Shown here: positions 1-64,000 of the stretch, in pieces
Position numbering within the stretch: the first letter of the stretch is position 1
Layout of the letters: each line of letters starts with the position of its first letter
Origin: Synergistaceae bacterium OttesenSCG-928-D05
GTDB taxonomy: Bacteria; Synergistota; Synergistia; Synergistales; Synergistaceae
Direction: 5' to 3'
DNA length: 64,000 bases
NCBI GenBank assembly: GCA_030266985.1
Contig: JAJDJB010000001.1
Span: forward strand, 1-64,000
The notes under the pieces: model-generated
What the model was told of the DNA's origin: nothing
Database searches by the model: none
Seen by the model: only the letters and a program-made list of their open reading frames with translations
Position numbers and translations under genes: made by a program

Positions 1-1
1 G

Positions 2-55
2 GGTTTCCTAAAAGAAAACGATAAAGCTGTGGTGCGATTGCCCGATTTATGGTAA
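2..55 (+). CDS. possible 3' end of an upstream gene (partial)
   Basis: From base 2 a frame reads 17 codons to a TAA at 53-55, giving a mixed, protein-like tail that ends in LPDLW. It could be the C-terminus of a gene lying upstream of the etf operon, but the piece is too short to identify. The other plus frames also close quickly, so this is a weak call. Confidence 0.25.
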   Translation, partial: GFLKENDKAVVRLPDLW

Positions 56-108
56 AAATAAAAGATTAGGGGCAGACTGCATCAGCTCCGCAGCATGGAG
101 GGATTGTC

Positions 109-921
109 TTGCGTATCGCAGTTTTGATCAAACAAGTGCCTGCGGTCGACACCGTAAAAATAGACGAAAAGACCGGCACAATGGTGCGCGCCGGCGTAGA
201 GGCGGAGTTGAATCCGCTCGACCTGCACGCGGTCGAAGCCGCCGTCCGAATAAAAGAACAAATACCCGCGGACGATATTGAAATTTTTGCGATCTCAATG
301 GGACCCGCGCAGGCAAAAAAAATCGTCTCGCACGCGATTGCGCTCGGATGCGATGGAGGCTTTCTCCTGAGCGATCGCAGATTCGGCGGTGCAGACACGC
401 TCGCAACTTCCCGCGCGCTTGCAAAAGCCCTTGAAAAACTCGGGCCCTTCGACCTGATCTTCACAGGCGAGCGTGCGACAGACGGCGAAACGGGGCAGGT
501 CGGCCCCGCTGTGTCGGAACTGCTCGGTCTTCCGGTTCTCTCATACGTCAGCGAAATCGAGAAAATCGGCGATGGAAAAATAAAAGTGCGCCGCGCGATA
601 GAGGGCGGGCACGAAACGCTCGAAGCGCCGCTCCCCTGCTGCGTGATCCCGGTAAAAGAACTCAATATTCCGCGCCTTTGCACGCTTGGCGGCAAACTGC
701 GCGCAAAGGGCACGGAAATTCCGGTCATCGGGGCGGACGACCTCGGAATCGAAACGGATCTGCTCGGCCTTTCCGGCTCGCCGACGCAAGTCGTCCGGGT
801 CACGTACCCGAAAATGACGCGAGAAGGCAAAAAAATAAACGCGACTGGAAATCCTGAGGCCGCAACACAAGAAATCCTGCGCCTGCTCGAAGAAAAAAAC
901 TGTCTGGAGGCAGCACTGTAA
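109..921 (+). CDS. etfB: electron transfer flavoprotein beta subunit (LctB-like)
   Basis: This 270-residue protein is the beta subunit of an electron transfer flavoprotein, a soluble flavin and AMP/FAD-binding partner of dehydrogenases. The N-terminus MRIAVLIKQVPAVDTVKID is typical of the family, as is the later segment GERATDGETGQVGPAVSELL, where the ETF signature lies. The start is TTG, chosen because GGAGGG at 97-102 sits 6 bases upstream. The stop shares one base with the ATG of etfA (TAATG). The gene order EtfB-EtfA-lactate dehydrogenase is that of the Acetobacterium woodii lctBCD set, in which the complex bifurcates electrons. That function is inferred here from order and length. Confidence 0.93.
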   Translation: MRIAVLIKQVPAVDTVKIDEKTGTMVRAGVEAELNPLDLHAVEAAVRIKEQIPADDIEIFAISMGPAQAKKIVSHAIALGCDGGFLLSDRRFGGADTLATSRALAKALEKLGPFDLIFTGERATDGETGQVGPAVSELLGLPVLSYVSEIEKIGDGKIKVRRAIEGGHETLEAPLPCCVIPVKELNIPRLCTLGGKLRAKGTEIPVIGADDLGIETDLLGLSGSPTQVVRVTYPKMTREGKKINATGNPEAATQEILRLLEEKNCLEAAL

Positions 922-1925
922 TGAACGCCCCGCAGGAAGTCTGGACACTCGCAGAAGTACGCAACGGAAAAATTCATCCCGTCTCTTATGAGCTGCTCGC
1001 GTGGGGACGCGGCCTTGCCGACGACCTCGGCGCACCGCTCGCAAGCATCCTGCTCGGAAACGGCGTATCCGCGTCCGCAGAGGAGCTTTTCAAAATGGGG
1101 GCCGACAAGGTCTATATTGCGGAAGCGCCGGAGTTTGCGCACTTCACAAACGACAACCAACTGAACACGATAGAAAAACTGGTCGAAACATATAACCCCT
1201 CAATCTTCATCGCCGCGGCCACAACACAGGGGCGCACGCTGATGCCGCTTCTCGCAGCGCGCCTCGGCTGCGGACTCACGGCGGACTGCACGGAACTCTC
1301 AATCGACAAGCAGACAAAACGCCTCATCCAGTCGCGCCCCGCCATCGGCGGCAACGTCATGGCGGACATCAAAACGCGCGGACGCGACCCGCAGATGTGC
1401 ACGGTGCGCCCGAAATCAAAGCGCCCGCTGCAAAAAGACGAGAATAAAGCAGGGAAGATTATTCCCTTCACGCCCAAAAAAGAAACCCTGCGCTCTGTCT
1501 TTGAATACCTTGGATTCGAACCGGAGCGCACAGTCGGCCTGCCATTGCAGGAAGCCGAAATTATCGTTGCGGGCGGAAAAGGCATGAAAAACGCAAAGAA
1601 CTTCGCGAAACTGGGCGAACTGGCGGAACTGCTCGGCGGCTCCGTCGGCGCGTCGCGCATGGCGGTCGACCTCGGCTGGGCGCCCTATTCCGCACAGGTT
1701 GGCTTAAGCGGAAAATCCGTAACGCCGCGCCTCTATCTGGCGTTCGGCATCTCGGGCGCCGTCCAGCACATCGCGGGCATGTCGGGCGCTGAAACGGTGA
1801 TCGCGGTCAACCACGACCCCGAAGCGCCGATCTTCCGCGTCGCGGACCTGAGCATTCAGGGCGACGCAACGGAAATCCTCACAAAACTGATCGCTCTGCT
1901 CAAAGAACGGAGGGCGCGCGCATGA
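921..1925 (+). CDS. etfA: electron transfer flavoprotein alpha subunit (LctC-like)
   Basis: This 334-residue alpha subunit pairs with EtfB and carries the FAD that is reduced by the partner dehydrogenase. The N-terminal half is the ETF Rossmann-like domain. The C-terminal half, from about residue 205, is the FAD domain, with [17 protein letters not shown], then [21 protein letters not shown] and the family's [12 protein letters not shown] segment near residues 275-288. It has no N-terminal ferredoxin domain, unlike some bifurcating EtfA proteins. It starts on the last base of the etfB stop codon and its own stop overlaps the next gene by 4 bases (ATGA), so the three genes are translationally coupled. 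Confidence 0.93.
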
Positions 1926-3352
1926 AAACGGAATATGGAAAACTGACGCCGCAAATCATTGACGAGCTGAAAACAGCAGTCGGCACCGCGAACGTCGTCG
2001 CAAACGACCCCGACATGCTCGACAGCTACGCCTGGGACCAGGCCGGACAGGTCTGGGGACACATGCCGGATGCCGTCGTGCGCCCGGACGGCACGGAGCA
2101 GGTTTCAAACATTCTCAAAATCGCAAGCAAATATCGCATCCCGGTCACGCCGAGGGGCGCGGGAAGCGGGCTCAACGGCGGCGCCGTACCGCTCGCGGGC
2201 GGCATCGTGCTGAGCCTCGAACGCATGAACCGCATCCTTGAAATAGACCCCGTGAACCGTGTAGCGGTCGTTGAACCGGGCGTCGTCACGAACGACCTCT
2301 GCCGTGTGGCCGCGGAAAAAGGATTTCTATACGCCGGCTATCCGATGAGCACCGAAACCAGCTTCATCGGCGGAAACTTCGCCACGAACGCCGGCGGCGG
2401 CAAAGTCATTCGCTACGGCAACACGAGGCGGCACATTCTGGGCGCCGAAGTCGTGCTTCCTTCCGGCGAAGTCCTCCAGCTCGGCGGCCGCTACCGGAAA
2501 GATACCTGGGGCTACAGCCTGCTCCAGCTTCTGGTCGGCAGCGAAGGCACGCTCGCTGTCGCGACAAAACTGATCGTAAATCTGGAGCCAAAACCGGGCA
2601 AGACGGTAAACCTGCTCGCCTGCTACCCCGACCTCGACATACTCGTGGAAAGCGTAGCAAAGGTCATCGGCTCGGGCAAAAAAATTATTTCCTGCGAATT
2701 CATGGACCGCGACATCGTAAAATACACGACGGAATACCTCGGCTGCATGCTTCCCGAACAGGAACGCAGCGAAGGCTACCTCTTAATACAGCTCGAAGGC
2801 GACACGGACGAAGAACTCGAAAACGCGTACGAAGCAGTCGGAAAAATCTGCCTCGAAGCGGGCGCGTTCGAAGTATTCGTCGCGGAAAGCAGAACAGACT
2901 CCGCCGCAATGTGGAACGTCCGCCAGAACGGCCTGGAGGGCATGCGCCATCACGACCCGTACGCCTCATCTTCGGGCGATATCATGGTGCCCCTTTCTTC
3001 CGTTCCGGAAATGGTCAAACGCACAAAAGGGCTCGGCAAAAAATTCGGACTCGAAATGGGCATCATCGCGCACATCGCGGACGGCAACATCCACCCGATC
3101 CCGACCAAACCCAAAGACATGAGCGTCGAAGATTGGGCAGTCTATTCCGAAGAATTCTTCGCGGAACTGATCAAAGAAGCGATTGCGCTCGGCGGCGTCG
3201 GCAGCGGAGAGCACGGCGTCGGACACGTAAAACAAAAAATCCTCATGGACAGCAAAACGCCCGTGGAACTCGAAGTTTTACAAGGTGTAAAAAAAGCGTT
3301 CGACCCGCAAAACATCCTGAACCCCGGAAAAATGTTCTCGCCGCTCGATTGA
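1922..3352 (+). CDS. FAD-binding D-lactate/glycolate dehydrogenase (LctD/GlcD family)
   Basis: This 476-residue FAD enzyme of the vanillyl-alcohol-oxidase superfamily has an FAD_binding_4 domain over about residues 40-180, including the PRGAGSGLNGGAVPL stretch, and a FAD-oxidase C domain over about residues 215-470, ending in ILNPGKMF. HIADGNIHP and GSGEHGVGHVKQ are the usual C-domain signatures. The family oxidises D-lactate, glycolate or 2-hydroxyglutarate. The etfBA neighbours and gene order favour an Etf-dependent lactate dehydrogenase (lctD type), possibly bifurcating to NAD and ferredoxin. 2-Hydroxy acids from amino acid fermentation are alternative substrates. An intrinsic terminator follows at 3380-3411. 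Confidence 0.88.
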   Translation: MKTEYGKLTPQIIDELKTAVGTANVVANDPDMLDSYAWDQAGQVWGHMPDAVVRPDGTEQVSNILKIASKYRIPVTPRGAGSGLNGGAVPLAGGIVLSLERMNRILEIDPVNRVAVVEPGVVTNDLCRVAAEKGFLYAGYPMSTETSFIGGNFATNAGGGKVIRYGNTRRHILGAEVVLPSGEVLQLGGRYRKDTWGYSLLQLLVGSEGTLAVATKLIVNLEPKPGKTVNLLACYPDLDILVESVAKVIGSGKKIISCEFMDRDIVKYTTEYLGCMLPEQERSEGYLLIQLEGDTDEELENAYEAVGKICLEAGAFEVFVAESRTDSAAMWNVRQNGLEGMRHHDPYASSSGDIMVPLSSVPEMVKRTKGLGKKFGLEMGIIAHIADGNIHPIPTKPKDMSVEDWAVYSEEFFAELIKEAIALGGVGSGEHGVGHVKQKILMDSKTPVELEVLQGVKKAFDPQNILNPGKMFSPLD

Positions 3353-3379
3353 CGCGGACACATAAAAAGCTCACACGCC

Positions 3380-3411
3380 AAAAGCCGCTGTTCGTAGGAA
3401 CGGCGGCTTTT
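3380..3411 (+). terminator. intrinsic terminator after the etf-lactate dehydrogenase operon
   Basis: A continuous 14-bp stem closes over the loop GTAG. The arms are AAAAGCCGC-T-GTTC and GAAC-G-GCGGCTTTT, with one T-G wobble. The 3' arm ends in TTTT. It lies 28 bases past the dehydrogenase stop. Confidence 0.8.
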
Positions 3412-3454
3412 GCTTTAAGCGCAACATACGCATTCCATTTCGGGTAATTTTACC

Positions 3455-3483
3455 TTGTACGGCAATCTAGGAACTGCGACAAT
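3455..3483 (+). promoter_or_regulatory. possible promoter for the peroxiredoxin gene
   Basis: TTGTAC at 3455-3460 and GACAAT at 3478-3483 are separated by 17 bases. The spacing is ideal, but each hexamer matches only about four positions of the sigma-70 consensus. It lies in the intergenic region after a terminator, where a promoter is expected. Confidence 0.3.
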
Positions 3484-3585
3484 AATCATTACAAAAAAGC
3501 AACCACAGATCGGCGGCTTTGCTCACGGCGAACGAAAATTGCGGGCAAGCGCAGCCGGTCCAGAACAAAACGGAGGTCAAGAAAA

Positions 3586-4038
3586 ATGACAATCGCAATC
3601 GGCAAAGAAGTAAAACACTTTACATTGGACAATCAGAACGGACAGGAGATCAAAGTCCCCTGCTGCGAGGGCAAAAAAATCCTGCTCTCCTTCCACCCGC
3701 TCGCGGCGACCGGCATCTGCACGAAACAGATGCAGCTGCTCGACAGCCTTCACGATGAATTCCAGGCGCTCGGCGTCATCCCCTTCGGCGTGAGTGTGGA
3801 CGCTTCCCCCGCAAAAAAAATGTGGGCAGAGTCGATGGGACTCAAAAAACTCCAGCTCCTCTGCGACTTCTGGCCGCACGGCGCACTTGCGGACAGCCTC
3901 GGCATATTTGACGACCAGGAAGGCATCTCGCTCCGCGCCAACATCCTGATCGGCGAAGAGGGAAAAGTCCTGTGGACAAAAGTCTACCCGATGGCAGTCG
4001 TTCCTGATTTCAGCGAAATCATAGATTTCCTCAAATAA
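3586..4038 (+). CDS. peroxiredoxin (AhpC/TSA family, atypical)
   Basis: This 150-residue thioredoxin-fold peroxidase reduces hydrogen or alkyl peroxides in the cytoplasm. The peroxidatic motif PxxxTxxC is seen as PLAATGIC, giving Cys45. Other cysteines lie at 26-27 and in LLCDF, so a resolving cysteine is possible but not in a standard place. The protein is short for a 2-Cys AhpC and closer in size to the Bcp/Tpx groups. GGAGG lies about 10 bases upstream of the ATG. The gene is monocistronic, with terminators on both sides. A role in oxygen tolerance of an anaerobe is inferred. Confidence 0.87.
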   Translation: MTIAIGKEVKHFTLDNQNGQEIKVPCCEGKKILLSFHPLAATGICTKQMQLLDSLHDEFQALGVIPFGVSVDASPAKKMWAESMGLKKLQLLCDFWPHGALADSLGIFDDQEGISLRANILIGEEGKVLWTKVYPMAVVPDFSEIIDFLK

Positions 4039-4065
4039 ACCCAATAAGATTTACGCACTGAGATT

Positions 4066-4096
4066 AAAAGGCGGCGCAGGGTGCGCTGCCTTTTTT
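4066..4096 (+). terminator. intrinsic terminator after the peroxiredoxin gene
   Basis: The arms AAAAGGCGGCGCA (4066-4078) and TGCGCTGCCTTTT (from 4082) form a GC-rich stem with one G-T wobble and a short loop, running into a T tract. It lies about 28 bases past the stop codon. Confidence 0.82.
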
Positions 4097-4124
4097 GCGT
4101 TGCGCCCCTTATCATTTTGCTATG

Positions 4125-4153
4125 TTGACATAAAAACCAAATCAGTATAGAAT
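4125..4153 (+). promoter_or_regulatory. strong sigma-70 type promoter for the metQ leader
   Basis: A perfect TTGACA (4125-4130) is followed after 17 bases by TAGAAT (4148-4153), which matches TATAAT at five of six positions. Transcription should begin near 4160, about 47 bases before the small open frame at 4207 and about 300 bases before metQ. That leaves an unusually long leader. Confidence 0.75.
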
Positions 4154-4206
4154 CTCCGCAACGTTCCAAAAATCGAGAGCCAAGACCGGAGGAAAGGAGA
4201 AACGCC

Positions 4207-4290
4207 ATGTCGACTTTGAACCACAAAATGATGTCCAACATGATGATGTGCGGCAAAGGCGGATCCTCTCCTGAAATGGTCGGCTTCTAG
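4207..4290 (+). CDS. 27-residue methionine-rich open frame (putative leader peptide)
   Basis: The frame reads ATG to TAG over 27 codons. Seven are methionine: codons 1, 8, 9, 12, 13, 14 and 24. The peptide begins MSTLNHKMMSNMMM, then CGKGG, and ends MVGF. Its ribosome site is excellent, with GGAGG and AAAGGAG just upstream and the last GGAG 7 bases from ATG. A consensus promoter lies ahead of it and an intrinsic terminator begins 20 bases after its stop. The next gene is a MetQ-family methionine-binding protein. This layout (leader peptide rich in one amino acid, terminator, matching transport gene) is that of classical attenuators. A free-standing small peptide with its own mRNA is the main alternative. 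Confidence 0.55.
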   Translation: MSTLNHKMMSNMMMCGKGGSSPEMVGF

Positions 4291-4310
4291 CAAGCTTTTG
4301 CCATATCGGG

Positions 4311-4342
4311 ACCGGGTCCGTTTTTACGGGCCCGGTTTTTTT
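4311..4342 (+). terminator. intrinsic terminator between the Met-rich frame and metQ (possible attenuator)
   Basis: The arms ACCGGGTCCGT (4311-4321) and ACGGGCCCGGT (4326-4336) form an 11-bp stem with one T-G wobble and a TTTT loop, followed by seven T residues (4336-4342). A competing pairing is possible: GGCGGATCC at 4258-4266 can pair with GGGTCCGTT at 4314-4322, which would break the 5' arm. Whether that pairing forms has not been computed. Confidence 0.8.
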
Positions 4343-4456
4343 GTGTGTCCAAACCAGCGGAGGTGATCGGCAAAAACAGATGAGCGGAAACAAAAATTTT
4401 GGCATCATAGATTTTCAAACGAAAAAATCAAACAAATTCAAAAGGAGGCAACAACA

Positions 4457-5245
4457 ATGAAAAAGGTAATTCTATGTGCAATCCTGGCGGCAATCATGGC
4501 CCTCCCCACCGCGGCAACTGCGGCGGAACTCAAAAAAATCACGATCGGCGTAACCCCCTTCCCCGCGAAAGACATCGCGGCAGTGGCGGCGAAGGTCATC
4601 GAAAAAGACGGCTATCAGCTCGTGATAAAAGAGTTCACGGACTTCATCCAGCCGAACTACGCGCTGCAGGATAAGAGCCTCGAAGCCAATTTCTTCCAGC
4701 ACGTTCCGTTTCTGGAAAACATGAAACGTGAGAAAAAACTCGACATCGTGCCGCTCGTAAAAGTACACCTGCTACCAATCGGCATCTACTCGAACAAAAT
4801 CAAATCCTTTGATGAAGTCAAAAACGGCGCGGTCGTAGCGGTGCCGAACGACCCGACGAACGGCTTCCGCGCCTACAAACTGCTCGAACAGGTCGGCCTG
4901 CTCAAAATGAAAGACGGCGAACTGCTTACGGCGCGCGATATCGTCGAAAATCCGAAAAAACTCAAAATCATCGAGCTCGAAGCGCCGCAGCTCCCCCGCT
5001 CACTGCCCGACACGACGTTCTCCGTCATCAACATGAACTTCGCGGTCGACGCGGGCCTCAATCCGACGACAGACGCGCTCGCGCTCGAGAGCAAAGACTC
5101 CCCCTATGCTGTCGTCCTGGCGGTGCGCGGCGAAGACAAGGACGCGGACTTTGCGAAAGCGCTTTCCCGCGCGCTCAATTCCCCGGAAGTCAAAAAATTC
5201 ATCGAGAATGATCTAGCAGCCAAGGGCGTAATCCCCGCTTTTTAA
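4457..5245 (+). CDS. metQ: MetQ/NlpA-family substrate-binding protein
   Basis: This 262-residue periplasmic binding protein belongs to the NlpA/MetQ family, which delivers methionine (sometimes other amino acids) to the MetNI ABC transporter. Residues 1-22 are a signal peptide with a signal peptidase I site after ATA. There is no proper lipobox, as the only early cysteine lies inside the hydrophobic core. Family marks include QPNYALQD, LEANFFQHVPFLE and NDPTNGFRAYKLLEQ. AAAGGAGG lies about 9 bases before the ATG. No metN or metI gene is adjacent, so permease and ATPase must be encoded elsewhere. The long upstream leader suggests transcriptional control by methionine. Confidence 0.9.
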   Translation: MKKVILCAILAAIMALPTAATAAELKKITIGVTPFPAKDIAAVAAKVIEKDGYQLVIKEFTDFIQPNYALQDKSLEANFFQHVPFLENMKREKKLDIVPLVKVHLLPIGIYSNKIKSFDEVKNGAVVAVPNDPTNGFRAYKLLEQVGLLKMKDGELLTARDIVENPKKLKIIELEAPQLPRSLPDTTFSVINMNFAVDAGLNPTTDALALESKDSPYAVVLAVRGEDKDADFAKALSRALNSPEVKKFIENDLAAKGVIPAF

Positions 5246-5273
5246 AAGAAATAATAGAGAAGCAAAAGATTGC

Positions 5274-5294
5274 GGGGCGCGCAATATGCGCCCC
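5274..5294. terminator. GC-rich hairpin between convergent metQ and grdD (weak terminator)
   Basis: GGGGCGC and GCGCCCC form a 7-bp stem around GCAATAT. The hairpin lies between the metQ stop and the grdD stop, where terminators for both strands are expected. Neither side has a clean T run, so it may work poorly or need Rho. Confidence 0.4.
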
Positions 5295-5403
5295 CCCCCG
5301 GATTCTTGCTGTATGTTCCTATATGCGGCTCTATCGACGACAAATTACCCGTCAATAGAACCGCTCCCGAATACTTGCCGCTTCGTGCGCGGCGTGTGCG
5401 TCC

Positions 5404-6561
5404 TTATAGGTAGTTCTGCTGTTTGAGAATTTCCATGCTGCGTTCGTGGTCACGCGTCGTGACTTTGATCATCGGACCGGTACATCCCATGGAGGATTCC
5501 GCGTAGATGCCCTCTTTCCAGAGCGCTTTGACCGCGTCTTCGATGGCGAGCACGTCGATGCCTAGTATTTCTTCTTCGACGGGTACGGCGGGCGGCATTT
5601 TGATTTCTTCCGTCCGTTCCGTTTTTGCTGCAAATGCTGCGATGATTTCATCGAGTCCCGCTTTTCTCGCCGCGGCGAGCTCCTGTTTCACCACAGCGGG
5701 CAGAGCGCCAGACGCGCTTTTCGCCGTATAGGAAACGGCGTTTGCGATGACCGGAGCGCCGGACGCGCGCGAGATAATGGAAACGACTTTGTCCCATCCT
5801 TCGCCCGCTGATGGGCCGTAGCCCCAGCCAAGCGCCTCATAGTCGCCGCCCGTGTTCCACGACGAAAAGAGTTTCATAAGCACGTTGCCCGTTAGCGTGT
5901 CTGTGACGCATACGTCGACCGCGCCCGCGAGCAGGTCGTTGCCGCGCAGGATTGCGCCGCCGTCTTTGCGGATGCTCGCGCCGAAGTTGACCGGATAGCC
6001 TTTTTCTTTTAATTTTTCGAGCGACCGCAGAACGGTCTGCGCGCCGTCGAGGTTCAGAATACCTACGTTCGGCTCTTTAATGCCGTTCGCTTTCGCGGCG
6101 GCGATGCCGTAGATCGCGTTGCGGAGCATGGCCTCTACACGGCCCGTGGCTGATGTGCCGGTTGAGGACGCGATGTAGCACGCCTTACCGCGCGCGGGCG
6201 TCTGCACTTTGCCGATGGTGGTGACGCCGAGCGGAAAGGGATAGTGCAGCGCGACTGCGCCGGCAATCGTTTTTTCCGCGAGTGCGCGTTCCATGGTTTC
6301 GGATATGGCGTTTTCGTCCTGCGCCGTTTCGATCCATTCTAGCGTTTCGTAACCCGCAATTTTCGGGCCGATCATGACGACTTGCACGGCAGGGTCGTTT
6401 TCCTGCACAAGCAGCGCGCCTCGGGCGAGCTCTTCGGAGCCGAGTTCGCTGCCGTGGGCCATGAGGCCGACACGGATTTTTTTCACGCCGCCGCGCGCTT
6501 CTTCGATGATCTCTTTGAGCGCTTCGCCGATGAGCTGTTTCGTTTTTTCTCGAGCGTCCAT
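5404..6561 (-). CDS. grdD: glycine/sarcosine/betaine reductase component C, alpha subunit
   Basis: This 385-residue protein is the alpha subunit of protein C of glycine reductase. Protein C releases acetyl phosphate from the Se-carboxymethyl group carried by GrdA. The fold resembles PlsX/phosphotransacetylase. Recognisable stretches include KIRVGLMAHGSELG, ASSTGTSATGRVEAMLRNA and the C-terminal SSMGCTGPMIKVT, whose cysteine is a candidate for the acyl-handling residue. It is the last gene of the operon, 11 bases after grdC. Acetyl phosphate made here would yield ATP through acetate kinase, which is not in this window. Confidence 0.93.
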   Translation of the reverse strand: MDAREKTKQLIGEALKEIIEEARGGVKKIRVGLMAHGSELGSEELARGALLVQENDPAVQVVMIGPKIAGYETLEWIETAQDENAISETMERALAEKTIAGAVALHYPFPLGVTTIGKVQTPARGKACYIASSTGTSATGRVEAMLRNAIYGIAAAKANGIKEPNVGILNLDGAQTVLRSLEKLKEKGYPVNFGASIRKDGGAILRGNDLLAGAVDVCVTDTLTGNVLMKLFSSWNTGGDYEALGWGYGPSAGEGWDKVVSIISRASGAPVIANAVSYTAKSASGALPAVVKQELAAARKAGLDEIIAAFAAKTERTEEIKMPPAVPVEEEILGIDVLAIEDAVKALWKEGIYAESSMGCTGPMIKVTTRDHERSMEILKQQNYL

Positions 6562-6572
6562 TGGCGACCTCG

Positions 6573-8114
6573 CTATTTGAGGCCTTCGGCTAGTTCCGAA
6601 AGCGTCTCCAGAATCATTTGTTTGATCTCTTCTTTGCTCACGCCTTCCGCGCCTGCCGCTTCCGGTGCGTCTTTTGACGGTTTTTCGAGTAGGAACGATA
6701 TCCCGTCCGCAAGGTTCGTCAAGCGCGCGAGGAACAGACTGCCTTTGCCGATGACCATGGCGCGGTTCATTTTGCCCGCCAGGATCGCATCCGCCGCGTG
6801 TCCGACGAAGGGAACGCCGGAGGGGATGTGTCCCTGTGTGTGCGCGAAGCCTTTCATACCGTGCTGCTTGATGAAATCGAGCATGGCGGGCTTTTCAATC
6901 TGCCCTTTCATGACGGCGAGCGCCGCGATCATTTTGTAGTTGGCTTCGGGCACGTTGCCCGCGCCAGCTGGGAGCGTAATCTCCGGATTGTGGAGTTCGG
7001 GCGCGTATTTGTCGACGTCTTTGAAACCGAGTCCGGCCTGCTGGAGCGGTTCCCAGACGAGCGCGCTGGTTACAGCCTGCGGGGAAGCGCCTGCGCCAAC
7101 GGAGTGTTTGCCGACCGCATCCAGGCGGATTACGGGCATCGTTCCGTCGTCGGGAACGAGGAGTACGCCGAAGGAGCCAAGGCAGTTTTCGAGCGCCGGG
7201 ACTTCTTTTTTCACGTGGTCGCGGCTGTTCATGTAAAGTTTGGGGATTGCGCCGCCCGCGATGACGGCGACGTTTTTGCGCGTGCCTGCGGCAACCATGG
7301 ATGCGGCTGCCACAAGTGCGTTGACGGGGCCAGCGCAGAATCCGCGGATGTCACAGCCCGACGCGTTTACGCAGCCTGCGATTTCCGCCGCCGCTTTGGC
7401 GAAGTTTCCGCCGCCGCGCTGGTTCATGTCGCCCGCCGCCTCTTCGGAGCATTCGACGACAAAGTCGATCTCTTCCGGTTTCAGACCGCTGTTTTTGATT
7501 AAGTACAGCAGGGAAAGCACCGCGCTTGCTTTGCAGGTCATGTTGACGAGCAGTTCGTACGCGGTGAGGTTCGGGTCGATTTCGTGCCCGCGCCTGCTGC
7601 ATCCGACGATTTTACCCGCACAGTAGAGCGCGATTGCGCCGTGTTCCGCGATTTCTTTTTCAATCTCGGCGGTCTCATGCCCGGCCTCAAGGCGCGCGAG
7701 CATATCGTCGCGCATGAGCGGGTGCTTGGCCAGTTTTTCTTTCACGTCCGCCGCGAAGTTTTTCTCAAGCCAGACAAGATCGAACACATCGCAAAGGTCA
7801 ATGAAACCGATGGTCTCGTCTTCGGGCATGATCTCTCCGTACTTGCCGAAACGCTGTACGGCGGGCTCCAGATTTTTATACCAGGGTTCTGCTTTGGTTT
7901 CGAACTCGTCCATTGTCAGCGCGCCGATGTAGGCCAGATTCGGCGCGTATCTCGCCGCCGCATCGTAATCCTGCACAAAATTGGGCAGCGCTTTCAGGAA
8001 TTCCGTCTCTCCATGCTCTTCCCGCTCTACGTAGGGTGTGTTGCCGTACCAGTACGAGAGCTCGGGCACGTGGTTCAAGCTGTATGACGCAGCTTTGACT
8101 GCCGCTTTGCTCAT
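6573..8114 (-). CDS. grdC: glycine/sarcosine/betaine reductase component C, beta subunit
   Basis: This 513-residue beta subunit of protein C is related to beta-ketoacyl-ACP synthase III (thiolase fold). It works with GrdD to convert the selenoether-bound acetyl unit to acetyl phosphate. The family is recognised from VPELSYWYGNTPY near the N-terminus, the EEAAGDMNQRGGGNFAKA segment, and ASGCDIRGFCAGPVNALVAA, which holds the likely active-site cysteine region. The ATG is preceded by GGGAGGTC. The gene is separated from grdB by about 135 bases containing a strong hairpin, wider than the other gaps in the operon. Confidence 0.93.
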   Translation of the reverse strand: MSKAAVKAASYSLNHVPELSYWYGNTPYVEREEHGETEFLKALPNFVQDYDAAARYAPNLAYIGALTMDEFETKAEPWYKNLEPAVQRFGKYGEIMPEDETIGFIDLCDVFDLVWLEKNFAADVKEKLAKHPLMRDDMLARLEAGHETAEIEKEIAEHGAIALYCAGKIVGCSRRGHEIDPNLTAYELLVNMTCKASAVLSLLYLIKNSGLKPEEIDFVVECSEEAAGDMNQRGGGNFAKAAAEIAGCVNASGCDIRGFCAGPVNALVAAASMVAAGTRKNVAVIAGGAIPKLYMNSRDHVKKEVPALENCLGSFGVLLVPDDGTMPVIRLDAVGKHSVGAGASPQAVTSALVWEPLQQAGLGFKDVDKYAPELHNPEITLPAGAGNVPEANYKMIAALAVMKGQIEKPAMLDFIKQHGMKGFAHTQGHIPSGVPFVGHAADAILAGKMNRAMVIGKGSLFLARLTNLADGISFLLEKPSKDAPEAAGAEGVSKEEIKQMILETLSELAEGLK

Positions 8115-8211
8115 GTTATGACCTCCCGTGAAACAGTCTGCTTTTTAGCATAATGCAGACGCGTATTTTGGTATAGAAGGAAATTGCCACAATTATTTTT
8201 CTGTATTTGAG

Positions 8212-8251
8212 GCGCCGGACACGCGAATACGCGTCCGGCGCTTTTGTTTTT
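8212..8251 (+). terminator. hairpin between grdB and grdC, terminator-like on the plus strand
   Basis: GCGCCGGAC (8212-8220) and GTCCGGCGC (8233-8241) pair perfectly and can extend inward through CGCG. On the plus strand this is followed directly by TTTTGTTTTT, a typical intrinsic terminator, yet no plus-strand gene precedes it. On the minus strand, in the grd mRNA, the same stem has no T tract after it. There it would act as a stable stem between grdB and grdC. Confidence 0.6.
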
Positions 8252-9551
8252 AGAATACGGTCTGTTCGGTGATTGGCGTTTCAAGCGCCTTGAGGGATTT
8301 TTCCAGAATGGCGCGTCTGATTTCTTTTTCTTCCGCGGGCGTCTTTGCGGGATCGCCGAGCGGATAGGGGATCGCCACTGCGGGCACGATCCTGTTTGCG
8401 CCGACAGTCTGCGAGATCGGGACGATCGTACAGATGTGGACGACGGGGATGCCGGTACGTTCAATTTCTTTTACCATCGTTGCGCCGCAACGAGTGCACG
8501 TTCCTCAAGTGGATGTGAGGATTACTGCGTCAACGCCGTCTTTTTTCAGGCGCGCGCCGATTTCGGTTCCGAATTTTTTCGCGGCCGCGACGGGCGTACC
8601 GTTTCCAACTGTGGTGAAGAAGTAGTCGTAAAGTTTTTTAAATTCGCCGGCGCGCTCCATCTCACGCAGTTCGTCGATGGGCAGGACGCGGTTCGGGTCA
8701 TGGTTCGCGTAGGTCGGGTCGTATCCGCCGTGTGCCGTCGCGTACGCGACTTCTTCCGCGCTCTGGACGCCTGCGATGCTGTAGGTTCCGTATTTCGTCG
8801 CGCTGGAGGCCTCGATGCGGTCCGGGTTGCCCTTCGGCACGATGCCGCCGGAGGTGACCACCGCAATGGTCGCGTTTTTCATGTCGGTGATCGGCTGCGC
8901 AGGCGCCACGCGGTCAAAGTCGGGCATCGGATATTCGGTTTTGAAGGGTTCGCCTTTCAATTTTTTAATCAGCATATCGACCGCACGCTGCGCGCCGATT
9001 TTGTCGTTAAAGCAGTTGACGCGCAGGCCGCGCTCAATGTAGCCGCCCTCTTCTGGGCTGCCCGCCGTTCCGTTTTTGAGGATATCGAGCGTGAGCTTCG
9101 CCATCGCGGGAACGGCTGTTTTGATGCCGCGCGCGCTGTCTTCAGTAGATACGATGTAAACGCTTTTGCGGTACATATCGACGCCGGGGTTTTCCGCATA
9201 CATGCCGGTAACCGCGGGGATGCCAAGTTCTCTCTGCACCGCTTCCGCAACTGTTCCACACGCCGTGCCGTAACGGCCCGCGTTGAAGGCCGGTCCCGCT
9301 ATGACCGCGTCCGCGCCGAACACCGAGATCATTTTAAGAATCTGTGCGGTCGCCTCTTCCATATTTTCGGCGAAGTAGCCGTCGCCGCAGATGACGGTGC
9401 CGACGATTTCCGCGTTCTGGCCGAACGCGGCCTTGAAAGCCATGCCGGGTCCAACGACGCCGGGACGCGATTCTGGCGCGACGTCCGCTTTTTCTTCTCC
9501 GCCGATGCCGGCAAAGAACTGGTTGATATAGTGAACAATTTTATAGCTCAT
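8250..9551 (-). CDS. grdB: glycine reductase component B selenoprotein subunit, read through UGA
   Basis: This is the substrate-binding selenoprotein subunit of glycine reductase. The frame from ATG at 9551 runs 348 codons to a UGA at 8505-8507, then continues in frame for 84 more codons to TAA. The residues around the UGA read TSTUGTCTRCGATM, the conserved UxxCxxC site of GrdB, so the UGA encodes selenocysteine 349. Total length is 433 residues, as expected for the family. The start KIVHYINQFFAGIGGEEKAD is also diagnostic. A SECIS-like hairpin follows the UGA. GrdB binds the glycine-derived Schiff base of GrdE and passes the carboxymethyl group to GrdA. The two halves are one gene. Confidence 0.96.
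8463..8507 (-). promoter_or_regulatory. bacterial SECIS element and Sec UGA in grdB
   Basis: The UGA is at 8505-8507. Twelve bases later a stem CGTTGC / GCAACG (8487-8492 with 8478-8483) closes a GGC loop. The loop therefore begins about 18 bases after the UGA and starts with G, as required of bSECIS elements bound by SelB. Outer bases can lengthen the stem. Confidence 0.85.
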
Positions 9552-9564
9552 TGTTTTCGCCTCC

Positions 9565-10860
9565 CTACCAGGTTTTGGCGCCGAGCTTGTTGAAGCCGAG
9601 CTCGCATGTTGCGCCCGTGATCGCCTGCAGCTCGACTTCGATTGAGCCGTCCGCCCTGAGCGATCCGTCGAACCCGCCCGCGATAACGTCGACGTAGTCC
9701 GTGTAGCCGATTACTTTTTCAAGCGGCGGCAGTACGATCATCATGTTCGCGTTTCCGCCCGTAACGACGGCGTCCGCTTCTTTTGCGGCGTCCGCAAGCG
9801 ACTGGCTTCCGCCGTCGCGACCCGCGAATTCGTCGGTGATGAGCACCGTTTTGATTCCGATTTTTTCCGCTCTGCGGCAGTTCATGATGAGGTCCGCGTC
9901 GGGATTGCCGAAGCCTTCTTCGCTGATGACGAGACCGTCGACGCCGAGCATTTCAGCAAGCTTGATCGAGTAGGCCGAGCTGCGGCGTTTTTCGGCGAGG
10001 GTGACGTTTTCGTTCGTGATGATCACGCCGATGAAGTTGATGTCCTTGCCGTGGCGGTCGTAGAGCGCTTTGATGACCGGATTGTTCTGGTGTACGTAGG
10101 TGCTGTTCTTATCGCACGCGGAAACGCAGTTGCCGGATACAATCGCGCCGTCCATCGTCTCGTTCGGATGGATGAGCGACGGGATGATCTTCTTGCCGTC
10201 CAGTCCGTAGACGTAGGTGTCGTGCAGAAGTCCCTGCGTTTGCAGCATGTAGAGGTATGCGACTTTCGGGAGTCCGGGGTGCGCCGTCATCGCCTTCGCG
10301 AACGAGGGCAGCTCATAGGTTTCCGTTTCGTCCGCTTTTGCGCCCGCTTCAAGCGCCGCGGTCGCCAGGTAAACGGCGGCGCGCAGGCCCGCGATGCGGC
10401 ACGCTTTTTCGTATTCGTAGATTTCGATGCCGTCTTTGGGCTCGATTACGAGTACGACGTTGTTCGTCTTCGAAAAGGGCGTGTAGTCCGCTCCCGTTCC
10501 GCTCATGTCGACGATGCCTTCCTGGAAGCCGACGATCTTTCCGCATGTCACGACGGCGGCTCCTTCGAGCACAAAGGTCTGCCCCGAACCGACGGACTCG
10601 ACGTCGCCAATCATGCCGGGGAACACTTCACTTTCGTCTCCGACTTTGCAGCGCGGTTCGATCACGTCTTTGACGGGGACGATACGGACGCTTTCGCCGG
10701 GGCGCGCGATTTCCGCGCTTATTTTTTTGAAATTCTGCACTTCGTTGACTGCGGCGAGCAGGTCTTCCTTATTGACCTGCAGCACGCCGCCGGCCAGCAT
10801 GGCTGTCTTTTCTCCCCAGACGACGTTTTTCACTTTTGCTTTGAGCAGTTCAAGCTTCAT
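9565..10860 (-). CDS. grdE: glycine reductase component B, pyruvoyl-dependent proprotein GrdE
   Basis: This 431-residue precursor of the glycine-specific subunits of protein B is self-cleaved so that a cysteine becomes an N-terminal pyruvoyl group that forms a Schiff base with glycine. The cleavage site is seen as SGNCVSACDKNS, with Asn244-Cys245 at the expected place just past mid-protein. PYxx-like sarcosine or betaine versions (GrdG, GrdI) share this region, but the nearby glycine riboswitch supports glycine as substrate. AAGGAGTGAT lies just before the ATG. grdB follows after 13 bases. A functional operon also needs the selenoprotein GrdA, which is not encoded here. Confidence 0.92.
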   Translation of the reverse strand: MKLELLKAKVKNVVWGEKTAMLAGGVLQVNKEDLLAAVNEVQNFKKISAEIARPGESVRIVPVKDVIEPRCKVGDESEVFPGMIGDVESVGSGQTFVLEGAAVVTCGKIVGFQEGIVDMSGTGADYTPFSKTNNVVLVIEPKDGIEIYEYEKACRIAGLRAAVYLATAALEAGAKADETETYELPSFAKAMTAHPGLPKVAYLYMLQTQGLLHDTYVYGLDGKKIIPSLIHPNETMDGAIVSGNCVSACDKNSTYVHQNNPVIKALYDRHGKDINFIGVIITNENVTLAEKRRSSAYSIKLAEMLGVDGLVISEEGFGNPDADLIMNCRRAEKIGIKTVLITDEFAGRDGGSQSLADAAKEADAVVTGGNANMMIVLPPLEKVIGYTDYVDVIAGGFDGSLRADGSIEVELQAITGATCELGFNKLGAKTW

Positions 10861-10918
10861 GGGATCACTCCTTCTTAAATTTGTATTCCTTTGGACACCG
10901 GACTGAACGATTTAGGAT

Positions 10919-11353
10919 TTACGCCGAATCCCTCCCTGTCACTCTGGAAAGTGAGCCGGAAAGGACTCCGAACGTTTTCAGCGTTTCTTCCATGAGCACA
11001 AAATCGAGGTAACGGAAATCTTTTTCCGTCGCGGCCGGGTACTCCCCCGGCACGCGAACAATTTGCGCGTCTTCGAATACGCGCAAAGCATTCTCTATAA
11101 GCGTGAGGGATTCGATATCCGCCGTGCCGTCTCCGTCCTGCCTGTACAGGAGGATTGTGCGGTATGGCTGCTGATTGGGTTTGAAGTTTCCGTAAAGCGG
11201 GTTTGCGGCAATACGCCAGCCCACATGCACATAGTCGCGCGCTTTTTTGATCACGCTGAGCGCGCTGCCGTCGCATAGGACGAGCGCCCTGACTTTTCCG
11301 GCCAGGTCGCTGTTGTTACTGACGCACATACAAACAGAAGAGGACGCGAACAT
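10919..11353 (-). CDS. grdX: GrdX family protein
   Basis: This protein of 144 residues belongs to the GrdX family, found at the head of glycine reductase operons. Its function is unknown. The conserved core is ARDYVHVGWRIAANPLYGN followed by KPNQQPYR. The ATG at 11353 was chosen because GGGAGG (plus positions 11364-11369) precedes it by 10 bases. A longer in-frame reading to 11575 would run through the glycine riboswitch and must be false. It is the first gene of the operon, 58 bases ahead of grdE. An 8-bp inverted repeat encloses its ribosome site and start. Confidence 0.87.
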   Translation of the reverse strand: MFASSSVCMCVSNNSDLAGKVRALVLCDGSALSVIKKARDYVHVGWRIAANPLYGNFKPNQQPYRTILLYRQDGDGTADIESLTLIENALRVFEDAQIVRVPGEYPAATEKDFRYLDFVLMEETLKTFGVLSGSLSRVTGRDSA

Positions 11354-11396
11354 AGGATCCCCGCCTCCCGGCAAGTTATCCCCTGTCAGCGTCCTC
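11340..11396 (-). promoter_or_regulatory. inverted repeat enclosing the grdX ribosome site and start
   Basis: GAGGACGC at 11340-11347 and GCGTCCTC at 11389-11396 are perfect inverted copies, 41 bases apart. In the mRNA the upper arm lies just after the aptamer and the lower arm lies in codons 3-5 of grdX, so the stem would close over the Shine-Dalgarno and AUG. It is a candidate translational expression platform for the riboswitch. Confidence 0.45.
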
Positions 11397-11404
11397 GAAA
11401 GGTC

Positions 11405-11515
11405 GTTCCAGAGTTCTGTCCAGCAACAATCCTGATGCCTGAGAGTTTCGATCTTTTTCAGGGATCTTGCCCCTTCGGCGCCTGCTTGATACCATGCAGG
11501 TCTCTCTTGCTGCCT
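11405..11515 (-). promoter_or_regulatory. glycine riboswitch, single aptamer
   Basis: On the minus strand the conserved aptamer parts appear in order. They are a GAGAGACC region, a CCTGC/GCAGG arm, GCCGAAGGGGCAA (plus 11467-11479), CTCTCAGGCA (plus 11436-11445), and then GGACAGAACTCTGG. A P1 stem is formed by GCAGCAA (11507-11513) with TTGTTGC (11423-11429). Only one set is present, so it is a singlet. The trailing GGACAGAACTCTGG resembles the linker between aptamers in tandem forms, as in singlets with a ghost second aptamer. It should switch on the grd operon when glycine is abundant. Confidence 0.9.
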
Positions 11516-11531
11516 TCGCTCAGTATGGCTT

Positions 11532-11559
11532 AGTATAGCAACTGCTCCGGCCTTGTCAA
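11532..11559 (-). promoter_or_regulatory. grd operon promoter
   Basis: On the minus strand TTGACA (plus 11554-11559) and TATACT (plus 11532-11537) are 16 bases apart. Transcription would start near 11525, just ahead of the glycine aptamer. The match is strong, and the -35 box lies in the loop of a perfect palindrome. Confidence 0.75.
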
Positions 11560-11569
11560 CCGGAGCAGT
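11541..11569. repeat. 10-bp perfect inverted repeat around the grd -35 box
   Basis: ACTGCTCCGG (11541-11550) and CCGGAGCAGT (11560-11569) are exact inverted copies separated by 9 bases that contain the -35 hexamer. It could be an operator for a dimeric regulator of the operon. It could also be a terminator hairpin for the upstream transporter gene, whose stop is about 45 bases away, although no T run follows it. Confidence 0.6.
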
Positions 11570-11613
11570 GCGCAAGTTTATGATTTTTCGTTTATTTTCA
11601 GTTTATCCGGCAG

Positions 11614-12948
11614 TTACCATTTGCAGCCGGTGATGAAGATGATCGCGATGGTTGCCGGCGCTACGACGCGGCAGATCCAAAGCCATATTGTGTACAGCGG
11701 GAACACGCGTTTTCCATTGTCCGTAATCTCCGCTTTCGCACCATCCGCCCAGAACCAGCCTACAAAGAGCGTGATAAAAATACCACCCAGAGGCATGACG
11801 ACGTTATTCGTTACGAAGTCCGCCGCATCAAGGAAATCCTTGCCGGCAATCTGTGGGATGTGTCCGCCTACGGAAAGCGCGGAGGGAACGCCGAGCAGCG
11901 TGACGAGAACGCCCATCACAATCGCGGACTTATTGCGCGACATTTTGAGCTGGTCGATACCATAGGCAACGACGACTTCGAGCAGCGACATCGCGGAGGT
12001 CATCGCAGCGATGAAAAGCAGCAGGAAGAACGCGAAGGAGAAGATCGCGCCCATCGGCATCTGCGCAAAGACGATCGGGAGCGTGACGAACGTAAGGCCG
12101 GGGCCTGCGCCGGGTTCGATGCCAAACGCAAAAACCGCCGGGAAGATTACGAGACCCGCCAAAATCGCGACGCCGGTGTCAATCGTGACGACGGAGCGCA
12201 CTGCGGACGGCAGATACTCATCCTTCGGGATATAGCTTCCGTAGGTGATCATGATGCCCATCGCAAGGGAGAGCGAGAAGAAGCCCTGCCCAATCGCAGC
12301 CAGAATACCTTCGGAGGTCAGGTTCGCAAGATTCGGGCTCAAATAGAACTCGAGTCCCTTGCTCGCGCCCGGAAGCGTGACCGAACGGACGATCAGAAGA
12401 AGCAGGATGACAAACAGCGCGGGCATAAGCACTTTGCAGCACTTTTCAATTCCGCCGCTAATCCCTTTGTAGACGATCGCAATCGTCAGGGCCATAACTA
12501 TCATATGATAGCCAATTGCCTGCGCCGGGTCGGAAACGAACGCGCCGAAGAAGTCGCCCGCCCTGCCCGCCGCCGCTTCGGGAAGCAGATTGCCGAATGA
12601 TTTGATCATGTACGCAAGGCACCAGCCCGCGATGACCGCATAATAAGAAAGAATTACAAACGCGGAGAAGAATCCCATCCACCCGACGATCGGCCAAAGT
12701 CCGCCGCCAAGTTTTTTAAACGATCCTACAGCGTCCTGTTTTGCGTTGCGGCCAATCGCGAACTCCGCAAGCATAAGTGACATACCGATGATAATAACGA
12801 CGAGAAGATACGTAAAAACGAACGCTGCTCCTCCATATTTCCCTGTGATATAGGGGAAACGCCAAATGTTGCCCAACCCAACTGCCGAGCCTGCCGCGGC
12901 AAAAATAAAACCGAGCCGGCTACTCCATTGCTCTCTGTTTTCCGACAT
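11614..12948 (-). CDS. neurotransmitter:sodium symporter (NSS) family amino acid transporter
   Basis: This 444-residue inner-membrane protein has about 11-12 hydrophobic helices. It is a sodium-coupled amino acid symporter of the LeuT fold. The first helix segment AAAGSAVGLGNIWRFPYITG is the NSS signature that builds the sodium and substrate site, with the GNxWRFP core intact. Its length fits bacterial NSS members of the MhsT/Tyt1 size. It sits immediately upstream of the glycine reductase promoter on the same strand, so uptake of glycine or another fermentable amino acid is a reasonable inference. The substrate cannot be read from sequence. A promoter and palindrome lie upstream. Confidence 0.92.
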   Translation of the reverse strand: MSENREQWSSRLGFIFAAAGSAVGLGNIWRFPYITGKYGGAAFVFTYLLVVIIIGMSLMLAEFAIGRNAKQDAVGSFKKLGGGLWPIVGWMGFFSAFVILSYYAVIAGWCLAYMIKSFGNLLPEAAAGRAGDFFGAFVSDPAQAIGYHMIVMALTIAIVYKGISGGIEKCCKVLMPALFVILLLLIVRSVTLPGASKGLEFYLSPNLANLTSEGILAAIGQGFFSLSLAMGIMITYGSYIPKDEYLPSAVRSVVTIDTGVAILAGLVIFPAVFAFGIEPGAGPGLTFVTLPIVFAQMPMGAIFSFAFFLLLFIAAMTSAMSLLEVVVAYGIDQLKMSRNKSAIVMGVLVTLLGVPSALSVGGHIPQIAGKDFLDAADFVTNNVVMPLGGIFITLFVGWFWADGAKAEITDNGKRVFPLYTIWLWICRVVAPATIAIIFITGCKW

Positions 12949-12999
12949 AAAAGCACATCCTTTCTAAGTTGTTGAAAACGCACAATAAATAAGGCTTTC

Positions 13000-13014
13000 A
13001 CACGTAGAACGTGT
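13000..13014. repeat. palindrome ACACGT-aga-ACGTGT at the NSS promoter
   Basis: Two exact 6-base inverted arms separated by 3 bases overlap the -10 box of the proposed transporter promoter. This is the usual size and place of a repressor operator. Confidence 0.45.
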
Positions 13015-13040
13015 ATATCACATTTCAATTTGAAAAACAA
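13012..13040 (-). promoter_or_regulatory. probable promoter of the NSS transporter gene
   Basis: On the minus strand TTGTTT (plus 13035-13040) and TATACA (plus 13012-13017) are 17 bases apart. The leader to the ATG at 12948 is about 57 bases and contains GAAAGGATG as a ribosome site. Confidence 0.5.
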
Positions 13041-13081
13041 GCGAGCGGCGATCTTTTTTTCTACTGCATTTGTAAAAAAAC

Positions 13082-13119
13082 ACCTTGCTTTCAAAAATAG
13101 ATTTATTGAATAGCAAGGT
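13082..13119. repeat. inverted repeat upstream of the NSS promoter
   Basis: ACCTTGCT (13082-13089) and AGCAAGGT (13112-13119) are exact inverted copies with a 22-base AT-rich spacer, about 45-70 bases upstream of the proposed -35 box. It may be a second regulator site or a cruciform. Otherwise the 13020-13168 stretch is AT-rich with no gene. Confidence 0.35.
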
Positions 13120-13168
13120 TAATGTAACTTTTTTTGGTTTTTGGCGAATAAATAACTTGTCGGCAACA

Positions 13169-13209
13169 AAAAAGGCGGATGCAGCAAAAATTGAGCTGCA
13201 TCCGCCTTT
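13169..13209 (-). terminator. intrinsic terminator after ymdB
   Basis: A 14-bp stem is made by AAGGCGGATGCAGC and its exact inverse GCTGCATCCGCCTT around an AT-rich loop. On the minus strand it ends in TTTTTT, 22 bases past the ymdB stop. It also has a short T run on the other strand. Confidence 0.88.
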
Positions 13210-13230
13210 CGGCTTTGTATACGAAGATCG

Positions 13231-14016
13231 TTATGTCTTGTCGTGCAGGGACATGTTGACTCGGCGTATGTCCATACTTCTGCCCGTTTCTTCATCAACT
13301 TCGACGACGACGGCGTTGAGGCGAACTCCTTCGTCGCAGACTTCAAATTTACTTGGTATCCCATATAGAAACTTCGGGAGCACCGAATCGAGCGTCATAC
13401 CGATGGCGCCCGCGTGTCCGCCCGTCATGCCAACGTCCGTGATGAAGGCGGTCCCGCCCGGCAATATTTCCTCGTCGGCGGTCTGTACGTGCGTGTGCGT
13501 GCCGACAACAGCGGAAACGCTGCCGTCGAGCCACAGCGCAAGCGAACGTTTTTCGGACGTCGCTTCCGCGTGAAAATCAATGAAGATCGATTTCACGTCC
13601 GTGCTTTCGATCAATTTTTCCGCAACCCGGAACGGACATTCCAGAACCGGCATGAAGGCCCTGCCCTGCAGCGCCATTACCGCAAGTTTTTTGCCGTTTT
13701 TTTCAAAAACGCCGAACCCTCTGCCGGGCGCGCCGTCCGGATGGTTCGCGGGACGGAGCATGCGAGATTCGCTGTCCAGGAAAGGGACGATTTCTTTTTT
13801 GTCCCAGACGTGATTGCCGTTCGTGAGGATGTCGACGCCGAGCGCAAAGAGTTCGTTCATGACGCGCTCTGTCAATCCGAAGCCCGCCGCGCTGTTTTCA
13901 CCGTTCGCGATCACAAAATCGAACGCGCCGTGTTCTTCGCGCAGAACGGGCAGAGCCCGGGCGACTGCATCACGCCCGGGCCTTCCCATAATATCTCCGA
14001 TAAAAAGGATTCGCAT
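13231..14016 (-). CDS. ymdB: YmdB-like metallophosphoesterase (TIGR00282 family)
   Basis: This 261-residue calcineurin-fold phosphoesterase belongs to the YmdB family, which hydrolyses 2',3'-cyclic nucleotides and interacts with RNase Y in Bacillus. The metal-binding motifs are seen in order as GDIMGRPGR, NGENSAAGFG, TNGNHVWDKKE, FIDFHAEATSEK and GTHTHVQTADE. I place the start at the ATG at 14016, because AGGTG lies 7 bases upstream and the protein then begins MRILFIGD like its relatives. A GTG at 14025 directly after the rny stop is the alternative. It follows rny as a two-gene unit, as in many Firmicutes, and ends at a strong terminator. Confidence 0.9.
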   Translation of the reverse strand: MRILFIGDIMGRPGRDAVARALPVLREEHGAFDFVIANGENSAAGFGLTERVMNELFALGVDILTNGNHVWDKKEIVPFLDSESRMLRPANHPDGAPGRGFGVFEKNGKKLAVMALQGRAFMPVLECPFRVAEKLIESTDVKSIFIDFHAEATSEKRSLALWLDGSVSAVVGTHTHVQTADEEILPGGTAFITDVGMTGGHAGAIGMTLDSVLPKFLYGIPSKFEVCDEGVRLNAVVVEVDEETGRSMDIRRVNMSLHDKT

Positions 14017-14025
14017 TCGCGTCAC

Positions 14026-15564
14026 CTACTTCGCGTACTCGACGGCTCTCGTTTCCCTGATAAGAGTCACTTTGATCTGGCCGGGGTAACGCATTTCTTC
14101 TTCGATCTTCCGTGCGATGTCATACGCAAGTTTCTGCATGACGCCGTCGTCGGTCACCGTTGGAGCCACCGCGACGCGGACTTCTCTTCCCGCCTGGATG
14201 GCGAACGCCTTGCTCACGCCGCTGAAAGAGGTCGCAACCTCTTCAAGTTTTTCCAGCCGCTTGACGTACGCGTCAAGACTTTCCCTGCGCGCACCGGGAC
14301 GCGAAGCGCTCACCGCGTCCGCCGCCGACACAAGGATGGCGTAGATCGTCTGGGGTTCTTCGTCCTCATGGTGTGCCGCGATTGCGTTCACGATATCCGG
14401 CGCTTCGCCGTACCGTTTCGCAAGATCCGCGCCAATTTGCGCATGAGGTCCTTCGACCTGATGGTCAACTGCCTTACCGATATCATGCAGCAGTCCGGCT
14501 CTGCGCGCTTTCGATTCGTCCAACCCGAGTTCCGCGGCCATGATGCCCGCAAGATGAGCGACCTCGAGGCTGTGCGCAAGCGCGTTTTGTCCGTAACTTG
14601 TGCGGTAGCGGAGTTGCCCGATGATTTTAGTAAGTTCCGGATGCAAGTTCTTGATTCCGGTGTCAAGCAGAGCCTGCTCGCCGGTTTCAATGATCTGTAT
14701 CTGAACATCCTTTTCCGCGCGTTCAATGATTTCTTCTATGCGCGCAGGATGGATGCGGCCATCTACGACAAGTCTTTCGAGGGAAAGACGTGCAACCTCG
14801 CGCCGTACCGGATCAAAACTGCTGAGCGTAACGGCCTCGGGGGTATCGTCAACGATAAGATCTACGCCGGTAAGCGTTTCGAATGTCCTGATGTTGCGAC
14901 CTTCGCGCCCGATGATCCGTCCCTTCATTTCATCTGAGGGGAGGTTCACAACGCTTACGACTACGTCCGAAGTAAATTCGACGCTGCACCGCTGGACCGC
15001 AGTTGCAATGATCTCCTGTGCCTTACGGTCCGCCTCGCGTTTGGCGCGTTCTTCAAGCTCCTTCAGTCTAAGACCGATCAGGTGGTTCGCCTCGGCTTCG
15101 ACTTCGGCAAGAAGGAGGTCTCTTGCTTCCTCACGCGAAAGCTGGGCGATCTGCTCCAGCTTGGTGATGAGTTCTTGTTCCCGTTCTGTGAGCTTGTCCA
15201 GTTTTTCCTGAGCCTGCTCATGTTTCTGGCGAAGTTCCTCTTCTTTGCGGGAGATGTTCTCCGTTTTCTTGTCGAGGTTCTCCTCTTTTTGTTCCAGACG
15301 CCTCTCGGAACGCTGCAGTTCGTTGCGCCGTTCCTTGGTTTCACGCTCCAGTTCCTGCCGCTGCTTGTGTACTTCGTCTTTCGCCTCGGCGATCATTTCG
15401 CGTTTAGTCTGGTCCGCTTTTTGTTTTGCTTCCGAAAGAATCTTCTCCGCCTCCGAAAGCGCGCCTCTGTGTTTACTTTCTGATTGTTTTTTATGGTACG
15501 CAAAACCGAGCAAGGCGCCTATAAGAAGCCCCGCAACAGCGCATACCATCGCTGTTACTGTCAT
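14026..15564 (-). CDS. rny: ribonuclease Y
   Basis: This 512-residue membrane-anchored endoribonuclease starts mRNA decay. An N-terminal transmembrane helix ([19 protein letters not shown]) is followed by a long charged coiled coil to about residue 200. Next comes a KH domain with the [12 protein letters not shown] loop, then an HD domain with [16 protein letters not shown] and AAHHEDEEP. The start is set at the ATG at 15564, where GAGGTG stands 6 bases upstream. The in-frame ATG at 15591 has no ribosome site. ymdB follows directly. A promoter is visible at 15617-15644. Confidence 0.94.
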
Positions 15565-15616
15565 TATTGTCACCTCTGTTCCAATTGTCATGGTTCGTAG
15601 TAGATTTTTTTTGTGC

Positions 15617-15644
15617 CTTATATAACTCTATACTGATTCGTCAA
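15617..15644 (-). promoter_or_regulatory. promoter of rny-ymdB
   Basis: On the minus strand TTGACG (plus 15639-15644) and TATAAG (plus 15617-15622) are 16 bases apart, each five of six to consensus. No clear intrinsic terminator was seen between this promoter and the recG stop at 15740. Confidence 0.6.
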
Positions 15645-15739
15645 AAATACAGCTTGTGCTTTTTTGTTACACGCCGATACATGTATTCTACCGAAAAAGC
15701 TGGTTTTCTACAAGCGTTTGAAAATGAAGAATGTCTTTT

Positions 15740-17800
15740 CTAGCCGATTCCTAACATTTCTCCAAAGTGCGTGATGAGGTTTCCTTTGAATAACGGAGCG
15801 TCTTGTAAGTCCCGATCTTTTAAAATCCATTCCTTCGCGTCCTCGCGCGCTTCTTCCAAAAGTGCGACGTCTTTTTGTAAATCCGCGACCAGAAATTCCG
15901 CGACGCCATGCTGCGCGGCACCGCTCAGTTCCCCCGTACCCCGCTGCTGCAAGTCGGCTTCCGCGATCGCAAAGCCGTCGTCCGTGTCCAGCATCGTCTG
16001 CAAGCGGGCCGGCGTTTCGCCAGATGCGTCCGTAAGCAGCAGCACGCATACGCCGCGCCTGCCGCCGCGGCCCACACGCCCGCGCAGCTGGTGGAGTTGG
16101 GACAGGCCAAAACGCTCCGGCGATTCGATCACAATTACGGAGGCATCCGGCACATCGACGCCGACTTCGACAACGGTCGTTCCGACAAGCATACGAATGT
16201 CGCCGCAACGGAAACGCGACAGTACGTTTTCTTTTTCTTCGCTCTTCATTCTGCCGTGTATGAGGCCAACGCCGACTTTGCCTAAATGTTTTTCGACAAA
16301 CGCATACCGTTTTTCCACGGACGCGATCTCGCCGCTCTCGTCACCTTCCACGCGCGGACACACCCAGTACGCCTTGCCGCCCGCTTTCACTTCATCCACG
16401 ATAAATTGCAGCAGTGTGCGCATTTTTTTGCCGTCGATGACACGCGTCTCGTTTTTTATCCGACCCGCGGGTTTCTCGCGCAGCAGGGAAACGTCAAGGT
16501 CGCCGAAGAGACAAAGCGTCAGCGTACGCGGAATCGGCGTCGCGCTCATCATAAGCAGGTGCGGCGCGGGCGTACGGTCGATGACCGCCGCACGCTGAGA
16601 GACGCCGAAGCGGTGCTGTTCGTCTATGACAACGACTCCCAGATTTTTATAGCGAACCGTCGGTTCGAGCAACGCCTGCGTACCGACGACGACAAGCGCC
16701 TCACCGCTTTCAGCGGCGGCAAGTGCAGCCGCACGTTCCGACGTGCTTTGCCCGCCTTTCAGAATCACGGATTCTACACCGAGCGGCGCAAGACGTTTTT
16801 TCGTTTCTCCATAGAGCTGGTCCGCGAGGACTTCGGTCGGCGCTAGGATCGCCGTTTGGATTTGCGCGTCTGCTGCCGCCGCGGCAAGCCCCATCGCGAC
16901 GAGCGTTTTTCCGGAACCGACGTCGCCCTGAAGCAGGCGCGACATCGGCTGCCCTGCCGCCAGATCGGAAAAAATCTCGGCAAGCGCGCCCTGCTGTGAA
17001 CCTGTGAGAGAAAAGGGAAGAGTCTTCAAGAACCCCTGATAAACGGGGCCGTTTGCGTTGATTTTAATATCGGTCTTGTGCTGCTTGAACTTTTCGCGGC
17101 GAAGCGCCATGCCGACCTGAAGCATCAGAAGTTCTTCGTACGCCAGACGGCGGCGCGCCACTTTCCACTCCCGACCATCGTGCGGCTCGTGCATCGCGCG
17201 GATTGCTTCTTGCAGCGAAGGCAGTTTTCTTTTTTTGGTAAGATGCGGCGGAAGCGTTTCGACGACAAGCGGCAGCGCTTCCTGCAGCGCTTCGGACACC
17301 AGCGTCCTGAGCCAGCGGTTCGTCAGGCCAGCTGTGGCTGGATAGATTGGAATGATCCTCGCGAATTGCGCGGGCAGTTGGTCCGCGTCCGCAATTTCGA
17401 ATTCCGGGTTGGACATTTCAAGCGTTCCGGCGCGCATCGACGCCGTTCCAAAAAGCGCCGCGCGCGTTCCGGGCTTCAAAATATACTCAAGACCGCGCCG
17501 GTTGAACCAGGTTGCTGCAATTTCCCCAGTTTCGTCAATGAGGGTTGCTACAACCAACTCAAGTCCCGGACGCGGCAGCCGTTTGCGCTCGATATCCGCA
17601 ACGGTGGCCAATACGGTTGACGCACGTCCCGGAATAAGATCGGATATTTTGGAGAGATGGCGGCGGTCTTCATATTTGCGCGGAAAGAACCAAAGCAAAT
17701 CCGAAACGCTCGAAAGCCCCAGAACTGCGAGCTGCTGCGCGCGCTTCGGACCGACGCCCTTCAGTGAGTTAAGAGATTGTTCTAAAAAATCGGAGGCCAA
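15740..17800 (-). CDS. recG: ATP-dependent DNA helicase RecG
   Basis: This 686-residue helicase remodels stalled replication forks and Holliday junctions. The N-terminal wedge/OB domain includes LKGVGPKRAQQLAVLGL and WFFPRKYEDRR. The SF2 core then has the Walker A GDVGSGKTLVA, the DEQH-type box VVVIDEQHRFGVSQRAA, SATPIPRT and motif VI with QLHQLRGRVGRGG. Length matches the family. The start is a TTG directly after divIVA (3 bases between), with only a weak ribosome site, so translation is probably coupled. It is the last gene of the queD-to-recG run. Confidence 0.95.
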   Translation of the reverse strand: MASDFLEQSLNSLKGVGPKRAQQLAVLGLSSVSDLLWFFPRKYEDRRHLSKISDLIPGRASTVLATVADIERKRLPRPGLELVVATLIDETGEIAATWFNRRGLEYILKPGTRAALFGTASMRAGTLEMSNPEFEIADADQLPAQFARIIPIYPATAGLTNRWLRTLVSEALQEALPLVVETLPPHLTKKRKLPSLQEAIRAMHEPHDGREWKVARRRLAYEELLMLQVGMALRREKFKQHKTDIKINANGPVYQGFLKTLPFSLTGSQQGALAEIFSDLAAGQPMSRLLQGDVGSGKTLVAMGLAAAAADAQIQTAILAPTEVLADQLYGETKKRLAPLGVESVILKGGQSTSERAAALAAAESGEALVVVGTQALLEPTVRYKNLGVVVIDEQHRFGVSQRAAVIDRTPAPHLLMMSATPIPRTLTLCLFGDLDVSLLREKPAGRIKNETRVIDGKKMRTLLQFIVDEVKAGGKAYWVCPRVEGDESGEIASVEKRYAFVEKHLGKVGVGLIHGRMKSEEKENVLSRFRCGDIRMLVGTTVVEVGVDVPDASVIVIESPERFGLSQLHQLRGRVGRGGRRGVCVLLLTDASGETPARLQTMLDTDDGFAIAEADLQQRGTGELSGAAQHGVAEFLVADLQKDVALLEEAREDAKEWILKDRDLQDAPLFKGNLITHFGEMLGIG

Positions 17801-17803
17801 GTT

Positions 17804-18469
17804 TTAGTAGTTCGGCTCCCGGCCGTTCCCGTCAAGAATATCTTTCGGGTTTACGCCAAGCACGTTGAACGCGTTTTCCAGATCTTCGCGCCGTATGTCC
17901 GACTGCGGGGCTTCTTCCTGCATGTAGGCCGTTGCGTCGGGCTGCGCTTCTTCGGCGTATTCTTCTTCCGTGCCGACGATTGCTTCAACAGCGGCATCCA
18001 GCGTCGAGGTAGCGATCATCTGGTTCAGCATCGTGTCGAATTTGGCAAGCATGCCGCGGAATTCCTGTTCGTACTGCATGCGAACGTCGCGGATGCCGCC
18101 GATGTCCTGACGCAGGCGGTCCACTTCTTCTTCCGCCTCGTGACAAACAGCGTCCGCTTTTTCCATTGCTTCCGCTACGATGCGTTCCGCCTCTGCCTTT
18201 GCCGCGTACACTTTTTCGTCGGCGCTCTTCTGCGCGACAAGCAGCGCTTCGTGCAATACGCTTTTCATTTTTTCGTATTCGTCGAGGCTGTCTGTTTTTG
18301 CAAGTAATTCGCGCTCTAAATCCTTGGTTTTCTGTGCGTAAACCTGGAGCGTTTCGGCAAGCTGGTCCAGAAATTCATCCACCTCTGCCGCATCATAACC
18401 GCGCATGCTTTTTTTGAACGATTTGTTTACAACGTCCAATGAAGTCAAAAGATCCGCCACCAAAGACAC
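17804..18469 (-). CDS. divIVA: DivIVA-domain cell division/polarity protein
   Basis: This 221-residue protein has the DivIVA N-terminal membrane-curvature domain, seen in SLDVVNKSFKKSMRGYDAAE, followed by VDEFLDQL. A long heptad-rich coiled coil runs to about residue 165, and an acidic tail follows. In other bacteria DivIVA marks cell poles or division sites. The GTG start at 18469 follows AAAGGAC at short spacing. A nearby GTG four codons in is possible. It stands between yggS and recG. In Gram-positives divIVA also sits near yggS, so the grouping is partly conserved. Confidence 0.88.
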   Translation of the reverse strand: MSLVADLLTSLDVVNKSFKKSMRGYDAAEVDEFLDQLAETLQVYAQKTKDLERELLAKTDSLDEYEKMKSVLHEALLVAQKSADEKVYAAKAEAERIVAEAMEKADAVCHEAEEEVDRLRQDIGGIRDVRMQYEQEFRGMLAKFDTMLNQMIATSTLDAAVEAIVGTEEEYAEEAQPDATAYMQEEAPQSDIRREDLENAFNVLGVNPKDILDGNGREPNY

Positions 18470-18514
18470 CGTCCTTTTATCGAACTTGTGTGTAACGTTG
18501 CTGTTCTAAGTTTA

Positions 18515-19213
18515 CTACAGATTGCGCGGACCGAAAATAGCCGTGCCGATCCGCACGATCGTACTGCCTTCCTGAATCGCGATTGCAAAGTCACCGCTCA
18601 TTCCCATGGAGAGCTCGGGAAGCGGCAGGCCGAACTCTGCGCGCATTGCGACGCATATATCACGCAGACCTGAAAAAGCGGCCCGAATGCTGCGTTCGTC
18701 TTCGGTCAAAGGTCCGAGCGTCATCAGGCCTTCCACGCTCAAACGCGGACATTGAGCTAACACATTTTCAAAAAAACCGGGGACGGATTCCGGCGCAACG
18801 CCGTTTTTAGACGTCTCCCCCGACATATTGACTTCAATAAACACGGGAAAGGATTCGCGCCCCGTCTCCTCTAAGATGCGGTCAAGCGTCTGTGCTAGTT
18901 CAAAACTGTCAACACTTTCAATCAGGTCAAACGTTTCAAGCGCTTTGCGCGCTTTGTTTTTTTGCAGATGTCCGATCAGATGCCAGGGCGTTTTGTTTCC
19001 CACCGACCATCCCGCGCGCTTTTCGGAGGCTTCCTGCACACGGTTTTCTCCAAGCAGGTCGACCCACCGGGAGGCTTCTGTCATCATTTCAAGCGGATGG
19101 AATTTGGAAACGCCCATCAGTTTGATCTCATTCCTATCGCGCCCGCAATCTTTTGCAATGCGGGTAATTTTCTCGCTGACATCGCGAACATTGCGTTCTA
19201 TGAAATCTACCAA
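18515..19213 (-). CDS. yggS: YggS/PLPBP-family pyridoxal-phosphate homeostasis protein
   Basis: This 232-residue alanine-racemase-fold barrel protein carries pyridoxal phosphate and controls its level, with no known catalytic turnover. The lysine that binds PLP is in IKLMGVSKFHPLE (about residue 37). Other marks are WHLIGHLQKNKARKAL, EVNMSGETSKNG and the C-terminal SMGMSGDFAIAIQEGSTIVRIG phosphate site. The start is TTG at 19213 with GGGAGG about 9 bases upstream. It overlaps the end of the HlyD-like gene by 7 bases. Confidence 0.93.
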   Translation of the reverse strand: MVDFIERNVRDVSEKITRIAKDCGRDRNEIKLMGVSKFHPLEMMTEASRWVDLLGENRVQEASEKRAGWSVGNKTPWHLIGHLQKNKARKALETFDLIESVDSFELAQTLDRILEETGRESFPVFIEVNMSGETSKNGVAPESVPGFFENVLAQCPRLSVEGLMTLGPLTEDERSIRAAFSGLRDICVAMRAEFGLPLPELSMGMSGDFAIAIQEGSTIVRIGTAIFGPRNL

Positions 19214-20151
19214 AGCTGGATCCTCCCTTCCCTGGCGGTGGAAGCGTCTTCGACGACCGCGTCGCCGACCGAAAGACCTTTTCGGACGATAAATTTTCCG
19301 TCTCCAATGTACTTGCCTTCGACCGGTTTAAAAATCACGCGCGAACCCCGGATCAAGTATACGCCGATCTCTCCGTTTTTCTCAAGCAGCGCCGTATATG
19401 GCACGATTGCGCCTTCGGAACTGCCGGCCTCGATGACCAGCCGATAGGCGCGGGACATAACGACCGAAGGCTGAAACCACGGGAGCGTCAGGTGAAGCTT
19501 TACTTTTCCGCCTGGCAATTCGTTGTAAACGCGAATTTCCGCCCGGGAGTCCGTATCCTCTTCGTCCATTTTTACTTTCAGGGATTTGCCTTTAATCTGA
19601 CTCTCCATATTTCCCATGATGGTCGCATATCCGATGAAGCGCAGATCCTGCGGCTGCTCGATGAGTTTGCCGACCGCCTGCCCGCGCAAAACTGCGGTGC
19701 CGTTTTTGATGAGCTCGATACGCCCGGTTTGCGGCAAAAGATCCGTGCCGGGCCACAGGTCCGCATAGCGCCAGGAATTCTCAAGGCCGTCAACGCCAGC
19801 GACAAAATATCCCTGCTGCGTCGCTTTTATGTCGAGGTTTTTACCACCCGCAGCCACACGCGCGACCACGGCGCCCTTTGCGACCCGGACGGGGCCGCCG
19901 CCTTGCGGGTACGAGACCGTGCCGTCTGCCGGCGCGGCAAGAACGCGCTCGGTCCACAAAAGCACGCCGTTTACGATTTCGGTATCGTTATCAATGCCCG
20001 GAACCGCCCACGTAATATCGGGGTGAAGGTATTCGTAACGCTGAAAATATGCTTTGAACGCGAAGAACCAGGCCGCAGCGACCGCAAGCACAAAAAGCCA
20101 GTACAGCGGTCTGAATCTTTTTTTCTTTTCGGGCTGGAACCTCCTGACCAT
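19207..20151 (-). CDS. HlyD-like single-pass membrane protein
   Basis: This 314-residue protein has a positively charged start, one transmembrane helix (about residues 17-34, LYWLFVLAVAAAWFFAFKAY) and a large exported domain. The domain begins with a biotinyl-lipoyl-like beta region (ERVLAAPADGTVSYPQGG, KGAVVARVAA). It resembles the HlyD-type adaptor proteins annotated beside yggS in Firmicutes. No ABC or RND transporter gene is nearby. A role in the division cluster rather than in efflux is inferred from position only. The exact function is unknown. Confidence 0.72.
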   Translation of the reverse strand: MVRRFQPEKKKRFRPLYWLFVLAVAAAWFFAFKAYFQRYEYLHPDITWAVPGIDNDTEIVNGVLLWTERVLAAPADGTVSYPQGGGPVRVAKGAVVARVAAGGKNLDIKATQQGYFVAGVDGLENSWRYADLWPGTDLLPQTGRIELIKNGTAVLRGQAVGKLIEQPQDLRFIGYATIMGNMESQIKGKSLKVKMDEEDTDSRAEIRVYNELPGGKVKLHLTLPWFQPSVVMSRAYRLVIEAGSSEGAIVPYTALLEKNGEIGVYLIRGSRVIFKPVEGKYIGDGKFIVRKGLSVGDAVVEDASTAREGRIQLW

Positions 20152-20163
20152 GCGCGGCGTCTC

Positions 20164-20799
20164 TTATGCGATCGCGTCAGGAATTGCTTTTAAACCGGGA
20201 AACGCTTTCCACGCGCCCGCGGCGACCAATCTATCCGTGCTGAAGTTTCCGGTCGCGACGCCGATGCCTTTGACGCCCGCCGCCTTCGCCGTCTGCATGT
20301 CGATATCCGTGTCGCCAACGTAAATCCCGTTTTCAGGTTTTACCCCGATGGCGGCAAAACCTTTGAGCAGCGGCTCCGGGTGCGGTTTTGCGTTTTCCAC
20401 GTCCTCAAGACCGACGACGACATCCATATAGGACGTTAATTTTGCCGCATCAACCGACCGTTTTGCAAAGCGCCTGTTTGAAACAACGCCGACTTTAATT
20501 CCGCGCGCCCGCAGCGTTTCAAGCGTCTCGACCGCGTCCGGATACGGTCTCAACTCCGACTGTTCAACCTCGCGAAAGTTTTCACGGTAATAATCAAGCC
20601 ACTCCTGTTTAAACTCGCCCCAGAGACGCAGCCAGCTTTCGTCGATCGGAAGACCGATTGTGGCAAGCAGCTCCTGGTAGCCAACTTCCCGCAGACCCAT
20701 TTTTTTCGCCATCAGGTTGGTACAGTGATGGATCGCGTAGCTGCTGTCCACGAGCGTCATGTCGAAATCGAACAGGACGGCTTCTATTTTTTTTTGCAT
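20164..20799 (-). CDS. HAD-superfamily phosphatase (phosphoglycolate phosphatase-like)
   Basis: This 211-residue HAD hydrolase has motif I as LFDFDMTLVDSS, with the nucleophile and acid/base Asp pair in DxDxT. The Lys/Thr region is VGVVSNRRFAKR and motif IV is NGIYVGDTDIDMQTAKAAG. The cap is of the small-helical C1 type, as in Gph and PpaX. The substrate cannot be told from sequence. It sits between the rlmI-like and HlyD-like genes with short gaps, so it belongs to the same transcript. Confidence 0.85.
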   Translation of the reverse strand: MQKKIEAVLFDFDMTLVDSSYAIHHCTNLMAKKMGLREVGYQELLATIGLPIDESWLRLWGEFKQEWLDYYRENFREVEQSELRPYPDAVETLETLRARGIKVGVVSNRRFAKRSVDAAKLTSYMDVVVGLEDVENAKPHPEPLLKGFAAIGVKPENGIYVGDTDIDMQTAKAAGVKGIGVATGNFSTDRLVAAGAWKAFPGLKAIPDAIA

Positions 20800-21995
20800 C
20801 AGCGAATGACCTCCAGCGCAAAGCCTTTTAAATAATCAGTCTCGGGGACGCCTGCCAAAACGGGGTGATCCTGCGGCTGCCGTATCTCCTGTGCGATGCG
20901 GCAGCGTACGCCTTCGTCGAGCGCCGCTTCGCAGAGCGTTTCCAGCAGCATATCGCGCGAAAACGCGCGGCTGCAGGCCAGAAAAACGAGATAACCTTTA
21001 TCAGGTAAACGTTTGAACCCGCGCAGTGCAAGTTCTTTGTATCCGCGCTTGGCGGAATCGAGGTTTTTTTTGCCCGGAGAGAAGGGCGGCGGGTCCATGA
21101 CGACGACGTCGAAACGTTCGCGTCTGCCGTCGAGTTCGCGCATAAGATCGAACGCGTTGCCATGCAGCCAGGTCATTTTTTGCGGCAATCCGTTGATCGA
21201 AAGATTTTTCTTCGCGATATCGATCGCATCTTTCGACTGCTCGATCGCTACGACTTCCATCGCTCCCGCCGCGAGCGCATGCAGGCCGAAATGACCCTGG
21301 TAACTGAAACAGTCGAGTACGCGCGCACCGTGAAAAATCGGCTCAATCGCCTGCGGAACGCGCCGGACGTCGAGATAAGCCCCTGTCTTCTGCCCATGCT
21401 CTATGTCCACATATGCGAGCAGCGACCCGATCTTCACTTTCAACGGTTTGTCCGGCATCTCTCCGAACAAGATGCGCGTTTCGGCGGAGATGCCTTCTTT
21501 ATCTAGATGTTTTGTTTCGTTTTTTAGCACGACGGCCGATAATTTTCTTACTTTGCGAAATGTGCGGACGACGTCGTCCAAATGGCGGTGCCAGCCTTGT
21601 ATGGAAATCTGCAGGGAGAGCAAATCGCCGTAGAGGTCGGCAACGATTCCGGGAAGCCCGTCCGCTTCGCCGTGCACCCAGCGAAACGCATCTTCGCCCG
21701 CGCACCATTTTTTGCGCCAGTCGAGCGCCCTTTCCAGGCGCTCGCGAAGTAGTTTCATTTGATCCGGCTCTTTTTTCCCGAACGTAAGGACACGAATGGA
21801 AAGGTCTCCTTCGCTCCAGAGACCCCATCCACGAATCTCGCCGCGCATGTCCGAAAACGCGATGAGGTCGCCGGGGCTGCACTGCGGAATCTGACGCAGG
21901 TTTCCGCGGAATATCCATGGATGCCCCGCAACGATCCGTTTGAGTCCGGCATCGTCCAGCACCGCGCGTCTTGCGAGTTTTTTTTCAGATGGCAT
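20799..21995 (-). CDS. class I SAM-dependent rRNA methyltransferase (RlmI-like)
   Basis: This 398-residue protein has an N-terminal PUA domain (GHPWIFRGNLRQIP), a linker, and a Rossmann methyltransferase domain. The domain has the SAM loop RVLDCFSYQGHFGLHALAAG and the catalytic motif VVMDPPPFSPGKK. LACSRAFSRDMLLETL carries the C-terminal cysteine seen in m5C enzymes. The closest described family is RlmI, which methylates C5 of 23S rRNA C1962. Members of this family also include hypothetical enzymes of unproven target. The start overlaps the folE2 stop (TAATG) and its stop overlaps the HAD gene. Confidence 0.87.
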   Translation of the reverse strand: MPSEKKLARRAVLDDAGLKRIVAGHPWIFRGNLRQIPQCSPGDLIAFSDMRGEIRGWGLWSEGDLSIRVLTFGKKEPDQMKLLRERLERALDWRKKWCAGEDAFRWVHGEADGLPGIVADLYGDLLSLQISIQGWHRHLDDVVRTFRKVRKLSAVVLKNETKHLDKEGISAETRILFGEMPDKPLKVKIGSLLAYVDIEHGQKTGAYLDVRRVPQAIEPIFHGARVLDCFSYQGHFGLHALAAGAMEVVAIEQSKDAIDIAKKNLSINGLPQKMTWLHGNAFDLMRELDGRRERFDVVVMDPPPFSPGKKNLDSAKRGYKELALRGFKRLPDKGYLVFLACSRAFSRDMLLETLCEAALDEGVRCRIAQEIRQPQDHPVLAGVPETDYLKGFALEVIR

Positions 21996-22768
21996 TATAG
22001 TTTACTCTTTTCTATGCAAGCAAATGCATCGTGGTTGTGAATGCTTTCATGGCTTGTCACTGAGACCCTGTACCAGGTGATACGCGGTTCCGCTTCCATC
22101 GCGAGAGCGAGGTCGCGCACGGAGTCTTCTACAAAGCGCGGGTTGCTGTAGGCACGCTCCGTAACGGCCTTTTCATCCTCGCGCTTCAGCAGGCTGTAAA
22201 CCGGCGCGGAGGCGCAGCGATCGGCGATCTCTGCCAGTTCCTCGACCCATACCATTGTCTTCATCCGGGCGGCGATGCGCGCGTGCGCACGCTGGTTATG
22301 CGCGCCGAAGTCCGATATTTCCTTGGAACAGGGACATAGCGTCTGGATGGGTGCGACCAGTTCCGTTATCAAGTCGAACTTATCCCCTACGATCGAAGCG
22401 AAGAAACGGACGTCGTAGCGTACACGTCCCTCGGCTCCGCTCACGGGGGCAGGTTTTGTGATGAAATAGGGGAATTCGAAATCGGCGTGCGCTTCGTCGG
22501 CCTGCAGCTTCGTACACAGTGTGCGGGCCAGATTTTCCATGTTGTGGAAAGTCACCTGCTTTTCTTGCGCGCTCAACACTTCGATAAAACGGCTCATGTG
22601 CGTCCCGCGGTAGTCGCGCGGGAGCATGACGGAGAGGCTTACATTCGCGATCGTATCCTGCGTACTATTCGTTCTGTCGAGCACCTGGATCGGCCAGGAT
22701 ACGTCGCTGATTCCCACCCTGTCGATGGGCAGGTTTCTTGGATCCCGCTCGCTCTGTACGTCCCGCAA
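21995..22768 (-). CDS. folE2: GTP cyclohydrolase FolE2 (type IB)
   Basis: This 257-residue GTP cyclohydrolase IB converts GTP to dihydroneopterin triphosphate, the first step of folate and queuosine (preQ0) synthesis. The family signature is PIQTLCPCSKEISDFGAHNQR, whose cysteine is a metal ligand. The N-terminal part DVQSERDPRNLPIDRVG is equally typical. The FolE2 form tolerates metals other than zinc. The gene follows queD by 2 bases, pairing two successive preQ0 steps, so a queuosine role is likely. Confidence 0.93.
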   Translation of the reverse strand: MRDVQSERDPRNLPIDRVGISDVSWPIQVLDRTNSTQDTIANVSLSVMLPRDYRGTHMSRFIEVLSAQEKQVTFHNMENLARTLCTKLQADEAHADFEFPYFITKPAPVSGAEGRVRYDVRFFASIVGDKFDLITELVAPIQTLCPCSKEISDFGAHNQRAHARIAARMKTMVWVEELAEIADRCASAPVYSLLKREDEKAVTERAYSNPRFVEDSVRDLALAMEAEPRITWYRVSVTSHESIHNHDAFACIEKSKL

Positions 22769-22770
22769 GG

Positions 22771-23133
22771 CTACAGATCCTCCCTTCGGCAGATGACGGA
22801 GGAAGTCTCCGTTTCCCAGACACGGACCTCAAACAGCTCACAGTTGTCCCGCTTCAGCTCCGCATCAAGCTGCCGAAAAATCCACTGCGCAATATATTCC
22901 GCAGTCGGCTGTTCGATAATATCGTTTATATAGGCGTGATCCAGTTGTGAAAGTACAAGGTCGTTCACCTTTTTTTTGAGATCGACAAAGTCGTAGATCA
23001 TTCCTTCGTGGTCCGGCGTGCCGGAAAGAGTAACCGACATTTTATACGTATGCCCGTGAAGGCGTTCGCATTTGCCGTGATAATTGATCAGATTGTGCGC
23101 CGCATCGAACTTAAATTCCCTGCAAAGCAACAT
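22771..23133 (-). CDS. queD: 6-carboxy-5,6,7,8-tetrahydropterin synthase QueD
   Basis: This 120-residue protein of the 6-pyruvoyl-tetrahydropterin synthase family makes the second preQ0 intermediate from dihydroneopterin triphosphate. Zinc ligands are His13 (FDAAHNL), His26 and His28, and the catalytic Cys22 lies in the CxxxHGH motif (CERLHGH). The C-terminal WETETSS holds the substrate-binding Glu. The ATG at 23133 was chosen because GGAGG stands 9 bases upstream and the protein matches the family's length. A longer frame to 23481 runs into the divergent aldolase gene. It is the first gene of the minus-strand run. queC, queE and queF are not in the window. Confidence 0.92.
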   Translation of the reverse strand: MLLCREFKFDAAHNLINYHGKCERLHGHTYKMSVTLSGTPDHEGMIYDFVDLKKKVNDLVLSQLDHAYINDIIEQPTAEYIAQWIFRQLDAELKRDNCELFEVRVWETETSSVICRREDL

Positions 23134-23233
23134 CTTTATTTTCCTCCGGTTTTGTGTTCTCTTCCGCAAGGTTATCTCATTACAGAGTCCCCGGATAATG
23201 ATATACTCTAACACAAACAAAGGGGGTTTCAAT

Positions 23234-24130
23234 GTGAGATTGACTGGAATTTTCGCTCCTGTACCAACTCCTTTTCTGGAGGACGGCAGCCTTGACGAAA
23301 AGGGCTGGGTAAAAAATCTTGAAATCTGGAGCCGCTCTTCACTCGACGGCATCGTAATCTGCGGTTCAAACGGTGAACTGCCGTTCATTACGATGGAAGA
23401 GCGCGTTAGACTGACGGCTCTCGCGAAGGAAACCGCGAACGGCAGGCTCAAGCTGATGGCCGGTGCGCATTTCCCGTCCACGCGGGAAACGATCCTCTGC
23501 TGCGAGAAACTCGCGCAGGCCGGCGCCGAGAGCGTGCTGCTCCTGCCTCCCCACTATTACAAAGGCAATAAAAACGCCATTCTGAAATATTTCATCGACG
23601 TGGCAGACGCCTCCCCCATCTCCGTTTTCATGTACAACATGCCCGCAAACACAGGTGTAGACATGGACGCGGATATCATGATCAAAGCCGCGCAACATAA
23701 AAATATTATGGGCATTAAGGACACTTCGGGCAACATGACGAAGATGGGCTATCTTGCCGCAGCAGCGCCGGACCACTTCGCGGTATTCGGCGGAACAGGA
23801 AACTATCTGCTCGCTGCACTTTCGATGGGCGCCTGCGGCGGCACAACCGCAGCGTCGATCCTCTACCCGAACAGCTGTCAGATGCTGCTCGCATCCTTCA
23901 AAGAGAAAAAAATGGAAAAAGCGATGGACCTACAGCGCCGCCTGCTCCCCGTGAGCGACGCGATTACGACGCGTTACGGCATCCCCGCGCTCAAGGCAGC
24001 GCTTGAAAGCCGCGGCATGGTGGGCGGGCCGTGCAGACTGCCGCTTTTGCCAGTCAGCGAAGAGGTAAGGAAAGAAGTCCTCGATATCCTGGACAACTCG
24101 GGACTGGATCAGTACGAAACGTGGAGATAG
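23234..24130 (+). CDS. DapA/NAL-superfamily aldolase (HOGA-like)
   Basis: This 298-residue TIM-barrel lyase of the dihydrodipicolinate synthase/N-acetylneuraminate lyase superfamily has its Schiff-base lysine at Lys162 in GIKDTSGN and the partner tyrosine at Tyr134 in YNMPANTG. The carboxylate-binding loop reads GSNGELPFIT, not the GTTGE of true DapA, and resembles 4-hydroxy-2-oxoglutarate aldolases. DHDPS activity is therefore doubtful. The GTG start has AGGGGG about 8 bases upstream. galE follows after 7 bases. The gene is divergent from queD. Confidence 0.82.
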   Translation: MRLTGIFAPVPTPFLEDGSLDEKGWVKNLEIWSRSSLDGIVICGSNGELPFITMEERVRLTALAKETANGRLKLMAGAHFPSTRETILCCEKLAQAGAESVLLLPPHYYKGNKNAILKYFIDVADASPISVFMYNMPANTGVDMDADIMIKAAQHKNIMGIKDTSGNMTKMGYLAAAAPDHFAVFGGTGNYLLAALSMGACGGTTAASILYPNSCQMLLASFKEKKMEKAMDLQRRLLPVSDAITTRYGIPALKAALESRGMVGGPCRLPLLPVSEEVRKEVLDILDNSGLDQYETWR

Positions 24131-24137
24131 CCATACA

Positions 24138-25112
24138 ATGAAATACTGTATCGTGACGGGCGGCGCGGGGTATGTCGGCGCGCACTGCTGCAAAGAACTT
24201 GCGGCTGTCGGTTATTTTCCCGTTGTTGTGGACAACCTCTCACGCGGGCACAAACAGTTCGCAAAATGGGGCGCGTTCCGCGAGGGAGATCTGCGTGACC
24301 ATGCTTTCCTTGATGCCGTTTTCAAAGAATTTCTCCCTGAAGCTGTCTTTCATTTCGCCGGTTATACCTACGTGGGAGAATCTGTTGAAAAACCGCTCCT
24401 TTATTACAACAATAACGTCGTAGCTACGATTTCGCTGCTCGACGCAATGCGTGAAAACGCCTGCAACAACATCATTTTCTCAAGCACGGCTGCAACATAC
24501 GGTAATCCGCAATATACGCCAATCGACGAAAAACATCCGCAGGAGCCGATCAACCCCTACGGACAGAGCAAGCTTTTCATCGAGAAGATATTGGAGGACT
24601 ACGACAGAGCTTACGGAATCAAATACAGCGCGCTGCGGTATTTCAATGCGTCCGGTGCGGACGAAGACGGCGAAATAGGCGAGGAACACGATCCCGAAAC
24701 GCACCTCATCCCGCTCGTTATCCAGGCTGCTCTCGGGAAACGCAAGAACGTCAAAATCTTCGGCGAAGATTACCCCACGCCGGACGGAACCGCAGTGCGT
24801 GATTACGTCCATGTAACAGACCTGGCCACGGCGCATATTAAAGCGTTCGAACGACTCGCACACACAGGCGAAAGCATCTCTCTCAACCTGGGCACAGGAA
24901 AAGGAACTTCCGTACTGGAAATTATTGAGTCCGTACGGCGTGTTTCAGGCCGACCGCTCGAAGCGGTCATGGCGGAACGACGAGCGGGAGACCCGCCCGT
25001 TCTTGTGGCGGATTCAAGCGCCGCGGGGAAGATTTTAGATTGGAAATGCCGGTATAACGACGTCGATGCGATTGTAAAAACCGCATGGAACTGGCACAGC
25101 AAAAATCTATAA
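24138..25112 (+). CDS. galE: UDP-glucose 4-epimerase
   Basis: This 324-residue short-chain dehydrogenase-type sugar epimerase interconverts UDP-glucose and UDP-galactose. The NAD loop is TGGAGYVGAH. The catalytic Ser-Tyr-Lys set is seen in FSSTAATYG and NPYGQSKLF, and the sugar-site region in LRYFNASGADEDGEIGEEHD. The C-terminal GTGKGTSVLEIIESV is typical. It lies between the aldolase and an oxidoreductase on the plus strand, about 600 bases from the convergent LPS-type cluster, for which it could supply UDP-galactose. Confidence 0.93.
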   Translation: MKYCIVTGGAGYVGAHCCKELAAVGYFPVVVDNLSRGHKQFAKWGAFREGDLRDHAFLDAVFKEFLPEAVFHFAGYTYVGESVEKPLLYYNNNVVATISLLDAMRENACNNIIFSSTAATYGNPQYTPIDEKHPQEPINPYGQSKLFIEKILEDYDRAYGIKYSALRYFNASGADEDGEIGEEHDPETHLIPLVIQAALGKRKNVKIFGEDYPTPDGTAVRDYVHVTDLATAHIKAFERLAHTGESISLNLGTGKGTSVLEIIESVRRVSGRPLEAVMAERRAGDPPVLVADSSAAGKILDWKCRYNDVDAIVKTAWNWHSKNL

Positions 25113-25140
25113 ACACAAGGAAACAAAGGAGGAGTCAGAA

Positions 25141-25701
25141 ATGGAGAAAAAAGTCTTAACGCTGCTGCTCGGCAGCCCGCGAATCGGGGGTAATACGGAG
25201 GCTCTGGCGGACGCGCTTGCAGAAGGCGCGCGCGAAAAGGGATACGAAATTCGCAAGGTACACCTTGCCACGATGAACCTCAAGGGCTGCATTGATTGCC
25301 GGAAGTGCTGGAGCCTGGGAAAACCCTGCATCCAAAACGACGACATGGATCAGGTCTACCCTGACATCGAGGACGCCTCCATCGTCGTCTTCGTATCGCC
25401 GCTCTATTTCTACTCCTGGACAACGCAGATCAAGCCGGTCTGGGATCGCCTGCTCCCCTATTTTATGCCGGGCGCGAAACGTACAGTTCCAGCGAAGAAG
25501 ACAATTCTTCTGGCGGCCGCGGGCGATGCGGAAGATGAGTGCTTCGAAGGCATGAAAGCTTCCTTTAAACTGGGAGCCGGATTCGTCGGCTGGGAGATCA
25601 TCGGCCAAATATGCGCGATTGACGTTTACGCAAAAGGCGATATGCAATCCAAAGGCGTGGAGTATCTGCAAAAGGCTGTGGAACTGGGCCGGAGCTTGTA
25701 A
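25141..25701 (+). CDS. flavodoxin-like NAD(P)H-dependent FMN oxidoreductase
   Basis: This 186-residue flavodoxin-fold protein has the FMN phosphate loop LLGSPRIGGNTEAL near the N-terminus. A cysteine cluster follows in LKGCIDCRKCWSLGKPC (about residues 47-63), as in iron-sulfur flavoproteins and NAD(P)H-dependent FMN reductases. The later segment VFVSPLYFYSWTTQIKPVWDR is the usual flavin-stacking region. Whether the cysteines hold an Fe-S cluster cannot be judged. AAAGGAGGAG precedes the ATG. The gene ends at a bidirectional terminator. Confidence 0.85.
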   Translation: MEKKVLTLLLGSPRIGGNTEALADALAEGAREKGYEIRKVHLATMNLKGCIDCRKCWSLGKPCIQNDDMDQVYPDIEDASIVVFVSPLYFYSWTTQIKPVWDRLLPYFMPGAKRTVPAKKTILLAAAGDAEDECFEGMKASFKLGAGFVGWEIIGQICAIDVYAKGDMQSKGVEYLQKAVELGRSL

Positions 25702-25712
25702 GAATCGTTTAT

Positions 25713-25758
25713 AAAAAAAGAGCGGCGATTCCGATGCACGAATCGCCGCTCTTTTTTT
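25713..25758. terminator. bidirectional intrinsic terminator
   Basis: A perfect stem joins AGAGCGGCGATTC and GAATCGCCGCTCT (25719-25731 with 25740-25752), flanked by A7 on one side and T7 on the other. It serves both the plus-strand oxidoreductase and the minus-strand glycosyltransferase that ends at 25757. Confidence 0.92.
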
Positions 25759-26764
25759 ATTTATGCCTTTTATAGTACCATTCAAAAACACATCTGCAAT
25801 GTTTCAGCAAAAGTATTTTAAACCAGCTTTCGTGGCGATATTTCAATAGCTCCCGCGATGCGCCCGATGCAAGGACGTGCGCACCAAAGCTGGAATTCAA
25901 AAGCGCGGCATATCCATCAAAATCCGCAGTACGCAAAAGATATTCAAGTTGTTTTACAAAAGCATGCGGTTCGCCGACATTCGTTAATATCAAGTCAAGC
26001 TGGTCGCGCAGAGATTCCGCAATTTTCTTATTTGAACAGCAGTGGTCGATCCTTTTTTGCATCGACTGAATCGCCTTGATCTCCGACTCAAATTCTTCCG
26101 CGACGACGGTTAAACTGCGCGTACTTTGATCCGGGTGTTTTATGTATGTCGCATGAGACCCAAGGATAAACGCAACACGCTTCGCACTTAATATTGACTC
26201 CAGCCAGAAGGGCAAGTCTTCAAAACTGCTAACGTCTTCCATAAATCTAATTTCTTCATCCACCAGCAAAGAGCGTCTGAAAGCAACGGTTGTTGCAAAA
26301 AGGGCCATCTGGCTCAGCAGAAGAGCTTGCGCAACGATCGTTTTGCACGTTACGCCTTCTGAAAATGGCTTTGCATGTTTAACTGCCCGGCTCTGCTCTT
26401 CTTGCTCCTTAGACGAGGAAATCACCACATCCGCATCGTATTTTTCAAAAGCCTGAACAAAAGCGGCGAGAAATTCCGCATCGGCAATATCATCGGCGTC
26501 AAAAAAGAATATATATTTTCCGTGTGTCTTGGCAAGTCCAAAATTCCTTGCGGCGCCCGCCCCCGCCAAAAGCGAGTCATACAGGGCAAAGCGTTCATCC
26601 GAAGCACAAAACGAACGAACGATTTCAACAGAAAGGTCATTGGAGCGGTCATTGCAGACAATAACTTCGAAATCAGCGAAAGACTGATTCTGAAAACAGG
26701 ATAACGTCCGGGCAATGCTTTTCTCCGCATTATGCATGGGTATGACAATGCTGACCGCAGGCAT
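25757..26764 (-). CDS. family 2 glycosyltransferase
   Basis: This protein of about 335 residues has a GT-A domain at the N-terminus. PAVSIVIPMHNAEKSIARTL opens the nucleotide-sugar fold, EVIVCNDRSND follows, and the metal-binding DxD is in YIFFFDADDIAD. The C-terminal third is not recognised. The ATG at 26764 has AGGGAG 7 bases upstream. An ATG 15 bases earlier is also open. It is the last gene of the LPS/surface-glycan run and probably adds a sugar at the cytoplasmic face. Confidence 0.85.
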   Translation of the reverse strand: MPAVSIVIPMHNAEKSIARTLSCFQNQSFADFEVIVCNDRSNDLSVEIVRSFCASDERFALYDSLLAGAGAARNFGLAKTHGKYIFFFDADDIADAEFLAAFVQAFEKYDADVVISSSKEQEEQSRAVKHAKPFSEGVTCKTIVAQALLLSQMALFATTVAFRRSLLVDEEIRFMEDVSSFEDLPFWLESILSAKRVAFILGSHATYIKHPDQSTRSLTVVAEEFESEIKAIQSMQKRIDHCCSNKKIAESLRDQLDLILTNVGEPHAFVKQLEYLLRTADFDGYAALLNSSFGAHVLASGASRELLKYRHESWFKILLLKHCRCVFEWYYKRHK

Positions 26765-26786
26765 GTTTTTCTCCCTCATGATTTTC

Positions 26787-27872
26787 TCATTCCCTGGCCA
26801 AAATCGTATTTGCGGAGAATTCGCCCGTATAAGTCCACCAAGATCCGTCCTGCACCTTCAGAGAAACATAGAGGCGTGCCCTGGCATTCGGCTCGACCAG
26901 GATAGAACTCTTGTACAAAGACTCGGGGGGATGTGACAAGTCGCGGGGATAAAGGCGGGCCCCCGTCGCTTTCCAGGTTTGCCCTTCATCCAGGCTGTTC
27001 ATGAGCATCAGGCTTTTTACAGCTGGCGCTTCTTCCGAAAAAACTGTAAGCAGCATCGTCAACTCATCTTCTCCTTCTTTCAGGCGTACGACTTCCAGAT
27101 GCCACGGTTCTTCTCCATCCAGAAGTCCTTCAATCGCAACTTCCGACGTCTCCGCCCACTGCCGTAAATCATCGCTTTCGGACCTGCGAATCACGTAATG
27201 ACCGTTTGAAATGCGGTCTACGTACCACATGACATAACGCGTATTGATACGAAGCAATGACGGCGACATAAGCAGTCCTTCCGCGTCCGCCATTTCACTT
27301 TTCTCAAATATAACTTGCGGTTGTTTCCATATCATACCATCGCTGCTTTGGAGCATGATGAGCAAAACTGCCTGCTTATCGCCGTCCATAAAGCGTCTGT
27401 AAATAAGATATATTTTCCCGTTTTCCACAAAGAGAAACGGATCGGAATGGTACCCCAGCCAATCCATGGGGGGCGATGCCAGCGGCGACATTCCGCCGTC
27501 CGGAACTTTCCAGTGCAGACCATCGTGGCTTACTAGAAGCTCCGGGTTTTCAAAAAAATCATGCGAATTTGGAAAACCGGAAACAGTCAATACATATCGC
27601 CACAATTCAGCGCCAAAACCGGCCGGAACAAAACGGGCGCAGGGGTGCACAGTCTGGCCATATCCCGCAGTGCACGATAGATCCAGCAAATCCAGGCGGG
27701 AATCCAATCCCGGCCCGGCCATAGGGTGTTTCCGCATCGTTTCGGCAAGCATATTGCTCTTGTTCCAAAAACGAATGATAGAACGACGCACAAAAGAAGG
27801 CAGAGGGATTACGCCTTTTTGCACAAAAAGCCTTACCAATGCGCGGGCAAGTTCCCGCCGTAGCTTATACAT
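26787..27872 (-). CDS. predicted beta-propeller glycosidase-like protein in the LPS cluster
   Basis: This protein of about 361 residues resembles five-bladed beta-propeller glycoside hydrolases (GH43/GH117 type) in its repeated strand pattern. Examples are VSHDGLHWKVPDG, YHSDPFLFVENGKIYLIYRRF, LQSSDGMIWKQPQ and RRSESDDLRQWAE, each with an aromatic-rich blade edge. No signal peptide is evident, which is odd for a glycosidase. I place the start at ATG 27872, overlapping the preceding stop. An ATG at 27917 is also in frame. A role in trimming or modifying a lipid-linked glycan is inferred only from position. Confidence 0.55.
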   Translation of the reverse strand: MYKLRRELARALVRLFVQKGVIPLPSFVRRSIIRFWNKSNMLAETMRKHPMAGPGLDSRLDLLDLSCTAGYGQTVHPCARFVPAGFGAELWRYVLTVSGFPNSHDFFENPELLVSHDGLHWKVPDGGMSPLASPPMDWLGYHSDPFLFVENGKIYLIYRRFMDGDKQAVLLIMLQSSDGMIWKQPQVIFEKSEMADAEGLLMSPSLLRINTRYVMWYVDRISNGHYVIRRSESDDLRQWAETSEVAIEGLLDGEEPWHLEVVRLKEGEDELTMLLTVFSEEAPAVKSLMLMNSLDEGQTWKATGARLYPRDLSHPPESLYKSSILVEPNARARLYVSLKVQDGSWWTYTGEFSANTILARE

Positions 27873-29220
27873 GGCTGGAGCTGCCTTCTGCAAGAGAATC
27901 AAAGATTTCCCCCGCATTTTCCACTTTCAAAGGGGCATGTCCTTCATCAGCGCGCAAGAGAGCCACAGCAAAAATACACCAGGCCGGCACCATAAGGCGC
28001 AGTTCCCACGCGAAAAGGTCTTCCGCCAGTCCTGCAACACAATATCCCACAAGCAAAATGAACACCGCAAAGAAAAATTCTTCTCTGCAGCCCTTACGGA
28101 CACAAAGAAAGCTCTTATAAAAAAGAAGCGCCAAAACAGACAGGTACAGCAACAGGCCGGGAATACCCGTACACCACGCGGCGCTCAAATAAGAAGAGTG
28201 CGGCGTTACGGATGCCCATAAAACAGAATCCGGTATTTGTCCTTCGAAATTCGCTACATTTACCTCAAAGAAATTTTTCCAGCTCCAGCCGAAAACCGGA
28301 TGCTGTTTAATCAAGTCGATCGTGTTTTTCCAAATGACGCTCCGGTGCGTGGTAAATTTTTCGAAATCACTCCCAACCGACATAATTTGAGAGAATTCCC
28401 CGCCCATACGCAGCATGATTGCGCCATCCGTTAAATGATTCAGGATCACCCCAGACGCTATAATTAAGCAGAGCGCGATTCCTAAAAAGAAGGCATAATT
28501 TCGGAGTCTTTGCTTTTGCGGTTTTAGAAACAGGACAAGCGCCGTCATAAACATCTGCGCAAAGAACGCAACCCAAAAGGTGCTATAGAATGTTAAAACA
28601 AGAAGTACCACTGCTTCAAAAAAAAGAAACGTACAAATAAATAAGCGGGAATAAGATTTTTCCATGTAAATTACGCGCCCCAAAATCCAAGGAACAAAGA
28701 AGCAAACATAAGCGCCGGCGTGCCCCGCGGTGCGGGATAAGATCCATGAATTTGGATTCCACGCGAAATCCAGTTGATAGCGGTTAAACAGCAATATTGT
28801 GAAAAATGTAAAACCACCGCACAGCATAAATTTTGAGAGCTGCGAATAGAATTTTTCATTTTTGGCAAAAATCAGCGTAAAACAAATATATGCGATCACT
28901 TCCAGAGGATCAGACAAGCTGCGTATACCCAGGTGCACGCCCCCTGCGCTGAATAAAGGAGCAAAGGTGATCCAGCACCAGAAAATAATAAAAAGCATCG
29001 TGATATATTTCAGATTTTTTTGGAAGAAAGCAGAAAAATCGAAAGAGGTCTTACTCTTAAAAAGAAAGAGCAATGCAATTCCGGAAATGATGCGTCTAAC
29101 ATCATCTCCGAAATAGGAAAAGCAAAGGGCAAAAATCCACAAGTTCAGCCCGATTTGAAAACTGTTTATCTCGAGGCGTTTTTGCTTCTGCGGCTCTTTG
29201 CTGACATCCATAAATATCAT
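27865..29220 (-). CDS. O-antigen ligase/polymerase family membrane protein
   Basis: This 451-residue polytopic inner-membrane protein has about 10-12 hydrophobic segments and the Wzy/WaaL layout. A large outside loop after mid-protein holds TTHRSVIWKNTIDLIKQHPV followed by FGWSWKNFF, then the SVTPHSSYLSAAWCTGIPG stretch, which matches the family's conserved HNxyL-like region. WaaL joins O-antigen to lipid A-core and Wzy polymerises it. The two cannot be separated here. The start at 29220 gives a 4-base ATGA overlap with the preceding glycosyltransferase. The longer reading to 29367 would overlap it deeply. Confidence 0.82.
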   Translation of the reverse strand: MIFMDVSKEPQKQKRLEINSFQIGLNLWIFALCFSYFGDDVRRIISGIALLFLFKSKTSFDFSAFFQKNLKYITMLFIIFWCWITFAPLFSAGGVHLGIRSLSDPLEVIAYICFTLIFAKNEKFYSQLSKFMLCGGFTFFTILLFNRYQLDFAWNPNSWILSRTAGHAGAYVCFFVPWILGRVIYMEKSYSRLFICTFLFFEAVVLLVLTFYSTFWVAFFAQMFMTALVLFLKPQKQRLRNYAFFLGIALCLIIASGVILNHLTDGAIMLRMGGEFSQIMSVGSDFEKFTTHRSVIWKNTIDLIKQHPVFGWSWKNFFEVNVANFEGQIPDSVLWASVTPHSSYLSAAWCTGIPGLLLYLSVLALLFYKSFLCVRKGCREEFFFAVFILLVGYCVAGLAEDLFAWELRLMVPAWCIFAVALLRADEGHAPLKVENAGEIFDSLAEGSSSHV

Positions 29221-30242
29221 CTTCTGCCCAACCCGTCTTCGTTGTTGAAAAAGCTCCGCAATGATGAAAACGCAAGTTGATTCGTTTGGTGCCGTTCCAC
29301 CCAGGTCCTCGGCACAAGTTTCTCCATGCGGCGGATTAAGTCTGAAAGTATTTCCGGGCTCGCCCAAAACGCCCCCGTCTCTTTCGTAAGATAAGGGGAT
29401 GCAGAGCTGTAGACATCGGTATGATAAAGCATATCCCGGTGGTATTTTGAAATGACCTTGGAATCAAATACCAGCGTCTGGCGATTCATCGACCAAGCCT
29501 GCGCCATTGCAAGTCCCTGCGTCTCGCTTTCACCAAGGAATATCACAAAGTCGGACCACTCCAGCGCGGCCTTGTATTCCTGCGGGATATGGGAACCGCA
29601 TTGCAATACCTCAACATGCTTTTCCATCGTTGCCAATAGTTCCAAAACCGCTGGAAGCTGGGAAATGCCCGAGTTTTTCACGTAAACAAGCGCGTTCGGG
29701 AAACCGGCGTCAGGCTCCAGCCTCTGTGGCGACCAGAACAAATGATCAACACCGGCAGGCCAGACTTGGACGTTGGCTTTACGCCCCGCCTGCGCCAGTT
29801 CAGAATCGAACATATCCTTCACCCATTGCGACGCGACGAGACATACGTCGATTGCAGGATCCGCCACAACATAGTCATGCAAATGCGGCAAATCCGAAAC
29901 GGTTGGCCCGGCCACCAACGTTTTGATTTTTCCTTCGCGTTTCAACTGGATCGCGTCGCGTAAGGCGCGCCACCCGGACGGAACAAAAACATTTGTGTCT
30001 TCAATCTGCGCCTTCGTGGGATTGACGATAATTTCGACTTCAGGAAACGCTTTGGAACCTTTCAAAAAAGATTCCACAACGTCCTGATGCCCGCCAATAG
30101 GAAAAGAACAAGTCCAGGCTTTATATGCATTGCCCTTCAACTTGTATTTTGCGTAATTTAATTTTCTTTCAAGCGTTTTCAAACTGCGCGCGGCAGGCGA
30201 AAACTCTTGTGTCAGCAACGAGATTTTCATGTAATCCATCAT
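29217..30242 (-). CDS. probable GT-B glycosyltransferase
   Basis: This 341-residue protein resembles GT-B fold glycosyltransferases. It has a start-domain feature (MKISLLTQEFSPA), a linker of the type VQVWPAGVDHLFWSPQRLEP, which matches the acceptor-to-donor domain junction of family 4 enzymes, and a C-terminal GESETQGLAMAQAWSMNRQT in place of the usual ExFGxxxxEAMAxG. The donor motif is therefore diverged. It lies between a family 4 enzyme and the ligase-like gene, with a 4-base overlap downstream. The acceptor and sugar are unknown. Confidence 0.7.
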   Translation of the reverse strand: MMDYMKISLLTQEFSPAARSLKTLERKLNYAKYKLKGNAYKAWTCSFPIGGHQDVVESFLKGSKAFPEVEIIVNPTKAQIEDTNVFVPSGWRALRDAIQLKREGKIKTLVAGPTVSDLPHLHDYVVADPAIDVCLVASQWVKDMFDSELAQAGRKANVQVWPAGVDHLFWSPQRLEPDAGFPNALVYVKNSGISQLPAVLELLATMEKHVEVLQCGSHIPQEYKAALEWSDFVIFLGESETQGLAMAQAWSMNRQTLVFDSKVISKYHRDMLYHTDVYSSASPYLTKETGAFWASPEILSDLIRRMEKLVPRTWVERHQTNQLAFSSLRSFFNNEDGLGRR

Positions 30243-30245
30243 ACC

Positions 30246-31325
30246 TTATTTTTTTGAAATCATATCACGATATATATCTACAACTGTTGCGGCTATCACA
30301 GACGTATCGAAAGAGGACGCCCTTTGAGCGGCGGCGGCAGCCATCGTGCTTCTGAGATTTTTATTCGCGGAAAGTTCCCGTATTTTATCGGATAACTGCA
30401 CATCGTTACCACAATCGACAAACCAGCCACTGACGCCATCTTCTATCATGTCAAGCGGACCGCCGGCGCGCGTGGCGATACACGGCAAGCCTGCGGCCAT
30501 CGCCTCCAGCAATATAATTCCAAAAGGTTCCGGAGATTTTGAAGGTAATACGAACAAATCGGAAGCCCAGAGATAAGGTCTGATATCGGAAACAAAACCC
30601 GGCAGAAGCACATTCTCTCTTATTTCTAGCCGATCAATCAGTTGTAATAATTTTTCGCGTTCCTCACCGTCGCCGACCAGAAGCAAATGACTTGCTTCGC
30701 GCATACAAGCATCTTCGCGCAGGAACGCGGCGTAAGCCTCGAGCAAAGAGTCAAACCCCTTCCAGTCGACAAACCTGCCCGCCCCTATAATCACGAACTG
30801 ATTCTCCGCGATGCCTAGTTCTGCTCGCATCGCAGCGCGTTTCGCATAATCAAATTCATAACGTTTTATGTCAAGCGGATTATGAAGCACTCTCATTTTT
30901 TCGCGAGGAAACCCAAGCGAGCACATGTAGTCTTCCACTGATGTTGAGCACGGCAATAAAAAATCGGCATTCTTATGGTAGTGCGCCTTTGGGTATTTAT
31001 CAACGCTTTCAACCACCGGCACATTTTTTTTCTTTCCCCAGTAGCCGCCGGTGCGCGCCGCAGAAGAAAGACGCGTATGGATCAAGTCGGGAGAAAAATC
31101 GTCGATCAAACGTCCCAGTCTTAACGCCGTAAAAGGCAGCTGTGCAAAGGGAATGTCGCATGTATCATGTAGGATGCCTTCTTCATCCAGCCTTCCTGCA
31201 AGCGTGCCGCCTGATTTACAGACCACAAAATTCTGCACGCCCTGTCGTCCAAGCTCCTGCAATAGCTGAATCCACGCTTCTCCCCAGGCAAGCCGGTTTT
31301 CGTCTACGTAATGGAGGACCTTCAT
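30246..31325 (-). CDS. family 4 glycosyltransferase
   Basis: This 359-residue GT-B enzyme of family 4 has NPLDIKRYEFD at the domain junction, IIGAGRFVDWKGFDSLLEAY at the start of the donor domain, and the retaining-enzyme signature PEPFGIILLEAMAAGLP, where both glutamates of EX7E are present. It probably transfers a hexose or heptose to the LPS core on the cytoplasmic face. Its start overlaps the next gene's stop by 4 bases. Confidence 0.9.
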   Translation of the reverse strand: MKVLHYVDENRLAWGEAWIQLLQELGRQGVQNFVVCKSGGTLAGRLDEEGILHDTCDIPFAQLPFTALRLGRLIDDFSPDLIHTRLSSAARTGGYWGKKKNVPVVESVDKYPKAHYHKNADFLLPCSTSVEDYMCSLGFPREKMRVLHNPLDIKRYEFDYAKRAAMRAELGIAENQFVIIGAGRFVDWKGFDSLLEAYAAFLREDACMREASHLLLVGDGEEREKLLQLIDRLEIRENVLLPGFVSDIRPYLWASDLFVLPSKSPEPFGIILLEAMAAGLPCIATRAGGPLDMIEDGVSGWFVDCGNDVQLSDKIRELSANKNLRSTMAAAAAQRASSFDTSVIAATVVDIYRDMISKK

Positions 31326-32338
31326 TCTAAAATCTCCCGATAAATTTCTTCCACACGATCGACCATCTTCGCAAGCGTCGGAACGCTGTCCGGCTCAAAT
31401 CTCACTTGTGGCGTTTCATTCGAAATAAAATCGCGAATCGCTCCGCCCCAGGCGTTTATATCTCCCGGCGTGAGCAAGCCGTCCCTACTCCCTGCCATCT
31501 CTGCCACGGGTTCGATATTCGACGCAATGACAGGAATACCGATTTGTACCGCACGCGCCAGCGTAAGCGGCATACCTTCAGTATAGGAAGGGAAGAGCAA
31601 ACAGGAGGAGAGACTCATATATTCATCGACAACTTTGGAGTCAACGTAGCCGTGGAAGTAAACTTTTTCGTTAATGTCACGTTCCTGCGTTATTTTTTTC
31701 AACTCATCCATGATCGGGCCGTCGCCCAGAACGTCGAGCGTCCAATCTCCGCTTTGCGGCATCGCGCGAAGTGCGTCCTGCAATCCTTTGACTTCGGACA
31801 GTCTGCCCACAAAAAGGAATTTTACCGGCGGCTTGTCCGGTTTCGACCACGTCACGGACGGCGTGTCCAAACCGTTTAAAATGACTTCCGTATTGTTTGA
31901 AAAAACGTTTTTCATCGCATTGCAAACAGCCTGACTTACACAGATCACTCTTGCCGCTTCTCTGTACGGGCGGTAGATCCATCTGCTTTTGTTGCCGAAG
32001 TCCACGTGCGCCGTAACAAGATAGGGCGCGCCCGACATCCCGGACGCCCAGTCCGCGATCCATGCCGGCACGCGCGAATGCGCATGCAGCAATTGATATT
32101 TTTCATTTTTTATCCATTTGGAAATTTTTTTCGCACAAAACCAGCCCGTAAAGGGATTTTTTTTATGCACGGGAAGCGAACGATGTTCCACTTTCTTCGA
32201 AAGCTGCGCCTGCATCTGTCCTCCTGCGGAGACCACAAGAACATCGTGTCCACGCTCCGCGAGTTCGTTCGACAGATCTATCACATGGCGTTCGACGCCG
32301 CCGATTTCGAGTTCGGGGAGGATCTCAATGATTTTCAT
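31322..32338 (-). CDS. family 4 glycosyltransferase
   Basis: This 338-residue GT-B enzyme begins MKIIEILPELEIGGVERHV, with the glycine-rich acceptor-domain loop. It continues with VILNGLDTP at the junction, FLFVGRLSEVKGLQDAL in the donor domain, and PSYTEGMPLTLARAVQIGIPVIAS, where the EX7E motif is altered to ExxxxTxARA, a less common form. The start at 32338 gives an ATGA overlap with the family 8 gene. A longer frame from 32404 has no support. Confidence 0.88.
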   Translation of the reverse strand: MKIIEILPELEIGGVERHVIDLSNELAERGHDVLVVSAGGQMQAQLSKKVEHRSLPVHKKNPFTGWFCAKKISKWIKNEKYQLLHAHSRVPAWIADWASGMSGAPYLVTAHVDFGNKSRWIYRPYREAARVICVSQAVCNAMKNVFSNNTEVILNGLDTPSVTWSKPDKPPVKFLFVGRLSEVKGLQDALRAMPQSGDWTLDVLGDGPIMDELKKITQERDINEKVYFHGYVDSKVVDEYMSLSSCLLFPSYTEGMPLTLARAVQIGIPVIASNIEPVAEMAGSRDGLLTPGDINAWGGAIRDFISNETPQVRFEPDSVPTLAKMVDRVEEIYREILE

Positions 32339-33384
32339 TTTAAAAATTCCTTCGCGCCCTGAGCAACCCCATCGTTCTTGCGGCTTACTTTGAAAATATT
32401 CCACAACATCGCCGGAAGAGGTATCAAATGCCCTTTACGGAGATTGTGAGATAAACGCTTTTTATAATGTTTTTTGCAGTCCGACGTGCGTAAGTGGTAA
32501 AACTCTTTCGTGCAGATGTCGTCAAACAATGTTTTGATCAGGGTCTTATTATCGCCGCAATAAGGCGTCATTGCCAAATATTCCCAGTAAAGGTTGTCGA
32601 CATAAGGCCTCGTGTACGACGACCATGGCTTGTTGTCACAAATTAAATGCAAAATATAACCGTCGACATCTCCCGTTTCCGTTCCTGCAAAATCCATGCG
32701 GCAGAATTTATCGTCGATAAAAAGGCAGTCATCGGCAAAGAGGTAATTCAAGAAATCTTGATCCGCAAAAGGAATGATTGCGCCATAACGTTCAAAAAAA
32801 GCTGCAACAGCAATCGAAAACAAGTACCTGGCGTTAATCTTTTCCAGGTTCATCAACAACACACCTGCGTTGAAATATTTTTCCTTTTTGATGCCGATCC
32901 GTTGATATACAAGACGCTCTCTAACATAGTTTTTGATTCCTTTTAGTTCGGCGTACGCATAACTGTCCAGCACCGCCGCCAAAGCGCAGTCGCGAACCGG
33001 AATGTCCCACAGATCTTTCACATCCATATTGACGATGATATCGCAATCTAAATATATAATTTTAGGAAACTGAAACAAGGAAGGAATCAAAAGCCGAAAA
33101 TATGTGGCGCGGCCGGGAGAGTTTATTTTTTCAATCGGCACGCACTCCGACATACGATCCTGCACATTGATCAGAACCGCTTCCTGTGAGAAAGTTTTCG
33201 CCGTCGCGATAAGTTTTTCTTTATTCTCCTCGGTCAGAGTATCGTCATGAAGTAAATAAACACAAACCAGCGATTTCGTGTTTGCAAAAATAGACGCCAT
33301 CACAACGGCCGCATGCCGTGCGTATGTTCCGTTCGGGTCACAAAGTGACAAAGCGATTTTTATTTTTCCGTCATCGTGCATCAT
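32335..33384 (-). CDS. family 8 glycosyltransferase (LPS galactosyl/glucosyltransferase-like)
   Basis: This protein of 349 residues has a GT-A fold of family 8, as in the LPS enzymes WaaI/WaaJ and RfaJ. The metal-binding DxD is KIIYLDCDIIVNMDVKDLWD. FNAGVLLMNLEK and FADQDFLNYLF complete the family pattern, with the ADQDxLN motif intact. The start at ATG 33384 has GAGG 7 bases upstream. An ATG at 33390 is also open. It stands next to gmhA, and a role in outer core sugars is likely. Confidence 0.88.
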   Translation of the reverse strand: MMHDDGKIKIALSLCDPNGTYARHAAVVMASIFANTKSLVCVYLLHDDTLTEENKEKLIATAKTFSQEAVLINVQDRMSECVPIEKINSPGRATYFRLLIPSLFQFPKIIYLDCDIIVNMDVKDLWDIPVRDCALAAVLDSYAYAELKGIKNYVRERLVYQRIGIKKEKYFNAGVLLMNLEKINARYLFSIAVAAFFERYGAIIPFADQDFLNYLFADDCLFIDDKFCRMDFAGTETGDVDGYILHLICDNKPWSSYTRPYVDNLYWEYLAMTPYCGDNKTLIKTLFDDICTKEFYHLRTSDCKKHYKKRLSHNLRKGHLIPLPAMLWNIFKVSRKNDGVAQGAKEFLK

Positions 33385-33419
33385 CAACATGCCTCGCGAT
33401 TCAGTACGTTATTTTGGGG

Positions 33420-33983
33420 CTAAAATACAGATTCAACTATTTCACAAAGAACATGTCCCAAGAAGATATGCATTTCCTGAATTCGCGGCGTCGATGCAGA
33501 CGGGACAGCAAGCAACACATCGCAGAGAGACGCCATTTTGCCGCCTGACACACCAGTCATACCGATTACCCCGATCCCCGCGGCGCGCGCAGCCTCAATC
33601 GCATGCAGGATATTCGCACTGTTCCCGCTGGTCGAGATCGCCACAAGCACATCTCCTGCCCTGCCTTGCGCCTCAATCTGGCGTGCGTAAATATGTTCGA
33701 AGCCAAAATCGTTCGCGATCGCCGTTACAGCAGAAGTGTTGCAATGTAACGCAACACCGTTCAATGCTTTACGATCTTTTAAATAGCGTCCTGACAGCTC
33801 GGCGGCTATGTGCTGCGCATCCGCGGCAGATCCCCCGTTTCCACAGAAAAAAACAGTTTTGCCATCTATGAGGGCCGTTCGAATTATTTCACTTGCGTTA
33901 AGAACGCCGGCTTGCATGTCAGACATTTTTTTTAGCAGTTCAATATGTTCGTCTAAATTATGCTGAAAAATCTGCTCTGTCAT
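33420..33983 (-). CDS. gmhA: sedoheptulose-7-phosphate isomerase
   Basis: This 187-residue SIS-domain enzyme makes D-glycero-D-manno-heptose 7-phosphate, the first step of ADP-heptose synthesis. CGNGGSAADAQHIAAELSGRY and ISTSGNSANIL are the phosphate and active-site loops, and TPRIQEMHIFLGHVLCE contains the C-terminal metal-site residues. GGAGGG precedes the ATG. It follows gmhB by 6 bases, so the heptose genes hldE, gmhB and gmhA are in one run. Confidence 0.95.
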   Translation of the reverse strand: MTEQIFQHNLDEHIELLKKMSDMQAGVLNASEIIRTALIDGKTVFFCGNGGSAADAQHIAAELSGRYLKDRKALNGVALHCNTSAVTAIANDFGFEHIYARQIEAQGRAGDVLVAISTSGNSANILHAIEAARAAGIGVIGMTGVSGGKMASLCDVLLAVPSASTPRIQEMHIFLGHVLCEIVESVF

Positions 33984-33989
33984 CGCGCA

Positions 33990-34541
33990 CTATCCCTCCA
34001 TCCAACCATTTTCCAGAATCAACTGCGCGGCGGTAAAAAAATCATCCACAACACAAGGCACATTGCCGCATAGCTCTTTCTCCTCACGGCCATGACCAGT
34101 CAAAACAAGCACCGAATTACATCCTAAATTTTCAGCGAGTTGCAAATCGCTTCTTTTGTCGCCAATCACACAGCAAATTTCTTCCATCGTAAAATCCAAT
34201 TTGCGTGCTGCCTGCACGACAAGGCCTGTGTTCGGTTTGCGGCAGTCACATTTATCATCGGGCGTATGCGGGCAAAAAAATATTCCTTCCATACAAATGC
34301 CATGCGCATCCAATATTTCGAGCAACCTGTCATTGACCGCGTTCATATCCAACTCTGAAAAATATCCGCGCCCTATGCCGGACTGGTTCGTAACCATAAA
34401 AAACAGGCATCCCGCATTTGCCAAAAGGCGCAACCCCTCAACAACACCCGGGAGAAGAGACACTTTCTCAGGTTCGGAAAGGTAATGTTCTTCCTTTATA
34501 AGCGTACCATCTCTGTCTAGAATGACCCACTGCTTCAACAA
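33990..34541 (-). CDS. gmhB: D,D-heptose 1,7-bisphosphate phosphatase
   Basis: This 183-residue HAD-type phosphatase removes the C7 phosphate of heptose 1,7-bisphosphate. Motif I is VILDRDGTLIKEEHY. The zinc-binding loop is FFCPHTPDDKCDCRKPNTGL, with the CxH and CxC pairs of GmhB. VIGDKRSDLQLAENLGC is motif IV. The start is TTG at 34541, overlapping the end of hldE by 7 bases. A short palindrome (34542-34555) covers its ribosome site. Confidence 0.94.
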   Translation of the reverse strand: MLKQWVILDRDGTLIKEEHYLSEPEKVSLLPGVVEGLRLLANAGCLFFMVTNQSGIGRGYFSELDMNAVNDRLLEILDAHGICMEGIFFCPHTPDDKCDCRKPNTGLVVQAARKLDFTMEEICCVIGDKRSDLQLAENLGCNSVLVLTGHGREEKELCGNVPCVVDDFFTAAQLILENGWMEG

Positions 34542-36055
34542 GAGGATTTATCCTCGGCCTCAAGTCTTCGTAGAATCGAAGTTGTGGAGTATCCTTCCGT
34601 CAGCGGTATGATCACGACTTCATCCGCATATTCCCGTCCTGCAACCTGGTCATGTGCATAGTCGCCGCCTTTTACGATCACGTTGGGGCAAAGTTTCGAG
34701 AGCAATTCTGCCGGCGTGTCCTCATCAAAGATCACGACCGCATCTACATCCTGCAATGCGCCAAGCATTTTTGCCCGTGCGGCGGCGTTGTTAAATGGCC
34801 GTCCGGCGCCCTTGAGCCTGCGCACGGAGTCGTCTCCGTTGACTCCGATGATGAGATGTTCCCCTAGAGCCCGTGCGGCCCGAATCGAATCGATATGCCC
34901 CGCGTGAAGAATATCGAAACAGCCATTCGTAAAAATAACACGTTCCCCCTGCCCTTTCCACTGTTTGCAAAGGAACGCGGCTTCTTCCCAAGTGAGCAGT
35001 TTCCTGCGACGTACGGAAGGCTGTCCGCCCTCAAGCGCAGCAAGCTCTCTGTCGACCGCGACAAGCAATTCTTTTGTCGTGACAGAAGCTGTTCCCGCCT
35101 TTTGAATCACGACCTGCGCCGCAGCATTCGCCGCGAATATACTGTCATGCAATGATGCGCCGCCCGCAACAAACGCAGCAAGCGTGGAGATCATCGTATC
35201 TCCGGCGCCCGAAACATCATATACCTCTTTCTCACTGCATTTCTGATGAAATACTTTTTCCTTATCGACTAGGGTAGCGCCCTGCTCCGAGCGCGTCACA
35301 AGTATATTTTCCAAATCAAAACGCCGCAGCACTTCATTCGCCGCCCCCACAATTTCATCATCCTGATTAGGAACATCGGCACCAATGACTTCGCTGAGTT
35401 CTTTCAGATTCGGGGTGATCATAAATGCGCCTGAATATTTTTCCCAGGCCTTTCCCTTAGGGTCCACAAAAACCTTTACACCCTTCAGGCGACAGAGCGC
35501 AATAATTTCCCCGCACAGAGATTCACTGCAAAACCCTTTTCCGTAGTCGGATATAACGACCGCATCGACGCCGCTCTCTAAAAAATCACGGAAGTTGTTA
35601 ACGACAGAAATTTGGTCGTCCTTTTCAAGTTGCTGTTTTTTTTCATAGTCAAGCCGAAGAATCTGCTGTTTCGTTCCGCTCAGGATTCTCATTTTCACTG
35701 TCGTGAGCCTGCGGTCGGAGGCAAAAATACCGGCCGTATCGATATCGTTGGCATTCGACATTTCAAGCAGAAGCTCGCCATACCGGTCCTTGCCCACAGC
35801 GGAAAAAAGCGCCGTCCGCACACCGAGGCTCCTGAGGTTGCGCGCAACATTTCCCGCGCCGCCGAGCAAATTGGAATCCTTGTCAAATTCTATGACCGGG
35901 ACCGGCGCCTCGGGAGAAATCCTTCGTACCGTGCCGAAAACATAGTGATCAAGCATCAAATCTCCAACAATGGCGATTCGAAGTTTTTCAAATCCTCCGA
36001 GAGATAGCTGCTCTAATTTTTCCTGCAGTTCACGATGCATTGTCCTGCTCACCAT
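34535..36055 (-). CDS. hldE: bifunctional heptose 7-phosphate kinase/heptose 1-phosphate adenylyltransferase
   Basis: This 506-residue protein has two domains. The N-terminal PfkB/ribokinase domain (to about residue 330) has VGDLMLDHYVFGTVRRISPE and the anion hole DVSGAGDTMISTLA. The C-terminal cytidylyltransferase-type domain (from about residue 350) has the HxGH motif in IFTNGCFDILHAGHIDS and ends with TEGYSTTSIL. It phosphorylates heptose 7-phosphate at C1 and, after GmhB acts, adds AMP to give ADP-heptose. No hldD epimerase gene is in the window. Confidence 0.96.
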   Translation of the reverse strand: MVSRTMHRELQEKLEQLSLGGFEKLRIAIVGDLMLDHYVFGTVRRISPEAPVPVIEFDKDSNLLGGAGNVARNLRSLGVRTALFSAVGKDRYGELLLEMSNANDIDTAGIFASDRRLTTVKMRILSGTKQQILRLDYEKKQQLEKDDQISVVNNFRDFLESGVDAVVISDYGKGFCSESLCGEIIALCRLKGVKVFVDPKGKAWEKYSGAFMITPNLKELSEVIGADVPNQDDEIVGAANEVLRRFDLENILVTRSEQGATLVDKEKVFHQKCSEKEVYDVSGAGDTMISTLAAFVAGGASLHDSIFAANAAAQVVIQKAGTASVTTKELLVAVDRELAALEGGQPSVRRRKLLTWEEAAFLCKQWKGQGERVIFTNGCFDILHAGHIDSIRAARALGEHLIIGVNGDDSVRRLKGAGRPFNNAAARAKMLGALQDVDAVVIFDEDTPAELLSKLCPNVIVKGGDYAHDQVAGREYADEVVIIPLTEGYSTTSILRRLEAEDKSSC

Positions 36056-36082
36056 TCAATCAGGCCTCTTCACAAAAAATAA

Positions 36083-37051
36083 TTATGGCTGTGTCGTTGC
36101 CAGTAGTTCTTCCGCACAGGCGAAAACAGTTTGCGGCGATATTGTTTCAAGACAGGGTTTCTGACAATCCCAATTTTCGCATTCGATGTCCGCACAATCG
36201 CTATAAAATACTTGGGACAGGTGATCCATGTAATTTTTTTCCACAAGCGTCGGGCCAAAAAGGCCGATCGTCTTTATTCCAAGCGCCCGTGCGATATGGA
36301 GCGGCCCTGTGTCGCCCGCTATCATGATAGCACCTGTGTCTATGGTTTGCACGAGCTCCAGAATCGAAAGTCCACCGACCAGATTTACGATTTGTTCGCT
36401 GCCAACCGCTTTGATTATTTCCCGCGCGGCCTGAACCTCTTCCACACCCGAACCAACGAGTATCATGCGCCATCCCGCTTCTGCAGACAGACGGCAAAAC
36501 GCAATCCAGCTCTGCACCGGCCAGCGTTTCTTTTTAAAACTCGCTCCAATCGCCAATATGAGAATTTTCTTATGTTTTTCATCCGCAGTGTATGCTTCGT
36601 CTTTCGACTCTCCGGAAAACAAATATTTCGGACAAAGATACATTTTATCTTTGTCATCCAACAAAGATGAAAAATCATTGCTGTCATGGATTTTAAAGGG
36701 AATCCAGTCATGCTTCAGCCCAATCTTTTCGGAAGCGCCTGAGAGAAAAGAAAAAAACGCCATCCTGTCAGAGCCATGCGCGTCGATTAACAGATCATAT
36801 TTTTCCGCGCGCACTTTGCGCAGAATTTTTAAAAACCCCGCGTTACCCGTATTTTTTCTGTCCCACTCTATGACAGAATCCACCCATGGCTGAATTCTGA
36901 CAAGCGGCGCATATAGCGAATCCACCAGCCACGTCAAATGCCAGTCAGGGTGTTTTTCTTTTATTTTCATGGCGTAATAATTATTCGTTATGATGTCACC
37001 CAGTGAGGAGAAACGGACGAAAAGTACGTTTTTTTGCGGCAAAGAAATCAC
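36083..37051 (-). CDS. family 9 glycosyltransferase (heptosyltransferase)
   Basis: This 322-residue GT-B enzyme belongs to family 9 (ADP-heptose:LPS heptosyltransferases WaaC/WaaF/WaaQ). It begins with NVLFVRFSSLGDIITN, and has YDLLIDAHGSDRMAFFSFLSG and GDTGPLHIARALGIKTIGLFG, the ADP-heptose binding site with its conserved D-GPxH. It adds L- or D-heptose to the inner core. The start is GTG at 37051, and a TTG five codons later has a better-placed ribosome site. It follows gspF by 18 bases. Confidence 0.92.
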   Translation of the reverse strand: MISLPQKNVLFVRFSSLGDIITNNYYAMKIKEKHPDWHLTWLVDSLYAPLVRIQPWVDSVIEWDRKNTGNAGFLKILRKVRAEKYDLLIDAHGSDRMAFFSFLSGASEKIGLKHDWIPFKIHDSNDFSSLLDDKDKMYLCPKYLFSGESKDEAYTADEKHKKILILAIGASFKKKRWPVQSWIAFCRLSAEAGWRMILVGSGVEEVQAAREIIKAVGSEQIVNLVGGLSILELVQTIDTGAIMIAGDTGPLHIARALGIKTIGLFGPTLVEKNYMDHLSQVFYSDCADIECENWDCQKPCLETISPQTVFACAEELLATTQP

Positions 37052-37069
37052 ACCTATATGCGTTTTAAT

Positions 37070-38248
37070 CTATTGCCCTGCGAGGCTGGACAAATCAAAA
37101 ATCGGAAGCAGGACCGCGATCACGACAAATCCGACCAAAAAGCCCATGACCAATATGATCATCGGCTCCGCGAGCGTCGCCCAGCGCTGCATAGAAGACT
37201 GCGCATACTCCCAGCAGTTGTTGCCGAGCCGAATCAAACCTTCCGGTAAATTGCCGCCGCTTTCGCCAACGCGCACAATTGTTGTAATCTCTTCGGGAAA
37301 GGAGCCCTCTTTTTCAAGTCCCTGCGAAAAGCGGTAGCCCTGCCGAATATGGTCCGCAACTTCCTGCAAGCGTCCCGGCACCGGGTCGAGCGGCGCCGTG
37401 AGCAGGAGCGCCTGTACAAGCGGGATACCCGCGCGAATCAGGGTACCGACCTGCGAGAAAATCATCGCGAACGCAATGTTGTCGCGAACGTCTTTGAACA
37501 TCGGCAGTTTGATCTTTTTTCCTTTTTTGTGCATGTAGAAAGCGATTCCCGCGACAACGACAAGAAAAGGAAGCAATCCGATACGCACGGCGTCTGAGAT
37601 AAAAATCAACATTCGCGTGATCAGCGGCAATTCCGCACCCGACTCAATAACAAGTTGCGTCAATTTTGGTACGACGAAACTCATCAAGAAGGCAACGACG
37701 CCAAGTCCGACGATCAGCATCAAAATCGGATAGGTCAGTGAAGACTGGATTTTTCTGCGAAGTGAGATTTCATTTTGAATGAGCTCGGACGCTTTTTCAA
37801 GAATATCTGCAAGCGAGGCCGATTTCTCACCGGATTCGACCATACCGACAAGACTCGGGCGGAACACGCCCAGATTTGTCATCGAGGCCGCAAGCGAACG
37901 TCCGCCTTCAACGGACTCGCGCAGTTCTGTAAAAATGGGTTTCAATGCCTTGTCGCGCGTCTGTTTTTGCAGTAATTTTAAAACTTCAGTGAGGGAAAGG
38001 CCGCTGCGCATAAAAGAACTGAGCGTCGTGCAAAAAAGATGCTGTTCTTCCAGACTCAGCGATTTTTTTTTGCCCTTTCCAAAAATACCCAGGAAACGGA
38101 GCGTACGCGCGCGTTCCTCTTTTACGGTGAGGACAGTCGCGCCCTCGGCCATCAGGTCACGGATCAGGTCGTTTTCGCTTGCCGCTTCTCTCCGGACCTG
38201 TTTTTTTTCTCCCTTTGCGGTATAAAGATCCGCCTTAAAAAGGGGCAA
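37070..38248 (-). CDS. gspF: type II secretion system inner membrane protein GspF
   Basis: This 392-residue protein is the polytopic platform of the type II secretion/type IV pilus family. It has two T2SF domains. LFCTTLSSFMRSGLSLTEVL starts the first, and AMIFSQVGTLIRAGIPLVQAL the second. Transmembrane segments lie near residues 155-185, 210-235 and at the C-terminus (MIILVMGFLVGFVVIAVLLPIF). It couples the GspE ATPase to pseudopilus assembly. It is the last secretion gene and lies 2 bases after gspE. Confidence 0.94.
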   Translation of the reverse strand: MPLFKADLYTAKGEKKQVRREAASENDLIRDLMAEGATVLTVKEERARTLRFLGIFGKGKKKSLSLEEQHLFCTTLSSFMRSGLSLTEVLKLLQKQTRDKALKPIFTELRESVEGGRSLAASMTNLGVFRPSLVGMVESGEKSASLADILEKASELIQNEISLRRKIQSSLTYPILMLIVGLGVVAFLMSFVVPKLTQLVIESGAELPLITRMLIFISDAVRIGLLPFLVVVAGIAFYMHKKGKKIKLPMFKDVRDNIAFAMIFSQVGTLIRAGIPLVQALLLTAPLDPVPGRLQEVADHIRQGYRFSQGLEKEGSFPEEITTIVRVGESGGNLPEGLIRLGNNCWEYAQSSMQRWATLAEPMIILVMGFLVGFVVIAVLLPIFDLSSLAGQ

Positions 38249-38250
38249 AC

Positions 38251-39732
38251 TTATACCTCCCCGACGACGCGCAGCATTTCCTCCGCCGTCGTTTCGCCAT
38301 TCGCCACGGATTTAAGTCCAAGCTCAAGCAGCGTCTGAAAACCGTTTTCGCGCGCCAGTTTGCGAAGTTCGTTCATCGGCACCTGATCCGCGATCGCCGC
38401 CTGAATTTCAGGCGTCACGTCAAATTGCTCGTACAGGCCGAACCGGCCAAGGTATCCCGTATGGCCACACTGTTCGCACCCTCTGCCCTGCCATGCTTTT
38501 TTAACGCCGTGCTTCAGAATGATGCCGCTTGTTTCGACTTCTTCCTTGCAGAACGGGCATATGCGGCGCACAAGCCGCTGCGCAACGACGCCAAGTAAAG
38601 AGCCTGCGACGAGATAGGGTTCGATTCCCATATCTTCGAGACGCGTTACAGCGCTGATCGAATCGTTCGTGTGGAGCGTAGAAAGGACAAGGTGCCCCGT
38701 AAGGGACGACTGAATGCCGATGTGCGCAGTGTCATAGTCGCGCATTTCGCCAATCATTATGATGTCCGGGTCCTGTCGCAAAATAGAGCGCAGTGACGTT
38801 GCGAACGTGAGGCCCGCTTTTTCGTTGACCTGCACCTGCCCAATCCCCGGCACGTCGTATTCAATCGGATCTTCGACCGTTATGATGTTGACTGCGGGGC
38901 GGGCGAGTGCCTGCAGGATTGCGTAAAGGCTCGTGCTCTTACCGGAACCGGTCGGCCCGGTAAAGAGGATCATACCGTTGGGACGGCGAATCAGATCTTC
39001 AAGGCGCGCACGTTCTTCCTCTTTCATGCCAAGGTCTTCAAGCGTTAAAAGCCCGCGCGCTTTGTCGAGCAAACGCATGACAATGCGCTCGCCATGCTGC
39101 GTCGGAAGCGCGCTGACACGAATATCGACGATACGGTCCATCAACGAAATGCCAATACGTCCGTCCTGCGGAACAAAGCGCTCCGCAATGTCCATGTTTG
39201 CCATGACTTTGACGCGGCTCGTAACGGGTGCCTGATGGCCCTTCGAAAGATTGTAACGGTCATGCAGCACGCCGTCGATGCGATAGCGCACCGCAACGCG
39301 GTCTTCGTAAGGCTCGAAGTGGATGTCCGTTGCGCGCTGACGCAGCGCTTCCATCAGGATACCGTTCACAAGGCGGACAACGGGAGCGTCGACGGAGTCG
39401 CTCATGACCTCCTGACGTGCAAGTTCAGAAAGGTCGTCGACTTCCTCAATCGCGGAAAGCGTTTCCTGCGCAACGCCGCCTTTGATGTCGTACAGAGCCC
39501 GTATCAAGTTCTGTATGTCTGCAACCGAATATAGCTCCGTTTGCGCAGTGCATCCCATTCCGGCCGCAAAAATCTGCGCGTCGGGCACAGCGACCAAACT
39601 TGACATCGCAAGAGTGAGGACGTCTTCATGCCTGTGGATAGGCAGAAAACCCTTATCGCGCAGCGCGTCGAGGCTTACGCCTGACGGAATCAGTTCGAGC
39701 ACCGCTTCGGGCGCAGGAAGCTGTTTCTGCAT
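38251..39732 (-). CDS. gspE: type II secretion ATPase GspE
   Basis: This 493-residue cytoplasmic ATPase powers pseudopilus extension. The N-terminal part (to about residue 130) is an N1E/MshEN-like domain. The ATPase core has ATDIHFEPYEDRVAVRYRIDG, Walker A GPTGSGKSTSLYA, the Asp box DPIEYDVPGIGQVQVNEK, Walker B ILRQDPDIIMIGEMRD and the His box SSLTGHLVLSTLHTND. A four-cysteine zinc motif CPFC...CEQC is near residue 400-440. Its start overlaps gspD (TAATG). Confidence 0.96.
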   Translation of the reverse strand: MQKQLPAPEAVLELIPSGVSLDALRDKGFLPIHRHEDVLTLAMSSLVAVPDAQIFAAGMGCTAQTELYSVADIQNLIRALYDIKGGVAQETLSAIEEVDDLSELARQEVMSDSVDAPVVRLVNGILMEALRQRATDIHFEPYEDRVAVRYRIDGVLHDRYNLSKGHQAPVTSRVKVMANMDIAERFVPQDGRIGISLMDRIVDIRVSALPTQHGERIVMRLLDKARGLLTLEDLGMKEEERARLEDLIRRPNGMILFTGPTGSGKSTSLYAILQALARPAVNIITVEDPIEYDVPGIGQVQVNEKAGLTFATSLRSILRQDPDIIMIGEMRDYDTAHIGIQSSLTGHLVLSTLHTNDSISAVTRLEDMGIEPYLVAGSLLGVVAQRLVRRICPFCKEEVETSGIILKHGVKKAWQGRGCEQCGHTGYLGRFGLYEQFDVTPEIQAAIADQVPMNELRKLARENGFQTLLELGLKSVANGETTAEEMLRVVGEV

Positions 39733-41777
39733 TAGTCGATCTCAACCTCCACCGGGCCGCTCTGTTCTTCAGTTTTATCCTGAGAAGTCGCGTACCCGAA
39801 TGGATCGAGCATCTCTCTGGAAATATTTTCCTGCCTGACGGATTTTTCATAGTCCTCATGGTTGCGCATCAGGAGACTCAACTCCGCTTCGCTGACAGGC
39901 TGTCTGCCGCTCACGATATCGTTTGTAATACGGGATGCATCCTGCGGCGTTTCCAGAATATAAGGCGTGAGGAAGATCATCAGGTCAATTTTTTCACGCT
40001 GTTTCTCGTTGGATTTAAACAGATTTCCAATCAGCGGAATGTAAGAAAGCACAGGTACCCGGTTGCGGAGGGCTTTCTCAGCCTCACGGATCAAACCGCC
40101 GAGCACGACCGTTTCGCCGTTGGCGACCAGAACGTTCGTTTTGATCTCACGCTTCGACGTGATCGGCGTGGTCGAGTTCTGCGTTGTGATAACATCTTCG
40201 ATACGCTGTTCGATCTCAAGCGCCACCAAGTTACCGCTTCTAATATGCGGTGTAACGGTCAAGATCAAACCAACGTCTTTATATTCATACGAATTGGTTA
40301 CAGAGCCTGTGTTCGAGGAGTCCGTAAGACTCCCTGTCATCTGCGGGATAACCTGCCCGACCTGTAAGTGGCTTTCAAGGTTATCGGTACACATTAGACG
40401 AGGCATGGAGAGCACGTTAAGCGCGTCATATTTGTTGAGCAGTTTGACATACGCATACATCAACCCTTTGCCGTCGGTGTTGGTCACGGAATATGTGCTA
40501 CCATTTCTATCAACCAGCTCTTCAGTCGTGATCAAGCTCTGGTAAAGGGAAATAATGTCCGAAGGTACGCCCGTGCTGCCAAGCTGTGCGTTCCCCGCAA
40601 GCACAAGGTCGCCCGCAACCGCACCGCCCCAAGCGGCCCAGTCGATTCCAGCCGAATTCAGCTTATTGAGGTTAACTTCTGCAATCATACCGCGTAACAA
40701 AACCTGCTTCGGCTGCGTATCAAGCTTGTCCAGAATTTCTTTGAGCGAGTTAAACTGCTCCTGCGAAGCGGTAAAAATCAAGCTGTTCGTCGGAAGGTCC
40801 GGCACTACGGTGGAAGGCGGTGTACCACCCTGCTCTTTGCTGCCGGAAAGCTGCGCCGCAACCGCCAGTATGCTGCTCAGCTGCTCCGCAACTGTTTTGG
40901 CGTCCGCGTTATGCAGCTTATAGACGTGGAAATTTTCTGTTCTTGAGGGCACGTCGAGCGCTTTCAAAATACGTTCCGCTTCGTCCAATCCAGGCTTACT
41001 GCCCACAAGGATGATACGGCGCGTACGTTCGTCGCCGAGCGCGACCATTCCTGCCAATTTTGACGACTGGTCTTTCGCGAGTGCGTTGACGTGTCCCTCA
41101 ACAAGTTTCGCGCTGGCGTACGCCAAGGAGAAAATCTTCGTTGTACGGATGCTGTCCGGCGCATCAAGCGCTCGTATGACACTCGCCGCCCGGCTCAAAA
41201 GCGTCGCCTTTCCCGTAATTAAAACGCCGTTTCCGTCTCCGAGCGGTGCAATCTGTATCTGCGGAATTGCCGATTTGAGCGGAGCCACGACATAACCGGC
41301 TTTTACGTAACTCAGCGGCACAACCTGCACTGCGACCTGATCGCTGGGCAATATGCTTGCGTCGCTTCTGACGACCGTATTACTCACACTTGGCCCTGCG
41401 GAAAGGGGCCCTACCTTGGAGTAGCTGCCCATGTCCTGAATCGCCAGGTTATTCATCTCCAGAACGGAGAGCATGACTTGGCGCGATTCGTCGATCGACA
41501 TCGGTTTCGGCGATATAACCGAAACTTTGCCGTTCACCGCCGGGTCGACAAGGATATTCTCCCCGAGCAGTTCGGACATGAAACGCAGGAATTTCGCAAT
41601 CTCCAAATCCTTAAAATTAAGTTGTATCCGTCCCGTCTGGCGCATTTCGCGCGCAGCTTCGATGAGATTCTGTTCTTCCATGTCCGCATCCGCCGCCCAA
41701 ACGGGGAACGCCGATACGGAGGCGGCAAATAACAGCATTAGGATCAGGATCGGAAGGATTTTCTTTTTCGTTTTCAT
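39732..41777 (-). CDS. gspD: type II secretion secretin GspD
   Basis: This 681-residue outer-membrane secretin has a signal peptide (residues 1 to about 28, cut after VWA). An N0 domain follows (IQLNFKDLEIAKFLRFMSEL), then N1-N3 modules with the family's HxYxLxNAxA-type pattern in FHVYKLHNADAKTVAEQL. The C-terminal secretin domain has VPVLSYIPLIGNLFKS and KIDLMIFLTPYIL. The start at ATG 41777 was chosen because GGGAGTGG precedes it and the signal peptide then begins properly. The longer frame from 41909 overlaps the gspI-like gene. Confidence 0.94.
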   Translation of the reverse strand: MKTKKKILPILILMLLFAASVSAFPVWAADADMEEQNLIEAAREMRQTGRIQLNFKDLEIAKFLRFMSELLGENILVDPAVNGKVSVISPKPMSIDESRQVMLSVLEMNNLAIQDMGSYSKVGPLSAGPSVSNTVVRSDASILPSDQVAVQVVPLSYVKAGYVVAPLKSAIPQIQIAPLGDGNGVLITGKATLLSRAASVIRALDAPDSIRTTKIFSLAYASAKLVEGHVNALAKDQSSKLAGMVALGDERTRRIILVGSKPGLDEAERILKALDVPSRTENFHVYKLHNADAKTVAEQLSSILAVAAQLSGSKEQGGTPPSTVVPDLPTNSLIFTASQEQFNSLKEILDKLDTQPKQVLLRGMIAEVNLNKLNSAGIDWAAWGGAVAGDLVLAGNAQLGSTGVPSDIISLYQSLITTEELVDRNGSTYSVTNTDGKGLMYAYVKLLNKYDALNVLSMPRLMCTDNLESHLQVGQVIPQMTGSLTDSSNTGSVTNSYEYKDVGLILTVTPHIRSGNLVALEIEQRIEDVITTQNSTTPITSKREIKTNVLVANGETVVLGGLIREAEKALRNRVPVLSYIPLIGNLFKSNEKQREKIDLMIFLTPYILETPQDASRITNDIVSGRQPVSEAELSLLMRNHEDYEKSVRQENISREMLDPFGYATSQDKTEEQSGPVEVEID

Positions 41778-41838
41778 ACGCGCTACCACTCCCTGCAAAA
41801 TTCCTTTAGATAAAATCAAAGCCGATTTATTGATTTTT

Positions 41839-42324
41839 TTAATTCCTTTTGTTCGTCTGGCGTCCATTTTGCTGTTCCTCGTCACCGGAAGCAGCGTCCT
41901 CGGAAGCAAGCATTGTTTCCAAATGATGCGGCAAGTACAGCATAATTTTGCGTTCGTTGTCCGTGGTGACTTCTACTTCTTTCCACTTCACGATGTCAAA
42001 TCTTACCTGATTCGATGTGTTGTCTTCGCTCTGGCCAAACTGCAAACGGCCAAAATCTTCACCAAAGAACTCTTTCTCTTTGTCTTCGATTTTCCACTCT
42101 ACGTCACCGCTTTTGCCAGAACTGCGAATCTTACCAAGACGAATGTCCATCTGCACACGTAACGACTCGTCCAGCAGCTTCTCCCGTTCTCTCGCTTCCG
42201 CAAGTCCGTTCTGCGCCATAATTACGAGCTTCAAGGAGGCGGTTGCAACAAGCGAAAGCACAACCACCGCAACCATAACCTCGATCAGGGTAAATCCCTG
42301 CGCACGCTTCACGGACAAAAACAA
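41839..42324 (-). CDS. type II secretion prepilin-like protein (GspI/GspH-like)
   Basis: This 161-residue protein has a class III prepilin leader: MFLSVKRAQG, cleavage before FTLIEVMVAVVVLSL with Glu5 present, then a hydrophobic helix. The mature part is short and charged, ending in an Asn/Gln/Arg-rich tail. By position after gspC and ahead of gspD, and from the leucine/alanine-rich helix, it is most like the minor pseudopilin GspI. It lacks the calcium-binding C-terminal region expected of the major pseudopilin GspG. Confidence 0.75.
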   Translation of the reverse strand: MFLSVKRAQGFTLIEVMVAVVVLSLVATASLKLVIMAQNGLAEAREREKLLDESLRVQMDIRLGKIRSSGKSGDVEWKIEDKEKEFFGEDFGRLQFGQSEDNTSNQVRFDIVKWKEVEVTTDNERKIMLYLPHHLETMLASEDAASGDEEQQNGRQTNKRN

Positions 42325-42330
42325 CTCCCT

Positions 42331-43275
42331 CTAATTGACTTGATAGTTGAGATCGACGGGATTCCCCTTCCGCTCAACCGTCACGTCAAAACGCGCGCCG
42401 GACATCAGCGAGTTCACAGCGTTCGCCATATCACCCAGATTCGATATCTCAATCCCGTTTATCGCCTTAATCACGTCGCCCTGCGCAACACCAACGTGCG
42501 CAAGCACGCTGTCGGGCTGTATTTGCTGCAATTGCACCCCGCCGCCTTCGGCCGGGACCATCCGCATTTTACCCATCTCGTCATAAGGGTTCATAAGAAG
42601 CGCATCCACAAGTTCCCTTGGAACAACCCCTTCCTGTCCGTCTCCGGCCGCAATGATGCCCTCAAAACGAGACTGATCCTTGGACGCATTTCCGCGCGGG
42701 CGCCCTGAAGAAGTATTGACCGTCGGCTGTTTTGCGGGCGTAGACGCTGTCGTCCCGCCGGAAAAGAGCAGATACAGCGGATAATCTTTGCCCTCTTTCG
42801 AGAGTGTAATCTTGCCGTATTCGACATTCGTCAATTCATAACCGCGCACGTCCTGCCCGATTAGATACAGCTCCGTTGCTGAGCCGTCGCGCACCCACGC
42901 AGCAACGTTTGGATGCGTTCCCACCAGTGAGAGCGATGAAATCGGCAAGGTCTCCGTCTGCGCAATATCTTCCTGCCTCAGCGGCGTCGCGGCACCGAAT
43001 GGATTCAGCGATGCAAGTTCCTTAAAGCCTTCGCCAGCCCTGACGTTTGCAAAAGAAGCGGGACGATTCGCAATATTGCCTGCAAACACAAGGCGCGCTT
43101 CGGCGGATTTTGCCATCAAATAGGATTCGCCCATCCAGCAAAGACAAAGCGCAATCAGAAGTCCTGAGAGGAATGCTGTAAACGCTATCAGCCGTGCACT
43201 GTATTTCGTTTTCTTTTCAGAAGGTTTTGCGGCTCCGGAATCGCGACCGAAGTTCAGTTTTTTAAATTTAAGCAT
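42331..43275 (-). CDS. gspC: type II secretion protein GspC-like, with PDZ domain
   Basis: This protein of 314 residues links the inner-membrane platform to the secretin. A short cytoplasmic start is followed by a transmembrane helix (AFTAFLSGLLIALCLCWM). An HR domain (TLPISSLSLVGTHPN, AAWVRDGSATELYLIGQDV) and a C-terminal PDZ domain follow (IQPDSVLAHVGVAQGDVIKA, then INGIEISNLGDM). The start at ATG 43275 gives a TGATG overlap with gspN and has GGAGG about 10 bases upstream. An earlier ATG at 43293 is not supported. Confidence 0.87.
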   Translation of the reverse strand: MLKFKKLNFGRDSGAAKPSEKKTKYSARLIAFTAFLSGLLIALCLCWMGESYLMAKSAEARLVFAGNIANRPASFANVRAGEGFKELASLNPFGAATPLRQEDIAQTETLPISSLSLVGTHPNVAAWVRDGSATELYLIGQDVRGYELTNVEYGKITLSKEGKDYPLYLLFSGGTTASTPAKQPTVNTSSGRPRGNASKDQSRFEGIIAAGDGQEGVVPRELVDALLMNPYDEMGKMRMVPAEGGGVQLQQIQPDSVLAHVGVAQGDVIKAINGIEISNLGDMANAVNSLMSGARFDVTVERKGNPVDLNYQVN

Positions 43276-43868
43276 CACCGCTCGATCCTCCATTCACCGT
43301 CTTTAATTTTGCGCAACGGGACAAGGCCGCTTCCGCTCACCATCTGCAACGCACGATCCATCGTAACGGGAACCGTCAGTGTAAGGGCACCGGAGGTAAG
43401 CTTGCCCGTCGCGGTTGAAAAAGCAAGCGAACCCTTCGCGGAAAACGCTCCTTTTATATCGACCTCATTGAAGGAGATAATTTCTCCCCTGCGCGTTACT
43501 TTCGCCGTTCCGGAGTTCCATTCCAGACTTTGGCGCGTCACAGGGATCAATTCGCCGCGGCCGATTACAAGGTCGACTTCCTGCGATGCGGACAGCAGTC
43601 CCAGCATATGCGGGTCAATCCGAAGTTCGCGCAGCGTGATTGAAAAAACCGGATAATCCACGCGGATCCCGCGCAGAACAAACACCTTGTTAAATACGCC
43701 CTCTACGGTATGGCTGTTCACCGTCGCGTAAATATTTTTCTCAGCAGCCCTCGTAAGTCCCTTTTCGATCGCGTAATCCCCAATCGCCTGCCAAGGCAGG
43801 AAGAGCAGCAAACCCAAAATCAGGCCAATAAGTCCGGCCAGGATGAATTTCCAGGCACCCTGCTTCAT
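43275..43868 (-). CDS. gspN: type II secretion protein GspN-like
   Basis: This 197-residue protein has a single N-terminal transmembrane helix (FILAGLIGLILGLLLFLPW) and a periplasmic beta-rich domain, the plan of GspN. The pattern VFNKVFVLRGIRVDYPVFSI and the basic/hydrophobic repeats match the GspN fold, related to AsmA-type domains. GspN is dispensable in many secretion systems. It overlaps gspM by 4 bases and gspC by one base. Confidence 0.75.
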   Translation of the reverse strand: MKQGAWKFILAGLIGLILGLLLFLPWQAIGDYAIEKGLTRAAEKNIYATVNSHTVEGVFNKVFVLRGIRVDYPVFSITLRELRIDPHMLGLLSASQEVDLVIGRGELIPVTRQSLEWNSGTAKVTRRGEIISFNEVDIKGAFSAKGSLAFSTATGKLTSGALTLTVPVTMDRALQMVSGSGLVPLRKIKDGEWRIER

Positions 43869-44341
43869 TGCTGTGCGTCTCCTTCCAGTACGAATGAGAT
43901 CGTCATCTTTCTGCCGTTCTGGTTGGTCGCAATCGCGCGTATTTCCGCGGTACGGATCGTCAGGCCGCTTGCCGAGACTGCTTCAATCAGCCCCGACATC
44001 TCGCCCACATACAAATCGTTGACTTGCAACACAAGCCCCGAAGCGCTGGAAGACATTTGCGAAACGCGGGCACGCAATCCCAGCGAATCCAGGATATTCG
44101 AAACTGCCGAGAGAGGTTCCCGACCAACGGAAATATTTCTTGTCGGATAAGATTTGATCGTAAACGCCGCGTTAATCACACCGTCCGCTTCAACAACCCG
44201 GTTCGAAGCGCTGCTTTTCAAAAAAAGCGCATTCGAAAGTAAAATAAAACCGAAAACCCATATGCATAAAACAACGGCTGCCATCTTCATCAGGCGCTGT
44301 GCTTCCGGCATCGTTTTTAGTTCCTGAAAACGGATCATCAT
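43865..44341 (-). CDS. gspM: type II secretion protein GspM-like
   Basis: This 158-residue protein has one transmembrane helix near the N-terminus (MAAVVLCIWVFGFILLSNAL) and a small periplasmic ferredoxin-like domain containing VSNILDSLGLRARVSQMSSS and a GLIEAVSASGLTIRTAEI-type strand-helix pair, as in GspM/PilO proteins. It partners GspL. The call depends partly on its place between gspL and gspN. Confidence 0.78.
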   Translation of the reverse strand: MMIRFQELKTMPEAQRLMKMAAVVLCIWVFGFILLSNALFLKSSASNRVVEADGVINAAFTIKSYPTRNISVGREPLSAVSNILDSLGLRARVSQMSSSASGLVLQVNDLYVGEMSGLIEAVSASGLTIRTAEIRAIATNQNGRKMTISFVLEGDAQQ

Positions 44342-45555
44342 TGCGCCGCCCCCGTCAAAATGATCGAAAAACGCAGCCCCGAACCAGGAACCTGCTGTAC
44401 TTCACCAGTACGGGCCGCAAAACCATGCTTGCCCAGCTCGTCGCGTAATTGCTGGATTGCGTCTGTCGTCTCAGAGAGTCCCTGAATCTCCGTCCTCTCC
44501 GCGCCGTAACGAATCGAATCGATCTGAATTTTCGCATGGTCACCCGTTTCTTTCCATGCGGCTACGAAATTACTCAAAACCTGCGCCAGCGTCATCTGAG
44601 GCCCGCTGCCCGTCAAATTCCGCAGCATTCTGTTGGCAGACGTGAGCGGGTTGTTGCTCTCCTCGCCGAACGCACGCGCATACGCCTGCCGTGGCAATGC
44701 GCTGAAGTCGCTGCGGTGGTATATGTTCTGTATCAGTAATACAAGAGAGAAGAATAAGAAAATCGTGCCAAGAATGGAAAGAACGCGCAGCGTGCGTGCT
44801 GCCGCCGTAAAATAGGCCTCTATCTGTTCCGCGTTATCCGCTCCGCGCGTTGAGAGGTCCAGCATGTCGAGCCCGGGGACAACCGCCAGGGAAGCCCGTC
44901 CTGCGACCTCGACCGCTGCAGGAGAAGCGTCGCCTTCTTTCAGGATGCTAACGCGCGTAATTTGTTTTCCTTGCGAAACTGCATAGTTTTGGACCCACTC
45001 CACTAGTTCCTCAGCTGTTTCTTCAGCAGCGGGCACCCAACGATAAAAACGCGTTTCGCCAGCTTCCAGCCAAACTGCTGAAGAACCTTCCGCATCTGAC
45101 CAAACGACTACGCCGTCCCCATCCACTTCGTCGGCAAAAGCCAGCGGGGCCGGCCAAAAGGAAACGTTCTCGCCCAATTTGCTCTCCCATTCCGCGACCT
45201 CTTCGCGCGAAATAAGCCACGCAACGCCCTTCGTCGAGCTTGCGTTCTGTGCCGTAATCTGCGGAATCAGAGAAAGGCGATCTTCTTTCTCGCCAAGAAT
45301 AGGTTTAAAACTTAGAAGCAACGCATCGCGCACGTTGCCTTTCCCGCCGAAGGGAAAAGAAAACGGGTAGGATACGAGCGTCCTGAAAGGGATCAGCGCG
45401 ACGCGCGTTTCGTCATAAAGAGGGATTTCATTTGGAAAGTCAGCGACTGTCACAATTCGAAAATCCTTAGGGTCCAAAGGTTTGCGCAAGGAGCCCCAGG
45501 ATATATTTTTCCCTTTGAACGTAACCGGTTTGGTAAGGATATCCTTAAATGCCAC
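44338..45555 (-). CDS. gspL: type II secretion protein GspL-like
   Basis: This 405-residue protein has a cytoplasmic actin-like N-terminal domain of about 240 residues (with VVVWSDAEGSSAVWLEAG), a transmembrane helix near residues 255-277 (LRVLSILGTIFLFFSLVLLI), and a periplasmic ferredoxin-like domain at the C-terminus. GspL recruits GspE to the membrane and pairs with GspM. The 4-base overlap with gspM supports a coupled pair. Sequence conservation is low in this family, so the order of genes carries weight. Confidence 0.83.
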   Translation of the reverse strand: MAFKDILTKPVTFKGKNISWGSLRKPLDPKDFRIVTVADFPNEIPLYDETRVALIPFRTLVSYPFSFPFGGKGNVRDALLLSFKPILGEKEDRLSLIPQITAQNASSTKGVAWLISREEVAEWESKLGENVSFWPAPLAFADEVDGDGVVVWSDAEGSSAVWLEAGETRFYRWVPAAEETAEELVEWVQNYAVSQGKQITRVSILKEGDASPAAVEVAGRASLAVVPGLDMLDLSTRGADNAEQIEAYFTAAARTLRVLSILGTIFLFFSLVLLIQNIYHRSDFSALPRQAYARAFGEESNNPLTSANRMLRNLTGSGPQMTLAQVLSNFVAAWKETGDHAKIQIDSIRYGAERTEIQGLSETTDAIQQLRDELGKHGFAARTGEVQQVPGSGLRFSIILTGAAQ

Positions 45556-45559
45556 CCCG

Positions 45560-46483
45560 TCATTCCTCCCAGCGAACGATTGTGCACGACGAACCGGATC
45601 TTTGCACCGTCACTCTGTAATTTCTTTCAAGATCGTCCCGTTTAACGCTCATATCGAGCCTGAAATAAGTACTTTCGAATCCAAGGACATTTGCCAGTTT
45701 TGTCACTGCTGCACCGGGGAAACCCGGCAAAGCCCGCAAATCCTCAAGATTCTTGATCGGGGAGATCATTCGCGCTGATACAAGACTATGCGCATGATTT
45801 AAGTCTACCATATCATCAAGGTTTGCGATAACCTCCGGTTCAGCAACATTGACATTTATTTTTTCAGTACCGTATACCGTTACATAACGGTTAAGGCCGC
45901 CCGATAATCGTTCGTGTCCATACAAAATGTTATCGTTGATTTCAGGTAAAAGTTTTAATTCACTCAAATCTGAAACCAGCCTGTTGATATTATTTTCACG
46001 TTCACTGCCGCCCAATTTTTGACGATCGTCTTTGTCCATAAAATCCAGCACAAGGGTGCCGACATCCGGAATTCGCATGGCAGCCCATAGATTGTCCCAT
46101 GCGGCCTCATATTCATTACGCACCGTTATACCGTCTGGGAGAAAAAGCCCGCGCAGGGGAATTTTATCGTCCAGTGGCGTGACCGTAACGATGGCTTGAA
46201 AGTCGCCGATTTCAAGCTCAATTTGCTCTACACGGGAGTACAGGGCTTCCGTAAAACCATCGTAACCGTTTTTATCACCGCCGATTTTCTCACTAACGAG
46301 AGTACACGCAATCTCTGCAACACTCCTTGACTGCGCCATATAAACGTTTGTCTCTGTGCGCCGCATCTCGTTGCGCGCGAACCACGCAAACGCCATCGCA
46401 GACGACAGCAGCAGGGACACTGAAATCAATACGGATACGAGGATAAAACCTCTACTTGAAGACTTGCGGCAGCCACGTCTCAT
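45560..46483 (-). CDS. gspK: type II secretion minor pseudopilin GspK
   Basis: This 307-residue minor pseudopilin has leader and cleavage site SSSRG, then FILVSVLISVSLLLSSAMAFAW. Position +5 is Ser, not Glu, as in GspK tip subunits, which lack Glu5. The large domain has the helix-hairpin-helix-like segments NVNVAEPEVIANLDDM and NLEDLRALPGFPG of GspK. It should sit at the pseudopilus tip with GspI and GspJ. It overlaps gspJ by 32 bases. Confidence 0.88.
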   Translation of the reverse strand: MRRGCRKSSSRGFILVSVLISVSLLLSSAMAFAWFARNEMRRTETNVYMAQSRSVAEIACTLVSEKIGGDKNGYDGFTEALYSRVEQIELEIGDFQAIVTVTPLDDKIPLRGLFLPDGITVRNEYEAAWDNLWAAMRIPDVGTLVLDFMDKDDRQKLGGSERENNINRLVSDLSELKLLPEINDNILYGHERLSGGLNRYVTVYGTEKINVNVAEPEVIANLDDMVDLNHAHSLVSARMISPIKNLEDLRALPGFPGAAVTKLANVLGFESTYFRLDMSVKRDDLERNYRVTVQRSGSSCTIVRWEE

Positions 46484-47093
46484 GTGTATGTTTTTCCTCT
46501 CCCTGTATTAGTTCGACCGACACCGCTACAGGCGAATCTCCTTCGTACTCATCCGCCCATTTTTTCTCTCGCCAGACGCGAAAACGCATCCCCGTAACGC
46601 CAGGGAGCAACAGTTTCCCCTGTTTTGCTTCCAGGCGTTCGACATCGAAGTCCATCGGTGACGCAGGTTTGTTTGTCCTCTGGTCAGAGGATGCAATGAC
46701 GTCCATCACTGTCCACCTGTAAAGACCGCCAACTGTTTTATCGAACGTGGATTCTTCCAGCACACGATAGACGACAAGACCGACAGTCTGTCCTTCACGA
46801 GCCGGAGAGCCAGACCAAATAAGAACACGGTCGTCTTCTTTGACGCGCAGTCCGTCCTTGTGGATCACTTGCAAAGAGGCAAACGCCTGATTTTTTACGA
46901 TATTTCTGATGTCACGGAAAAGCGTGTCGACAGCCGAATCTTCTTTCCTTTCGGATGACCAGTTTTTCTGCGCGTCTTCCAGTGAAATAACAGTAAAAAC
47001 AAGCGGAGCAAGCGCAACGGAGGCAATAATCCCAATCAGCCCAACCGCTAGAAGAATCTCTATCAACGTAAAACCGCGCGACGCGTTTTTCAT
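46452..47093 (-). CDS. gspJ: type II secretion minor pseudopilin GspJ
   Basis: This 213-residue protein has a prepilin leader MKNASRG followed by FTLIEILLAVGLIGIIASVALA, with Glu5. The mature domain pattern matches GspJ: SAVDTLFRDIRNIVKNQA, a mid beta sheet, and LLPGVTGMRFRVWREKKWADEY near the C-terminus. It is the first secretion gene of the run and overlaps the ligase-like gene by 4 bases. Confidence 0.87.
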   Translation of the reverse strand: MKNASRGFTLIEILLAVGLIGIIASVALAPLVFTVISLEDAQKNWSSERKEDSAVDTLFRDIRNIVKNQAFASLQVIHKDGLRVKEDDRVLIWSGSPAREGQTVGLVVYRVLEESTFDKTVGGLYRWTVMDVIASSDQRTNKPASPMDFDVERLEAKQGKLLLPGVTGMRFRVWREKKWADEYEGDSPVAVSVELIQGEEKHTHETWLPQVFK

Positions 47094-48964
47094 CGTTCGC
47101 CTCCATCTGCACCTTCGGGTTGCAATCCCTTTCCGTCTGCATCCACAATACGTTTTGGCATCATCTGAAGTAGTTCCATATACAGTTCTTGATCATCGGT
47201 CTGTTGTGCGATACTGAACAGATCGATCATTTCCTTAGCTTTCGGCTGTATATGGAACGCGCGGTAAAGCTGGGCAATCGCAGGTTCCCAGTCGCGGCGC
47301 AACTGAGAGGCCCGCGCGCGCCCGACCAGATGATACGCGTACTGTTCCTCCGCGTCGTCTTTTGTCATTGGTATGGCGAGCGCCTTGTTGATCCGCGCAA
47401 GCTGCAGTTCCACGTTTTTAGTCCGAAGCGCATTGCGCATACACATCTCCCCGTAAACGCCCGAAAATAAAAACAGTAGACCGCACAGCGCTCCCACAGC
47501 GAGAACACCACCGAAAATACGACAGGCGCGTTCCCATACGAACCCCGCCTGCGCAGGTGCAACAGGGAACAATTCACGGTTCGCAAGCGCAAAGGCAAAT
47601 GCGTACCAAACCATAAATTCCGCCCGGTGGTATGGTCGTGTTAGAAGCGCTGTACAGGAAATCAAAAACAGCATTGCACAGGCCCACATCGCCTCCATTG
47701 AGAGCGCTTTACGCTGCACCATCGCGCGCACAAAAAGAGCAACCCACCAAACGGCAGTCGACACAAGCAGCACAAGGCCGATACTTCCAAATTCTGCGAG
47801 CCACTGTAGTATTTCGCTATGAGCCCAATAGGTGTACTGCCACTCCCGTTCCGGATTTTTCCGCTGTAACTCCCCCTGCGCTTCAAGGAAATGCCATTTA
47901 TAATGGCCGATTCCAACTCCCGCCACGGGATGATCCTTTACCATTTGCCAGCTTGTTTCCCAAATTGTCCGCCGATAACCAATGGTCTCCGGCTCGCGCA
48001 ACATGTTCTCCGTTTTATAGATTAGTTCCGTCCCTCGCCCAAATCCACTGGACATCGCCAAGGAAAGGACTATGAGGAACATACAAAAGATTCCAGCCGT
48101 AAAGAAACCGATCCGCTTCAGGCTTGTTTTGCTGCCGCCCGTACGATAAACGGCAAGCGCCAGTACGCCGAGGGCAATCAATAGGCCAGCAGCTACGACA
48201 CGTGCGGACGCGCTCCAAAGTCCCCATGCGTTGACTGCGGCCAATACAAAATTTAGTATATGAAAAATTTTATGACTGCTGTTTTTTTGCTGTTCGCGTG
48301 AAATAGTAATGTAAAGGTAAGCGGCATTCAGAAGAGCCATTGCAGACCAAAGCGCAAGCATATTTTGCTGTCCGACGTTCCCGACGTACTTGCCCGGCAC
48401 GTTCATGACAAACGGAAAAGGAGCCCGTTCCAAGTGAAACTGCATCTCCGCAAAGATGACATTGATTGCAGCGTTTATATTTGCAAACCACAAAATTCCT
48501 CTATGCCATCGCTGGTCATGAAAAAAGTTATAACTGAAGATATATGCCGCCCAAATGCCAGCAAAAAAGAACCATCCCTTAAGGTAGGTGGACCACGAGG
48601 AAATATTCGTTAAAAGCGGCTGGAAGGATATATAGAGCAGCATCAGAAACCAAGTCCAACCGAAATGGTCGATTCGAAACCCCGTATCGTGAACGCCTTT
48701 TGCCGCAAGAGATATACCGCCTGCCAGCGTGATAAACGCAATGGGCGCCAAAGCAAAAAACCATTTCATTAGATGCAGCGTCTCTATGAAGCTAATACCA
48801 GAAAAAACCAGACTGGGAATCAATAGCGATATCGCAAACAGTGAATAAAAAAACACGCACTGCTTTCGCTTGGGGGAGCCGTTCATATCGATACATGAAA
48901 CGCCGCCTCCGCTATGGATTATGTCGGTTTTATCCCGCTTTTTCAACCCCGTCATACGCTTCAT
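47090..48964 (-). CDS. Wzy/O-antigen ligase-type membrane protein, copy A
   Basis: This 624-residue protein has about 10-12 membrane helices and the family's periplasmic loop with conserved stretches NVPGKYVGNVGQQNMLALWS, RRTIWETSWQMVKDHPVAGVG and YWAHSEILQWLAEFGSIG. A soluble C-terminal region of about 120 residues has TPR-like helices (AIAQLYRAFHIQPKAKEMID). It is a close paralogue of the gene at 49011. Known members of this class include WaaL, Wzy and PglL/PilO-type protein O-oligosaccharyltransferases. The GQQNxxA stretch and the pseudopilin neighbours favour protein glycosylation, but this is inference. Confidence 0.82.
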   Translation of the reverse strand: MKRMTGLKKRDKTDIIHSGGGVSCIDMNGSPKRKQCVFFYSLFAISLLIPSLVFSGISFIETLHLMKWFFALAPIAFITLAGGISLAAKGVHDTGFRIDHFGWTWFLMLLYISFQPLLTNISSWSTYLKGWFFFAGIWAAYIFSYNFFHDQRWHRGILWFANINAAINVIFAEMQFHLERAPFPFVMNVPGKYVGNVGQQNMLALWSAMALLNAAYLYITISREQQKNSSHKIFHILNFVLAAVNAWGLWSASARVVAAGLLIALGVLALAVYRTGGSKTSLKRIGFFTAGIFCMFLIVLSLAMSSGFGRGTELIYKTENMLREPETIGYRRTIWETSWQMVKDHPVAGVGIGHYKWHFLEAQGELQRKNPEREWQYTYWAHSEILQWLAEFGSIGLVLLVSTAVWWVALFVRAMVQRKALSMEAMWACAMLFLISCTALLTRPYHRAEFMVWYAFAFALANRELFPVAPAQAGFVWERACRIFGGVLAVGALCGLLFLFSGVYGEMCMRNALRTKNVELQLARINKALAIPMTKDDAEEQYAYHLVGRARASQLRRDWEPAIAQLYRAFHIQPKAKEMIDLFSIAQQTDDQELYMELLQMMPKRIVDADGKGLQPEGADGGER

Positions 48965-49010
48965 TCAGAATTCTCCATGAGACCCGACCGACCCAAGGTC
49001 GATATCGTCG

Positions 49011-50876
49011 TTAGCTGCCCGCAGGTTCAGGTGGCGCCGAAACAGGCGGAGCTGGAGCCATTTTCGGCATTAGCGGCAGGAGCTCCATAACAATCTTGTT
49101 GTTGCCCGTCTGTTGTGCAAGATTGAAAAGCTCAAACAGTTCTTTCGCCTTCGGGCGCATCAGGAATGCCTTATGCAGTTGCTCAATCGCGCGATTCCAG
49201 TCTGCCGGATTCTGCGTCACGCGCGCCACGGCAATCAGGTGATATGCATACTGTTCTTCCGCCTCATCTCGGGACATCACAAGAGCCCGTGCCTTGTTTA
49301 TACGTTCTGCCTGCAGCTTTGCACTGTTGGTGCGCAACGCATCACGCATATACTGATCTCCGCGCAGCCCGGTGTAGAGGAAAAAAAGCCCGGCAATGGA
49401 GCCAATGACAAAAAGTGCGCCAAGCGCACGATAAAGCGTATTTTTCTTTTCACTGAACCATTTTCCATCAAGCGGCAACAGTTCACGGTTTGTAATTGCA
49501 AAGGCAAACACATACCATAGAATGTTTTCAATCCTGTGGTACGGACGTGTGAAAAGCGCTACGAAAGAAATCAGAAAAAGCAGCGAGCAGGCCCATATGG
49601 CTTCCATTGAAAGCTCTTTTTTCTGTACCATAGCGCGCACAAAAAATGTAATCCACCAAACGGCGGCAACCAGCAAAATCAGCGAGCCAACGATTCCAAA
49701 CTCCGCTATCCACTGCAAATATTCGCTGTGCGCCCAATAGGTATACTGCCATACATTTTCGGGATGTTTTTCAATCGCTTTTGCCTGCGCCTCGAGATAG
49801 TGCCATTTATAATGTCCAATCCCGACGCCGCCGACGCCATAATCCTGAATCATCGCCCAGCTCGTCTGCCATATCGGTTTTCGTTGGGCAACATTAGCCG
49901 GGTCATCGAACATACCCTTTGTTTTTCCTAAAAGGTCTGCGCCTCTACCGATGTTGTGAAAAACACCCAGGTAGACAACTACCGCCATCATGACCAGAAT
50001 CTGGAGCGTTACAAAAATAACCCGTTTCAGCTTCGCGCGATCACCAGTCACTCGGTGGACAATCAACGCCAGCACCGCAAGCCCCACAAAGAGACCCATG
50101 AAGCCGGCCCTGCCCGTGGAATTCCACAAACCCCAAGAATTCACAGCTACAAGCAACAAATTTGCCGCCTGCAGAATTTTGTCCTTCTTTTCAAACGGCT
50201 CTTTCCCGGCATACGCCATGTGCAGGTAGGCGCTGTTCAAAAGCGCCATTGAAATCCACAACGCAAACATATTCTGCTGCCCCGTGTTGCCTATGTAGTT
50301 GCCCGGTACGTTCATGATAAATGGATACGGTGCGGTGTCCACACGAATCAAGATGTCGGCGAATATGACGTTAATGGCAGCATTGATGTTTGCAAACCAG
50401 AGAATCAGTTTATGGTAACCGTCGTCATGGAAAAGGTTATACGAAAAAACGTACGTCGCCCAAAGCGTCGCGAAAAAGAACCATTCTTTGAAATAGGTAG
50501 ACCACGACGTAATATCGACCCAAAGCGGCTGGATAGAAACGTAAAACAACATGAAAAACCAGAGCCAGCCGAAAAGATTGATTTTAAAACCTGTGCGTTC
50601 GCTTCCATGGATCAGAAGTGAGAAACCTCCAAAAAGAGAAATGAGCGCAATCGGAACCATCGCAAAGACCCATTTCATAATGTGGAGGGTATCAAAAAAA
50701 CGCGGTCCCGAAAAAATCAGATTCGGGAGCACCAGAGCGATAAAGAGCAAATAATAAAAGAGTGAACCAGGCATCAAATTTGCGGTTTCGCCCGTCAAGT
50801 CGCTTCTTTTGAATTTTTCAAAGAAACTGGATGTTCCTTTATTTTTGCTTTTTTTTACTTTGGAAACTGCCTTCAT
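49011..50876 (-). CDS. Wzy/O-antigen ligase-type membrane protein, copy B
   Basis: This 621-residue paralogue of the previous gene has the same domain order and matching motifs: NVPGNYIGNTGQQNMFALWI, RKPIWQTSWAMIQDYGVGGVG and YWAHSEYLQWIAEFGIVGS. The C-terminal helices (AIEQLHKAFLMRPKAKELFEL) also correspond. The N-terminus carries a lysine/serine-rich cytoplasmic extension. GGAGG precedes the ATG. The two copies are adjacent and in the same direction with 46 bases between, so they arose by tandem duplication. They have since diverged through the whole length. Confidence 0.82.
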   Translation of the reverse strand: MKAVSKVKKSKNKGTSSFFEKFKRSDLTGETANLMPGSLFYYLLFIALVLPNLIFSGPRFFDTLHIMKWVFAMVPIALISLFGGFSLLIHGSERTGFKINLFGWLWFFMLFYVSIQPLWVDITSWSTYFKEWFFFATLWATYVFSYNLFHDDGYHKLILWFANINAAINVIFADILIRVDTAPYPFIMNVPGNYIGNTGQQNMFALWISMALLNSAYLHMAYAGKEPFEKKDKILQAANLLLVAVNSWGLWNSTGRAGFMGLFVGLAVLALIVHRVTGDRAKLKRVIFVTLQILVMMAVVVYLGVFHNIGRGADLLGKTKGMFDDPANVAQRKPIWQTSWAMIQDYGVGGVGIGHYKWHYLEAQAKAIEKHPENVWQYTYWAHSEYLQWIAEFGIVGSLILLVAAVWWITFFVRAMVQKKELSMEAIWACSLLFLISFVALFTRPYHRIENILWYVFAFAITNRELLPLDGKWFSEKKNTLYRALGALFVIGSIAGLFFLYTGLRGDQYMRDALRTNSAKLQAERINKARALVMSRDEAEEQYAYHLIAVARVTQNPADWNRAIEQLHKAFLMRPKAKELFELFNLAQQTGNNKIVMELLPLMPKMAPAPPVSAPPEPAGS

Positions 50877-50899
50877 TCGGATGCCTCCATTATAGGAAA

Positions 50900-52276
50900 C
50901 TAATAACCTTCGTTCATGGGGTTCGCAAACTTCGTGTACTCATTGACGAAAACTAAGTTGACCCTTCCAGTAGCACCATTTCTGTGCTTCGCAACAATAA
51001 GTTCCGCGGTCGAATCTGCCGATTCATTTTCCATTTCATAATAGGCATTGCGATACAGAAATAGCACCATATCAGCGTCCTGCTCGATCGCACCGCTGTC
51101 ACGCAAATCCGAAAGCTGAGGTTCTTTTTTCTTTTTTTCTCCACTGGACCTTTTTTCTACATCACGCGAAAGCTGCGATAAGGCTATGACAGGAACGTCA
51201 AATTCTCTTGCAACTGCCTTAAGCGAGCGTGAAATTTCTGTGACTTCAGCTACTTTCCCCTCAAACTTCTTTGACATAACACTCATTAATTGTAGATAGT
51301 CTAAAACGATTAAGCCCTTTCCGTTTTCAACCTTATGTTTCGCAAAAAAACGTCTGCAACGTCCTCGCATATCTGTTGTAGTAAGCGTCGAGCTAGCATC
51401 CACAAAAATAGGACAACGGGACAATACATCTGTTGCACGCGTTAATTTGCGCCATTGTTCTTGTGAGGCTTTCTGGGTAGAAATCAGCGTACGCAAATTT
51501 ACTTCAGCTTCGGTAGCCAACATCCGCTGTGCCAGCTGTTCAGCAGACATCTCAAGACTGAAAATCAAAACGGGGATATTCTCCTCCTTTGCCGCATATT
51601 GAGCAACGTTCATCGCAAATGCTGTCTTCCCCATACCAGGCCTAGCTGCAAGAATATAAAGACTTCCAGCTTGCAGGCCACCAGACATTTTGTCAAACCT
51701 CTTAAAACCAGTTGGGACTCCCGTTATCGCCAAGCCGGATACAAGTCGCGCTTCTAAAACTTTCATCGCGCTCTTCAACGCTTGGTCTATCCCCTTTATA
51801 TGGGTAGTTTTGCCGGAACGAGCGATCTCAAAAACCTTATGTTCCGCTGTTTCAAGGGCTTCATCGGCTCCAATTCCTTCGTCGTACCCCATTCGCGAGA
51901 TGTCACTGCCAACGGTGATAAGGCCGCGGTGAATCGCCTTGTCACGAACGATTCCCGCGTGATATTCAACGTTCGCAGTCGTCGTAAGCGTATCGAGCAG
52001 TCCTGCGATAAAAGCCTGCCCGCCGATGCGTTCTTCATATCCGCGTTTTGCGATTGCTTCTTTGAACGTCAGAGAGTCGACCGCAATATCCTCCTGCGTC
52101 ATTTCAAGGATTACTTCGAAAGCCAGTTTATGCCTCGGGTCATAAAAATCTTCAGCGGAAAGGCTTTCCACAACAGAAATCAGCGCATCCTTTTCAAGCA
52201 AGCATGCGCCAAGCACGGAACGCTCCGCGTCCAGGTTAAAAGGGGGAATTCTGTCAGAGCCGCTCGTAATCGCCAA
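50900..52276 (-). CDS. dnaB: replicative DNA helicase DnaB
   Basis: This 458-residue hexameric helicase unwinds the replication fork. The N-terminal primase-binding domain has PPFNLDAERSVLGACLLE. The RecA-like core has Walker A AARPGMGKTAFAMN, Walker B GLIVLDYLQLMS and the C-terminal ALSQLSRDVEKR and LRDSGAIEQDADMVLFLYR motifs. No intein is seen. It follows rplI by one base, in the common yybS-rplI-dnaB arrangement. Confidence 0.97.
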   Translation of the reverse strand: MAITSGSDRIPPFNLDAERSVLGACLLEKDALISVVESLSAEDFYDPRHKLAFEVILEMTQEDIAVDSLTFKEAIAKRGYEERIGGQAFIAGLLDTLTTTANVEYHAGIVRDKAIHRGLITVGSDISRMGYDEGIGADEALETAEHKVFEIARSGKTTHIKGIDQALKSAMKVLEARLVSGLAITGVPTGFKRFDKMSGGLQAGSLYILAARPGMGKTAFAMNVAQYAAKEENIPVLIFSLEMSAEQLAQRMLATEAEVNLRTLISTQKASQEQWRKLTRATDVLSRCPIFVDASSTLTTTDMRGRCRRFFAKHKVENGKGLIVLDYLQLMSVMSKKFEGKVAEVTEISRSLKAVAREFDVPVIALSQLSRDVEKRSSGEKKKKEPQLSDLRDSGAIEQDADMVLFLYRNAYYEMENESADSTAELIVAKHRNGATGRVNLVFVNEYTKFANPMNEGY

Positions 52277-52277
52277 T

Positions 52278-52724
52278 CTATTCGGCCTCTACTTTGAGCG
52301 TCAGCTCCGCTTCCACGCCCGTATACAGCTTGACCTTGACGGGGTAGCTGCCAGTTTGTTTGACGGCGTCATCCAGGCGAATCTCTTTTTTATCTGTCGA
52401 TACACCGTACTGCGTCTTGATCGCGTCCGCAACCTGCGCTGTCGTCACACTGCCAAAAAGCTTACCACCCTCGCCAGCATTTACCTTGAGCGTAATAACC
52501 TTTCCGCCAATCTTTTTCTTGGCGTCTTCGGCAATCTTTAACTTTTTATCATCCTTGACCTTTTGGTTTTTCTTTATTTCCTCAAGCTCACGAATTTTTC
52601 CCTGCGTAGCTTCTTCCGCCAGACCGCGCGCAATCAGAAAATTGCGCCCGTAGCCGTCGGATACGTCAAGCATTTCACCCTTTTTCCCGATTTTAGCAAC
52701 GTCCTGCTTTAAAATGACCTTCAT
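52278..52724 (-). CDS. rplI: 50S ribosomal protein L9
   Basis: This 148-residue L9 has the N-terminal globular domain MKVILKQDVAKIGKKGEMLD, followed by the conserved VSDGYGRNFLIARGLA (the L9 signature), a long lysine-rich connecting helix, and the C-terminal domain ending VKLYTGVEAELTLKVEAE. Length matches the family. It overlaps the yybS-like gene by 4 bases. Confidence 0.97.
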   Translation of the reverse strand: MKVILKQDVAKIGKKGEMLDVSDGYGRNFLIARGLAEEATQGKIRELEEIKKNQKVKDDKKLKIAEDAKKKIGGKVITLKVNAGEGGKLFGSVTTAQVADAIKTQYGVSTDKKEIRLDDAVKQTGSYPVKVKLYTGVEAELTLKVEAE

Positions 52725-53680
52725 TCTCTATTTTTCCTCCTCGTCATCATGTTCCGAAAATCAAAAATAATATCAAAAGAGCCCAAGATCGCAACCAGCG
52801 AAGATGTGGGCGGCATAATCACGCATAAGACCGTAAAGATGTATTTAAATGCCTTCGGCATACGCCTCGCCGTCATATAATACCAGCATAGCGCAAGTCC
52901 TTCAATGACAAAAACGAGACGCAAAACTTCCCGCAAATTCATCGCAATCACAAGCCAGGTTCTGTCGTCCGGCAGCGATTTATTCAGAATATCCGCCGCC
53001 AGTGCCGCCGCCAGTACCCAGAAAATATTCTTTGGAAACCTCCATGTACCGAAAGGCGGGAGTGACGGAACTGGCTGACCGCCGCGCTTTCTAACGGCGG
53101 CACGCACAAATGCGCAAGAAAGCATCGTATCGACGACTGCGAAAAGGATCATCATCGCAGGCATCAAAACGGAGGCAGTTTCTACCATCGCTTTTGCATA
53201 AGCTTCGACTGACTCAGGAGAGATCGTGATATTGGCGCTTCCAATCGTCGCGGCTACCGATTGTGCAAGTCCATGCGCCCCGGCCGGTTCCAGCACGAAC
53301 GGGTTGATCCCCGTAGCCTTCACGAAAAGAATCATCATCACAACCTTCAACAATATGGAGGCTGCGATCGCCGCAAAAGTAAACTCGACGCCATCCTTTA
53401 TTCGCCCTGCCAGCAGGCCAAATGTCAAGCCGAGCAAACCGAACGCACATACATAAATCAGAGCGGAAAGAGAACCGGCAATGACATACACCAAAACGCC
53501 GCCGGCCAAAAGCCCCAGCGCCGCAGCCCGCATCCCCTGTTTGCGCTCCAGAATGAAAAAAGGCGCCGGTGCGATTAAAACGGTGAAAGTTGCCAGCAGT
53601 GTGACATCCATGCCGGCTATCAGTAACAAGACACTAAAAAGAATCCAAAAAGTCCATTCAAAAAAAATCTTCGCGTACAC
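52721..53680 (-). CDS. YybS-like DUF2232 membrane protein
   Basis: This protein of about 319 residues has around eight transmembrane helices and the DUF2232/YybS pattern, which is usually found just before rplI. GLLAGRIKDGVEFTF and the C-terminal VFVIEGLALCWYYMTARRM are typical. Its function is unknown. The start is uncertain. GTG at 53680 has GGGGTG six bases upstream, and GTG at 53689 is also open. A frame to 53734 would run through the rpsR terminator and is rejected. Confidence 0.8.
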   Translation of the reverse strand: MYAKIFFEWTFWILFSVLLLIAGMDVTLLATFTVLIAPAPFFILERKQGMRAAALGLLAGGVLVYVIAGSLSALIYVCAFGLLGLTFGLLAGRIKDGVEFTFAAIAASILLKVVMMILFVKATGINPFVLEPAGAHGLAQSVAATIGSANITISPESVEAYAKAMVETASVLMPAMMILFAVVDTMLSCAFVRAAVRKRGGQPVPSLPPFGTWRFPKNIFWVLAAALAADILNKSLPDDRTWLVIAMNLREVLRLVFVIEGLALCWYYMTARRMPKAFKYIFTVLCVIMPPTSSLVAILGSFDIIFDFRNMMTRRKNRE

Positions 53681-53701
53681 GCAATGCACCCCGCATGAAA
53701 A

Positions 53702-53730
53702 AATAAAAGAGAGAGCCTTTCGACTCTCTC
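53702..53730 (-). terminator. intrinsic terminator after rpsR
   Basis: On the minus strand GAGAGAGTC and GGCTCTCTC pair over a GAAA tetraloop (one T-G wobble), followed by TTTTATTTTTT. It lies 26 bases past the rpsR stop and separates rpsF-ssb-rpsR from the yybS-rplI-dnaB group. Confidence 0.85.
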
Positions 53731-53755
53731 CCAATTATAACGCATATGGCGGCGT

Positions 53756-53995
53756 TTAGTCTGCCGTGAAGGGCAGCAGTGCGATGATCCTCGCACGTTT
53801 TATCGCCCTTGTGAGCTGGCGCTGATGCTTCGCGCAAGTCCCCGTAACACGGCGCGGCACGATCTTGCCGCGATCCGTGACGTATTTCTTCAGTTTTTCG
53901 ACATCTTTATAGTCGACGTTGCTCACTTTATCTACGCAAAAATGGCAGACCTTCGGTCTCCTCTTGCGACGTTTGCGGTTAAAAGAATTCTCCAC
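53756..53995 (-). CDS. rpsR: 30S ribosomal protein S18
   Basis: This 79-residue S18 retains a Cys pair in KVCHFCVDK, a zinc-type (C+) form, and the signature [21 protein letters not shown], followed by [20 protein letters not shown]. It binds S6 in the platform of the small subunit. It follows ssb by 18 bases. The arrangement rpsF-ssb-rpsR is widely conserved. Confidence 0.97.
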
Positions 53996-54013
53996 CAGTG
54001 ACTCCTCTCCTTC

Positions 54014-54550
54014 CTAGAAAGGTATGTCTACGTCCCCCGGTCCCTCGCCGTTCATTTCAGAGAAATCGAGCGGAAATTCGTCTACAAAGCCTTCTTCCTC
54101 GCGAAGGCTACCCATATCACCGGGCGTCACCGCGTCGGAAGACGGCTGTCTGTAAGAAGATTGCCCGCCCTGATCCGACGAATATCCCGTTTGGCCTTCG
54201 TCGTCTCTGCGGCCGGAACTCAGAAGAACGATATTGTCAGCGACTACTTCCGTTACCCAGCGATGCTGCCCAGTTTTGACGTCGTCAAAGTCGCGCACGC
54301 TGATGCGCCCCTCGACCAAAACGGGACGGCCCTTTTTTAGATAGCGTTCGCAAAGGTCCGCAAGAAAACTCCATGCAACAACGTTGACAAAGTCCGTGTG
54401 ACTCTGAAGTTCTCCGGTTGCCTTGTTCTTCCACTGGCGCCCGATCGCGACTGTAATGCGCGCTACCTTCTGCTTGCTAGGCGTAAATCTGACGTCGGGA
54501 TCTCTCGCCAGATTGCCCATCAGGACAACTCTGTTATACCCTCTCGCCAT
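54014..54550 (-). CDS. ssb: single-stranded DNA-binding protein
   Basis: This 178-residue protein has an N-terminal OB fold (MARGYNRVVLMGNLARDPDV, then RWVTEVVADNIVLL) and a flexible Gly/Gln/Ser-rich linker. The acidic tail ends in DVDIPF, which binds recombination and replication partners. It lies 2 bases downstream of rpsF and is likely co-transcribed with both ribosomal genes. Confidence 0.96.
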   Translation of the reverse strand: MARGYNRVVLMGNLARDPDVRFTPSKQKVARITVAIGRQWKNKATGELQSHTDFVNVVAWSFLADLCERYLKKGRPVLVEGRISVRDFDDVKTGQHRWVTEVVADNIVLLSSGRRDDEGQTGYSSDQGGQSSYRQPSSDAVTPGDMGSLREEEGFVDEFPLDFSEMNGEGPGDVDIPF

Positions 54551-54552
54551 GA

Positions 54553-54837
54553 TTACTTCTCCTCCAAGTTTACGACCATTTGCCGTATGACTTGCGGTTT
54601 CAGGCTAAGAAGACGTTCCATCTCCTTAACTTGTGCGGGGTCAAGCTTAAACGTATAGAGTACGTAGAAGCCTTCGGGCTGCTTATCGATCAGATAAGCA
54701 AAACGTTTCCTGCCCCAGAGATCGATCTTCTCCACCTCTGCACCCAAACCGCGTACGATCTCGGCGACTTCTTCGGACACCATCTTGTGGTCTTCGAGAT
54801 CCGCCTGAAGAATAACTACCATTTCATATGACCGCAC
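54553..54837 (-). CDS. rpsF: 30S ribosomal protein S6
   Basis: This 94-residue S6 begins RSYEMVVILQADLED in the family manner and ends with QVIRQMVVNLEEK. The start is the GTG at 54837, because GGAGG stands about 8 bases upstream and S6 proteins normally begin within a few residues of YEM. A longer frame to 54879 is not supported. It heads rpsF-ssb-rpsR with its own promoter and leader hairpin. Confidence 0.95.
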   Translation of the reverse strand: MRSYEMVVILQADLEDHKMVSEEVAEIVRGLGAEVEKIDLWGRKRFAYLIDKQPEGFYVLYTFKLDPAQVKEMERLLSLKPQVIRQMVVNLEEK

Positions 54838-54861
54838 GTGTTTCACCTCCTCCCTTTGGAC

Positions 54862-54901
54862 TGTTGGCCTCCCCCTCATGGAGAGGCAGGGACATGCAAC
54901 A
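54862..54901 (-). promoter_or_regulatory. stem-loop in the rpsF leader
   Basis: On the minus strand GCCTCTCC (54880-54887) pairs with GGGGGAGGC (54867-54875) over an ATGA loop. TGTTG (54897-54901) and CAACA (54862-54866) could add an outer stem past a CATGTCCCT bulge, but the predicted start of transcription near 54899 leaves part of it out. It may be an S6:S18 autoregulation site. That is a guess from its position. Confidence 0.4.
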
Positions 54902-54905
54902 AAAG

Positions 54906-54934
54906 ATTATATAACGATCGGTCTTTTATTGCAA
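54906..54934 (-). promoter_or_regulatory. promoter of rpsF-ssb-rpsR
   Basis: On the minus strand TTGCAA (plus 54929-54934) and a perfect TATAAT (plus 54906-54911) are 17 bases apart. The -35 box lies in the last codons of the ftsB-like gene. Confidence 0.75.
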
Positions 54935-55228
54935 CAGATCGTCTTCTGAGACGATCTCAATCTTATACAGCACTTCACCGGATTGAACAAGGTTAAACTG
55001 TTCCCGCGCAAGCCGCGCGATCCCTTCCGGCGTGCTGTAATATTCGATATTCTGCTCAAGCTCCTGCGAATCTCTTTCAACAGCAATAAGTTCGCCCATT
55101 CTTTCGTCAAGCGTGCTCGAAAGCGTGTCGATGCGTTCCAGCTCTTTGAAAAAAGAGGTGAGCATCACGGCCAGCAAAAATGTAATGCCGGCGGCGAATA
55201 TGACCCAACGAAGCCGCGGAGTGCCCAA
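54926..55228 (-). CDS. FtsB/DivIC-family septum formation protein
   Basis: This protein of about 100 residues has one transmembrane helix near the N-terminus (RWVIFAAGITFLLAVMLTSF). A coiled-coil region follows, then the septum-initiator motif: QNIEYYSTPEGIARLAREQFNLVQSGEVLYKI, quoted here only as the family's YYxTPExxxRLAREQ core. It is thought to bridge the division proteins FtsL and FtsQ. The TTG start at 55228 has GGAG 9 bases upstream and overlaps the end of argS. A longer frame from 55282 is less likely. Confidence 0.82.
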   Translation of the reverse strand: MGTPRLRWVIFAAGITFLLAVMLTSFFKELERIDTLSSTLDERMGELIAVERDSQELEQNIEYYSTPEGIARLAREQFNLVQSGEVLYKIEIVSEDDLLQ

Positions 55229-55244
55229 AGACTTATGCTCCGCG

Positions 55245-56921
55245 CTACATCTTCTCCGGCGCGGAAACGCCGAGCAGGCCAAGTGAGTTTTTCAGAGCGA
55301 TCTTCGCCGCTTCCATGAGCAGGATGCGGGATTTCATCACAGATTCTTCCACTCCAATGATACGCTGCGCGTTGTAAAACGCGTGGAACGCTTCGGCAAG
55401 GCTGGTCGCATAGTAAGCAATCCTGTGCGGTGCAAATTCTTCCGCTGCCTTTTCAACTTCTTCCGGCATTTTAGAAATAATTTTTGCCAGATTGGCCTCG
55501 GTCGGATCCGTCAGAAGTGAAACGTCAAACTCGTCCATGGACGGAATTCCGATGCTTCTCTCGGCAAGTTCACGAGAAATGCTGCAGATGCGGGCATGCG
55601 CATACTGTACATAGAACACCGGGTTTTCGGAAGTCGCGCGTTTCGCAAGTTCGAGGTCAAAATCAAGCGTCGTGTCGCAACGGCGCATCGCAAAGAAGAA
55701 ACGCGTTGCGTCCACACCCACCTCATCCATGATTTCGCGCAGCATAATGATCGTACCTGCACGTTTCGACATCTGGACCGGTTTTCCGTCGCGGAGCAGA
55801 TTTACCATTTGTATGAGCAACACGTCAACACCATCGTCGGGATAACCGAAAGCTTTGTTGACCGATTTCAGGCGCGGCACGTAACCGTGGTGATCCGCAC
55901 CCCAAACGTAAATCAATTTTTCAAAACCGCGGTCATACTTGTTCTTTAGGTAGGCGACGTCGGACGTAAAATATGTCGGCATACCGTTTGAACGAATCAG
56001 AACACGGTCCTTGTCGTCACCGAACATCGTCGAGCGGAACCAGAGCGCGCCGTCTGCTTCATAGGCGTAATCGCGTTCTTTCAGGGCTTTCATCGCGGGA
56101 TCGACGAGGTTGTTATCGTAGAGAGACTGTTCCGAAAACCAGACGTCGAACGTCACACCGAACTCTTCCAGATCTTTGCGGATGATCTCAAGCACGTACT
56201 GGCTCGTCTCGCGCATAAAGAATTCAACCGTCTCATCAAGCGGTTTGTCGGCAAGTGAAGATCCATATTTTTCGACAAACTTCTTCGCGATATCTGCCAT
56301 ATAACCGCCCTGGTAACCGTCCTCAGGGAACGGCGCTTCATTGGCACGCCCGAGTTCCTCAAAGTAACGGGCCTGCGCCGACTTGCCTAGAAGCTCCATT
56401 TGAAGTCCTGCGTCGTTGATATAGTATTCGCGTTCCACATTCCAACCCGCAAAGTCGAGGATCGAAGCGGTGATTGAGCCAACCGCCGCACCGCGGCCGT
56501 GGCCCATATGCAGCGGGCCCGTCGGGTTTGCGCTAACAAATTCGACCTGTACTTTACGACCATTTCCAATCTCCACACGCCCGTAGTTTTCCCTTTTCTC
56601 AACCGCGCTGCCAACCGCTTCGGTAATCCAGCGTGCGGACAGCGTGAAGTTCATGAAGCCGGGTCCGGCAATTTCGACTTTATCGACAATGTCGCTCTTG
56701 TCCAGGCGCTCTATAATCAACGCCGCAAGCTCGCGCGGGTTCATCCCAAAAGGTTTCGCAAGCTGCATCGCAACGTTCGTCGCCCAGTCTCCGTGCCCGT
56801 CCTGGCGAGGACGTTCCAGGCGAACGACAAAGCCCTCTGGAATTACAAACTCTTTTTCCTGCGCAATAGAAGCGAGCGCCGCTTCAACGGCCTGTTTCAG
56901 GCCTTCCGTCATCGTCTGCAT
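55245..56921 (-). CDS. argS: arginine--tRNA ligase
   Basis: This 558-residue class I synthetase has an N-terminal Arg_S additional domain, then the HIGH-type loop GPLHMGHGRGAAVGS. Its KMSKS-like loop is VQMSKRAGTI. A DALR anticodon-binding domain at the C-terminus is marked by FHAFYNAQRIIG. ATG at 56921 has GAGGAG 8 bases upstream. The MQTMTEG start replaces an earlier GTG-initiated reading that lacks a ribosome site. Confidence 0.95.
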   Translation of the reverse strand: MQTMTEGLKQAVEAALASIAQEKEFVIPEGFVVRLERPRQDGHGDWATNVAMQLAKPFGMNPRELAALIIERLDKSDIVDKVEIAGPGFMNFTLSARWITEAVGSAVEKRENYGRVEIGNGRKVQVEFVSANPTGPLHMGHGRGAAVGSITASILDFAGWNVEREYYINDAGLQMELLGKSAQARYFEELGRANEAPFPEDGYQGGYMADIAKKFVEKYGSSLADKPLDETVEFFMRETSQYVLEIIRKDLEEFGVTFDVWFSEQSLYDNNLVDPAMKALKERDYAYEADGALWFRSTMFGDDKDRVLIRSNGMPTYFTSDVAYLKNKYDRGFEKLIYVWGADHHGYVPRLKSVNKAFGYPDDGVDVLLIQMVNLLRDGKPVQMSKRAGTIIMLREIMDEVGVDATRFFFAMRRCDTTLDFDLELAKRATSENPVFYVQYAHARICSISRELAERSIGIPSMDEFDVSLLTDPTEANLAKIISKMPEEVEKAAEEFAPHRIAYYATSLAEAFHAFYNAQRIIGVEESVMKSRILLMEAAKIALKNSLGLLGVSAPEKM

Positions 56922-56944
56922 TTCAAACACTCCTCGTTCCCAAT

Positions 56945-58771
56945 CTATTTTCTGAATGGCAGGTCAAGTACCGGCCATCTTAAACTCGCCGCAAGCTCTT
57001 CACGTAAGATCATCGCCAACATTTCATCTACTTCACGCGTCTTGACAACCCATGTGCTGTCCGCGATTAGCTCTGCTTTTTTAGGCCAATGCGTAATGGA
57101 TTCCTTAAGAACCGCCTTCGTGCCATCGCCGATATTTTTGAGAGGCGGCGCCTGCAACAGCCTGTATTTGGGCGGCATCTTCATCCGTACTTTCTGGTCG
57201 ATGATGAAGGGGAAACGGAACGTATAGCTCGATTCCCTGCCTATCATTTCTCCCACGCGCGAAGGGATACTACCCGGAAGGCGCAGCAACATGCTGTCAC
57301 CGTGCACTATACCCGGCGCACAGCGAACGTCAAACTCCAGTTTATAACCAGTCCGCGTCGATGTAACACGCGTCGGAGTAAGCACCATGCCCGAGAGCGC
57401 AAAATTGATTCGTCGCCGGATAAAATCGCTCAATCCTTCTTTTGAAGGCAGTTTGCCGCCGGACATCAGGTCGGTCCAGCCGCCGGATACGTCGATTGTA
57501 AGGGTACCCTCCGCAACGCCTGTTTCCGCAAGATTGAGCACCCAGAGCAGCGCAAGCTTGTGGCTCGAAGCGGAGCCCGCGCTGATGGTCTGTTTCTGAT
57601 ATGTACTCTCGCCGCGCGTGTAAAGGGTAGAGCCAGCAACGGAGGGCGCTGTCACGCCGAAATCCGACGTCTGCCCTGCCTGGTACCACACTTTTTTGTT
57701 TGCCGGTGTTGTTACTTCAAGCACAGGCGCAGCCCAAAGATCTTTCGTCGCTGGACTTTCGTCGTTCAAATCCGTAAGCGCCTGCCACCAGACACGAGAA
57801 TCCCAGCCCAGTTTTCTAAGCCATTGGTTAAGCAGCAAAGTCTGTTCCCTTGGCGTCCAGGGGCCGTTCGCCGGAATTTCTTCAGGCGCACGGGAATAGC
57901 CCTTAGAATACCCCTCAAGTGTCCGGGAGGGCTCCGCCAGCCATTCCATCAGTCTGGTACCCGCCTTGCTCTTATCCGCGCCGCTCGCGACAGCGGGCAG
58001 CGGAACACGAGAAAACATCCTCGCATAGTCGTCCATTTCCGACAAACTCTGCAAAATACCGCGTTTAAAACTAAAGGCGACAAAGGGCCGCTTGAATTCG
58101 ACGAACCCCTCGCCATGCCATGGTTCCTGATTCATAATATTCCATTTATATTCCGATTTTCCATCGTCATATTTCCGGATGGACGGCTCCTTTACGTAGC
58201 GCCCTTCCCATATAAGGTCCAGCGCTCCCGGCACTTCGACCGTTACATTCTGTTCCCAGATCGGCAGTTCATCCGCCAGCAGGATCATCGCATCCGCACC
58301 AAAGCGCCTCGGGTAGGTCGTCCTTGTTGCAAAGACCACAACCCGACCAACCGCGTCATCCGGCGTTTCGACGACATATGTTTTCGCACCGCCTGCAAGG
58401 AGCTCTTCGCGTACGTCCAGGTTGCCTTCCTTTACGACAAGCATCGGATTGTACCAGGCGGCCTCAACAATCTCAAACTCTCCGTCCGACGGCACGGGAA
58501 TGCGGAACTCTTTCCACTCGTCGGGCACGCGTTCGCCAACCATAAGAATCTGCAGCGCGTGCTCCTCCATCGCGCCGTCAGCCAACATTTTATAGTCGTG
58601 ATTTTTCAGCCAAATCAGCGCTTCTGCACCGCCAAACCCGTCCAGGGAAGGTGCTTCTTTGTTCAGCCTGCGCACTTCGGCGGCGATATCCGCTGCAAAG
58701 GCACATGAAGCCACTGTGAGAATCAGGAGGATCGTTACGGCGAACCGTCCAAAGATTTTTTTTCTATTCAT
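56945..58771 (-). CDS. large exported protein of unknown function (transglutaminase-like/DUF3857-like pattern)
   Basis: This protein of about 608 residues has an N-terminal signal (MNRKKIFGRFAVTILLILTV). The next residues are ambiguous. VASC fits a lipobox with Cys23, while AFA before AD fits signal peptidase I. The middle contains TLLLNQWLRKLGWDSRVWWQAL, which resembles the core of transglutaminase-like proteins without an obvious catalytic Cys-His-Asp, plus beta-rich flanks like DUF3857 proteins. The start at ATG 58771 has GGAGG about 12 bases upstream. It lies between argS and secA on the same strand. No function is assigned. Confidence 0.75.
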   Translation of the reverse strand: MNRKKIFGRFAVTILLILTVASCAFAADIAAEVRRLNKEAPSLDGFGGAEALIWLKNHDYKMLADGAMEEHALQILMVGERVPDEWKEFRIPVPSDGEFEIVEAAWYNPMLVVKEGNLDVREELLAGGAKTYVVETPDDAVGRVVVFATRTTYPRRFGADAMILLADELPIWEQNVTVEVPGALDLIWEGRYVKEPSIRKYDDGKSEYKWNIMNQEPWHGEGFVEFKRPFVAFSFKRGILQSLSEMDDYARMFSRVPLPAVASGADKSKAGTRLMEWLAEPSRTLEGYSKGYSRAPEEIPANGPWTPREQTLLLNQWLRKLGWDSRVWWQALTDLNDESPATKDLWAAPVLEVTTPANKKVWYQAGQTSDFGVTAPSVAGSTLYTRGESTYQKQTISAGSASSHKLALLWVLNLAETGVAEGTLTIDVSGGWTDLMSGGKLPSKEGLSDFIRRRINFALSGMVLTPTRVTSTRTGYKLEFDVRCAPGIVHGDSMLLRLPGSIPSRVGEMIGRESSYTFRFPFIIDQKVRMKMPPKYRLLQAPPLKNIGDGTKAVLKESITHWPKKAELIADSTWVVKTREVDEMLAMILREELAASLRWPVLDLPFRK

Positions 58772-58791
58772 GCCAATAACCGCCTCCAACC

Positions 58792-61491
58792 TTATTTTCC
58801 ACAGCACTGCTTGTATTTTTTTCCGCTGCCGCAAGGGCAGGGGTCGTTTCTTCCGACTTTTTGCGCGTTGGTAATCGGCTGCGTTTTCTGTGCCGTCATG
58901 AGTGCGCCCGGGTTTTCCATGCCGTCGTCGTACATAACAGGCTGCGGCGCAGGAACGTCGAGCGCGTCGCGGCTTTCCACCCATCGTTTCCGCCTGCTGT
59001 CTTCCTCCTGCGTGACGACGGAGACACGGAAGGCGAATTCGGTAATGCCCTCGCGAATCTGTACCAACATCTCCTGGAAAAGTTTGAAGGATTCGAACTG
59101 ATATTCCAACAGCGGATCTTTCTGCCCGATTGCACGCAAACCGATGCCGCGGCGCAGCTCGTCCATCGAAAGCAGATGTTCTTTCCAGCTTGAGTCCAAA
59201 ACTTGCAGGAAGATATAACGGTAGAGTTTTCCAGCCATATCTTCACCAAGTTCGGTAACTTTCTGCGAAAAGCGCTCGCGGATCTCACTGAGCAGAGATT
59301 CTACGGCCGGCGCAACGTCCTCCTGCGTTTCAATTTTTTCAACGTGCTTCGAAATGCCCGGCCAGAAAAGCGCGTTCAGTTTAATTGCCACAGACTCAAC
59401 ATCGGGAGCTTCCTCTTCCTGGTTCTGGAAGAGGCGTTCCAGCTGCGACTGCGCCGTATCCTCAATCACGCCAAGCGTCCTGCCGAGTATATCTTCGTCG
59501 TCCAATATCTCACTGCGCTCTTTATAGACCGCCTCGCGCTGCTGGTTCATAACATTGTCATAAGAGAGCAATTGTTTTCTGATGTCGAAGTGCATTTCTT
59601 CTACTTTTTTCTGGGCGTTTTCGATTGCTTTGGAAAGAAGGTTATGCTCGATGCACTCCCCTTCTTGCATACCGAGTTTTTCCATAATCCCCTGCACGCG
59701 CTCTCCGCCGAACAGACGGATTAGATCGTCCTGCAGCGATATGTAAAAACGGCTTTCGCCCGGGTCGCCCTGGCGTCCCGAACGCCCGCGAAGCTGATTA
59801 TCGATTCGCCTCGATTCGTGACGTTCCGTACCGATAATACGAAGTCCGCCCGCCTCGATTACCTGCTTATGCTCCTCGGCGCAGATCGCGCGGAACTCGG
59901 CAAGCACTTCCGCGTACTGCTCCGGATTATCTTTTACTTCAAGGCCTTTTTTCTGCATCTCCTCGCGCGCCAGAAAATCGGCATTGCCGCCAAGTACGAT
60001 GTCCGTACCGCGCCCCGCCATATTCGTTGCGACCGTAACGGCACCAAATCTCCCGGCCTGCGCGACGATCGAAGCTTCCTTGTCGTGCACCTTCGCGTTC
60101 AGCACGTTATGCGGGATTTTTCTCGCTCGCAAAAGTTTGCTTACAAGCTCCGAGTGTTCGATCGAAGTTGTGCCCAAAAGTACCGGCTGTCCTCTGCCGT
60201 AACTCTCGGCTGCTTCGTCGACCGCGGCGTTGTATTTTTCCGGCACAGTTCTGTATATCGCATCGGGATTATCCTTGCGAACCATGGGCATATGCGTCGG
60301 TACAACGATAACGGCAAGACCATAGATTTCCTTGAACTCTTCCGCTTCCGTCAGCGCGGTTCCCGTCATGCCCGCAAGTTTTCGATACATGCGGAAATAG
60401 TTCTGCAGCGTGATTGTCGCCAGCGTCTGGTTCTCACGCCCGACTTTCACGCGCTCCTTCGCCTCGATCGCCTGATGCAGCCCCTCTGAATAGCGGCGGC
60501 CAAACATCAGACGGCCGGTGAATTCGTCAACAATCACAATCTCCCCGTCCTTCACAACGTAATGCACGTCGCGCTGGAAGAGATTGTGCGCTTTTAGCGA
60601 CTGTACAATCTTATGGGAGAGCGAGGATTTCGCGAAATCAGTGAACAGGTCGGGGAGCTTGAGGATGCGTTCCGCTTTTGCGATACCCGCTTCCGTAAGC
60701 GCAAGATTGCGCTCCTTCTCTTCGACTTCGAAGTCCGTGCCTTTTTTCAGTTCACGTGCTACGGCGTCCGCAACGCGGTAGGGTTCCGTGTCGTCTTCAG
60801 AAGGTCCCGAGATAATAAGCGGCGTTCTCGCTTCGTCAATCAGAATCGAGTCCACTTCGTCAACGATACAGAAGGTATGCCCGCGCTGTACCTGCTGATC
60901 CTTTTGGATCGCCATGTTGTCACGCAGGTAGTCGAACCCGAATTCGCTGTTCGTGCCATATGTGATATCGCTGCGATAGGCAGCGAAACGATCTTCCTGC
61001 TCCATAAAGGGAGAGATGACGCCGACTGTCAGACCAAGGCCGTTGTAGACTGGTGACATCCATTCCGCGTCACGTTTTGCCAGATAGTCGTTAACCGTAA
61101 TGATGTGAACGCCATCGCCAGTGATCGCGTTGAGCGCGACTGCTAGCGTTGCGACGAGCGTCTTTCCTTCGCCTGTTTTCATCTCGGCAATCTTGCCTTC
61201 GTGCAGGGCCATACCGCCCATCATCTGCTCCTTGAAATGGCGCAGCCCAAGTGTCCGCACGGACACTTCGCGCACGCGCGCGAATACTTCGGGCAGGATA
61301 TCGTCGAGCGTTTCGCCGTTTTCCAGTCTCTGTTTAAAAATTTCCTTTGTCTGTGACAAATCTTCGTCCGAAAGTTTTTGCATTTCCGGCTCGAATGAAT
61401 CTATGATGTTCGCGCGCTCTTCGTATCTCGCAAGCGCCCGGTCGTTTGGGTCAAAACCCAGGGCCTTGATGACCCCGCCTAAAATTCCCAC
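58792..61491 (-). CDS. secA: protein translocase ATPase SecA
   Basis: This protein of about 899 residues powers Sec-dependent export. It has Walker A GEGKTLVATLAVAL, the DEVDSILIDEARTPLIISG box, ATNMAGRGTDIVLGG, and the IGTERHESRRIDNQLRGRSGR motif of the second ATPase lobe. The zinc SEC-C motif CPCGSGKKYKQCC is at the C-terminus. I prefer GTG at 61491, 6 bases after GGTGGAG. GTG at 61503 is also in frame. It has its own promoter and is isolated from the M20 gene by a terminator. Confidence 0.96.
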   Translation of the reverse strand: MGILGGVIKALGFDPNDRALARYEERANIIDSFEPEMQKLSDEDLSQTKEIFKQRLENGETLDDILPEVFARVREVSVRTLGLRHFKEQMMGGMALHEGKIAEMKTGEGKTLVATLAVALNAITGDGVHIITVNDYLAKRDAEWMSPVYNGLGLTVGVISPFMEQEDRFAAYRSDITYGTNSEFGFDYLRDNMAIQKDQQVQRGHTFCIVDEVDSILIDEARTPLIISGPSEDDTEPYRVADAVARELKKGTDFEVEEKERNLALTEAGIAKAERILKLPDLFTDFAKSSLSHKIVQSLKAHNLFQRDVHYVVKDGEIVIVDEFTGRLMFGRRYSEGLHQAIEAKERVKVGRENQTLATITLQNYFRMYRKLAGMTGTALTEAEEFKEIYGLAVIVVPTHMPMVRKDNPDAIYRTVPEKYNAAVDEAAESYGRGQPVLLGTTSIEHSELVSKLLRARKIPHNVLNAKVHDKEASIVAQAGRFGAVTVATNMAGRGTDIVLGGNADFLAREEMQKKGLEVKDNPEQYAEVLAEFRAICAEEHKQVIEAGGLRIIGTERHESRRIDNQLRGRSGRQGDPGESRFYISLQDDLIRLFGGERVQGIMEKLGMQEGECIEHNLLSKAIENAQKKVEEMHFDIRKQLLSYDNVMNQQREAVYKERSEILDDEDILGRTLGVIEDTAQSQLERLFQNQEEEAPDVESVAIKLNALFWPGISKHVEKIETQEDVAPAVESLLSEIRERFSQKVTELGEDMAGKLYRYIFLQVLDSSWKEHLLSMDELRRGIGLRAIGQKDPLLEYQFESFKLFQEMLVQIREGITEFAFRVSVVTQEEDSRRKRWVESRDALDVPAPQPVMYDDGMENPGALMTAQKTQPITNAQKVGRNDPCPCGSGKKYKQCCGK

Positions 61492-61568
61492 AAATGACTC
61501 CACCTTTCAGAGTGTCGAACCACAAAACAACTGCAGCCCTTTTAAGAGGGCCGTTTTGTATCAGACGA

Positions 61569-61597
61569 ATTATATATCTTCTTATAAAAGTGGTCAA
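61569..61597 (-). promoter_or_regulatory. secA promoter
   Basis: On the minus strand TTGACC (plus 61592-61597) and a perfect TATAAT (plus 61569-61574) are 17 bases apart. The leader to secA, about 70 bases, contains a GGCCCTCTTAAAAGGGC-type stem that was not explored further. Confidence 0.78.
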
Positions 61598-61647
61598 AGG
61601 AAGTTGTTTGTCAGGCAAAGTTCGTTTTTTCGATGTACCGGATATAA

Positions 61648-61680
61648 AACGGCGCGCCGGAACCGACGCGCCGCTTTTTA
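61648..61680 (-). terminator. intrinsic terminator after the M20 peptidase
   Basis: CGGCGCG and CGCGCCG (61651-61657 with 61668-61674) make a GC-rich stem around a 10-base loop, followed on the minus strand by TTTTAT. The other strand also ends in a T run (61676-61680), so it may work both ways. Confidence 0.75.
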
Positions 61681-61687
61681 CCAAATT

Positions 61688-62908
61688 TTATTCATCCGCC
61701 ATCATAAGCGCGAAGATTTTACACTCATTTTTCATGTACTCGATCACGCTGTATTCGTTCGGCATATGCGCGACATCCGCTTCCTGCACCCAAACCACTG
61801 CGGGGATATCGACCTGGCGCAGATAAGCAGCGCAGGTTCCGCCGCCAACGCCGCCAACGACAGGTTTTACGTCCAAAACCTGCGGCAACGCTTTTTCCAA
61901 AAGTTTTACGATTGGCGCATCTACAGGAGTCGGCGCGGGTGCCTGCTCATATTGCAGTTTTCTGACTTCAACGCGCACACCGTGTTTTTCTTCGGTCTTT
62001 TTTACCACAGATTCGACAACTTTCATGACATCGCTCAATTGGACATGCGGCAACACGCGGCAGTCGAAGCAAAAAATTTCGCGGCCGGGTACCGTATTGA
62101 CGTTGGCTACGTTTTTATTACGCCGCGTCGGCTCGAACGTGGACACAGAAGGCGCAAAAAGTTCGTCAGTCTCAGGGAATGCATTGTGCAGCGCTTCGTC
62201 CAATGCGACGGAAAGTTCGTTCGCAACGCGGCATGCGTTTTTACCAAGCTGCGGCATACTCGCGTGCACCTGTTCACCCGTCACTTCAAATTCCAGCCAG
62301 GCAATGCTTTTTTCCGCCACTTCGATAAAATCGCCTTTTTCGTTGCCGCCGTCCGGCACAATGACGAGGTCGTCCTTGCGAAAAAGACCCTCTTTTATCA
62401 GGTACTGAATCCCGTGCAAGCTGCCGACCTCTTCATCCGCGACAAATGCCAGATAGACTTCATAGGCCGGTGTCACACCAAGCTTTTTCAATGCGGCGGC
62501 CGCATAGAGCGAGGCAACAAGCTCCTGTCCATTATCGCTGGAACCGCGCCCATAGATACGGCCGTCCTTGACTACAGCTTTAAAAGGATCCGTGTCCCAG
62601 AGTGAACGGTCTCCCTCCGGAACCACGTCCATATGCGACATAACCCAGAGGCGTTTTTCGCTTTTGCCCGGGATTTTCACGATTAAATTAGGGCGAACGC
62701 CATTTTTTGCCGTCGGGTCATTGGAGTTATATATCTCGGGTTTTCCCAATCCCAGTTCTTCAACTTTTTTCGCAAGGTATTGCGCCTTATCGTATTCGCC
62801 TTCGCCGCCATCCAGCGGACTGACCGCAGGAATCGCGACCAACCCTGACAGCGTATCGATCATTTGAGGTTCCAGCGCGTCGATTGCGCTGAAAATTTTT
62901 TCTTTCAT
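61688..62908 (-). CDS. M20-family metallopeptidase/deacylase
   Basis: This 406-residue protein has the two-zinc M20 fold of the ArgE/DapE/Sapep group. Zinc-site motifs are seen in MSHMDVVPEGD (first His and Asp region), GRGSSDNGQELVASL, ADEEVGSLHG (the catalytic Glu pair) and the C-terminal AHMPNEYSVIEY (last His). The substrate, such as small peptides or N-acyl amino acids, cannot be read from sequence. GGGAGGT precedes the ATG. The gene follows pgsA by 24 bases and ends at a terminator. Confidence 0.9.
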   Translation of the reverse strand: MKEKIFSAIDALEPQMIDTLSGLVAIPAVSPLDGGEGEYDKAQYLAKKVEELGLGKPEIYNSNDPTAKNGVRPNLIVKIPGKSEKRLWVMSHMDVVPEGDRSLWDTDPFKAVVKDGRIYGRGSSDNGQELVASLYAAAALKKLGVTPAYEVYLAFVADEEVGSLHGIQYLIKEGLFRKDDLVIVPDGGNEKGDFIEVAEKSIAWLEFEVTGEQVHASMPQLGKNACRVANELSVALDEALHNAFPETDELFAPSVSTFEPTRRNKNVANVNTVPGREIFCFDCRVLPHVQLSDVMKVVESVVKKTEEKHGVRVEVRKLQYEQAPAPTPVDAPIVKLLEKALPQVLDVKPVVGGVGGGTCAAYLRQVDIPAVVWVQEADVAHMPNEYSVIEYMKNECKIFALMMADE

Positions 62909-62932
62909 TATATGTGGACCTCCCTGAGGGTT

Positions 62933-63496
62933 TTATTTTTCCAGAAGGCTTCTCGACTTCATAAGATAGTCCATGCCGGACCATAACGTGAGGAACATCG
63001 CAAGCCACATGACGAGCATGCCGCCGGGGATATTAAAGATTAAAAGTGAGATGCCTACGATCTGGCTAACCGTTTTAAGCTTACCGCCGCTTGAGGCGGC
63101 AATCACGACGCCCTCGGAGGCCGCGATCATACGGAGCCCTGTGACGATGAATTCGCGCGCGATGATGATGACCACCATCCACGCCGGCACCCTGTGCAAT
63201 TCCACAAGCGCGACCAATGCCGCGACTACCATAATTTTGTCCGCCAGCGGGTCAATGAATTTTCCCAGGTTCGTCACCATACCGTGTTTGCGCGCAATGT
63301 AACCGTCTGCAGCGTCAGTGAGCGAAGCAATGATAAAGACAAGTCCTGCAAGCAGGTCTCCGATGTTAACGCCTTCGATGAAACCGAACTGCGTACGCAT
63401 CGTGAGAAAGACCATAACGATCGGCACAAGAAAAACTCTGGAAATGCTCAACATGTTGGGCAAGTTGAGTGCTTTCGGCAGTTTACTTTCCGACAC
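62933..63496 (-). CDS. pgsA: CDP-diacylglycerol--glycerol-3-phosphate 3-phosphatidyltransferase
   Basis: This protein of 187 residues has the CDP-alcohol phosphatidyltransferase motif DGxxAR...G...D...D, seen in DAADGYIARKHGMVTNLGKF and IDPLADK. Its helices (for example LLAGLVFIIASLTD) place it in the inner membrane. It makes phosphatidylglycerol phosphate. GTG at 63496 has GGAGGC 7 bases upstream. The earlier ATG at 63514 has no ribosome site. It is likely co-transcribed with the M20 gene. Confidence 0.93.
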   Translation of the reverse strand: MSESKLPKALNLPNMLSISRVFLVPIVMVFLTMRTQFGFIEGVNIGDLLAGLVFIIASLTDAADGYIARKHGMVTNLGKFIDPLADKIMVVAALVALVELHRVPAWMVVIIIAREFIVTGLRMIAASEGVVIAASSGGKLKTVSQIVGISLLIFNIPGGMLVMWLAMFLTLWSGMDYLMKSRSLLEK

Positions 63497-63641
63497 GGGC
63501 ACGCCTCCGTTCATTAAAAAATAAGGACAATGATATTGGCTTCCATCATTTTATAACAGCGCGGGTTCTTTTCACACCCTTTTTCGTTTACATACCGCGA
63601 AAATTCAGCATAAAGCGAAGGAGTTTTCGGTGTGAAGAACG

Positions 63642-64000
63642 TCAGCCGCGCACCTTTACGCTAGGAAGCAGGCGCCTGATCTGCTCCGCCTCTGCTTTCG
63701 CGAGCATCCGGCAGGCCGGGTCGAGCGCATGATCGGGCAAAAAAGCCTGCACAACCCAGTTTTTATCACGCCCCAGCTGCGTTTGGATTTTTAGAAGCTG
63801 TTCTTCGGAGAGCAAGGCCGGCGACCACGTCGTCCGAAGCTCGTACGACGGAGCGTACAGCCTGAGCGCCGTCAGGCTGTCTTTGATCTTTTGCTCATCT
63901 ATCGGCACACCTGCCGCCACAGCGTACGCATCCTCTCCGAAAGGCGCTTTGACATCCATCGCGACATGATGGACAAGCCCCGCCCCAAGCACACGGCGCA
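63642..64000 (-). CDS. 3' part of a radical-SAM activase-like gene (NrdG-type), truncated by the window
   Basis: The visible 119 residues continue in frame past the end of the window, so the N-terminus and any CxxxCxxC cluster are outside. The sequence resembles the C-terminal half of anaerobic ribonucleotide reductase activating proteins and kin (TIGR02495-like). Matching features are HHVAMDVKAPFGEDAY, SYELRTTWSPALLSEEQ and WVVQAFLPD. The match is by eye. About 145 bases separate its stop from the start of pgsA, and nothing gene-like was seen there. Confidence 0.65.
   Translation of the reverse strand, partial: RRVLGAGLVHHVAMDVKAPFGEDAYAVAAGVPIDEQKIKDSLTALRLYAPSYELRTTWSPALLSEEQLLKIQTQLGRDKNWVVQAFLPDHALDPACRMLAKAEAEQIRRLLPSVKVRG

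Follow-up and report, generated by a model that had tools for sequence, protein, structure and literature searches.

Near the beginning of the window, the 64-kb stretch of DNA analysed here, a short methionine-rich reading frame precedes a terminator and a gene for a methionine transporter component, all on the forward strand. The promoter of this leader transcript (4125-4153) is of the sigma-70 type and agrees with the consensus at 11 of 12 positions; its -35 box TTGACA (4125-4130) and -10 box TAGAAT (4148-4153) are separated by a 17-nt spacer, as had been described in an earlier sequence-only reading of this DNA. Within the ribosome-binding region GGAGGAAAGGAG (4184-4206), the Shine-Dalgarno (SD) sequence AAGGAG lies directly 5' of the 27-codon leader ORF (4207-4290), which encodes MSTLNHKMMSNMMMCGKGGSSPEMVGF followed by a stop codon. 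Seven of its codons are AUG (1, 8, 9, 12, 13, 14, and 24), with runs at 8-9 and 12-14, and the stretch AUG AUG AUG UGC of codons 12-15 (4240-4251) was assigned as the control codons from the positions of Met and Cys in 48 Met leaders. Both this frame with its strong ribosome site and the terminator between it and the gene had been recognized in that reading, and both are present; the terminator stem (4308-4339) is counted here as 14 pairs, with a 5' arm at 4308-4321 and a 3' arm at 4326-4339 that continues into a U tract ending at 4342. The regulated gene (4457-5245) had likewise been named metQ, for the substrate-binding protein of a methionine ABC transporter; MetQ is indeed the best NCBIfam match of its product at 205 bits, though below the curated cut-off of 374, and is followed by MetQ/NlpA lipoprotein at 197 bits (cut-off 229).

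A search pattern combining a Met run with the antiterminator element described below occurs once in the 64 kb and not at all in shuffled sequences. The scaffold model R2, which is built without the codon run, matches 4259-4344 with an E-value of 1.6e-17, a value that is not independent since the site is one of the 53 sequences of the model. Judged by the sequence features tested, the element is a ribosome-mediated transcription attenuator, a known class of mechanism.

Alternative helices and covariation

Three alternative helices can be drawn for the leader RNA. When the transcript ends at 4322, the minimum-energy fold is an antiterminator, composed of an outer helix in which GCGGATCC (4259-4266) pairs with 4314-4321, a two-base internal loop, and an inner helix between the 5' strand CCUGAA.AUGGU (4269-4280) and its 3' strand at 4300-4311. 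Positions 4314-4321 also belong to the 5' arm of the terminator, and the two structures are mutually exclusive. For the full-length transcript, the predicted fold consists of the terminator together with a putative protector helix, in which the leader's own SD within 4184-4206 is paired with 4258-4281. A competing pairing of 4258-4266 with 4314-4322 had been noticed earlier; the pairing is real but its register was one base off, and the reservation then attached to it, that it was too weak to settle the matter, is removed by the presence of the inner helix together with the covariation. Folding with and without the codons covered by a ribosome, which had been proposed as a check, yielded the mutually exclusive stems.

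To assess covariation, duplex energies were computed for 72 non-redundant leaders, or 65 in the case of the SD helix, with each element paired either with its native partner or with swapped ones; 10,000 permutations were run per helix, and again with swaps restricted to the same gene class. Energies were used instead of pair-by-pair counts because the register of the antiterminator shifts by one base between subtypes. The terminator arms gave -24.3 kcal/mol with their own partners and -15.9 kcal/mol with swapped ones (z -22.2; -11.5 within gene classes), the antiterminator -21.3 and -16.5 kcal/mol (z -14.3; -8.6), and the SD:leader duplex -18.1 and -15.4 kcal/mol (z -8.1; -5.8), each with 0 of 10,000 permutations as extreme. 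Two control pairings remained near zero, at z -1.1 for the codon run against the terminator arm and z +1.1 for the leader against the terminator 3' arm, and the weak values of the reversed-sequence controls (reversed leader, z -2.6; reversed SD, z -1.8) amount to a small composition effect.

Met leaders and the translating ribosome

A plain DNA search with 4100-4420 found matches in 15 of 61 genomes, the window's own genome counted and other genera and families included. Met-rich leaders, each followed by a terminator, were located before metQ, metN, metX, and metY in many Synergistota genomes, and the window's own genome has further ones before metY and metN (L017 and L071); two other matches in it (L140 and L150) contain no convincing leader and were taken as chance. 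Leader ORF, SD, and Met codons are conserved in the relatives, and the Met-rich frame before metQ, for which a search of related genomes had been advised, recurs among them. Downstream genes were named by clustering and by NCBIfam searches with cluster representatives, several of which, the window's MetQ included, fall under the curated cut-off, so that the names are best matches. Two Met-run leaders stand before genes of other kinds, identified by eye as encoding a JAB-domain-like protein (L163; G081:C98) and a PLP aminotransferase-like protein (L073; G091:C23); both are candidate additions to a sulphur or methionine regulon.

In a covariance alignment of 48 distinct Met leaders, with codons numbered relative to the antiterminator, Met occupies -7 in 94%, -6 in 98%, and -5 in 79%, and is never found at codons -1 to +3, with Cys at codon -4 in 69%; the Met frequencies are partly selected, as the model that finds most Met leaders includes the Met codons, whereas the link to met genes, unseen by the model, is free of this selection. 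If the terminator were constitutive, or the end of a short independent RNA, metQ would be transcribed from a promoter beyond 4342, and a consensus scan of that region returned a single weak promoter-like match at 4399-4428 on the forward strand (9 of 12 positions, compared with 11 of 12 at 4125). Such a promoter would have little room in those relatives whose gene begins just 20-40 nt after the terminator; together with the covariation of the antiterminator and the order of leader, terminator, and met gene conserved in many genomes, this renders separate transcription of metQ extremely improbable.

The influence of a translating ribosome on folding was modelled with a footprint that covered 18 nt before and 12 nt after the first A-site base. 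With 3' ends of the window transcript at 4321-4330, stalling at codon 8, 9, 12, 13, or 14 gave an antiterminator probability of 0.82-1.00 and stalling at Cys 15 one of 0.51-0.62, while a ribosome at codon 16 lowered it to 0.03-0.12 and one at the stop codon to 0.02 or less. Over 98 leaders, the permissive stall positions peaked at codon -6, where 87% of leaders exceeded 0.5, and codon -5, with 86%, and ended at -3, a drop that is partly an artefact of masking the element, the independent fact being that the Met codons stop where the antiterminator lies. The permissive zone closes near the end of the Met run in this set, and with the ribosome at the stop codon the antiterminator is not suppressed in every leader (mean probability 0.35, median 0.05). 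According to these models, the control codons are sited such that a stalled ribosome would free the antiterminator and a finished one would block it. At equilibrium, the finished terminator wins in all ribosome states once fully transcribed, and read-through must therefore depend on the order and timing of folding. The nascent antiterminator is also predicted in the absence of a ribosome (0.95-0.97 at 3' ends 4321-4326), and hence, despite the covariation of the SD:leader pairing (z -8.1), a role for the protector in untranslated transcripts is uncertain.

Anatomy, conservation, covariation, and the match between codon run and gene are thus shown; the stalling, the read-through, and the direction of control are inferred. 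RNA polymerase would start near 4160 and a ribosome would follow on the leader ORF. With Met-tRNA in ample supply, the ribosome would reach the stop codon and cover 4270-4300, the antiterminator would be blocked, and the terminator (4308-4342) would form, leaving metQ off. With Met-tRNA short, the ribosome would stall with AUG 12, 13, or 14 (or 8 or 9) in its A site and its leading edge at or before 4258, one base short of the antiterminator, which would then fold as 4314-4321 emerges and pre-empt the terminator, allowing metQ to be transcribed. Where no ribosome loads, the protector helix may favour termination by tying up the leader's own SD. The window element is thus very probably a ribosome-mediated transcription attenuator specific for methionine. 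The sequence-only reading had put forward a methionine attenuator and had named beforehand three findings that would speak against it, the downstream promoter considered above, lack of an alternative fold, and lack of conservation of the Met codons; an alternative fold exists, the Met codons are conserved, and the proposal is supported.

The UGC that follows the Met run may also be a control codon, in which case the leader would sense both sulphur amino acids and a shortage of Cys-tRNA would cause partial read-through. The prevalence of Cys at codon -4 and its abundance before met genes (1.90 per leader, compared with 0.74 elsewhere) are consistent with this, as is the intermediate antiterminator probability at codon 15 of the window leader. 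However, UGC is located on the border of the permissive zone, its conservation may reflect RNA or spacing constraints, and Arg or Gln occurs in its place in some Met leaders (L012, L013, L006, L159, and L092), so that a combined Met and Cys sensor is possible but rather unlikely.

SAM-I riboswitches and T-boxes

SAM riboswitches are common on methionine genes, and within the Synergistota SAM-I was found in 113 of 188 genomes and T-boxes also occur; an unrecognized metabolite riboswitch or a T-box might accordingly control metQ, with the leader ORF incidental. The leader matches no Rfam family at the gathering score, its loosest matches having E-values of about 0.1 and scores far under the cut-offs, an argument that is confined to known Rfam families. 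Neither SAM-I (RF00162) nor T-box (RF00230) has a match in the window, no SAM-I was found in the window's genome (67% complete), and in G000 T-boxes are present on contigs other than the window's. As, in addition, the identity of the codons tracks the downstream gene, control by such an RNA is highly improbable. Two other Rfam elements lie on the reverse strand of the window: a glycine riboswitch (RF00504; 11417-11519, 67.7 bits) and a SECIS_4 selenocysteine element (RF01990; 8467-8504, 54.4 bits). The latter is at the end of a 348-aa ORF (8505-9551, reverse strand), which suggests a selenoprotein with an in-frame UGA; the neighbouring ORFs resemble, by eye, genes of glycine/betaine reductase.

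The SAM-I riboswitch, or S-box, likewise controls met genes by transcription termination, but reports SAM rather than charged tRNA. Absent from the window leader, it is found in series with Met leaders in some relatives: ten Met leaders sit 115-164 nt downstream of a complete SAM-I aptamer, and at all four tandem loci inspected a terminator hairpin lies between the aptamer and the leader. The riboswitch with its own terminator and the Met leader would together constitute a two-input switch for methionine metabolism, amenable to testing, in which read-through would occur only with SAM and Met-tRNA both scarce. In one genus of about 40 genomes (g24, family f3), almost every member is without the scaffold and has kept the SAM-I riboswitch, an apparent lineage-wide loss.

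A family of leaders with other codon runs

The Met-trained model R1 also recovered leaders without Met runs, which share with one another an in-frame GSPPG-type end and a terminator. Leu/Ile/Val runs were found before ilvN, ilvC, ilvD, leuA, and leuC, Thr runs before homoserine dehydrogenase and aspartokinase (hom/ask), Phe/Tyr runs before PaaK-like ligases and a sodium/solute symporter, Ile runs before a 2-oxoacid oxidoreductase subunit and a threonine-dehydratase-like enzyme, and Ala runs before an aminotransferase and one other gene. Met residues number 4.52 per leader before met genes and 0.70 elsewhere (0 of 10,000 label permutations). Leu/Ile/Val, Thr, and Phe/Tyr/Trp residues are similarly enriched before the matching gene class (0 of 10,000 each), the Thr and Phe/Tyr/Trp groups comprising five leaders each and the pairings of class and residue having been chosen after the leaders were seen.

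With R2, the scaffold was detected in 124 of 188 Synergistota genomes, which represent 53 of 63 genera (E up to 1e-5). Its identity across different families and codon runs is about 54%, a figure inflated by alignment to a model, against 27% for composition-shuffled pairs, and because of this difference a common origin of the scaffold leaders is likely and convergence less so. The groups outside the Synergistota searched with R2 were Clostridia, with one match among 196 genomes, and Desulfobacterota, with weak matches (30-37 bits) in 16 of 198 genomes; most of ten Desulfobacterota matches inspected look like gene ends, and L233 resembles an unrelated trp leader. The Met pattern, when sought across GTDB r220, occurred in 30 Synergistota stretches and seven others; the seven were attributed to chance, as each site lies within at least one frame that is open for 92 codons or more, and no arrangement of leader and terminator can be made out.

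The in-frame peptide end, conserved in 88 of 98 leaders, could be taken to indicate nascent-peptide arrest, whereby a leader peptide ending in GSSPEMVG would itself stall translation on sensing Met or SAM. This end is, however, encoded by the antiterminator and changes together with the RNA that pairs with it. The versions GSSPEMVG and GSPPGRIG have the same RNA pairing, although the peptides agree at just four of the eight residues. As the peptide end follows the RNA pairing, and the same kind of end recurs behind Leu/Ile/Val, Thr, Phe/Tyr, and Ala runs, arrest was rejected and is considered very unlikely.

The window copy is one member of a Synergistota family with a common scaffold and differing codon runs. 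The Synergistota probably possess a standardized set of ribosome-read sensors, in which a single antiterminator/terminator scaffold, descended from a common ancestor and constant in its reading frame, carries exchangeable runs of Met, Leu/Ile/Val, Thr, Phe/Tyr, Ile, or Ala codons for matching genes with a modularity like that of T-boxes, and in which the Met version replaces or stacks with SAM-I to provide control by SAM and charged tRNA-Met, possibly with a Cys input. T-box riboswitches likewise combine one scaffold with an exchangeable specificity codon, but bind tRNA directly, whereas the sensor of the Synergistota scaffold is, as modelled, the translating ribosome; both kinds of element are present in these genomes. 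The his, trp, leu, ilv, thr, and phe attenuators of Proteobacteria are alike in the control codons of a leader ORF, in the choice among protector, antiterminator, and terminator, and in the match of the codon run to the regulated pathway; they differ in that here methionine would be sensed and a single recognizable scaffold is shared, within one phylum, by leaders with at least Met, Leu/Ile/Val, Thr, Phe/Tyr, Ile, and Ala codon runs. To our knowledge, proteobacterial leaders share no such common scaffold.

Outside the Proteobacteria, ribosome-read attenuation has also been reported for the uORF attenuator of Corynebacterium ilvBNC (PMC10272879, PMC11857589) and for His and Leu leaders of Firmicutes (PMC9413887, PMC2965389, PMC5794164), in each case with a single specificity, and no Met version was seen in the available portions of these reports. 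Cys-rich leader peptides of mycobacterial cys operons similarly have a run of sulphur amino acid codons in a leader ORF but are without a conserved hairpin terminator, and the same paper states that upstream of actinobacterial methionine operons conserved RNA structures were not seen (PMC1262725). The accessible part of a study that analysed Thermovirga lienii, a member of the Synergistota, makes no mention of such an attenuator (PMC6429828), and a speculative effect of initiator tRNA at fthC, mentioned in another paper, is a different idea (PMC11109978). No earlier description of a Met attenuator or of a Synergistota attenuator family was found in the literature searched, coverage of which was incomplete; to that extent, what appears to be new is that the attenuator is specific for methionine, that one scaffold accommodates interchangeable codon runs, and that it can be arranged in series with SAM-I. 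Methionine would join the amino acids for which leader-peptide attenuation apparently acts as the sensor, with the peculiarity that the codon sensed doubles as the start codon, and attenuators may form homologous, modular families and not just one-off inventions.

As the codon run names the regulated amino acid, it suggests substrates for unknown transporters and enzymes in the amino-acid-fermenting Synergistota. Leu/Val (L126), Tyr/Phe/Ile (L087), Phe (L120), and Leu/Ile (L149) runs precede transporters of unknown substrate, which the run may predict. Before panB, the run DVVVVVDV (L121; G043:C4) combines Val and Asp, which fit both pantothenate precursors (the valine pathway and aspartate). 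Elsewhere in the same genome, two scaffold matches lie in tandem before a gene for an ACT-domain protein (L122; G043:C8:513410 and 513650), possibly as attenuators in series.
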